Shown here in pieces: positions 1 to 34,515 of a stretch of DNA of 34,515 nt. The notes beneath the pieces were generated by a model that worked only from the letters and a program-made list of their open reading frames with translations, had not been told where the DNA came from and searched no databases. Position 1 is the first letter of the stretch. Each line of letters starts with the position of its first letter. A program made the translations under genes and the position numbers. Origin of the DNA: Bacillota bacterium (GTDB lineage Bacteria > Bacillota > Clostridia > Acetivibrionales > DUMC01); assembly GCA_013314855.1 (NCBI GenBank), contig JABUEW010000036.1, positions 1 to 34,515 of the forward strand. Reading direction: 5' to 3'.

Positions 1-384
1 AGTTTTGCTTTTTTTTTAAGAAAATAAGTTCTCCCTAGCTTGACAACCTAAATATTGGAAATAATCCCGTGGTTCTTGCAACCTGACTTTTGCAACAAAA
101 TAAGATAAAAATAGGCCTCAACTGCTGTATAATAAAGGATTTTGGGCTTTTTATTTTTGTCATAATTATGTAGTGGAAATTTACTTTTTCAATTCTCCCA
201 GCAATTTTTAATGTTACCAAGCGCATGATATTTTCCCGAAATCTATGTCAAATACCTTATGGGTGGTCTTTTTTCCCCAAAAGTAATCTCATATAGTAAA
301 TTTTTTTTAATTTTAGATAAGAATGTATTTGAAAGGATTAATCCATTCTACTTTCCTAAAACTTGATAAATCAGAATTTAAGCT
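1..384. other. Non-coding left edge
   Basis: AT-rich stretch downstream of the minus-strand nuclease gene. I see no supported gene and no clear terminator. A short GGATTAATCC palindrome lies at 334-343. A minus-strand open frame at 35-226 has no ribosome binding site or recognisable product and was not accepted. Confidence 0.5.
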
Positions 385-1077
385 TTACTGAATCTCATTA
401 GTATCCAGGTGATCAGGGAATTCCTTGTTTAAATAGTTCTTAAAATCTGTGAGAAATCCCTTAACCTTTTCCGCAGTGCAAATTCTGTAACAATTTTCAA
501 GCCATTCTTTTACCTTTGGATGATAAGGAAAAATGAAAAAGCAGCCTTCCTCCTCAAGGATGCTCCGCTCTTCCTTTGAGAGGCTTGTTTCTTCGGGATA
601 CTTGTGATAACCGGGCATATAAATAGTCATACATTTCTGTCCACCACCCAGGTTGGCTATATAATCACGCAGCTGTCCATATTGGTCTCCAACAAATGGT
701 TTATTCTCTATAATAATGTTCCAGTTCGAAGATTGAACAAGGATGTCTATTTTCCTGTTAATACTTGCAATATTCTTTGTGGGAGCTTCATATAATATAG
801 AATAATCGTTAATAGGTTTTGGAATTCTCTTCTGCATTTTTGGAGGAAGTAGTCTTAAAAACTCAATAAAAAATAAATTTTCCTGCCCGTGTTTTCCTTT
901 ACAATCAAGCAAATTTCCAATAATATAAGATAGATTCTTTTCATTGACAGGAATATAATCAAAAACATTGAAATCCAAAGCAAGAAAACGATTTAACTGT
1001 TTTCTTGTATTAGCTGTGACATTAAGCCTAAAGCTGATGTTTGAGAAAAACTTTTCAAGCGGTAAGGTATATATCAT
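385..1077 (-). CDS. PD-(D/E)XK nuclease family protein (PDDEXK_4-like), nuclease half
   Basis: Likely a Mg-dependent nuclease of the PD-(D/E)XK superfamily. The N-terminal half has the pattern I associate with PDDEXK_4 proteins (FNVFDYI near residue 36, then LLDCKGKHGQENLFFIEFL). The catalytic core follows around residues 105-130: an Asp in KIDILVQ, then IIIENKP supplying the E-x-K, then GDQYGQLRDYI. At 230 residues it is much shorter than the roughly 350-400 I expect for the family, and it appears to lack the C-terminal region. Its ATG overlaps the stop of the upstream gene as ATGA, with GGAGGA at 1081-1086, so the two are translationally coupled. Fold and superfamily are fairly sure. The biological role (defence, DNA repair or a mobile-element remnant) is not known. 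Confidence 0.75.
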   Translation of the reverse strand: MIYTLPLEKFFSNISFRLNVTANTRKQLNRFLALDFNVFDYIPVNEKNLSYIIGNLLDCKGKHGQENLFFIEFLRLLPPKMQKRIPKPINDYSILYEAPTKNIASINRKIDILVQSSNWNIIIENKPFVGDQYGQLRDYIANLGGGQKCMTIYMPGYHKYPEETSLSKEERSILEEEGCFFIFPYHPKVKEWLENCYRICTAEKVKGFLTDFKNYLNKEFPDHLDTNEIQ

Positions 1078-1757
1078 AATTCCTCCTTGATGCTTAAAAT
1101 ATTGTCAAAGATTTCCTCTTTGATTTTAACAAGTTCATCCTTAAACGTATTTATTACCGCATCCTGGTTCTTTATAGCGTTAATAAGGAATTCTTCTGTA
1201 CGCCAACGACGGTATTGGTAATTTTGATTGTTTGCATATTTCCAGGCATACCACCACTCATTATCCTCTACTTTGGCAGGCAGTATATAACCAAAACATT
1301 TTAATTTTTCTAAAACTTTTTCTTTGAAAATTTCTGGATCCATTACCTTCTGTTCTTTTGTTTCTTCTTTTCTTTTCCTCTTCCGTAACCCAAAAAACCA
1401 GTTATTTGGACCATTACTCTCATTTTCGAGGGCTATATACAGACCTTTTTCATCCCAGGATTGCCTGCATAAAAGAATACTAAAGTGTTCATTCACGCCT
1501 ATTTTATCGGGGGATAATGGTACAAAATTACCTTCGTTGTCTTGAATGCCAAGTTCCACTATCCATTCTGGACTTAACAATTCTTTAATTTTTTCCGTTA
1601 TACCATTCAATATATCCAAGCATATCTTATTTACTATATGGGCGAAATTTATTCCAATATGTATAGCAATTTCCCATTCTTGTTCCCAGCCAGAATATTT
1701 TTTGCTTTTTCCTGATTCAAGATAATCCAATATTTCCTGAAATTCATTACTCAACAA
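1074..1757 (-). CDS. Partner of PD-(D/E)XK nuclease; resembles the family's C-terminal region
   Basis: A 227-residue soluble protein, first gene of a coupled pair with the nuclease. Its composition is Trp-rich and charged: SGWEQEWE near residue 22, WFFGLRKRKRKEE near 120, WWYAWKYAN near 168. The block GLYIALENES followed by FFGLRK reminds me of the C-terminal domain that follows the nuclease domain in PDDEXK_4 proteins. That would make the pair a split, order-swapped version of one protein, but this is inference. The start is TTG at 1757, supported by AAAGGTGG at 1764-1771; a second TTG follows at once. It has no signal peptide or membrane segment. Alternatively it is an unrelated accessory or antitoxin-like partner. 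Confidence 0.6.
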   Translation of the reverse strand: MLSNEFQEILDYLESGKSKKYSGWEQEWEIAIHIGINFAHIVNKICLDILNGITEKIKELLSPEWIVELGIQDNEGNFVPLSPDKIGVNEHFSILLCRQSWDEKGLYIALENESNGPNNWFFGLRKRKRKEETKEQKVMDPEIFKEKVLEKLKCFGYILPAKVEDNEWWYAWKYANNQNYQYRRWRTEEFLINAIKNQDAVINTFKDELVKIKEEIFDNILSIKEEL

Positions 1758-1781
1758 ATAAAACCACCTTTCAATAATAAA

Positions 1782-1809
1782 ATTATAGGCGTCAGTTTAA
1801 ACCAGTAAA
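1782..1809 (-). promoter_or_regulatory. Sigma-A-like promoter of the nuclease pair
   Basis: On the minus strand, TTTACT (1804-1809) and TATAAT (1782-1787) are separated by 16 bp. They lie about 25 bp upstream of the TTG start at 1757. The -10 is perfect; the -35 matches 4 of 6 positions. Confidence 0.55.
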
Positions 1810-1853
1810 TGCCAGAGTTAGTTGTTTAAACTACCAATATACTACAGTTTAAG
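1795..1853. promoter_or_regulatory. Repeated GTTTAAAC palindromes, candidate operator
   Basis: Two perfect GTTTAAAC octamers lie at 1795-1802 and 1824-1831. A third, broken copy (GTTTAAG) lies at 1847-1853. The first falls between the -10 and -35 boxes of the nuclease promoter and the second just upstream of the -35, the usual geometry for a repressor. No regulator gene is adjacent, so the binding protein is unknown; autoregulation by a member of the pair is possible. Confidence 0.4.
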
Positions 1854-1857
1854 TATA

Positions 1858-2195
1858 ACTGTTATTTATGAATTAATCAAGATGTTTACTACCTGGCGGA
1901 TGTATAAATTATATCTGACACATGTTTTGTAAAACACCCTTTAAATTAACACCTAAAGAACAGTTTTCACATATGTGAATAATATTCCAATAAAAGGGCA
2001 TAAAATTCCCTACTTTTATATACAATATTTTACATAGAATAATCCTTATACCGCAACCCGTAGTGTCAAAAGTATTGATATACTAATGACCTATAATGCT
2101 TTATATAACTTGCTTACGCAAGTATTTTAGCCTTTACCCCCCTGCTTTTACTTCCTATTTTTGTTTTTTTGGGATAGCTTTAGCAGGAGTAGTCG
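1858..2195. other. Intergenic stretch with short palindromes, no gene seen
   Basis: No supported coding region. It holds a perfect 14-bp palindrome TTCACATATGTGAA at 1966-1979. A small hairpin ACTTGC-TTAC-GCAAGT at 2108-2123 is followed by ATTTT and could be a weak terminator. Confidence 0.4.
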
Positions 2196-2351
2196 AAATT
2201 GTGGAGCTTGTGGGAAAGTGCTTTGAAGTATAGTAATGCTTGCTGAAGGCTGTGGGCAAAATGTGTTTCAAGTTTATTTATCACATTTTGTCCATAGCCT
2301 GAAGCTTAGCATTATTTACTGAAAAGTACTTTTCCATCAAATCCACAATTT
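2196..2351. repeat. 156-bp foldback (imperfect inverted repeat)
   Basis: The arms at 2196-2265 and 2282-2351 are each 70 bp, separated by a 16-bp AT-rich loop. The outer ends (AAATTGTGGA) and inner ends (CAAAATGTG) match exactly, and overall identity is roughly 75% by eye with small gaps. Several mismatches are G versus A, so a plus-strand RNA would still pair there as G-U. No target duplication was found. It may be a degraded miniature transposable element or a structured RNA. It is unrelated in sequence to the element at 2616-2857. Confidence 0.6.
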
Positions 2352-2398
2352 TTGGTTCTTATTTAGGAATTTTATTAGAGGTGACGGTGGTCCTCAAT

Positions 2399-2437
2399 AT
2401 TTTGGTATAATTAATTTAGAATTATAAAATCCAAAAT
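2399..2437. repeat. Short imperfect hairpin
   Basis: ATTTTGG-TATAATT at 2399-2412 pairs with AATTATA (2420-2426) and CCAAAAT (2431-2437), with a four-base bulge between the two right-hand blocks. It lies between the two foldback elements. Its function is unknown. Confidence 0.35.
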
Positions 2438-2615
2438 AGAAAGCGAGGAAACCTAATGCTATTATACCATATTTGCTTAAGCTAATAAAATCCCTAAATA
2501 AATTTCTTTTCAAAGTCCAATGTTTTCTTGTAAACAGATATATGGACAACTCTCCTTCCGATAACCCTGTTTCTCAGAAATACCGTGCTTTAAAGATCGA
2601 TGAAATGGTGGGTAT

Positions 2616-2857
2616 GGCGCATTTTCTATGTATGATCCATATAATGACAGAAACATTGCGCAAGGCCTCGTAGAGACTGTTAATCCGACGAGGGATAAGC
2701 AAATCAACTGTATGAGCAAAATAATTACATTGATGTGTTATTAAATTTTATTCAAATTATTTTGTGAGTTTGATTTGCCCCGAAGTGAATTTACAGGCTC
2801 TAGAGGCCTGAAGCACTGTTTCTGGAATATAATGGGTCATGGGAAGAAAATGCGCCC
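2616..2857. mobile_element. Foldback MITE-like element with 9-bp target duplication
   Basis: The left end GGCGCATTTTCT (2616-2627) is matched by the inverted right end (AGAAAATGCGCCC, to 2857). The similarity continues inward through the whole element: shared blocks include CAGAAACA, AGGCCTC, GCAAATCAA and AAAATAATT. The element is therefore one long imperfect hairpin with arms of about 110-120 bp, roughly 70-75% identical by eye. It is flanked by a perfect direct repeat GGTGGGTAT at 2607-2615 and 2858-2866, as expected of a transposon target duplication. It encodes no transposase and would need to be mobilised in trans. A second copy begins at 34389. The parent IS family was not identified. 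Confidence 0.8.
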
Positions 2858-2865
2858 GGTGGGTA

Positions 2866-2894
2866 TTGACAATAAGATGATGTTATTTGATAAT
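2866..2894 (+). promoter_or_regulatory. Strong sigma-A promoter of the corrinoid-activator operon
   Basis: TTGACA (2866-2871), a 17-bp spacer and GATAAT (2889-2894). The first T of the -35 is the last base of the right-hand target duplication of the foldback element, so the insertion abuts the promoter without destroying it. Transcription would start near 2901, leaving a leader of about 118 nt before the gene at 3019. Confidence 0.7.
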
Positions 2895-2920
2895 ACTACT
2901 ATAAGATTTTAATCAATTTT

Positions 2921-2966
2921 ACCTGGCACCGAGCTATAGATTGAGCCATGTAACATTGAGCTGGGT
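2921..2966 (+). promoter_or_regulatory. Possible leader hairpin upstream of the corrinoid activator
   Basis: ACCTGGC (2921-2927) can pair with GCTGGGT (2960-2966), including two G-U pairs. The loop holds two further GAGC motifs. I do not recognise a known riboswitch class here; a cobalamin riboswitch would be much longer and has a conserved box that is absent. Confidence 0.25.
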
Positions 2967-3018
2967 AGAATAAAAATATTTTACAATAATTTAGTTGAAT
3001 TGAAGAGGGGCTAAGCTG

Positions 3019-4851
3019 ATGATGTATACTGTGAGGGTACATACTAACGGGAAAATGCGGGAATTTAATGTAATACCAGGTAAAAATTTACTGGATTTTT
3101 TGCGAGATAATTCTATAGATATATCTACACCTTGCGGGGGAAAAGGGACTTGCGGGAAGTGCCGGATTAGAGTAAAGGGACTTTTAGAATTGCCTTCGGA
3201 GAAAGAAAAGGTTCTTCTCGGGAATAAAGCCTTGACTGATGGTTACAGATTAGCATGCTATAACAAAATTGAATCTGATATTGAAATATACTTGGACAGT
3301 GACGATGAAAATAAAGACGCAAACATTGTCACCTCTGGGCTGGAGAAAGTAATAAAGGTTAGGCCCATTGTTATAAAAAAATATGTAGAGATGCCTATAC
3401 CTGACATATCAGACCAGAGACCCGATACTGATAGAGTTATTGATGCCTTTGGCGGTAATATAGAATTGACTTCTATAGAGTTAATTAGAAAGCTTCCTGA
3501 ATTAATAAGGAAACAAGGATACAAAGTAACAATTATTGGCAATGAAAATGAGATTATTGGGATTGAGCCTGGAAATACTTCAAATAAACTATACGGTATG
3601 GCCGTTGATATAGGCACAACTACAATTGCTGCGTATTTATATGACTTAAACAATGGCAAAAGAATGGATGTATATTCAACGCTGAATCCGCAAAGGAAAT
3701 TTGGGGCAGATGTTTTATCACGCATAGACTATGCTAGTAATTCAGAAGCATCTCAAAATAACATACATAGAGAAATTATTGGCTGTATAAACCATATCAT
3801 AGAGACATTTTCACAAAACAATGGCATTGAAAGCAGTGATATATATATTGCTGTATTTGTGGGCAATACAACAATGATACACTTCTTGATGGATTTATCT
3901 GCAAAGAACATTGCCCTGTCACCTTTTATACCTGTTACTACAAGCATTTACAATATAAAGTCGACAGAGCTTAACATTAAAATAAATCAAAGAGGCATGA
4001 TCGTCATATTTCCTTCAGTTTCTGCATATATTGGTGCTGATACTGTTGCCGGTGTACTTTCTACAGGAATGCATGAAAAGGATGAAATATCATTACTGGT
4101 AGATATTGGTACAAATGGGGAAATTGTTTTAGGAAATAAAGACTGGATGTATTCATGTTCTACTGCAGCAGGCCCTGCCTTCGAAGGGGCAAATATACGA
4201 AATGGGATAGGTGGAATTAGAGGTGCTATAGATAGGGTTTTTTTCGAAGATAAATTAAGGTATACTACAATCGGTAATGGAAAGCCTATAGGGATATGTG
4301 GGTCAGGTATTGTGGACGTAATCGCAGGAATGCTTGAGAATGGCATTATAGACGAGACGGGCAGGATTATTGATATTGATGAATTATCTGACTTAGAAAA
4401 GGATTATAAGACAAGATTGGCGAAGATTGACGGATTAAATTCATTTATTTTGGCAAAGGGTGAGGATAGCTTTTCCTATAATGAGATTGCCATTACACAA
4501 AAAGATGTAAGAGAGTTGCAAAATGCGAAGGCAGCTATAGCTGCAGGTATAAAAGTATTAATAAAAAAAGCAGGGATAAGGGCTGATGATATAAGCAAAG
4601 TTTATTTGGCAGGAGGATTCGGAAATTATATAAATATTAAAAGCGCATTAAAAATTGGTCTAATACCTGCAGAATTAAAGGAAGAAAAAATAGAATCTGT
4701 TGGAAATGCTGCGGGTTCAGGAGCCATCTTAGGCCTTCTATCGGTTAAAAAATTAGAAGAAACTATTAAAATAAAAAATATGATAAAATACATAGAGTTA
4801 TCTGCATCAAAAGAATTTGTTGATGAATATGTCAATTCTATGTTTTTTTAG
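3019..4851 (+). CDS. Fe-S/ASKHA corrinoid-protein activator (RACE/DUF4445-type)
   Basis: Predicted ATP-dependent reductive activator that returns inactive cob(II)alamin of a corrinoid protein to cob(I)alamin in methyl-transfer pathways. The N-terminus is a 2Fe-2S ferredoxin domain with Cys39, Cys45, Cys48 and Cys80 (CGGKGTCGKC then LACYNK). The rest is an ASKHA ATPase: AVDIGTTTIAAYLYD near residue 195, LLVDIGTNGEIVLG near 358, AAGPAFEGANIRNG near 382 and LAGGFGNYINIKSA near 529. At 610 residues it is full length for the family. Start is the first of two ATGs, after GAGGGG at 3005-3010. It leads an operon that also holds 5-formyltetrahydrofolate cyclo-ligase, which fits a one-carbon role. No corrinoid protein or methyltransferase is in the window, so its partner is unknown. 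Confidence 0.85.
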   Translation: MMYTVRVHTNGKMREFNVIPGKNLLDFLRDNSIDISTPCGGKGTCGKCRIRVKGLLELPSEKEKVLLGNKALTDGYRLACYNKIESDIEIYLDSDDENKDANIVTSGLEKVIKVRPIVIKKYVEMPIPDISDQRPDTDRVIDAFGGNIELTSIELIRKLPELIRKQGYKVTIIGNENEIIGIEPGNTSNKLYGMAVDIGTTTIAAYLYDLNNGKRMDVYSTLNPQRKFGADVLSRIDYASNSEASQNNIHREIIGCINHIIETFSQNNGIESSDIYIAVFVGNTTMIHFLMDLSAKNIALSPFIPVTTSIYNIKSTELNIKINQRGMIVIFPSVSAYIGADTVAGVLSTGMHEKDEISLLVDIGTNGEIVLGNKDWMYSCSTAAGPAFEGANIRNGIGGIRGAIDRVFFEDKLRYTTIGNGKPIGICGSGIVDVIAGMLENGIIDETGRIIDIDELSDLEKDYKTRLAKIDGLNSFILAKGEDSFSYNEIAITQKDVRELQNAKAAIAAGIKVLIKKAGIRADDISKVYLAGGFGNYINIKSALKIGLIPAELKEEKIESVGNAAGSGAILGLLSVKKLEETIKIKNMIKYIELSASKEFVDEYVNSMFF

Positions 4852-4863
4852 GGAGGAATTTAA

Positions 4864-5376
4864 TTGTACCGTGACAAGAAAAGATGTGAGTATTGCGGAG
4901 AAGAAATCTACGCAAGCGTACGAAGATGTCCTTTTTGCGGGAGTCTTCTTCAAATTGAAAAATGCTGGGATGTTCAAGAGATATCCCGGGAGAGCTTCAA
5001 AATATATCCGGAAGTAAATGTGCCGGATACAGGTACGGATAGCATCAATACCGGGGATACCAATAGTGAAAAGATTAATAACCAAGAGACAGGTTTTATC
5101 CTGGTGGGCGAACCATATAAGAAAGAAGAAAGCGTTGCAATTGGTACAAATCCTTTAAGTAATGGCCTTAAAGTATTCTTAACTATAATTTCGACAATTA
5201 TACCCGGTTTTGGACAATTATTAGGAATAATAACTGCCATTTTTTTTATGAATTCAGAAGAAGATCCCGACAGGCGTTCTTTTGGCCTTGCCTTGCTCAT
5301 AGCTTCTTTGCTAATGTTTACTTTTACATGCCTGTTTTGTTTTATTGTTATACTAATTGCGAGTAAAATCAGTTGA
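4864..5376 (+). CDS. Zinc-ribbon membrane protein of unknown function
   Basis: A 170-residue protein with an N-terminal zinc ribbon (Cys8, Cys11, Cys22, Cys25: CEYC and CPFC). A polar linker of about 70 residues follows, then two hydrophobic segments (about 98-122 and 137-168). This suggests a cytoplasmic zinc-binding head on a membrane anchor. TTG start with GGAGG at 4852-4856, immediately after the stop of the upstream gene, hence cotranscribed. I do not recognise a characterised homologue. Confidence 0.75.
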   Translation: MYRDKKRCEYCGEEIYASVRRCPFCGSLLQIEKCWDVQEISRESFKIYPEVNVPDTGTDSINTGDTNSEKINNQETGFILVGEPYKKEESVAIGTNPLSNGLKVFLTIISTIIPGFGQLLGIITAIFFMNSEEDPDRRSFGLALLIASLLMFTFTCLFCFIVILIASKIS

Positions 5377-5450
5377 CAGACTTTCTGACTACGTTGGGCC
5401 TGGTTGTTTATATGATAATAGCCCGTATTCGTGGTTAGAAGGAGGTAGGT

Positions 5451-6032
5451 ATGATTTATGGTAAAAAACTTATAAGGCAAGAAATATTAAACTTAAGGGG
5501 CTCTTTAAGTAGCGAAGAAGTAAATAAAAAAAGCAGGATGATTTTTAATAAGCTTATGACAATGGAAATTTACTGCAACAGTAAAATTATAATGTGTTAT
5601 ATGGATTTTAAAAATGAAGTTAAGACAGAGGGGTTTATAAAGACAAGTTTGCAAAAAGAGAAAAGGATTGCAGTACCATTAATAGACACGGATATGAACG
5701 GCAAAAAAGGTATAGTGCCATGTGAGATTTATAATATGGATTATGAATTGGAAAAAGGCATACTTGGAATTCTCGAACCTAAAAAAGAATTTAAAAGAGT
5801 ATTAAATCCGGAAGATATTGATCTGGTAATAGTCCCCGGTATTGCATTTGACCTTCGAAAAAACAGGATTGGTTATGGAGCTGGATATTATGATAGGTTT
5901 TTAACAAGTATCAGGAGAGATTGCTTAAAAATAGGAGTAGCTTTTGAGTTGCAAATAGTAAATGAAATAACTGCTGAAGCTCATGATGTTCCCCTTGACA
6001 TGATTATTACGGAGAAGAGAGTGATTAAATAA
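5451..6032 (+). CDS. 5-formyltetrahydrofolate cyclo-ligase
   Basis: Predicted to convert 5-formyl-THF to 5,10-methenyl-THF using ATP, recycling a folate storage form into one-carbon metabolism. The family signature is clear: RQEILNLRGSLSSEEVNKKS at the N-terminus, DLVIVPGIAFDLRKNRIGYG near residue 125, and GAGYYDRFL near 144. At 193 residues it has the usual length. ATG at 5451 follows AAGGAGG, 74 bases after the zinc-ribbon gene, and it is immediately followed by the protease gene with no intervening base. Confidence 0.93.
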   Translation: MIYGKKLIRQEILNLRGSLSSEEVNKKSRMIFNKLMTMEIYCNSKIIMCYMDFKNEVKTEGFIKTSLQKEKRIAVPLIDTDMNGKKGIVPCEIYNMDYELEKGILGILEPKKEFKRVLNPEDIDLVIVPGIAFDLRKNRIGYGAGYYDRFLTSIRRDCLKIGVAFELQIVNEITAEAHDVPLDMIITEKRVIK

Positions 6033-6986
6033 ATGAAAAGAAAAGTAACTCTAACGGGTGCTAACTTGGTTTTCTTTACCTTTGCCTCATTGTTTGCCTT
6101 TTCCCAATTTATTTTGTTAATAATAATTATTATTATAAGTACTGTTTTCGGCGAGTTTTATGCCAGAGATTTTCTAATAAGAAATATATATTTATTAACT
6201 TTTATAAATGAATTTATTATTATACTTATACCAGTGTTGATTTATGCTTTTGTTAAAAAATTAAATTTTAAAGAAGTATTCAGATTTAAAAAGCTTAAGT
6301 TTATACCGTCTTTGCTCATAATAGTTATGTCTGTTCCCGCATATTTTGTCGCTCTTATGCTAAATAGTACGGTTGTCTATTTTTTGCAATTTTTAGGGGA
6401 TATACCGGTACAGCTCATCCCAACTCCTAAAAATTTGCCTGAACTTTTGGCGGGAATTTTCTTTATTGCTGTGACTCCTGGAATATGTGAGGAAATGATG
6501 CACAGGGGTTTGCTATTAACTGCTTATGAAAAGAGAGGTACAGTAAAGGCGTTAGTTATAACATCCTTATTTTTCGGGATTTTTCATTTTGATATAACGA
6601 ACCTGTTAGGCCCGGTGTTTTTGGGGTTTGTTATCGGATATTATGTAGTACGTACCGATTCCATATTTGCCGGTATGCTGGCCCATTTTCTAAATAATAC
6701 CATTGCTGAACTTATTCAGTATTTCACGAGTTCTGATAGAGAACCTGAAAAAATTGTTATAACAAGCCAGGAAATGCTATCAATTATCCTTTATGGCATT
6801 GTAAGTATAATAATATTAGGGTTTTTTATGCTGCTTTTTAAGAAATTCACAGAAGGGAAATATATATATAAACCCCCAATCAGTAATATTAAAGTCGACT
6901 TTATATCTATAATTTCACATTGGCCTATAACATTGATAATTCTATTATATATTTTCATGACCTTTATTTATTTAATAACTTTATAG
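6033..6986 (+). CDS. CPBP (CAAX/ABI) family intramembrane metalloprotease
   Basis: Polytopic membrane protein of 317 residues with about eight hydrophobic segments. It carries the glutamic-type intramembrane protease motifs: EEMMHR (Glu153, Glu154, Arg158), a second motif FFGIFHFD (His near 185) and a third GMLAHFLNN (His near 217). Family members process prenylated proteins or peptides, or act in peptide immunity; the substrate cannot be told here. ATG starts directly after the TAA of the cyclo-ligase gene, so translation is probably coupled. Confidence 0.88.
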   Translation: MKRKVTLTGANLVFFTFASLFAFSQFILLIIIIIISTVFGEFYARDFLIRNIYLLTFINEFIIILIPVLIYAFVKKLNFKEVFRFKKLKFIPSLLIIVMSVPAYFVALMLNSTVVYFLQFLGDIPVQLIPTPKNLPELLAGIFFIAVTPGICEEMMHRGLLLTAYEKRGTVKALVITSLFFGIFHFDITNLLGPVFLGFVIGYYVVRTDSIFAGMLAHFLNNTIAELIQYFTSSDREPEKIVITSQEMLSIILYGIVSIIILGFFMLLFKKFTEGKYIYKPPISNIKVDFISIISHWPITLIILLYIFMTFIYLITL

Positions 6987-7031
6987 GATATGATATAATA
7001 ATTGATAACAAACTTAAATGGAGGCCTGACC

Positions 7032-7913
7032 ATGGAAAAAGCAATATTAGTATATAACCCGTTATCAGGTCAAAGAAGTGTACCCTACAAAATTGACCAT
7101 ATTATAGGTCGTTTTATGGATAATGATATATTAATACAACCTTTCAGAACATACAATATTGAAGAAGATAAATTGCTTGACATATTAAATAATGGAAATT
7201 ATTCTCGTGTCATTATTTCAGGCGGTGACGGTACAATTAATACTGTGGTTAATATTATGCTTAAGAATAATATTAATTTACCCATAGGAATAATACCGTC
7301 GGGTACTTGTAATGATTTTGCAAGATGTTTGAGAATACCTTCAAATTTGGACAAGTGTCTGGATATAGTCCTTTCAGGGAAAACAATAAAAATCGATGTA
7401 GGCATTGTTAACGGTGAGAAATATTTTCTTAACACTTGCGCAGGAGGAATACTTGTAGATGTATCCTTCAGTACCAGTGGAGAACTGAAAAAGAACATAG
7501 GCCCTCTGGCATATTACTTGAGAGCCCTTGGCGAAATGGCCAATATCAGGCCTTTTAACTTGAAATTGACAGCAAATGGTCAAAATATAGATGTTGATGC
7601 ATTAATGTTTATTATACTAAACGGAAGACATGCAGCAGGCTTTAATAATATTGCAGGGACTGCAGACCTGACTGACGGTCTTATGGATATAATAATAATT
7701 AAAAACTGTTGGCATATTGATGTGGCCGGTATCCTTTTAAAAGTACTGGCTAATGACCTTTTGAGCCACAAAAGCATAATTAGCCTTAAGGCAAAATTTT
7801 GTGTTATTGAAGGGGACAGTAATGTTGCATTAACATTGGATGGCGAAAAAGGTCCCGGTCTTCCAATATCAGTGGAGTTTATTAATAAACACTTGAGTGT
7901 ATTTGTAAGGTAG
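7032..7913 (+). CDS. YegS/BmrU-type lipid kinase (DAGK catalytic domain)
   Basis: Predicted lipid kinase that phosphorylates diacylglycerol or a related lipid. The nucleotide-binding motif SGGDGTINTVVN lies near residue 58 and GIIPSGTCNDFARCL near 86. The C-terminal beta domain ends with LDGEKGP, a usual feature of the family. I choose ATG at 7032 because GGAGG at 7020-7024 sits in front of it and the protein then begins MEKAILVYNP, the normal start of the family; an upstream in-frame TTG at 7002 has no ribosome site. Last gene of the operon beginning at 3019, convergent with spoIVA. Confidence 0.9.
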   Translation: MEKAILVYNPLSGQRSVPYKIDHIIGRFMDNDILIQPFRTYNIEEDKLLDILNNGNYSRVIISGGDGTINTVVNIMLKNNINLPIGIIPSGTCNDFARCLRIPSNLDKCLDIVLSGKTIKIDVGIVNGEKYFLNTCAGGILVDVSFSTSGELKKNIGPLAYYLRALGEMANIRPFNLKLTANGQNIDVDALMFIILNGRHAAGFNNIAGTADLTDGLMDIIIIKNCWHIDVAGILLKVLANDLLSHKSIISLKAKFCVIEGDSNVALTLDGEKGPGLPISVEFINKHLSVFVR

Positions 7914-7918
7914 GGAAA

Positions 7919-7959
7919 GAAGCGGGCTTACAAAATAATGCATATAAGTCCGCCGCTTC
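7919..7959. terminator. Convergent terminator hairpin overlapping the spoIVA 3' end
   Basis: GAAGCGGGCTTA (7919-7930) pairs with the block ending CCGCTTC (7953-7959), with small bulges. The T-tracts on both sides are weak, so termination strength is uncertain. The right arm lies inside the last codons of spoIVA. Confidence 0.5.
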
Positions 7960-9406
7960 CTTCATTTATTATTCTTTGCAATGTCTCCTGCAGTTTTAAT
8001 TGTGAATCTTCCGGCATACGGCTAAGTTTATTGTACAATCCTTCAGTTACCAAATCATGCAATGATTTGCCAAAGATATTGGAATTCCATATTTTCCCCG
8101 GCTCATTTTCAAATTCTTTAAGGAGATAATCTACCAGCTCTTCCGATTGTTTTTCACTTCCCACCAATGGTGCAATTTCTGTCTCTATGTCAGCCTTAAT
8201 CATATGCACGCTGGGTGCGCTGGCTCTTAACCTTACGCCGAATCTATTACCCTGTTTTATTATTTCCGGTTCTTCCAAAGAAAGCTCTTCTATTTGTGGC
8301 ATTACTATACCATACCCTTTAACTTTTACTTCATGTAGGGCATATTCAACCCTTTCATATTCTTTTTTAATTCTTGCAAGGTCTTTCATCAGGCTTACAA
8401 GTCTACGATCACCTTCTATTTCAAGTCCGGTCAATTCACTTAGAATCCGGTAAAATAGTTCATCGGGGGTAGAGAGCTCCATAGATACATTTCCAACACC
8501 CAAATCGATTTTTTCAATGTAAGCCTTCTTAATAAATTCAAGTCCGCTAAATTTTGCAACTGCATCTTTGACTTCACGTATCTTTTTGACATTCTTAAGC
8601 GCTTCTTTTATAGAATCCATAAATTTAATCCTGAGCCAATGGTTACTATCAAGGGCATCAACCCATTCCGGAAGGTTTATACCAATCTCGCATATCGGAA
8701 ATTCAAACAGGACTTTTTCCATAATATTATTTATATCTTCTATCCTCATCTGGGCAACATTAACATTTACCACCGGGACCAAATATTTTTCTTCAAGCTC
8801 TTCTTTAAGTTTAAGTGTCTCATTTGCAAAGGGTCTTGTAGAATTCAATATAATTATAAAGGGTTTATTTATAGACTTAAGTTCATTTACTACCCGTTTT
8901 TCTGCTTCAACATATTCTTCCCGTTGAATTTCAGTTATACTGCCATCTGTAGTAACGAGCAACCCTATAGTGGAATGGTCGTTTATTACCTTTCTTGTAC
9001 CTAATTCCGCTGCTTCTTCAAAGGGTATTTGGTGATCAAACCAAGGTGTTGATACCATCCTGGGGGCATTATTCTCTAAATAGCCCAATGCTCCTTTTAC
9101 AAGATATCCAACACAGTCTACCAGCCTGACTTTTAATTGGGCGTTTTCATCCAATACAATTTTTATTGCTTCATTTGGCACAAACTTAGGCTCAGTAGTC
9201 ATTATAGTTCTACCTGTTGCACTTTGGGGCAATTCATCTTTCGCTCTTTCTCTATCATATTCATTTTCAATATTGGGTATAACAAGTAAATCCATAAAAC
9301 GTTTAATAAAAGTTGATTTTCCGGTCCTGACAGGACCTACTACTCCTATGTAAATATCTCCTTGAGTTCTTTCTGCAATTTGCCTGTATATATTATAATT
9401 ATCCAC
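7928..9406 (-). CDS. spoIVA: Stage IV sporulation protein A (coat basement ATPase)
   Basis: SpoIVA is the mother-cell ATPase that polymerises on the forespore surface and forms the base of the spore coat. At 492 residues it has the full family length. The Walker A GPVRTGKS (Gly24-Ser31) near the N-terminus, the early block ATGRTIMTTEPKFVPNEA, and a hydrophobic C-terminus GGLICIIL are all diagnostic. The start is GTG at 9406, six bases after a G-run (9413-9418). A sigma-E-like promoter lies upstream. It stands alone on the minus strand, convergent with the lipid kinase and divergent from the phosphohexomutase. Confidence 0.97.
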   Translation of the reverse strand: MDNYNIYRQIAERTQGDIYIGVVGPVRTGKSTFIKRFMDLLVIPNIENEYDRERAKDELPQSATGRTIMTTEPKFVPNEAIKIVLDENAQLKVRLVDCVGYLVKGALGYLENNAPRMVSTPWFDHQIPFEEAAELGTRKVINDHSTIGLLVTTDGSITEIQREEYVEAEKRVVNELKSINKPFIIILNSTRPFANETLKLKEELEEKYLVPVVNVNVAQMRIEDINNIMEKVLFEFPICEIGINLPEWVDALDSNHWLRIKFMDSIKEALKNVKKIREVKDAVAKFSGLEFIKKAYIEKIDLGVGNVSMELSTPDELFYRILSELTGLEIEGDRRLVSLMKDLARIKKEYERVEYALHEVKVKGYGIVMPQIEELSLEEPEIIKQGNRFGVRLRASAPSVHMIKADIETEIAPLVGSEKQSEELVDYLLKEFENEPGKIWNSNIFGKSLHDLVTEGLYNKLSRMPEDSQLKLQETLQRIINEGSGGLICIIL

Positions 9407-9470
9407 ATGCAGCCCCCCTATTAAATTAATTCTTAATTAAAAAGATTGTACTTGCACCATTATCATTATT

Positions 9471-9501
9471 AATATATGTCCTTATATTAGACTAATATTA
9501 C
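9471..9501 (-). promoter_or_regulatory. Candidate sigma-E promoter of spoIVA
   Basis: On the minus strand, GTAATATT (9494-9501) and CATATATT (9471-9478) are separated by 15 bp. This is close to the sigma-E pattern of an ATATT-type -35 and a CATACAAT-type -10. It is placed about 65 bp before the GTG. spoIVA is sigma-E dependent in Bacillus subtilis, which supports the reading. Confidence 0.5.
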
Positions 9502-9517
9502 AAAAACATATTAATAT

Positions 9518-9547
9518 TTGGATAATTATTACTTGTTATGCTATACT
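9518..9547 (+). promoter_or_regulatory. Candidate sigma-A promoter of pgcA
   Basis: TTGGAT (9518-9523), an 18-bp spacer and TATACT (9542-9547), about 70 bp upstream of the ATG. The -10 matches 5 of 6 positions and the -35 4 of 6. Confidence 0.45.
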
Positions 9548-9620
9548 ATTATCAGATTCAAATATGAAAGTACAGAAAAAGGATGCGTTTTGCATATGGC
9601 ATTTAGAATGGAGGTAGCAT

Positions 9621-11384
9621 ATGGAGGCATATAAAAACTATCAAGTGTGGCTTGAAAGCGAATACTTTGATGAGGAAATTAAAAATGAACTGATAAATAT
9701 CAAAGATAATAGAGAAGAGATTGAAGACAGGTTTTACAAAGAACTTGAGTTTGGTACTGCAGGCTTGAGAGGAATAATTGGGGCAGGTACCAATAGGATG
9801 AATAAATATGTTATTAGAAAGGTATCCCAGGGTATAGCAGATTATATTAACAGCAAAAGTAATAGTGCGGAAGACAAAGGAGAGGTAAGAGTGGTAATTG
9901 CTTACGATTCACGATATAAATCTCCTGAATTTGCCATTGAAGCTGCTCAAGTGTTTGCCGGAAATGGGATAAAAACCTACCTTTTTGATGAACTAAGGCC
10001 GGTACCGGTTCTGTCTTTTTCAATCAGATATTTAGAAGCTGCTGGAGGTATTGCGATAACCGCAAGTCATAATCCCAAAAATTATAATGGGTATAAGGTT
10101 TATGGGGAAGATGGTGCACAACTTTTACCTGATGAATCTGACGCCGCATTAAAATTTATTGAAAATGTGAAAGACTTTTCCCAGATTAAGATAATGGAGA
10201 TGGATAAAGCTTTACAGGAAGGGCTTATAACGATAATTGGCAAGGAAATTGACGATGCATATGTAGAGGTATTGAAAAGCTACTGTATTAATCCGGATTT
10301 AATAAAAAAAGAAGGGGATACATTTAAAATAGTTTATACACCCTTGAACGGTTCAGGGAATAAGTTTGTCCGAAGAATACTGAATGAAATAGGCTTTAAA
10401 AATGTTATAGTTGTCAAAGAGCAGGAAAATCCTGATCCGGAATTTCCCACAGTAAAAACTCCAAATCCGGAGGATAAAAGTGTATTTGAATTGGCTCTTA
10501 AAATAGCAAAGAAGGAGAATGCGGACCTGATTATTGGTACCGACCCTGATAGTGATAGAGTAGGTATAAAGGTGAAAAACAGGAACGGATCCTATGTATT
10601 TTTAACAGGTAACCAAATAGGGTGTCTTATGCTAGAATATATTCTTTCTCAAAAAAGTCTAAAAAGAGCTTTGCCCAATAAAGGATTTATAGTGAAAACT
10701 ATTGTTTCTACAAAACTTGCAAATCTGATTGCTGAAAAATATAATATTGAAGTAGAGGAGGTTCTAACAGGCTTTAAATTTATTGGAGAAAAAATAAGAG
10801 TTCTGGATGAATTTGGCGATAAAAAGTATTTATTCGGCTTTGAAGAAAGTTATGGATATTTAATAGGGACGTATGCCAGGGATAAAGATGCAGTATCGGC
10901 ATCCATGATGATTGCTGAAATGGGAGCATATTATAAATCAAAGGGAATGTTATTATTGGACGCTCTCGAGAAACTGTATGAAAAATATGGTTATGCAGCA
11001 GAGGATGTTGTATCATTTACTCTTGAAGGTAAAGAGGGCCTGGCAAAAATAAAGGCTATTATGCAAAAGCTGAGAGAAGATAAAAATATGGCAATTGGCG
11101 GTTATACAATTGTATCTATATCGGATTATCTTTCAGGAGAAAAGTATAATCGGTTAACGGGTGAAAAGGAGAAGCTTTTTCTGCCCCCATCTGATGTAAT
11201 CTACTATGAGTTAACGGATGGGTCAAAATTAACAGGAAAGACATGGTTTTGCATAAGGCCATCAGGTACCGAGCCAAAAATAAAAGTGTATTCGGAAACT
11301 TTCGGTAATAATATGAAAGAGGCAAAAGATAAACTCAATGACTTGAAAGAGAAAGTTTTAAATATATTAAAAAGCAAGATTTGA
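9621..11384 (+). CDS. pgcA: Phospho-sugar mutase (alpha-phosphoglucomutase type)
   Basis: Interconverts glucose-1-phosphate and glucose-6-phosphate (or the mannose equivalents), feeding UDP-glucose and cell-envelope polymer synthesis. The phosphoserine loop ITASHNPKNYNGYK has its catalytic serine near residue 149. The metal loop GTDPDSDRVG is near 308, the sugar-binding loop FGFEESYGYL near 410, and the phosphate-binding loop RPSGTEPKIKVYSE near 549. Length (587) matches the firmicute PgcA-type enzymes rather than the shorter GlmM. ATG at 9621 follows GGAGG. The stop lies inside a triplicated 16-bp repeat before dnaE. Confidence 0.93.
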   Translation: MEAYKNYQVWLESEYFDEEIKNELINIKDNREEIEDRFYKELEFGTAGLRGIIGAGTNRMNKYVIRKVSQGIADYINSKSNSAEDKGEVRVVIAYDSRYKSPEFAIEAAQVFAGNGIKTYLFDELRPVPVLSFSIRYLEAAGGIAITASHNPKNYNGYKVYGEDGAQLLPDESDAALKFIENVKDFSQIKIMEMDKALQEGLITIIGKEIDDAYVEVLKSYCINPDLIKKEGDTFKIVYTPLNGSGNKFVRRILNEIGFKNVIVVKEQENPDPEFPTVKTPNPEDKSVFELALKIAKKENADLIIGTDPDSDRVGIKVKNRNGSYVFLTGNQIGCLMLEYILSQKSLKRALPNKGFIVKTIVSTKLANLIAEKYNIEVEEVLTGFKFIGEKIRVLDEFGDKKYLFGFEESYGYLIGTYARDKDAVSASMMIAEMGAYYKSKGMLLLDALEKLYEKYGYAAEDVVSFTLEGKEGLAKIKAIMQKLREDKNMAIGGYTIVSISDYLSGEKYNRLTGEKEKLFLPPSDVIYYELTDGSKLTGKTWFCIRPSGTEPKIKVYSETFGNNMKEAKDKLNDLKEKVLNILKSKI

Positions 11385-11428
11385 TTATTTGAGAGGTTGA
11401 TTATTTGAGAGGTTGATTATCTGTGAGG
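11381..11428 (+). repeat. Three tandem 16-bp repeats between pgcA and dnaE
   Basis: Copies at 11381-11396, 11397-11412 and 11413-11428, the first two identical (TTGATTATTTGAGAGG) and the third with two changes. The first contains the pgcA stop codon. Each carries a GAGAGG that resembles a ribosome binding site; the second copy's GAGAGG is the one placed 10 bases before the dnaE GTG, which itself falls inside copy three. Confidence 0.8.
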
Positions 11429-14400
11429 GATTTTGTACATTTGCATGTCCATACCGAGTATAGCCTTCTTGACGGTGCTATAAGAATTAAGGACTTAATA
11501 AAAAGCACAAAAGAGTTAGGGATGAAGAGTATTGCCATAACCGACCACGGTGTTATGTATGGAGTTATTGATTTCTACAAAGAGGCAAAAGAGAATGGAA
11601 TTAAACCTATACTAGGATGTGAAGTATATACTGCCCGGAGAAGCAGATTTGACAAGGAAACAAATGTGGATTCAGAACAGGGCCACCTTGTACTTCTTGC
11701 TGAAAATAATACAGGATATAAAAACCTTATGAAAATTGTTTCTACCGGTTTTATAGAAGGATATTACTATAAACCGAGAATCGATATGGAAATTCTGAAA
11801 AAATACAGTGAAGGATTAATTGGCTTAAGTGCATGTCTTTCCGGGGATATTCCTATGGCTATACTTAATGGAAATTATGAAAAGGCAAAATCCATTGCAT
11901 TACTATACGATACCATTTTGGGGAGGAATAATTTTTTCCTTGAACTCCAGTTTAACAATATCCCGGACCAGAACCTGGCAAATCAGGGCTTGATAAAATT
12001 AAGCAAAGAAACAGGAATACCTTTAATAGCCACAAACGATGTCCATTATTTAAGACGGGAAGATGCCAGAGCTCACGACATACTTCTTTGTATTCAAACA
12101 GCCAAAAAAGTAAATGATGAAGATAGAATGAAGTTTAACACGGATGAAGTTTATTTAAAGACTGCCGAAGAAATGTGGGAGTCTTTCAAGGGTATCCCGG
12201 AAGCCTTGGAAAATACCATTAAAATCTCTCAACGCTGCAATGTTGAAATTGAGTTTAACAAGTTGCATCTGCCCGAGTACAAGGTGCCGGACAACCAGGA
12301 CAATTTTACGTTTTTGAAAAACTTATGTTACGAAGGTTTAAAAAACAAGTACGGTGAAAATATAAGCAGGGAAAAAGAGGAAAGGTTGGATTATGAATTA
12401 TCTATTATAAGGCAGATGGGATATGTTGATTATTTTCTGATTGTCTGGGATTTTATTAAATATGCAAAAGACAAAGGGATAATGGTGGGCCCGGGGAGGG
12501 GCTCAGGAGCAGGAAGCCTTGCTGCCTATTGTTTGGGCATAACTAATATTGATCCCTTGAAATATAACCTGCTTTTTGAAAGATTCTTAAACCCTGAAAG
12601 GATAAGTATGCCTGATTTTGATGTTGATTTTTGTTATGAACGCAGGCAGGAGGTTATAGATTATGTAGTTAAGAAATATGGTGAAGATAGGGTAGCGCAG
12701 ATAATAACCTTTGGTACAATGGCTGCCAGAGCGGTGATAAGGGATGTCGGAAGAGCCCTGGATATATCTTACGCTGAAGTGGATGCAATAGCAAAAATGA
12801 TACCTTTTCAACTTGGGATGACCATTGATAAGGCCCTTGAGCTGAATCCCGAACTAAAAGGGCTTTATAATAGTGATATGAGGGTTAAGGAACTTATAGA
12901 TACTTCAAGGTTGTTTGAAGGCATGCCAAGACACGCATCAACACATGCAGCGGGAGTTGTAATTTCAAAAGAACCTGTTGTAGAATATGTGCCCCTTCAA
13001 AGAAACGAGGATAGCATAACTACACAATTTACTATGGGAGTACTTGAAGAGCTAGGCCTTTTGAAAATGGATTTTCTAGGGCTAAGAACACTCACTGTAT
13101 TAAGAGATGCTGCCTCATTGATTGAAAAGGCATACGGTGTCAAAATTGATTTTGATAACATGGAAATGGATGATAGTGAAGTCTATAAGATGATTAGTGA
13201 AGGTAAAACAGCTGGAGTATTCCAGTTGGAAAGTCCAGGGATGACCCAGTTTATGAAGGAACTAAAACCAACATGCCTTGAAGATATTATTGCTGGCATA
13301 TCCCTTTACAGGCCGGGGCCAATGGAACAAATCCCGCGGTATATAAGAAATAAAAATAATCCTGAATATATTAAATATGACCACCCGTTGTTGGAAGACA
13401 TACTGAACGTAACTTATGGGTGTATGGTATACCAGGAACAGGTAATGCAAATTGTACGTCAACTTGCCGGTTATTCAATGGGCAGGGCCGACCTTGTAAG
13501 AAGGGCAATGGCAAAGAAAAAAGCAGATATAATGAAAGAAGAGAGACAAAAATTCATTTACGGCCTTACAGATAATAATGGTAATATTATAATAAAAGGC
13601 GCTGTCAGGAATGGTGTTGATGAAGCAACGGCAAATAAAATATTTGACGAAATGATGGACTTTGCGAGCTATGCCTTCAATAAGTCTCACGCTGCAGCAT
13701 ATGCAGTAATCGCATATCAGACTGCATGGCTTAAACGTTATTATCCCGTTGAGTTTATGGCAGCGCTCCTAAATAGTTTTCTTGGAAGTACAGACAAGGT
13801 TTCCAGGTATGTTAATGAGTGTAAATTAATGGATATAGAGGTGCTTCCTCCGGATATAAACGAAAGTGATGTCAAGTTTGATGTAGTAAAGGGTAAAATC
13901 AGGTTCGGAATGGCTGCAGTGAAGAATGTTGGAGAAAATGCAGCAAGGGAAATTATAAAGGAAAGGGAAAGAGGAGGTAATTTTAGAAATTTCAGGGATT
14001 TTTGTGAAAGGATAGCCGGTAGGGATATTAATAAAAAGTGTGTTGAGAGCCTTATAAAATGTGGAGCTTTTGATTCTTTGGGAGTATATAGGTCAAAACT
14101 AATGGGCTCTTATGAAAAAATGATGGACGGCATACAAGAAACAAAAAGAAAAAACTTAAAAGGACAGATATCTATCTTTGACATTTCTGTAAATGTTGAG
14201 AAGACAAAAAGGGATGAGGATATTTACCCCGACGTAAAAGAATACCCTTCAAATATACTCCTGGCCATGGAAAAGGAAATGCTGGGCCTTTATGTATCAG
14301 GACATCCTCTTGAAGAATTTAGGGAAGAAATTATTTCTAACACTACATTGAGCAGTATGGATTTAAAAACCGGGGGCGTGGAAGTTGGTGAAGAATTAAG

Positions 14401-15028
14401 CATGGACGAAGACGAAGATAAGTTATTAAGTGACGGTAGATGGGTTATAGTAGGGGGTATAATTACCGAGAAAAAAATTAAAGCTACAAGAAACGATAAC
14501 CTGATGGCATTTGTAACTCTTGAGGACCTATACGGAACAATGGAGATTATTGTTTTTCCACAGGTATTAAACAAGTACCAGGAACTATTAACACGGGAAA
14601 ACATTGTAATAATAAAAGGCAAGTTAAGTATAAGAGAAGACGAAGAACCAAAAATTATCTGTGATGAAGTAGAACCAATTAACCGGTTAAAGGCTACTGC
14701 AAATCATAGCATTGATGGTATAAACATAAATCCTAAGAGTAATTTGGAAAATATAAATAGCAATATTGAAAACGGTAGGTCAGAAAAGAAAAACAGCAAA
14801 CTTTATATAAAGATAACCAAGGATATAACCGGAAAGAAAAACGGAGAATGGATGAAGTCAACTCTTTCTTTACTGGAATTTTTCAGAGGGAAAACTCCTG
14901 TATATTTTTATTATCCCGATGAAAAAAAGGTTAAAATAGCTGAGCAGAAGTACTGGGTAACTCCTAGCAGTGTTCTTATATCAGAACTTGAGGAACGTTT
15001 TGGAAGAGATAATGTTAAGCTGGTTTAA
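11423..15028 (+). CDS. dnaE: DNA polymerase III subunit alpha
   Basis: Replicative C-family DNA polymerase of 1201 residues. It has an N-terminal PHP domain (HLHVHTEYSLLDGA, then AITDHGVMYG). The palm carries the catalytic block MPDFDVDF near residue 397, after GPGRGSGAGSLAAY. The finger region follows (SLYRPGPMEQIP, AMAKKKADIM, FNKSHAAAYA), then a helix-hairpin-helix region and an OB-fold (WVIVGGIITEKK, near 1009) close to the C-terminus. It starts at the N-terminal PHP domain and has no epsilon exonuclease insert, so it is DnaE and not PolC. GTG start, with the ribosome site in a tandem repeat. Residues about 1090-1120, between the OB-fold and the end, are low-complexity and Asn-rich. Confidence 0.97.
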   Translation: MRDFVHLHVHTEYSLLDGAIRIKDLIKSTKELGMKSIAITDHGVMYGVIDFYKEAKENGIKPILGCEVYTARRSRFDKETNVDSEQGHLVLLAENNTGYKNLMKIVSTGFIEGYYYKPRIDMEILKKYSEGLIGLSACLSGDIPMAILNGNYEKAKSIALLYDTILGRNNFFLELQFNNIPDQNLANQGLIKLSKETGIPLIATNDVHYLRREDARAHDILLCIQTAKKVNDEDRMKFNTDEVYLKTAEEMWESFKGIPEALENTIKISQRCNVEIEFNKLHLPEYKVPDNQDNFTFLKNLCYEGLKNKYGENISREKEERLDYELSIIRQMGYVDYFLIVWDFIKYAKDKGIMVGPGRGSGAGSLAAYCLGITNIDPLKYNLLFERFLNPERISMPDFDVDFCYERRQEVIDYVVKKYGEDRVAQIITFGTMAARAVIRDVGRALDISYAEVDAIAKMIPFQLGMTIDKALELNPELKGLYNSDMRVKELIDTSRLFEGMPRHASTHAAGVVISKEPVVEYVPLQRNEDSITTQFTMGVLEELGLLKMDFLGLRTLTVLRDAASLIEKAYGVKIDFDNMEMDDSEVYKMISEGKTAGVFQLESPGMTQFMKELKPTCLEDIIAGISLYRPGPMEQIPRYIRNKNNPEYIKYDHPLLEDILNVTYGCMVYQEQVMQIVRQLAGYSMGRADLVRRAMAKKKADIMKEERQKFIYGLTDNNGNIIIKGAVRNGVDEATANKIFDEMMDFASYAFNKSHAAAYAVIAYQTAWLKRYYPVEFMAALLNSFLGSTDKVSRYVNECKLMDIEVLPPDINESDVKFDVVKGKIRFGMAAVKNVGENAAREIIKERERGGNFRNFRDFCERIAGRDINKKCVESLIKCGAFDSLGVYRSKLMGSYEKMMDGIQETKRKNLKGQISIFDISVNVEKTKRDEDIYPDVKEYPSNILLAMEKEMLGLYVSGHPLEEFREEIISNTTLSSMDLKTGGVEVGEELSMDEDEDKLLSDGRWVIVGGIITEKKIKATRNDNLMAFVTLEDLYGTMEIIVFPQVLNKYQELLTRENIVIIKGKLSIREDEEPKIICDEVEPINRLKATANHSIDGININPKSNLENINSNIENGRSEKKNSKLYIKITKDITGKKNGEWMKSTLSLLEFFRGKTPVYFYYPDEKKVKIAEQKYWVTPSSVLISELEERFGRDNVKLV

Positions 15029-15095
15029 CAGTTTGTGAGAATTATATATTGATTTTTAGCATGAAATAATATATAGTTATGTCGAGGTGGTATTT

Positions 15096-15329
15096 TTGTA
15101 TAATGGAAAAGATGATATATATGGTGAATATGTAGCAATAAAAGCCCTTGAAAATGGTGTGAATATAATCGGCCTTACACGAGGAAAAGATACAAAGTTC
15201 CATCATACGGAAAAGCTCGATAAAGGTGAAGTTTTATTGGCTCAGTTTACGGAAAATACTTCGGCAATAAAGGTAAGAGGTAAAGCGATAATTTATTGCC
15301 GTCATGGAGAAATTCATTCTGGGGATTAA
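15096..15329 (+). CDS. mtrB: trp RNA-binding attenuation protein (TRAP)
   Basis: Small protein of 77 residues that forms an 11-subunit ring, binds tryptophan, and wraps RNA carrying spaced GAG/UAG triplets to attenuate trp genes. Similarity to Bacillus TRAP is strong: [20 protein letters not shown] and [16 protein letters not shown]. The RNA-contacting residues of Bacillus TRAP (Lys37, Lys56, Arg58) correspond to Lys40, Lys59 and Arg61. I choose TTG at 15096 because GAGGTGG (15084-15090) sits five bases before it; the in-frame GTG at 15087 lies inside that ribosome site. No folE/mtrA neighbour, no trp genes, and no run of spaced GAG/TAG triplets was noticed in the window. It follows dnaE by 67 bp. 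Confidence 0.92.
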
Positions 15330-15351
15330 TAATAAAGGGGCGTGTAAGAAT

Positions 15352-15549
15352 ATGTGGACAGTTGTATATATGGCACAAAGCAAGGAAATTGCAACAAACC
15401 TGCAGGAATTGCTTGCGAAGGAAGGGATTCTTGTAAAATTACGACCAGTAAGCAAAAATCAGGAAAACATTAATGATTATTTTGAGGTTTTAGTACCTGA
15501 AGCTGAAGTAGAAGAGGCCCACAGTATAATTATTGAAAAAGGATTTTAG
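15352..15549 (+). CDS. Small DUF2007-like protein
   Basis: A 65-residue soluble protein with a beta-alpha-beta look (WTVVYMAQSKEIATNLQELL, then FEVLVPEAEVEEAHSIIIEK). It resembles the short DUF2007 'putative signal transducing' proteins often found near dnaE in Clostridia. Its function is unknown. ATG at 15352 after AAAGGGG (15334-15340), spacing somewhat long. It is 22 bp after mtrB and followed by a terminator. Confidence 0.7.
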   Translation: MWTVVYMAQSKEIATNLQELLAKEGILVKLRPVSKNQENINDYFEVLVPEAEVEEAHSIIIEKGF

Positions 15550-15585
15550 TTTTAATAGAAATTACCGATAGCCTATTTTAAGGAT

Positions 15586-15622
15586 CCCGTGTTGGAAATA
15601 AAAGCACGGGTTTATATTTTAT
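15586..15622 (+). terminator. Rho-independent terminator after the DUF2007-like gene
   Basis: CCCGTG (15586-15591) and CACGGG (15605-15610) form a six-pair stem with a 13-nt loop, followed by TTTATATTTTAT. It would end the dnaE-mtrB transcript. Confidence 0.6.
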
Positions 15623-15658
15623 ACCTTACCAATTTTGTTTAATTTAGAGGATGATATT

Positions 15659-16072
15659 ATGCTTATATCAGAGACCAGATTAGTAGTAAGATATGCTGAA
15701 ACCGATAGGATGGGTATAGTGCATCATTCAAATTATCCTATATGGTTTGAAGCGGGTAGAACTGACTTTATAAAAAAACTGGGTATCTCATATTCGTATA
15801 TAGAAGAAAAAGGTATATTTCTTCCTTTAATTGAGTTGAAATGCTTTTACAAGGGTGCTGCAAAATATGAAGATGAAATTAAAGTATTAACCCGTTTGAA
15901 AAAATTAACTTATAGCAGGATCATATTTCATTATGAAATACTAAAAAATATGGAAATTAAACCCATAACTGCCGGTGAAACAATCCATGTATGGACAAAT
16001 ACCAATTTGAAGCCTATTAATATTTACAAGCATTTTCCGGATATATATAAATTATTAAGTGATGCATTATAA
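15659..16072 (+). CDS. Acyl-CoA thioesterase, 4HBT/YbgC-like hot-dog fold
   Basis: Protein of 137 residues with the hot-dog thioesterase signature VRYAETDRMGIVHHSNYPIW, where the Asp is the catalytic residue of the YbgC/4-hydroxybenzoyl-CoA class. The following WFEAGRTDFIKKLG is also typical. It likely hydrolyses an acyl-CoA or acyl-ACP thioester; the substrate is unknown. I choose ATG at 15659 (MLISETRLVVRY), eight bases after AGAGG at 15646-15650, over an upstream in-frame TTG at 15635. Confidence 0.85.
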   Translation: MLISETRLVVRYAETDRMGIVHHSNYPIWFEAGRTDFIKKLGISYSYIEEKGIFLPLIELKCFYKGAAKYEDEIKVLTRLKKLTYSRIIFHYEILKNMEIKPITAGETIHVWTNTNLKPINIYKHFPDIYKLLSDAL

Positions 16073-16078
16073 ACGATT

Positions 16079-16103
16079 AATAACACAATTATGGATTGTT
16101 TAT
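16079..16103 (+). terminator. Weak AT-rich hairpin after the thioesterase gene
   Basis: AATAACACAAT pairs with ATTGTTTATT with one bulged base and a TATGG loop. It is AT-rich and has no T-run, so it is only a possible terminator. Confidence 0.25.
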
Positions 16104-16185
16104 TATAAATATTATAGTAATATCATAAATTTATAAATAAAAAGTAATAGCAACAAAACAAATTTATATGTCAGGCGGTGGATGA

Positions 16186-16710
16186 GTGAATATACCAAAC
16201 ATACTTACTACCATAAGATTTTTTCTAATACCTATTTTTGGTTATTTTCTATATGAAGGTCAGTACATTTGGTCGGTCATAGTTTTAACAATATCAGGAT
16301 TGACTGATATTTTAGATGGATTCATTGCCAGGAAATTTAATATGGTGACATCCTGGGGTAAATTAGCAGACCCATTAGCCGATAAACTTATGCAGTTGAC
16401 AGCCCTAATACTACTTTCCGCTAAAAATAAAATACCTTTAATAATTGTAATTATATTTATATTAAAAGAGTTAATGATGGTTATAGGAAGTTATCTTTTA
16501 TATAAGCAGGATAAAGTGGTGGTCTCAGCAAATTGGTATGGAAAGATGGCTACAGTAATTATTTATTTTGCTGTAATATTAATTATGTTCAATGTACCAT
16601 ATGGTATAATACTTGCTATAATTGCAGTAGCTGCCGCATTGTTTTCCTTCTTTATGTATATATCAAACTTTTTAAAGATAAAAGCAGGCAGACAGAAAGA
16701 AAGAGACTAG
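16186..16710 (+). CDS. pgsA: CDP-diacylglycerol-glycerol-3-phosphate 3-phosphatidyltransferase
   Basis: Makes phosphatidylglycerophosphate, the committed step to phosphatidylglycerol. The CDP-alcohol phosphotransferase motif is complete in residues 43-70: DG, AR, G, D and D with the right spacing (LDGFIAR, then SWGKLADPLADKL). About five membrane segments; 174 residues, normal length. GTG start after AGGCGGTGG (16173-16181). Its TAG stop shares a CTAG with the stop of the convergent DUF815 gene. Confidence 0.93.
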   Translation: MNIPNILTTIRFFLIPIFGYFLYEGQYIWSVIVLTISGLTDILDGFIARKFNMVTSWGKLADPLADKLMQLTALILLSAKNKIPLIIVIIFILKELMMVIGSYLLYKQDKVVVSANWYGKMATVIIYFAVILIMFNVPYGIILAIIAVAAALFSFFMYISNFLKIKAGRQKERD

Positions 16711-18140
16711 CATGACAGGTGTCCTTGCAGCCAATCTACAAATTGGCGGGCAGTTCTTGGTGACCGGCCGTTATACCATAGTTCCCATTTTAGAGCTTCT
16801 TTATGCAATAAATCTTTATCAATTACCAAACCGCGTTGTCTTGCAATTCCTTCTACAATATCAAGATATTTTTGCCTGTCAGGCGTAGAAAAGACAACTG
16901 TAATTCCAAACCTGTCAGAAAGAGAAAGCTTTTCCTGCATTGTATCTACTGCCCTGACCTCATCATCTTTAAAGGAAGATTGAAGTCCTATCCTGTCACT
17001 AAATTTTTCTTTTATTAAATGTCTTCTGTTAGATGTTGCATATATTAAAACATTACTGGGTTTGCTTTCAAGACTTCCTTCTAGGGCAGCTTTAAGTGCC
17101 GTGTAATTTTCTGTGCTATCTTCAAATGAAAGATCATCTATAAAAATAATAAATTTGTTTTTTCTTCCTTTTAAGAGCCTTATAATTTGGGGGAAATCAG
17201 CAATATAGTTTTTAGGAATTTCAATCATACGGAGGCCTTTTTCATAATATTCATTTAATATAGCTTTTACTGTCGAAGATTTTCCAGTTCCTCTATCTCC
17301 ATATAACAACACATTATTAGCAGGAAAGCCTTTTAAAAACTGCAGTGTATTATTAATTACTTCCATGCGTTCTTCATTGTATCCGATAAGTTCGGATAAA
17401 GTAATAGGGTCAGGATTTTCTATACCCCTGAGATAGCCAAAATTATTTTTATATTCCCAGATAAAAGCTCTATAACGGGCAAATATTCCACAACCAACAG
17501 TTGCGTGAAAGTGTGCAAGGTCTTCAATGCACTTTGACCAGTCTTCATTCAGATAGAATTTATTTCTTATAGTTTCAAGCTGGCTGTTACAATTGGAAAC
17601 ATATGTAGCTGTTGATTTAGTCCCTAATGTAGTCATTGGCGTAGTTTCTAGTTTATTATCCCATGAGGGTAGATTTTCAACTATTGGTTTTTCAAATTCT
17701 GAAATATTGCAATATTTTAGGATACATTCCTTCATTATTTGTGAGGATAAATTTGATACCAGTTGAAGCTTGGAAAGGTCATTTTTTACAGCATCAACAA
17801 TATTATAGTTAATATTTTTAAAAATATTTGCTTCTGCATCCCTTGAAAAAGCATTTTCATCATAGATAATTCTATCTATAATGTAATCTTTCAAATTTTT
17901 GTAGTTTTTTTCAAGCAGGTGAAAGTAAAAACCGTTGTACAAATTTATAAAGGTTTCAAGACCTGTATCGGAATGTCTAATATTATTCATAAAATAAGCA
18001 TTGCTTACAATTGAATGTGTATGGCTAATAAGTAAATTCAGCCTGCTTATTACATTATCTTCCAATATACCTCTATAAATCGATAAGGAATTTAAGGCAA
18101 GTTTTGTTTTATATATGTAGTTATCTATTCTTTTTATCAT
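16707..18140 (-). CDS. DUF815-family AAA ATPase
   Basis: Protein of 477 residues with a helical N-terminal half of unknown role and a C-terminal ATPase. Walker A is GDRGTGKSS near residue 282 and Walker B is FIIFIDDLSFE near 325. A sensor-like region follows (LIYATSNRRHLIKEKF), and the C-terminus has RSPRTARQFVDWLQ. This architecture matches the DUF815 'ATP-binding protein' family. The family is, to my knowledge, not functionally characterised; it resembles AAA loaders. ATG at 18140 with GGAGA upstream. It converges on pgsA with a 4-bp overlap. Confidence 0.85.
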   Translation of the reverse strand: MIKRIDNYIYKTKLALNSLSIYRGILEDNVISRLNLLISHTHSIVSNAYFMNNIRHSDTGLETFINLYNGFYFHLLEKNYKNLKDYIIDRIIYDENAFSRDAEANIFKNINYNIVDAVKNDLSKLQLVSNLSSQIMKECILKYCNISEFEKPIVENLPSWDNKLETTPMTTLGTKSTATYVSNCNSQLETIRNKFYLNEDWSKCIEDLAHFHATVGCGIFARYRAFIWEYKNNFGYLRGIENPDPITLSELIGYNEERMEVINNTLQFLKGFPANNVLLYGDRGTGKSSTVKAILNEYYEKGLRMIEIPKNYIADFPQIIRLLKGRKNKFIIFIDDLSFEDSTENYTALKAALEGSLESKPSNVLIYATSNRRHLIKEKFSDRIGLQSSFKDDEVRAVDTMQEKLSLSDRFGITVVFSTPDRQKYLDIVEGIARQRGLVIDKDLLHKEALKWELWYNGRSPRTARQFVDWLQGHLSC

Positions 18141-18270
18141 AATTTATAAACTTTCTCCTTTTATGTTGTTATTGTAAATTTGTAGATTGTTATAGTATAT
18201 TATATATAAAGAATATGAAAAGATAAATAAGATTTTACTTGTTAGATTTTTTAAGTAAAGGATGATATGG

Positions 18271-19164
18271 TTGTTTGGCTATATTACGCCGGATAAACCG
18301 GAATTAAAGATAAAAGAATATGAGTTATTTAATGCCTTTTATTGCGGAATTTGTAAATCAATAGGGAGAAGGTATGGAAATATTCCACGCCTTACGTTAA
18401 AATATGATTCTGCTTTTCTTGCTATTTTATTATATTCATTAACAGATGGCCAACTTAAGGTTAATAGGGAGAAATGTATAGTTCATCCTATTAAAAACAG
18501 GCATGTAATTTTAAAAAATGATATAATTGATTATGCAGCAGATATTAATTTAATACTTTCATATTTTAATATGGAAGATAATAATAGAGATGAAGGTTCA
18601 ATTTCTGCAAAATTAGGAATAGTTTTTTTGAGGCCAATATATAAAAAATTAAGAAAGAAATATCAAGAAAAGTGTGATATAATTGAAGGAAGGTTAAAGG
18701 AATTAACTGATCTTGAGGAAAAAGGTTGCGCTTCCATGGATATGGCGGCAGAACCTTTTGCTAAGATAATGGAAGAAGTAATAGCATATAAACCTCTGTG
18801 TAAAGATGAAAAGACAGAAAAGATTTTACGCTGGATGGGCTATAATTTAGGAAAATGGATTTATCTGCTGGATGCATTTGACGATATGGAAGAAGATGCA
18901 AAAAATAGCAGGTACAATCCCTTATTGGGACGAGTAGACGGTAAATTGAAAGAAATAACACATATACTCAAATTGAAAGACAAATTAAGGGATAGGGTCG
19001 AATTTAATTTAATATATTCTTTAAACCAGATTGGAAAAGCTTATGAGCTTCTTGATAAAAAAAATGTTAAAGGGCTTTTAGAAAACATCATTTATATAGG
19101 AATGTTAAAAAAAACAGAAAAAATTTTAGGAACGAGGAGTTGTAACGAAGTTGAATCCATATGA
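18271..19164 (+). CDS. DUF5685 family protein
   Basis: Protein of 297 residues with the family's usual beginning [18 protein letters not shown], then a Cys pair YCGICKSIG and a long helical body rich in acidic and basic residues. Asp/Glu-rich stretches such as [20 protein letters not shown] are typical of the family. Its role is unknown. I choose TTG at 18271: it gives the family N-terminus and AAAGG (18257-18261) is nine bases away, whereas the ATG at 18262 directly abuts the ribosome site. It overlaps the J-domain gene by 14 bp, an arrangement I recall from other Clostridia. Confidence 0.8.
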
Positions 19165-19774
19165 GGTATTAGGTGTAAAAGAAGGGGCCAGTGAGGAAGA
19201 GATAAAAAAAGCTTACCGGGAGCTGGTGAAGAAATATCATCCCGACCAGTATAGAGATAATCCTTTGGCTAAACTGGCAGAAGAAAAGTTAAGAGAAATA
19301 AACGAAGCATATGAATATCTGATGAAGCAGGGTTCTTCAAAGTCGGGCAGAACTTACCGGAATTACAAGGATAGTAGTTATAGTACCAGGGATAATAATT
19401 ACTATAGCAGGAATATTTATAATAATGTGCGTGTTCATATTAATAATGGAAATATACGCATGGCGGAAGAAATACTGGATGATATAGCCAATCGGGATGC
19501 CGAGTGGTATTATTTGAAAGGATTGGTTTTTCTAAGAAAAGGTTGGCATGATGATGCATATACCTATATTCAGACTGCTATTAATATGGATCCGGGCAAT
19601 ATTGAATACAGGGAAGTTTTAAATAGAATGAACATGGCCTACAGGAATTATAGGGCCGGCGGTTACCGTCAAGGCCATAGTAACGATATTGACCTTTGTA
19701 CTTTTTGTCAATGCCTATGGTGTTCCGATTGTTGTTGTGAATGTATGGGTGGAGATTTAATCCCATGTTGTTAA
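19151..19774 (+). CDS. J-domain protein with TPR-like segment and Cys-rich tail
   Basis: Protein of 207 residues beginning with a J domain (HPD at residues 30-32, [20 protein letters not shown]), which stimulates Hsp70 ATPases. A polar Ser/Tyr/Asn linker follows. Then comes a helical pair resembling a TPR ([30 protein letters not shown]). The last 26 residues contain ten cysteines (including [11 protein letters not shown] and a final CC), suggesting metal binding or thiol chemistry. It lacks the DnaJ G/F and zinc-finger domains, so it is a specialised co-chaperone, not DnaJ itself. TTG start after GAGGAG at 19134-19139. Confidence 0.85.
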
Positions 19775-19830
19775 ATTAACATTATGTCTTTTAAATACAT
19801 TCATATCTTTTAATGATTAGAGGGGTTTGT

Positions 19831-20355
19831 ATGGCATATAATAATACAAAGAAATTTGCTCTAAATGGAATTTTGGCGGCAATTGCCATTATGTGCTTGC
19901 TTTTAGCAACGATAATGCCTACAAGCAAGTTATCTTTTTATGTCCTAAGTTCATTTTTTGTTTCTATAATTATAATGGAATATGGCACAGGGTCAGGGTG
20001 GGTTTTTTATATCCTTACGAACTTGTTAGCTTTTATTATAATCCCAAATAAAATTAGAATTATACCTTATAGTGTGTTTTTTGGAGTTTACGGTATTATT
20101 AAATATTACATTGAAAAAATAGATAAAATTGTTTTGGAATATATTTTAAAGATTATTTATTTTAATGTTTGTATGACTGGAGCGATAGTACTATTTAAGG
20201 AAATTGTTGCTGGTGGTACAGGTATAGTAAATATAAAGTTTCCGTTATGGGCAGGCCTAGTACTCTTAGAAGCCATATTTGTATTATATGATTATGTATA
20301 TACATTATTTATTCAATACTATAAGGAAAAGTTAAGACGATTTTTGAAAATTTAA
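19831..20355 (+). CDS. Multi-pass membrane protein of unknown function
   Basis: Protein of 174 residues with about five hydrophobic segments and a basic C-terminus (YYKEKLRRFLKI). ATG at 19831 follows AGAGGGG at 19819-19825; an ATG at 19813 lies before that ribosome site. It follows the J-domain gene by 56 bp and probably belongs to the same transcript. I do not recognise a characterised family. Confidence 0.75.
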   Translation: MAYNNTKKFALNGILAAIAIMCLLLATIMPTSKLSFYVLSSFFVSIIIMEYGTGSGWVFYILTNLLAFIIIPNKIRIIPYSVFFGVYGIIKYYIEKIDKIVLEYILKIIYFNVCMTGAIVLFKEIVAGGTGIVNIKFPLWAGLVLLEAIFVLYDYVYTLFIQYYKEKLRRFLKI

Positions 20356-20401
20356 TATACCTCCCAGAATTGATTGGTAGAAATTACAAAGAGGATTTTT
20401 A

Positions 20402-20430
20402 AGTTTACATGTAGAAATATTATGTAAACT
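20402..20430. promoter_or_regulatory. Perfect 9-bp inverted repeat upstream of the amidase gene
   Basis: AGTTTACAT (20402-20410) and ATGTAAACT (20422-20430) are separated by 11 bp. The half-sites are 20 bp centre to centre, about two helical turns, which suits a dimeric regulator. It ends ten bases before the amidase ribosome binding site, and could equally be an mRNA hairpin. Confidence 0.4.
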
Positions 20431-20450
20431 ATATAATTATGGGAGGTAGT

Positions 20451-21482
20451 ATGAAAAAAATAGTATTATCAATTATTCTCAGTTTTATTTTTATCTTATT
20501 TACAGCTTTTGCCTATGCATTTACGCCGGAAACTAATGCGGTAATAGCAAACGTAAATATTTTTGTTAAAGGCAACAGGATTACTTTAGAAAGAGAACCG
20601 GTGGCTATTAACGGCAGGATTTTGGCACCAGCTAGAACTGTATTCGAAAATATTGGGGCTAGGGTAGACTGGTACCCGGAAAAAGGCAGTTTTAATATAA
20701 TCAAAGGTAATACAGTCATAAGTATGGCAATAGGGCAAACAAATGCAAAGGTAAATAATGTTTCAACCCAATTGGAGATACCCCCGATACTTGTAAGGGG
20801 TACCGTAATGGTACCTGTAAGATTTGTTGCGGAGACTTTAAATACTCCAGTAAGCTGGGATGGTGACAATAGGGCTGTCCATGTAGGTGAAAGAACCAGT
20901 AATGTAAATATTTCAAGAGGAGGAAGACAATATGTAGTTGTAATTGACCCTGGGCATGGAGGAAATGAACCTGGTGCAGTTTATGGCGGAATAAAAGAAA
21001 AGAATCTTAATTTAGATATTGCAAGGAAACTGCAGGCACTTTTAAAAGCAGAAGGAATAACCGTATATATGACAAGAAGTGATGACAGTTATGTGGGACT
21101 TTCCCAAAGATCCGCCCTTGCAAACAGGGTTAATGTGGATATGCTTATAAGCATACATAATAATGCTTATAAAAATAGTTCGGTAACAGGAACAATGACC
21201 CTTTATTATCCTTATTCGGGAGTAAATAAGGATGGTCTGTCAAGCAAAACTCTTGCATCGATTGTGCAAAATGAAATGTCAAAATTGTTGGGGTCAAGGA
21301 ATATTGGTATTGTGCCTCGTAGCGACCTTACAGTGCTTCGTGCATCGAGGGTTCCTGCCGTAATTGTTGAAGTGGGCTATATGTCTAATTATAATGAATT
21401 GAGCAAGTTAAAATCCGATTCATATAGGCAAAAAGCTGCAGAAGCTATTAAAAAAGCCATATTGAAGGCATTGAACCGATAA
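20451..21482 (+). CDS. Secreted N-acetylmuramoyl-L-alanine amidase with stalk domain
   Basis: Cell-wall hydrolase cutting between MurNAc and the stem peptide. Residues 1-24 form a signal peptide (KKIVLSIILSFIFILFTAFA, cleavage near AYA-FTP). Residues about 30-150 form a copper-amine-oxidase-like stalk domain (GRILAPARTVFENIGARVDW, VPVRFVAETLNTPVSW). The zinc-dependent Amidase_3 domain follows: VVIDPGHGGNEPGA near 163, the metal/catalytic region LISIHNNA near 234 and VIVEVGYMSN near 305. ATG at 20451 follows GGGAGG (20440-20445). It may act in growth, sporulation or germination; the sequence does not say which. Confidence 0.92.
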   Translation: MKKIVLSIILSFIFILFTAFAYAFTPETNAVIANVNIFVKGNRITLEREPVAINGRILAPARTVFENIGARVDWYPEKGSFNIIKGNTVISMAIGQTNAKVNNVSTQLEIPPILVRGTVMVPVRFVAETLNTPVSWDGDNRAVHVGERTSNVNISRGGRQYVVVIDPGHGGNEPGAVYGGIKEKNLNLDIARKLQALLKAEGITVYMTRSDDSYVGLSQRSALANRVNVDMLISIHNNAYKNSSVTGTMTLYYPYSGVNKDGLSSKTLASIVQNEMSKLLGSRNIGIVPRSDLTVLRASRVPAVIVEVGYMSNYNELSKLKSDSYRQKAAEAIKKAILKALNR

Positions 21483-21517
21483 TGTGGCAAAAAACATTTA
21501 TAAATGGAGGAAGTAGT

Positions 21518-21931
21518 ATGAGAATTGCCGTTATTGACGGGCAAGGAGGCGGAATAGGAAAGGCTATAGTTGAAAGATTGAGAAAAGAATTGCCCGAAAC
21601 AGTAAAAATAATTGCATTGGGTACCAATTCAGCGGCTACTGTGCTTATGTTAAAGGCCGGTGCAGATGAAGGAGCTACCGGAGAAAATGCCATAGTTTTT
21701 AATTCTACAAAAGTTGACATAATCACAGGCCCAATTGGAATAATTTTGGCAAACTCAATGATGGGTGAGTTTACCCCCAAAATGGCAGAAGCTATTGCAA
21801 CAAGTCCTGCAATAAAAATATTGATACCTTTAAATAAATGCGGTATTGAGATTGTAGGTATTAAAAATGAAACAATACCTCAACATATTGATAGTGCAGT
21901 ACTAAAGATAAAAGAGTATTGCATGAATTAA
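21518..21931 (+). CDS. DUF3842 family protein
   Basis: Protein of 137 residues starting MRIAVIDGQGGGIGKAIVER, a glycine-rich nucleotide-binding-like beta-alpha-beta start, then ALGTNSAATVLMLKAGAD and ITGPIGIILANSMMGE. This matches the DUF3842 family of Clostridia; function unknown, and no catalytic residue can be assigned. ATG at 21518 follows GGAGG. A 35-bp gap separates it from the amidase gene, and a strong bidirectional terminator follows. Confidence 0.82.
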   Translation: MRIAVIDGQGGGIGKAIVERLRKELPETVKIIALGTNSAATVLMLKAGADEGATGENAIVFNSTKVDIITGPIGIILANSMMGEFTPKMAEAIATSPAIKILIPLNKCGIEIVGIKNETIPQHIDSAVLKIKEYCMN

Positions 21932-21962
21932 AATACCCGCCATTAAAATGGCGGGTATTTTA
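21931..21962. terminator. Strong bidirectional rho-independent terminator
   Basis: Thirteen-pair stem AAATACCCGCCAT (21931-21943) with ATGGCGGGTATTT (21948-21960) and a four-base loop. T-runs on the plus side and A-runs before it serve both the DUF3842 gene and, on the minus strand, cotJC. Confidence 0.9.
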
Positions 21963-21982
21963 TAAGGCGTCGTTAAGTTCTA

Positions 21983-22588
21983 TTATTTTCCTTCTGCTTT
22001 GGGAAATTTCTCAACGTGGAAATACTTCTGGCTATCCAAGTATTCCTGCACAATCCTTAAAGTTTCTCCAAACCGCTGAAAATGGACTACTTCTCTTTCT
22101 CTTAGAAATCTTAAAGGATCAATTACATCGGGGTCATCTGCCAAATTAATAAGCCATTCATAAGTGGAACGTGCTTTTTGTTCTGCTGCCATATCTTCAT
22201 GCAGGTCAGTTATAGGGTCACCTTTAGATTGGATATATGCAGCAGTAAATGGTACACCTGCTGCACTCAACGGGTATACTGCTTTATCATGGTCTGCATA
22301 ATATGAACCTAAATCCTCTGCTTTAATTTCTTCAATACTCGCACCTTCAATTAATTGACGTACCATTGTACCTACTATTTCCAGATGGGCAAGTTCTTCA
22401 GTGCCTATATCATTTAATACTGCTCTTGCTTGAGGTGTAACCATAGAAAATCTTTGGCTCAAGTATCTTAATGATGCAGCCAGCTCTCCATCTGGTCCTC
22501 CATATTGAGTTATTATATATTTTGCCATCTTTGGGTTGGGGGTTTTTATCTTTACCGGATATTCAAGTTTCTTTTCATAAATCCACAT
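21983..22588 (-). CDS. cotJC: Spore coat protein CotJC (manganese-catalase family)
   Basis: Ferritin-like, di-metal manganese-catalase family protein of the spore coat. The metal-binding helices are visible: AASLRYLSQRF, GTEELAHLEIVGT (E-x-x-H) and, later, DLHEDMAAEQKARSTYE and EREVVHFQRFGE. 201 residues, normal for the family. ATG at 22588, three bases after the cotJB stop, with GAGGAG inside the end of cotJB. Last gene of cotJABC. Confidence 0.95.
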   Translation of the reverse strand: MWIYEKKLEYPVKIKTPNPKMAKYIITQYGGPDGELAASLRYLSQRFSMVTPQARAVLNDIGTEELAHLEIVGTMVRQLIEGASIEEIKAEDLGSYYADHDKAVYPLSAAGVPFTAAYIQSKGDPITDLHEDMAAEQKARSTYEWLINLADDPDVIDPLRFLREREVVHFQRFGETLRIVQEYLDSQKYFHVEKFPKAEGK

Positions 22589-22591
22589 ATT

Positions 22592-22873
22592 TTACAACTC
22601 CTCTCCTGACATTCTAAAGTTGAACTGGTAGTTCCAAGGCCATGGATCGTTTATCCACTGCCATGGATATTTGCTTACCGACCTGTAAGAACATAGAGGC
22701 CCATACATATTTTCATAAGTTTGGCGTAACATTCGAGCTTGGCTTACAATTGAGTTATATTTCATAAGAGCATTTCTGTCACATGGATGTGTATCAAGAT
22801 ATAATTGAAGATCTACTGCCATAAAATCCAGGGCCATTATTTTCTTTAAAAGAGCTTGTTTATTTAGATTCAT
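22592..22873 (-). CDS. cotJB: Spore coat protein CotJB
   Basis: Protein of 93 residues with the CotJB pattern: LKKIMALDFMAVDLQLYLDT, then HPCDRNALMKYN, and a Trp/Pro-rich end (PWQWINDPWPWNYQF). It is needed with CotJC for coat assembly. ATG at 22873 lies 14 bases inside the cotJA reading frame, with GGGAGGAA upstream. Confidence 0.93.
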   Translation of the reverse strand: MNLNKQALLKKIMALDFMAVDLQLYLDTHPCDRNALMKYNSIVSQARMLRQTYENMYGPLCSYRSVSKYPWQWINDPWPWNYQFNFRMSGEEL

Positions 22874-23162
22874 GGTTACATTCCTCCCTCAATGGCATTA
22901 TTTTAGGTTTTAGCGTTTTTTTAATTACGTAAGGCTGGTAAAGCTCGGGAAAAGCAGTTCCAGCATGCAAAGCTTCTTCAGGAGGATATAAAGTACAGAT
23001 TCTTTGGTATGGGACATATGCCCTTGCTAACTTTACGTTACTTATAACTGTTTCTTGAGGAATACACGGTTGAGGATAGCATAAGTTATTGGCATTTAAA
23101 TAATTTTCAGGTACCCATGGCATCATGGGTGCGTTTAAATCTTCAACGAAACTTGTTTGCAT
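22860..23162 (-). CDS. cotJA: Spore coat-associated protein CotJA
   Basis: Protein of 100 residues, Pro/Tyr-rich, with the CotJA core KLARAYVPYQRICTLYPPEE followed by HAGTAFPELYQPY. The N-terminal part (MQTSFVEDLNAPMMPWVPEN) is less conserved. First gene of the operon; GGAGG at 23171-23175. A hairpin (ATATTATT/AATAATAT, 23190-23210) lies just upstream. I could not identify a convincing sigma-E promoter, although the operon is sigma-E dependent in Bacillus. Confidence 0.92.
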   Translation of the reverse strand: MQTSFVEDLNAPMMPWVPENYLNANNLCYPQPCIPQETVISNVKLARAYVPYQRICTLYPPEEALHAGTAFPELYQPYVIKKTLKPKIMPLREECNHESK

Positions 23163-23263
23163 AACAACAACCTCCTTAAAACATGGGTCATATTATTAAA
23201 GCAATAATATATTTCACTATACATAATATTCGAATTATGTTAAATTGGTACTATTGAAAGGGC

Positions 23264-23326
23264 GCATTTTATTTTTTTTTGAAGAAAATGCTTCCAGTAA
23301 CTAAATGCTCCTTCCAGCATTTTTTC
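23264..23326 (+). terminator. Alternating AAAATGC/GCATTTT hairpins upstream of rpsO
   Basis: AAATGCT (23303-23309) and AGCATTT (23316-23322) form a stem with a CCTTCC loop followed by a T-run, a terminator shape on the plus strand. A nearby AAAATGC (23285-23291) could instead pair with GCATTTT at 23264-23270 or with the downstream AGCATTTT. No plus-strand gene precedes it, so what it would terminate is unclear. Confidence 0.4.
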
Positions 23327-23361
23327 AAAATTAAAAAATGAAGCCAAAACTTAACTAGTTC

Positions 23362-23390
23362 TTGACTTGAAATTGAATGGTTGGTAAAAT
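23362..23390 (+). promoter_or_regulatory. Sigma-A promoter of rpsO
   Basis: TTGACT (23362-23367), exactly 17 bp, then TAAAAT (23385-23390). Transcription would begin near 23397, giving a leader of about 88 nt. Confidence 0.75.
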
Positions 23391-23420
23391 ATATTTGATA
23401 TTAGGGAATTAACCATTTGC

Positions 23421-23458
23421 TTTGTTGCCGGAGAACTCCGGCCGGTTACAAGGCTTGT
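23421..23458 (+). promoter_or_regulatory. Structured rpsO leader, candidate S15 autoregulatory site
   Basis: Within the rpsO leader, GCCGGA and TCCGGC (23427-23442) form a hairpin with a GAAC loop, and ACAAGGCTTGT (23448-23458) forms a second. S15 is known to repress its own mRNA by binding structured leaders in several bacteria. The structure here is seen; the regulatory role is inferred. Confidence 0.45.
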
Positions 23459-23484
23459 GGGGATTTATTAAAGGAGGTTTTTTT

Positions 23485-23748
23485 ATGCAAAAGGAATTAA
23501 AGCAGGAAATTATTAGCAAGTATAGGCTTCATGAAAATGATACCGGTTCGCCGGAAGTGCAGATTGCGCTTCTTACAGAAAGGATAAATCATTTGAATGA
23601 GCACCTTAAAATTCACAAAAAGGACCACCACTCAAGAAGGGGCCTTTTAAAGATGGTAGGACAAAGAAGAGGACTTCTTAACTACCTGCAAAGAACAGAT
23701 GTTGAACGTTACCGTGCAATTGTCGAAAAACTTAATCTTAGAAAATAA
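23485..23748 (+). CDS. rpsO: Small ribosomal subunit protein S15 (uS15)
   Basis: Primary 16S rRNA-binding protein of 87 residues. Clear family sequence: [53 protein letters not shown] at 23485 follows AAGGAGG; an in-frame extension upstream to 23422 would run through the leader hairpins and is rejected. rpsO followed by pnp is a widely conserved order. Confidence 0.98.
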
Positions 23749-23751
23749 TAG

Positions 23752-23776
23752 TGAGCGGTATCCCGCTCATTATTTT
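23752..23776 (+). terminator. Terminator after rpsO
   Basis: TGAGCGG (23752-23758), TATC loop, CCGCTCA (23763-23769), then TTATTTTT. It separates rpsO from pnp, although read-through is possible. Confidence 0.8.
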
Positions 23777-23867
23777 TGCTAATGTAAAAATAATAAATGT
23801 AAATAATAATATTAATATAATATTAATCATTAAATTAAAGCTGCAGATTAATTATATTAAAAAGTGG

Positions 23868-23959
23868 CAGAAACAGGGAACAGAGACCAAAGATCAGATA
23901 ATTGAATCTTTGCGGAAATTGTAAATATCTGGTTTATGGTGTCCGTTTTCTGTTTTCTG
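23868..23959 (+). promoter_or_regulatory. Long imperfect stem-loop in the pnp leader
   Basis: Outer arms at 23868-23888 and 23938-23959 match at about 18 of 22 positions allowing one gap, with further G-U pairs. An inner pair CAGATA (23895-23900) and TATCTG (23926-23931) nests inside. It ends about 50 bp before the pnp ATG. In Escherichia coli the pnp leader hairpin is the target of RNase III and PNPase autoregulation; an analogous role here is inferred from position. Confidence 0.5.
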
Positions 23960-24009
23960 TCAATAAAATTTGATCTGTAGCAATTTACTAAAGGAGGCAG
24001 TATTTAATA

Positions 24010-26130
24010 ATGTACAAAACTTTTAAAATGGAGTTGGCAGGAAGAGAGCTTATAATTGAAACGGGCAAGTATGCTCAACTTGCAAATGGAGCTGTATTAG
24101 TAAGATATGGAGATACCGTTGTCCTTTCTACTGCTACAGCATCAACGGAACCACGGGAAGGGATAGACTTTTTCCCTTTAAGTGTTGATTATGAAGAAAG
24201 GTTATATGCAGTAGGTAAAATTCCTGGAGGGTTCATTAAAAGAGAAGGAAAGCCCTCTGAAAAAGCCATATTGACAGCAAGGGTTATAGACCGTCCTATA
24301 AGGCCCTTATTTCCTAAAGATTTAAGAAATGATGTATCGGTTATCAATACTGTACTTTCTGTAGATCAGGATAATTCACCTGAAATAGCTTCAATGATAG
24401 GTACGTCAGCAGCACTTTCAATTTCCGATATACCTTTCAACGGACCCATTGGAGGTGTTGTCCTTGGGTTAGTAGACGATAAAGTAATAATTAATCCAAA
24501 CACTAAGCAAAGGGAAAAAAGCCAGATGTATGTGACCCTCGCCGGCACAAAAGAAAAAATTATAATGATTGAAGCAGGGGCTAATGAAATTCCGGAAGAT
24601 ATTATGCTCAGTGCTATAAAGGAAGGGCATAAAGAGATCAAAAAAATTGTAGAGTTTATCGAGGGGATAGTTGCTGAAGTAGGAAAGCCAAAATTTGAAT
24701 ACCAATCTTTTGAGGTACCTGAAGAAATATTTAATGCTGTAAAGGAATTTGCCCATGACCGAGTTAAAGAATCTTTGCTTTCAGCAGATAAACAGGTTAG
24801 GGAGGATAATGTTTCTCAGTTGAGAAATGAGATAATACAACATTTTTCTGAAATTTATCCTGAAATGGAGACAACTATATCAGAAGCTGTATATAAACTG
24901 GAAAGAAAAATAGTTAGAGACTTGATATTGAAAGAAGGCAGAAGAGTTGACGGTAGGAAGTTGGATGAAATAAGGCCCATGTATGCAGAAGTGGGATTAT
25001 TGCCTAGAACTCATGGCTCCGGTTTTTTTCAGAGAGGTCAGACGCAAGTCCTTACTACCTTGACTCTTGGAGCATTGGGAGAAGTCCAAGTTCTTGATGG
25101 TGTTGACCTTGAAGAAGAAAAAAGGTATATGCACCACTACAATTTTCCATCTTTTAGTGTGGGAGAAGCAAAGCCCTCCAGAGGACCGGGTAGAAGGGAA
25201 ATAGGCCACGGGGCATTGGCAGAGAAGGCATTAGAACCTGTTATACCAAGTGAAGAAGAATTTCCTTATGCCATAAGGCTGGTATCAGAAGTGCTTATGT
25301 CTAACGGTTCAACATCCCAGGCCAGTGTTTGTGGAAGCACTTTGGCATTAATGGATGCAGGTGTGCCAATTAAAAGCCCTGTTGCTGGAATTTCAGCAGG
25401 TCTGGTAGTTGATGAAAATAAGCCTGAGAATTTTATTGTAATAATGGATATACAAGGAATAGAAGATTTTTATGGAGATATGGACTTTAAAGTAGCAGGG
25501 ACAAAAAAGGGAATAACAGCTATTCAAGTAGATATAAAAATTGACGGACTTACTGAAGAAATAATAAGACAGGCTTTTGAAATGACTAGAAAAGGCAGAT
25601 ATCAAATTCTTGATGAAGTTATATTAAAAACAATACCTGAACCAAGAAAAGAGCTTTCAACTTACGCACCAAAAATACTGATGACCAATATTGACCCGGA
25701 AAAAATCAGAGATGTCATTGGACCAGGCGGAAAAATGATAAATAAAATCATTGCCGACACGGGGGTAAAAATTGATATAGAAGATGATGGAAGAGTATAT
25801 GTAGCTACTTCAGATGCTCAGTTAGGTGCTAAAGCCATAAGAATAATTGAGGGCCTTGGTAAAGAAGTAGAACCCGGTCAGGTATACCTGGGTAAAGTAA
25901 TAAGAATTTTACCTTTTGGTGCTTTTGTTGAATTTTTACCCGGCAAGGAGGGTTTGGTCCATATATCCAAGCTTGACAAAAAAAGAGTTGCAAGAGTAGA
26001 AGATATTGTAAATATTGGAGATGAAATATTAGTTAAAGTTATGGAAATAGACAAACAAGGTAGAATAAACTTGTCCCGTAAAGATGCTTTGTTAGATGAA
26101 GAGTATAAGGATAGGGAACATAAATGCTGA
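24010..26130 (+). CDS. pnp: Polyribonucleotide nucleotidyltransferase (PNPase)
   Basis: Phosphorolytic 3'-5' exoribonuclease of RNA decay, 706 residues. Two RNase PH domains are visible (first with [20 protein letters not shown] and [10 protein letters not shown]; second with [14 protein letters not shown] and [14 protein letters not shown]). Then comes a KH domain ([16 protein letters not shown] near 575) and an S1 domain ([20 protein letters not shown] near 625). ATG at 24010, with AAGGAGG (23991-23997) 12 bases upstream, a longer spacing than usual. It overlaps the peptidase gene by seven bases. Confidence 0.98.
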
Positions 26131-27383
26131 AAAAATTTACATTGGATAATGGAGTCAGAGTTGTTTATGAAAAAATACCATATTTAAGGTCGGTATCCAT
26201 TGGTATATGGGTTGGTACAGGGTCAAGAAACGAAAATATAACAAATAATGGGATATCCCACTTTATAGAACACATGCTCTTTAAAGGGACCAAAAATAGG
26301 ACTGCAAAGGCTATTGCTGGCTGTATCGATAGTATAGGGGGTCAATTAAACGCGTTTACAGGGAAAGAGTATACTTGCTACTATGCAAAAACCCTGGATT
26401 CCCATATTGAAATAGCTGTAGATTTACTATGGGACATGTTTTTTAATTCTATATTTAATGATAAAGATATTGCTGTAGAGAAACAGGTTATAACGGAAGA
26501 AATCAACATGTACGAAGATACACCTGAAGAGCTTGTGCATGACGTGTTATCCGAAACAATATGGAATGGAGATCCTCTTGGATATCCTATATTGGGCACA
26601 TATAAATGTCTTGAAAATCTAAATAAGGAAATGATAAAAGACTATATTTATAAAAATTATACCTGTTCAAATACTGTAATTGCGGTAGCAGGTAATTTTG
26701 ACGAAAACAAATTGTTTGATTTGATTAATAAATACTTTAGTCCTTGGAAAAGTGAACATCAGAAAGTAAATTTATATAATCCGGTAGAGTTTATACCGGA
26801 TTTCAAAATAAAGAAAAAAGAAACGGAGCAGATACATTTATGCATAGGTTTTAAGGGAATTGAACACGGAAATGATGATATTTATCCCCTGCTTATTATA
26901 AATAATATACTTGGTGGAGGTATGAGTTCCAGGCTCTTTCAAAAAATTAGGGAAGAAAAGGGACTGGTATATTCTATTTACTCATACCCTTCTTCATATA
27001 AAAACACAGGCTTATTTACCATATATGCAGGCATGAACCCTGAACAGGTTAAATTAGTAGTAAAGTTGATTATGGAGGAAGTGGAAAATATTATCATAAA
27101 AGGTATCGATGAGTTTGAATTAAGTAAATCGAAAGAACAACTAAAAGGCAACTACATGTTGGGGCTTGAAAGTACTAACAGCAGAATGAATAGTATTGGT
27201 AAATCCGAAGTACTTCTCGGGTATATACATACACATGAGGAAGTACTGGAAAAAATCGATAAAGTTAATATAGATATGGTTAACAAAGTTATAAGACAAG
27301 TATTTAATTTTGACAAAGTAAGCCTTGCGGCAGTTGGCGGGGTTAAGGAAGATATTGACCTAAAAGCCCTTATACGGACTTAA
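26124..27383 (+). CDS. M16-family zinc peptidase (YmxG/processing-protease like)
   Basis: Predicted insulinase-family metallopeptidase of 419 residues. The inverted zinc motif HxxEH is His46, Glu49, His50 ([11 protein letters not shown]). The third ligand is the Glu within [13 protein letters not shown] near 126-130. The C-terminal half has [20 protein letters not shown], typical of the catalytic subunit. Homologues lie next to pnp in many Firmicutes. ATG at 26124 is inside the end of pnp, so translation is coupled. Confidence 0.93.
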
Positions 27384-27389
27384 GATAAC

Positions 27390-27456
27390 AAAGCAAATTT
27401 GCTTTGCTGAAAAAATATAAATATCCTGCTTTTTCTAAAAGCAGGATATTTTTTTA
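27390..27456 (+). terminator. Terminator after the M16 peptidase gene
   Basis: A perfect stem ATATCCTGCTTTT/AAAAGCAGGATAT (27421-27449) with a very short loop precedes TTTTTTT. Just before it lies a perfect palindrome AAAGCAAATTTGCTTT (27390-27405). Together they should end the pnp operon strongly. Confidence 0.88.
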
Positions 27457-27505
27457 CAAAAACTACTATTGACTAATCGGGCAATAAGTATGAGTATATA
27501 CAAGC

Positions 27506-27533
27506 ACTAATATAACTTACGTATCATAAGATA
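27506..27533 (+). promoter_or_regulatory. Candidate sigma-K promoter of dpaA-dpaB
   Basis: AC (27506-27507), 17 bp, then CATAAGATA (27525-27533), matching the sigma-K pattern AC plus CATANNNTA. It lies about 40 bp upstream of the dpaA ATG. Dipicolinate synthase genes are sigma-K dependent in Bacillus subtilis. A TATAAT also occurs at 27532-27537 but has no matching -35. Confidence 0.5.
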
Positions 27534-27574
27534 TAATAGTTATGTAGCTTGGATAAACTAAAAGGAGGAATTAT

Positions 27575-28453
27575 ATGAATATTAAAATTAAAAGATTTGC
27601 AGTTATCGGTGGAGATCTCAGGAGTCTTAAGCTGGCTGATTTAATAAAGGAAGACGGTAATAATGTAAGCATTTATGGATTTAATAATACTAAAGTTAAA
27701 TTAGCAGTTGAAATAACGGAAAATCTACATAAAGCTATTGACCAAAATGATGTTGTCATTGCTCCGTTACCATGCTCTAATGATGACGAAACAATTAATG
27801 CGCCATTTTCTACAGAAAAAATATATATAAACGATGTTTTTAGAATGATGGACAAAAAACAGCTTTTTATTGCCGGGAGGATAAGTAGTAAAATAGCCCA
27901 CCTTGCACAGGTCTATAATGTTTATTCCATAGATATACTTGATAGAGAAGAGATGGCTGTTTTAAATGCAATACCTACTGCCGAAGGTGCAATTCAAATT
28001 GCAATGGAGGAATTACCAATTACATTACATAGTTCAAATGCATTAATATTAGGGTTTGGCAGAATAGGCAAAATACTTGCAAAAATGTTGCATGGCATAG
28101 GTGTAAATGTATATGTTGAAGCAAGGAAATATTCGGATATTGCTTGGATAAAGAGTTATGGCTATAAACCAATATTTATTAATGAATTAGGAAATTATGT
28201 TTCCCTAATGGATGTAATCTTTAATACTATACCGGCATTAATCTTAAATGAGGAATTGCTAAAGAAAATTAACAAGGATTGTCTGATTATTGATCTGGCA
28301 TCCAAACCGGGTGGAGTTGATTTTGAAAAGGCACGGCTTATGGGCTTAAAGGTTAATTGGGCATTATCATTACCTGGAAAAGTTGCTCCTGTTACTGCAG
28401 CTAAATTTATAAAAGATACTATTTATAATATTCTGGATGAATTGGGGGTGTAA
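27575..28453 (+). CDS. dpaA: Dipicolinate synthase subunit A
   Basis: With DpaB makes pyridine-2,6-dicarboxylic acid from a lysine-pathway intermediate in the mother cell, for spore core dehydration. The N-terminal domain starts FAVIGGDLRSLKLADLI, and the C-terminal NAD(P)-binding fold has LILGFGRIGKILAKMLHGIG near residue 154. Late segments LIIDLASKPGGVDF and ALSLPGKVAPVTAA are family hallmarks. 292 residues, normal length. ATG after AAAGGAGG. Also known as spoVFA/dpsA. Confidence 0.95.
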   Translation: MNIKIKRFAVIGGDLRSLKLADLIKEDGNNVSIYGFNNTKVKLAVEITENLHKAIDQNDVVIAPLPCSNDDETINAPFSTEKIYINDVFRMMDKKQLFIAGRISSKIAHLAQVYNVYSIDILDREEMAVLNAIPTAEGAIQIAMEELPITLHSSNALILGFGRIGKILAKMLHGIGVNVYVEARKYSDIAWIKSYGYKPIFINELGNYVSLMDVIFNTIPALILNEELLKKINKDCLIIDLASKPGGVDFEKARLMGLKVNWALSLPGKVAPVTAAKFIKDTIYNILDELGV

Positions 28454-28456
28454 AAA

Positions 28457-29035
28457 ATGCTTTTTGACGGAATAAAAGTGGGGTTTGCTTTAACAGGGTC
28501 ATTTTGCAAAATAGATGATGTTTTTCCTGAAATTGAAAAATTGATAAAAGAAGGAGCTACAGTTTATCCGATAATTTCGGGTTCAATAAATAATAATGAC
28601 ACAAGGTTTGGCAGAGCGGAAGATACTAAACTGAAATTAGAGGTTTTAACAGGAAATAAAATAATATCAACGTTGGTAGAAGCAGAACCAATAGGACCTA
28701 AATCTTTACTGGATATTTTGGTGGTTGCGCCTTGCACGGGGAATACTTTGAGCAAACTGGCCAATGGTATTACAGATACTGCAGTAACCATGGCGGTAAA
28801 GGCTCACCTGAGGAATCAGAAGCCTGTAGTTATCGCAATTTCAACAAATGATGGGCTTGGAGCCAACGCAAAAAACATTGGGCTGTTGATTAACACAAAG
28901 AACATATACTTTGTTCCTTTTGGCCAGGATGACCCCGTGAAGAAATGCAACTCATTGGTGTCAAAGATGGATATGATAGTGCCGACAATGGTGGAGGCGT
29001 TGAAAGGAAAGCAGATACAGCCTGTGTTGGTTTAA
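28457..29035 (+). CDS. dpaB: Dipicolinate synthase subunit B
   Basis: Flavoprotein-like subunit of 192 residues: KVGFALTGSFCKIDDVFPEI at the start, then LDILVVAPCTGNTLSKLANG near 88, and GLGANAKNIGLLINTKNIYF near 133. It starts three bases after the dpaA stop, with a G-rich ribosome site (28445-28450), so the two subunits are made together. Also known as spoVFB/dpsB. Confidence 0.95.
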   Translation: MLFDGIKVGFALTGSFCKIDDVFPEIEKLIKEGATVYPIISGSINNNDTRFGRAEDTKLKLEVLTGNKIISTLVEAEPIGPKSLLDILVVAPCTGNTLSKLANGITDTAVTMAVKAHLRNQKPVVIAISTNDGLGANAKNIGLLINTKNIYFVPFGQDDPVKKCNSLVSKMDMIVPTMVEALKGKQIQPVLV

Positions 29036-29036
29036 G

Positions 29037-29072
29037 TAAATCTATATCCTTCAATCTAAATCTATATCCTTC
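29037..29072. repeat. Two direct 16-bp repeats after dpaB
   Basis: TAAATCTATATCCTTC occurs at 29037-29052 and again at 29057-29072, with a four-base spacer. It sits one base past the dpaB stop codon. Function unknown; probably a local duplication. Confidence 0.7.
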
Positions 29073-29115
29073 CTTTCAACATTTTCTTAACTTGAATTAA
29101 ATGCGCCAAGCATTA

Positions 29116-29159
29116 GGTTGCCGGTAAACTTAAATTCCGGCAGCCTTTATTTTATATTT
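29116..29159 (+). terminator. Terminator of dpaA-dpaB
   Basis: GGTTGCCGG (29116-29124) pairs with CCGGCAGCC (29137-29145), with one mismatch, around a 12-nt loop. TTTATTTTATATTT follows. Confidence 0.8.
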
Positions 29160-29263
29160 AATCGCTCTAAAACATTTTTTCTATGTGTGATCGATACCAA
29201 AAATGAAATTTCAGTTATATTTTAAAAATATTTTTTATTTTTACTATTTTAAAACTAAAAAAT

Positions 29264-29291
29264 TGACATTATAATAAATTTAAGTACATTT
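29264..29291 (+). promoter_or_regulatory. Sigma-A-like promoter of the TM1266-like gene
   Basis: TTGACA (29264-29269), 16 bp, then TACATT (29286-29291), about 40 bp before the ATG. The -35 is perfect; the -10 matches 4 of 6 positions. Confidence 0.5.
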
Positions 29292-29331
29292 AAAGTAAAT
29301 CATAGTATCATATTTAGAGAGGGGTTATATA

Positions 29332-29604
29332 ATGGTAAATAAAATAGTGTCAGAAGAAAAAAAGAACAGGATAGCTGTAGTAGGTATTGCCGTGAGTAAC
29401 CGTGAAGAGACAGCTGCCATGGTTAATGAAGTTTTAAGCAGTTTTGGAAATATAATTGTAGGAAGAATGGGAATACCTTATAGAGAGCAGGGTATTTCGA
29501 TAATATCTATAATTATTGACGGTACTAATGACGAAATTGGTGCAATTACAGGAAAATTGGGTAATATTAATGGTATAAAAGTAAAAGTAGCTATGCTGGT
29601 ATAG
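29332..29604 (+). CDS. TM1266-type iron-only hydrogenase system putative regulator
   Basis: A 90-residue ACT-like protein: RIAVVGIAVSNREETAAMVN, then IIVGRMGIPYREQGISIISI and GKLGNINGIKVKVAML. It belongs to the TM1266 family, usually found with [FeFe]-hydrogenase maturation genes and thought to be a small-molecule-sensing regulator; the ligand is unknown. No hydrogenase or hyd maturation gene is in the window. ATG after GAGAGGGG. It probably shares a transcript with the ECF S component. Confidence 0.85.
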   Translation: MVNKIVSEEKKNRIAVVGIAVSNREETAAMVNEVLSSFGNIIVGRMGIPYREQGISIISIIIDGTNDEIGAITGKLGNINGIKVKVAMLV

Positions 29605-29627
29605 TGCTGTAAGATAGTTACTTGCAT

Positions 29628-29644
29628 AAATACTGAAAGTATTT
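29628..29644 (+). terminator. Small AT-rich hairpin between the TM1266-like gene and the ECF gene
   Basis: AAATACT-GAA-AGTATTT is a perfect seven-pair stem. It has no T-run, so it is more likely an mRNA hairpin or weak attenuator than a full terminator. Confidence 0.25.
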
Positions 29645-29675
29645 AATATCAACATTAAACATAGGAGTGATATAA

Positions 29676-30233
29676 ATGAACAATATAAAGACTAAATATA
29701 TTACAAGGACAGCCATATTACTTGCTTTAACTGTTGTATTCCAAATGCTGGGAAGGTATACCAAATTAGGACCAAACAGCAATTTTGTCGTAGGTCCCTT
29801 AGTTAATGCCTGCCTTTTAATCGCAACATCAGCAGCCGGTTTATGGGGAGGGACGGCAGTATCAGTATTTTCCCCATTTGGAGCAATTATAACAGGCGCA
29901 GTTGTACCCATACCTTTTCTTCCTTTTATTGCTGCCGGCAATTTATTATTAGTGTCTGCCTTTTATTTCTCTACAAAAAATAATAGATTTAAGCCTCTAC
30001 TTAAAGACGCAGGTAAGTATGTTGGAATTTTATTAGGAGCTGTTTTGAAATTTTTGTTTCTTTATATGTCAGTAACAGTATTTTTAAGATTTTATAATGT
30101 GCCGCCCAAATTGCATGAGGTTATGTCCTTTTCTTTTGGATGGCCACAGTTGGTAACAGCGATTATAGGAGGCGTTATTGCTGTAATTCTTATAAAGGTC
30201 CTTGAACAAAATAAAATTATTAGGACTGAATAA
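29676..30233 (+). CDS. ECF transporter S component (vitamin/cofactor-binding membrane subunit)
   Basis: Membrane protein of 185 residues with about six segments. The N-terminus TRTAILLALTVVFQMLGRY resembles S components of energy-coupling factor importers, which carry an AxxxA-like helix I for docking to the EcfT module. The middle block TSAAGLWGGTAVSVFSPFGA is consistent with this. No EcfA/EcfT genes are nearby, so it would use a shared group II module. Substrate unknown; no riboswitch was seen upstream. ATG after AGGAGTGA. Confidence 0.75.
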   Translation: MNNIKTKYITRTAILLALTVVFQMLGRYTKLGPNSNFVVGPLVNACLLIATSAAGLWGGTAVSVFSPFGAIITGAVVPIPFLPFIAAGNLLLVSAFYFSTKNNRFKPLLKDAGKYVGILLGAVLKFLFLYMSVTVFLRFYNVPPKLHEVMSFSFGWPQLVTAIIGGVIAVILIKVLEQNKIIRTE

Positions 30234-30336
30234 CTCATTAGCGAAAATTAATTGCATTGTATACACATAATGCTGCATATTATATATTATGATTTAAAAA
30301 TTCGGGTGATGAGCTATATATAACAATGTAGTTTAT

Positions 30337-31482
30337 TTGGATAATGCTGCCACTTCATTCCCCAAACCTTGTAAGGTTTATGAGGAAATGCACAGATGTT
30401 TGAGGTATTATTGTGCAAATCCGGGGAGAAGCGGTCACCAAATGTCAATTGATTCTGAAAATGTTGTATATGAGACAAGAGAAATTATCTGCAGCTTTTT
30501 TAATATAGAAAATCCTTTACAGCTTTGTTTTACAAAAAATGCGACAGAGGCATTAAATATTGTAATAAAAGGAATACTAAAACCAAATGAACATGTAATT
30601 ACAACAAGTATGGAACACAATTCTATATTAAGGCCCCTAAAATATCTTGAAAGACATAACGGAATTGAAGTTACTATTGTTTGGGGAAATAAATTTGGAG
30701 AAATTGATCCGGATTCTATAAAACGAAGCATAAAAAATAATACTTCTTTAATTGTCTCAACCCTGTCTTCAAATGTAAATGGAACAATACTTCCTATTGA
30801 AGAAATAGGGAAAATCTCAAAGGAACATGGTTTATTGTTTTTGCTGGATTCTGCTCAGGGAGCAGGAAGTATAAATATTGACGTTAAAAAGATGAATATA
30901 GATTTCCTAGCATTTCCGGGACATAAAGGATTGTTGGGGCCGCCGGGAACAGGTGGCCTTTATATAAGAGAGGGGATTAATATAAATCCTTTGTTGCATG
31001 GTGGTACGGGAAGCAATTCAAAAAATCCGGATCAACCTGAAATAATGCCTGATTTGCTTGAGAGCGGCACATTAAATCTACCCGGTATTGTAGGATTAGG
31101 CACAGGAGTGAGGTTTATTAATAATTTTGGCCTGGCAAATATTGCGTATTACAAACAAATGTTGTTAAAGAGATTTTATGAAGGCATAAGGGATATCAGG
31201 GGAATTAAGGTGTACAGCCTTATAGAAAGTGGGAAAAACTCCGGTATATTGGCTATAAATTTTGGTGAATTTGATTCTTCCGAAATTGTAGATATTCTTA
31301 ATGTACAATATGGTATAGCATCAAGAGGCGGTTTTCACTGTGCGCCCCTTGCGCATGAAACATTGGGTACAGGGACACAAGGAGTTGTCCGTTTTAGTTT
31401 AGGGTGTTTTAACACGATAGAAGAAATTGACTATACTATTAAAGCGTTAAGGACTATTTCAAGTAGACTTTTCCGGGAATAG
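30337..31482 (+). CDS. Class V aminotransferase, cysteine desulfurase family
   Basis: PLP enzyme of about 381 residues, of the cysteine-desulfurase-like group. The start DNAATSFPKP, the PLP-phosphate region NATEALNIVIKG, the Asp in LLDSAQGAGS, the PLP lysine in FPGHKGLLGPPGTGGLY, and the late RGGFHCAPLAHE with a possible catalytic Cys all fit. Probable substrate cysteine; sulfur transfer partner unknown. The only standard in-frame start is TTG at 30337, which cuts off the usual residues before LDNAAT. The frame stays open back to 30313, and an ATA at 30316 lies six bases after GGGTGA (30304-30309), where an ATG would be expected. Overlaps the convergent histidine kinase gene by 24 bp. Confidence 0.85.
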   Translation: MDNAATSFPKPCKVYEEMHRCLRYYCANPGRSGHQMSIDSENVVYETREIICSFFNIENPLQLCFTKNATEALNIVIKGILKPNEHVITTSMEHNSILRPLKYLERHNGIEVTIVWGNKFGEIDPDSIKRSIKNNTSLIVSTLSSNVNGTILPIEEIGKISKEHGLLFLLDSAQGAGSINIDVKKMNIDFLAFPGHKGLLGPPGTGGLYIREGININPLLHGGTGSNSKNPDQPEIMPDLLESGTLNLPGIVGLGTGVRFINNFGLANIAYYKQMLLKRFYEGIRDIRGIKVYSLIESGKNSGILAINFGEFDSSEIVDILNVQYGIASRGGFHCAPLAHETLGTGTQGVVRFSLGCFNTIEEIDYTIKALRTISSRLFRE

Positions 31483-33801
31483 CCTATAAGAAGCCTCCTG
31501 TTCTTTATGAATTGATTTACATGGAAGAAATATTGTAAATTTAGTACCCTTGTCAAGTTCACTTTCAACAACAATTTTTCCGTTATGCTCCTCAATTATT
31601 CTATAACATGTATTCAGTCCCAATCCTGTACCACATTCTTTGGTAGTGTAAAAGGGTGTGCCCAGTTTTGATAAATCCTCTTTAGATAACCCTTTTCCAT
31701 TATCGGATATTGTAAACACCATTTCTTTACATGAATCTGATATTGAGGTAGAGATTACAAGCAATGGTGATTCAGTATCAGCCATTGCTTCTATGGCATT
31801 TTTGGCCATATTAAGGATTACCTGTTTAATTTGTAATTCATCAGCATATATAGGTTTTTCATATTCAGTAAGATTGAATTCCACTTTAACTCCGTTAATA
31901 AATGACGGACTTTCCAACATATATTTAATTGATAATATTATATTATTTAAGAAAACAACTTTAAAATTTTGGGGACTGGGCTTTGCAAAAGCTAAAAATT
32001 CCGTTATTATCCTGTTTACTTCCGAAGTAATATCATCGACTCTTTTTATTGTGTTTTTTACGTAATCATTATCTGTTTTAAGGTAGATTAACTGGCAATA
32101 ACCCTTTATTGATGCCAACATATTTTTTGTTTCATGGACAATTCCGGAACCAAGCTGGCCAATTATGGCAAGCTTTTCTTGATGCTGTATATTTTGCTGC
32201 TCCTGTTTTAATAAGGTAATATCTGACCCTGTTATAATATAACCGTTATTTTTACCTTCTATGTCTTTAACAGAAGTGAATTGAAACACAAGATGCTTTT
32301 TTGTCCCATCTACAGAATTTATTGTTACCTCACGGGTTTTAAAACAACCATTTATATATTTTCTGCTTATGGATGTTGTCTTGTTAAACCTTAAATTCAA
32401 AATTTTACAAAGTTCTTTTGTTGTCATGCCTATAGCATTATTTGGTTTTATTCCCGTTACTTCCTGAAATAACCTGTTACATGAAATAATTCTGTTGTTT
32501 TTATCAACCATAACTACAAAGCTATCAATAGAATTTAGAATATGGGTTGTTTGTAATTTAACCTTTTCAATTTCTAGTGAATTATCATCACTTGACAACA
32601 TCAGCAAAAAATTATTGTTATTGAGGCTGTAATATTTGACTGATAATATAATTTTTTCGCCATTACGGTTAATAATACTTATTATATCAGTTTTTTTCGA
32701 TGCTAGCTTTGTATAAATATTTTCCATATTTATTAAAGGTATAATTGGGATTAGGTTAATATCGGTAATTTTGAATCTCTGAACTATAGATTCAATATGT
32801 AACCCATGAATCTCTTCCGATTTGTAACCAATTATCTTTTCTAGCCCTTTATTTATAAATATTAATCTAAAGTCTTTATTAAAAAGTGCTATACCTGAAG
32901 GGTATATATTTAAGATATCTTTAATATGTTCCTCATGTTCCTCGAGGGGTTCATCAAGGTTATTGTTAATATTTTTAAATTTATCTGCTGAAATTCCTTT
33001 AAAGAAATAAAAATAAGAAATGGTTTTTAGCACATATCCCAACATATAGAAATATGGGATAGAAAATATTTCAAGGGAAATACAGATTTCATTGGCTACA
33101 GAAGCCAAAAGGCCTGAAAAAATATACTTATAATAGGGCAGTTCTTTATATTTAGAATTTCTCATTACTGTATAAATGCAAGGTAATAATAAAAATATAA
33201 TAATAATATTTATTATTATATACGTTATGATATTGATTTTTTTCCCTGGAGTTTCATAAGAGGTAGCTAAACCGCTAAAAATTGCCGGAAAAATATAGAC
33301 AGAAGATGATATTGAAATTGAAACAAATATTGTTATAAACAAAAGGGTCAACTTATTAAATTTATAGGGTATAATACCTGTAAAACTTATAAATAATAAT
33401 GAGGCTTTAGCTAATCTTCCAGTTATTTTGTAAATTGATGCCAAGTCTACGTATTTAGTATATAAAGTAGATATAAGATTTGGTTCAAAGTAGAAATATA
33501 AAAACAATATACTATTAAAAATGATAATAAGTGAGCCAATACCAATACTATTTATTTCCTGATTATTTGTTGGGTAAGTATACCATACCAAGAAAAATAT
33601 TGTTGTCAATAAACCTGTACAAAGAATTTCCGATGCTAGTGTATAAAACTTAATAATATTAAATTGAAGTGTTAATAAACTTAGGATGAGGGCACATAAT
33701 GTACAACCTATAAGAATTAATAGATAGTTTACAACTATTTTATCCGGTGTAATGTTGGGTAATAAATTTCTTTTTGTATTTATTTGCAACAAATAAAACA
33801 C
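31459..33801 (-). CDS. Orphan membrane PAS sensor histidine kinase (sporulation-kinase like)
   Basis: Protein of 780 residues. Residues 1-275 hold about eight membrane helices, resembling a MASE-type sensor module. Two PAS domains follow (about 293-400, IYPSGIALFNKDFRLIFINK; and about 425-530, IDSFVVMVDKNNRIISCNRL). The HisKA domain has its phospho-acceptor near His556 (GSGIVHETKNMLASIKGYCQ). The ATPase domain shows the N box NMAKNAIEAMAD, G1 SDNGKGLSKEDL and G2 GTGLGLNTCYRIIEEH. The H box reads HETKNM where HExxNP is usual. No response regulator is adjacent, as for sporulation kinases feeding Spo0F/Spo0A. GTG start uncertain; the ribosome site AAAGG is only three bases away, so TTG at 33792 is possible. 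Confidence 0.88.
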   Translation of the reverse strand: MFYLLQINTKRNLLPNITPDKIVVNYLLILIGCTLCALILSLLTLQFNIIKFYTLASEILCTGLLTTIFFLVWYTYPTNNQEINSIGIGSLIIIFNSILFLYFYFEPNLISTLYTKYVDLASIYKITGRLAKASLLFISFTGIIPYKFNKLTLLFITIFVSISISSSVYIFPAIFSGLATSYETPGKKINIITYIIINIIIIFLLLPCIYTVMRNSKYKELPYYKYIFSGLLASVANEICISLEIFSIPYFYMLGYVLKTISYFYFFKGISADKFKNINNNLDEPLEEHEEHIKDILNIYPSGIALFNKDFRLIFINKGLEKIIGYKSEEIHGLHIESIVQRFKITDINLIPIIPLINMENIYTKLASKKTDIISIINRNGEKIILSVKYYSLNNNNFLLMLSSDDNSLEIEKVKLQTTHILNSIDSFVVMVDKNNRIISCNRLFQEVTGIKPNNAIGMTTKELCKILNLRFNKTTSISRKYINGCFKTREVTINSVDGTKKHLVFQFTSVKDIEGKNNGYIITGSDITLLKQEQQNIQHQEKLAIIGQLGSGIVHETKNMLASIKGYCQLIYLKTDNDYVKNTIKRVDDITSEVNRIITEFLAFAKPSPQNFKVVFLNNIILSIKYMLESPSFINGVKVEFNLTEYEKPIYADELQIKQVILNMAKNAIEAMADTESPLLVISTSISDSCKEMVFTISDNGKGLSKEDLSKLGTPFYTTKECGTGLGLNTCYRIIEEHNGKIVVESELDKGTKFTIFLPCKSIHKEQEASYRLFPEKST

Positions 33802-33813
33802 CAGCCTTTAGTA

Positions 33814-33837
33814 AAACTTATATGAAAATATAAGTTT
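33814..33837. promoter_or_regulatory. Perfect 10-bp inverted repeat in the kinase leader
   Basis: AAACTTATAT (33814-33823) and ATATAAGTTT (33828-33837) flank GAAA. It lies between the kinase promoter and its ribosome binding site, so it could be an operator or an mRNA hairpin. Confidence 0.5.
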
Positions 33838-33863
33838 GTATGAATTAGAGGGATTACATAGAA

Positions 33864-33892
33864 ATTATATTGTAAAATCAAGGAAAATACAA
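33864..33892 (-). promoter_or_regulatory. Candidate promoter of the histidine kinase gene
   Basis: On the minus strand, TTGTAT (33887-33892), 17 bp, then a perfect TATAAT (33864-33869). The -35 matches only 3 of 6 positions. It is about 60 bp upstream of the GTG. Confidence 0.45.
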
Positions 33893-34003
33893 GGTTTTTC
33901 GTAGAACAAATTATGTAATATTCCGAGGGGATTTGACAATGTTAACGCTTTTTAAACGCTAAATAAATGGAGTTAAAAATATTTCCATATATTACCTTGT
34001 GTA

Positions 34004-34032
34004 TTGACTTTTATATACATAGGTGGTAACAT
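34004..34032 (+). promoter_or_regulatory. Sigma-A-like promoter of the 60-residue protein gene
   Basis: TTGACT (34004-34009), 17 bp, then TAACAT (34027-34032), about 80 bp upstream of the ATG. Further upstream, two AACGCT direct repeats (33944-33949 and 33955-33960) have no assigned role. Confidence 0.45.
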
Positions 34033-34115
34033 ATACATTACCCTAATATTATTATGTTCATCTATTAGAAAATTTATATATTTTTTGGAAAGGTATGGTT
34101 TTAGTGGAGGCAGAG

Positions 34116-34298
34116 ATGATTACCCAATTTTGTAAAACCATTTTAAAGTTATTACTCAATAAATATAGGGATGGAGGTATTACTAAAGAAACTTTAAAGA
34201 AGAATGTAGACTTAAAAGTAAATTATTTACTTGCCCATAATAAAGAGAATCCGGATGTAAAAGCTTTAATTGATGAAATATTAAAAGAGTGTATGTAA
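34116..34298 (+). CDS. Small hypothetical protein
   Basis: A 60-residue, largely helical, Lys/Leu-rich protein (FCKTILKLLLNKYRDGGITK at the start, then NPDVKALIDEILKECM at the end) without signal or membrane segment. ATG at 34116 follows GGAGG (34106-34110), better placed than the ATG at 34095. I do not recognise a family. It has its own promoter-like sequence, and no clear terminator follows. Confidence 0.6.
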   Translation: MITQFCKTILKLLLNKYRDGGITKETLKKNVDLKVNYLLAHNKENPDVKALIDEILKECM

Positions 34299-34388
34299 GC
34301 CAAAGCTTTCAACCGTTAACTATTCAATATTATTTTTATTAAATCATTTCCATTATTCTTGGTAGTAAATTCTTTGTTTTCCGACAAT

Positions 34389-34515
34389 GGGCGCATTTTT
34401 TATATATGACCCATATAATGACAGAAACATTGCGGAAGGTCTCGTAGAGCCTGTTAATCCGACGAGGGATAAGCAAATCAACTGTATGAGCAAAATAATT
34501 ACATTGATGTGCTAT
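34389..34515. mobile_element. Left arm of a second foldback MITE copy, cut by the window edge
   Basis: Bases 34390-34515 align without gaps to 2616-2741, with seven differences in 126 (about 94% identity), in the same orientation. This copy starts GGGCGC, so the copy at 2616 seems to have lost one G from its left end. The window ends near the centre of the hairpin; a right arm of about 115 bp would be expected beyond 34515. Confidence 0.8.

Follow-up and report, generated by a model that had tools for sequence, protein, structure and literature searches.

A probable ISKra4-group foldback MITE with a conserved hairpin core upstream of a RACo-type gene in a clostridial genome

The analyzed window is a stretch of 34,515 nucleotides from a clostridial MAG (4.43 Mb, 252 contigs), the nearest named relatives of which, according to SpoIVA, are Clostridiaceae/Hungateiclostridiaceae-type MAGs. 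The plus strand of the window carries a gene for a RACo-type corrinoid-protein activator with Fer2 and RACo domains (3019–4851). The gene lies 3' of a sigmaA-type promoter, TTGACA-17-GATAAT (2866–2894, plus strand; 11/12), and the intergenic region upstream of it contains a 242-bp element (2616–2857, plus strand according to the "top" orientation of its core), in which no gene was found. The sequence GGTGGGTAT is located at 2607–2615 and is repeated at 2858–2866, so that the element is flanked by a perfect 9-bp target duplication, as had been stated in a preliminary description of this DNA. The -35 hexamer of the RACo promoter (2866–2871) overlaps the right copy of this duplication, and its distance from the repeat end is 8 bp instead of 16 bp.

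The ends of the element were defined by comparison of its arms and by other copies. The left terminal inverted repeat, (G)GGCGCATTTTC, occupies positions 2616–2627 on the plus strand, and the right one, GGGCGCATTTTC, positions 2846–2857 on the minus strand. The terminal repeat of the family is GGG(C/T)GCATTTT..., and the left end of the window copy reads (T)GGCGC; either its first G may have been lost or mutated, or the duplication may consist of 8 bp plus one base. Two further palindromic sequences were observed in the same intergenic region. An unrelated foldback element of approximately 155 bp is located just upstream (2195–2350; -84.4 kcal/mol), with a copy of 94% identity on a different contig of this genome, and a third large imperfect hairpin was noted at 2359–2509, a 26-base piece of which is repeated on another contig.

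The arms 2616–2669 and 2803–2856 show 74% ungapped complementarity. According to the folding analysis, the sequence 2616–2857 forms a single hairpin with an energy of -101.8 kcal/mol, compared with -61.2 ± 4.5 kcal/mol for shuffled sequences (z = -9.0; none of 200 shuffles was as good), which bears out the earlier claim that the whole element is one imperfect hairpin. Model searches and covariation delimit a conserved core of this hairpin, found class-wide in Clostridia, at 2646–2828 on the plus strand. In its helix P1, the 5' arm AGAGACTGT (2672–2680, plus strand; coordinates obtained by counting along the sequence) pairs with the 3' arm ACAGGCTCT (2793–2801, plus strand). The alignment additionally shows a conserved unpaired apical motif, ACTGTATGAGC (2707–2717, plus strand; family form ACTGTYTGAGC), and opposite it GTGAG (2764–2768, plus strand; family form GCGAG). 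Rfam searches gave no match to a known RNA at the gathering score in the whole window, and no credible match at relaxed thresholds for the element and eight of its relatives.

A search for further copies, proposed in the preliminary description, revealed strong DNA matches at 40 places in the host genome. Contig ends truncate many of these copies, an indication that the assembly breaks because of the repeat itself. The end pattern GGGCGCATTTT... gave 137 matches, overlapping alternatives included, against 2 for the reversed control, and the core model gave 39 matches among 44 scored candidates; core-bearing places in the MAG thus number about 40 or more. Besides the 242-bp element, two copies lie in the window. 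A degenerate 86-bp family member with the left end GGGCGCATTTT (23260–23345, plus strand) was recognized by its end pattern and by the promoter scan, with TTGACT-17-TAAAAT starting exactly 16 bp past its right end. Another copy, detected by DNA search and end pattern, is cut by the contig end (34389–34515, plus strand). In the host genome, two subfamilies differ in their outer arms, and each arm changes jointly with its partner. Searches of plasmid and phage collections gave no match.

The same ends bound elements of 34, 55, 129, 131, 243 and 272 bp. The 34-bp forms appear to have arisen from the longer form by deletion between its short direct repeats, GCATTTTC or GAAAATGC. Elements of 33–34 bp consisting of two terminal repeats back to back were observed at seven loci (L321–L324, L336, L337, L339), with clear 8-bp duplications around two of them (L323 and L339); they are probably deletion derivatives, and the 34-bp derivatives show how far such elements can shrink. 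In addition, a 272-bp element with the same ends and another interior (L329:143-414) represents another MITE lineage on those ends.

Target duplications and neighboring promoters were analyzed for 44 elements from the host genome and three further genomes (G041, G044 and G018). In 25 of the 44 elements, the two flanking 8–9-mers match at 8 or more positions, against 0.2% of left–right cross pairs, and in a permutation test none of 20,000 permutations reached the observed mean agreement. The flanks were then scanned for TTGACA-16/18-TATAAT-like sites, with shuffled flanks as a control. Strong -35/-10 pairs with the -35 starting 15–17 bp from the repeat were present in 29 of 87 flanks (0.19 expected from the shuffles, maximum 2), and in 18 of the 29 the distance was exactly 16 bp. 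Counted by element, 27 of the 44 possess such a promoter and 17 do not. The promoters read away from the element, and either end of the core can face them: 10 lay 5' of it and 11 lay 3'. According to Guerillot et al. 2014 (PMC3942029), elements of p-MULT 3 (TnGBS, ISLre2) and some p-MULT 4 ISKra4 elements generate 8–9-bp repeats and insert with the -35 approximately 16 bp from the element end (a 13–17/16-bp signature), and both insertion orientations occur where the two terminal repeats are nearly perfect complements. The duplication length and promoter spacing of the MITEs are this published ISKra4/ISLre2 targeting signature. The features expected of an ISKra4-derived element, namely an 8–9-bp duplication and, at the level of the family, a sigmaA -35 at approximately 16 bp in either orientation, were both found; the window copy, with its -35 at 8 bp, departs from the family spacing.

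No copy of the MITE family was found in the genome of a congener of the host (G001). Upstream of its RACo gene lies TTGACA-17-AATAAT, which is recognizably orthologous to the promoter in the window and lacks the element. An empty site, proposed as a check in the preliminary description, is present in this relative: the orthologous promoter stands without the element, with a flank beyond the -35 that is too diverged for a single GGTGGGTAT to be visible. The many copies, the common ends at other sizes, the element-free promoter of the congener and the lack of any gene or known RNA support the original reading of the window element as a foldback MITE, which is correct.

The preliminary description had left the family and its transposase unnamed and had proposed a search for a full IS with the same ends. 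Elements with ends of this kind were found in relatives, two of which have an intact IS. The nearly closed genome G041, which belongs to another family of the same order as the host and contains approximately 40 or more MITE copies, carries an intact 1641-bp IS with the ends GGGTGCAT, a 9-bp duplication AAAAACATC and a gene for a 455-aa transposase. This protein scores 300.7 bits against the NCBIfam ISKra4 model (cut-off 205), 95.6 bits against the ISLre2 model (cut-off 200) and 38.4 bits against Pfam UPF0236. Approximately 25 bp at the right end of the IS match the ends of MITEs in G041 and those of one MITE type in the host; the subfamily of the window element itself did not reach the reporting score in this comparison. 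Another genome (G040) has a second intact ISKra4-type IS with such ends, and both ISs have a neighboring -35 at exactly 16 bp. In the 252-contig host assembly, on the other hand, the search for an intact IS ending in exactly GGGCGCATTTTC was negative. A single ISKra4-family copy is present there; it is divided between contigs C210 and C179, an IS256-type gene interrupts it, and its ends (GGGTGCGATTT...) are related, not identical, to those of the MITEs. Two other candidate parents were rejected in the host: genes of IS256 type (PF00872) are all broken and have no matching ends, and the one intact ISLre2-type gene (PF06782) has other ends. It was also observed that the nearly closed genome G039 contains approximately 44 PF06782 (ISLre2-type) matches (L198, L203, L206–L225) and no core match, and that its congener G041 contains the MITE instead and no ordinary ISLre2. 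Because the ends, duplication length and promoter targeting agree with those of the intact ISKra4 ISs in relatives, the MITE is strongly indicated to be of ISKra4 (Mutator-superfamily) type. We infer that an ISKra4-family transposase moves the copies in the host genome; the actual mobilizer of the present copies may be absent from the assembly or extinct.

Unlike the ends, the core is not confined to this kind of element. According to covariance-model searches (a first model, R1, with a poor automatic structure, was superseded by R2), the core is present in 19 of 58 genomes of the order and in 39 of 391 Clostridia genomes from 26 genera; it is usually multi-copy, with copy numbers that are lower bounds because at most 8 candidates were scored per genome in the class-wide search, and it is distributed patchily among close relatives. 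In a sample of 398 genomes from across the phylum, the 20-base apical motif was detected in 11, up to 36 times in one of them, and its reversed control in none. The stems vary, but conservation persists in the internal loops and in the apical ACTGTYTGAGC...GCGAGTTT. In other clostridial families, the core recurs with wholly different outer arms. In G037 and several families it lies between ends related to TTAATTTAAC..GTTGTGCTAG, and visual inspection alone suggests AT-rich 8–9-bp repeats around these elements. Copies in G031 differ from one another in their outer ends; a test for insertion of these copies into pre-existing palindromes showed only a weak excess, of the same size whether the flank similarity was inverted or direct. 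ISKra4 transposases are therefore not the sole vehicle of the core, which is found between other terminal sequences as well, and these arrangements suggest a module that travels on more than one kind of transposon. Two contigs of a viral collection (L394 and L395), the hosts of which are probably non-clostridial, also contain similar hairpins that bear the apical motif TGTTTGAGCGAAGCGAGTTT at the tip. The core is absent from Rfam, a literature search on the apical motif found no bacterial paper, and no description of the core was found in the sources searched (most subscription journals and ISfinder lay outside the search). The DNA-like hairpin core is the new part of this MITE of ISKra4 type.

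Several other explanations were weighed against an ISKra4-group MITE. That the repeat is a chance palindrome, a tandem duplication or an assembly artefact is practically negligible as an explanation: the MAG is fragmented and its contigs often end within the repeat, yet the folding z-score is -9.0, and dozens of copies have different flanks and duplications of their own, also in nearly closed genomes such as G041. Copy number and independent duplications already refute this reading. Mobilization by another Mutator-superfamily transposase, e.g., of ISLre2 (p-MULT 3), is improbable. ISLre2 elements share the 8–9-bp duplications and promoter targeting, the same signature having been published for them (PMC3942029), and the host has its one intact ISLre2-type gene; however, the flanks of that gene lack GGGCGCATTTT ends, the ISs with the common ends score as ISKra4, and G039 has no core match in spite of its many PF06782 matches. 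Moreover, ISLre2 inserts in a fixed orientation, whereas the MITEs have promoters on either side.

As for the core, its pairs co-vary strongly across families. Helices P0, P1 and P2 show two-sided changes in 13 of 20 pairs among 22 aligned sequences (none of 500 shuffles; far lower values in slid controls) and in 19 of 20 pairs among 44 sequences aligned to the model. This covariation, the conserved internal loops and the very stable fold would suit a functional RNA, regulatory or mRNA-stabilizing like REP, ERIC or Correia, that was spread by a transposon and kept for its RNA. Such an RNA is nevertheless unlikely. At 18 well-paired positions in 37 sequences, 638 cells are Watson–Crick, 5 are G-T and 4 are A-C (0.8% G-U), although these cells are not independent, the sequences being related; tRNAs in the same loci have 7.5% G-U (50/669), ten-fold more. 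The alignment was fitted to the model and favors its structure, but the model permits G-U, so the bias should be small. A mild G-T excess appears in one count, that of whole-hairpin mismatches (36 G-T vs. 19 A-C), to which conserved apex mismatches contribute. No preferred orientation of the core was seen, either towards neighboring genes (67 in the same direction, 85 in the opposite one) or towards the promoter, the direction of which is away from the element. Thus, covariation with G-U pairs and a strand bias, as in an RNA family, was looked for and not found, and the suggestion in the preliminary description that such elements can be transcribed into long hairpin RNAs is left without support, G-U pairs being almost nil and strand bias absent. 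The few G-U pairs, the lack of orientation preference and the lack of an Rfam match favor pairing at the DNA level, maintained either by a protein that recognizes a folded strand or a cruciform, or through correction by template switching; the pairs co-vary as if selection acted on DNA, not RNA, and the core behaves like a DNA hairpin. Template switching, which is known to build and mend hairpin stems in a single step (PMC8794818), would correct the arms with almost no intermediates, as is seen in the stems (56 two-sided vs. 5 one-sided changes, a ratio that also speaks against an RNA), and could make the pairing of the core mostly a mutational by-product with no structural selection. This explanation concerns the core only, is compatible with the MITE and is a possibility of some, though minor, weight: the core is conserved over many families, and its specific internal loops and unpaired apical motif are conserved class-wide and not corrected away. 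Template switching alone would not account for the particular loops that stay unpaired.

The window element is thus very probably a non-autonomous, promoter-seeking ISKra4-group MITE (Mutator superfamily, p-MULT 4) with a DNA-hairpin core. A transposase supplied in trans would recognize the ends GGG[C/T]GCATTTT... and excise or copy the element, and insertion just upstream of the -35 of a sigmaA promoter would yield the 8–9-bp duplication; in the window, the element would have landed beside the -35 of the RACo promoter. The core would be kept as a DNA secondary structure, most likely as the binding site of a protein that recognizes it in single-stranded or cruciform form. The copies, common ends, duplications, promoter spacing, element-free ortholog, ISKra4-IS ends and core covariation behind this proposal were established by computation. 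More tentatively, by analogy with attC and REP hairpins, the core could be an undescribed portable DNA-hairpin module of Clostridia, perhaps also present beyond them, recognized in its single-stranded or cruciform fold by a conserved factor and carried by transposons that differ in their ends and transposases. If so, it would give non-autonomous elements an advantage that is not tied to one transposase.

These results name a likely mobilizer for an abundant clostridial repeat. They also show a promoter-seeking MITE, which settles time and again along the upstream margin of promoters that it leaves intact, and which could thereby change expression. The core, shared class-wide, is a clear case in which textbook covariation probably does not mean a functional RNA; a near-lack of G-U pairs could serve as a simple test in other palindromic repeats, too.

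Among known systems, integron attC sites, IS200/IS605 ends and REP hairpins are folded single-strand sites in which conserved unpaired bases, not the stem sequence, are kept. The core resembles them as an imperfect hairpin with conserved unpaired bases, and this is a resemblance only. Bacterial MITEs and palindromic repeats such as Correia/NEMIS, RUP, ERIC and Nezha are short, non-coding, multi-copy intergenic sequences that are moved in trans and can form hairpins; the window MITE differs from them in its ISKra4-type ends, promoter targeting and class-wide hairpin core. A 2024 review of prokaryotic MITEs (PMC10969869) makes no mention of ISKra4, ISLre2 or Mutator. TnGBS/ISLre2 (p-MULT 3) share the duplication length and the targeting of promoter-upstream sites with the MITE but insert in a single orientation, and the host ISLre2 copy has other ends. 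The closest agreement is with ISKra4 elements (p-MULT 4, PMC3942029): GGG-type ends, 8–9-bp duplications, a sigmaA -35 at a distance of approximately 16 bp, near-symmetrical repeats with promoters at either end, and intact ISKra4 ISs with such ends in related genomes. Compared with an ISKra4 IS, the MITE has no transposase gene, is 34–272 bp long and contains a hairpin core in place of the ORF.
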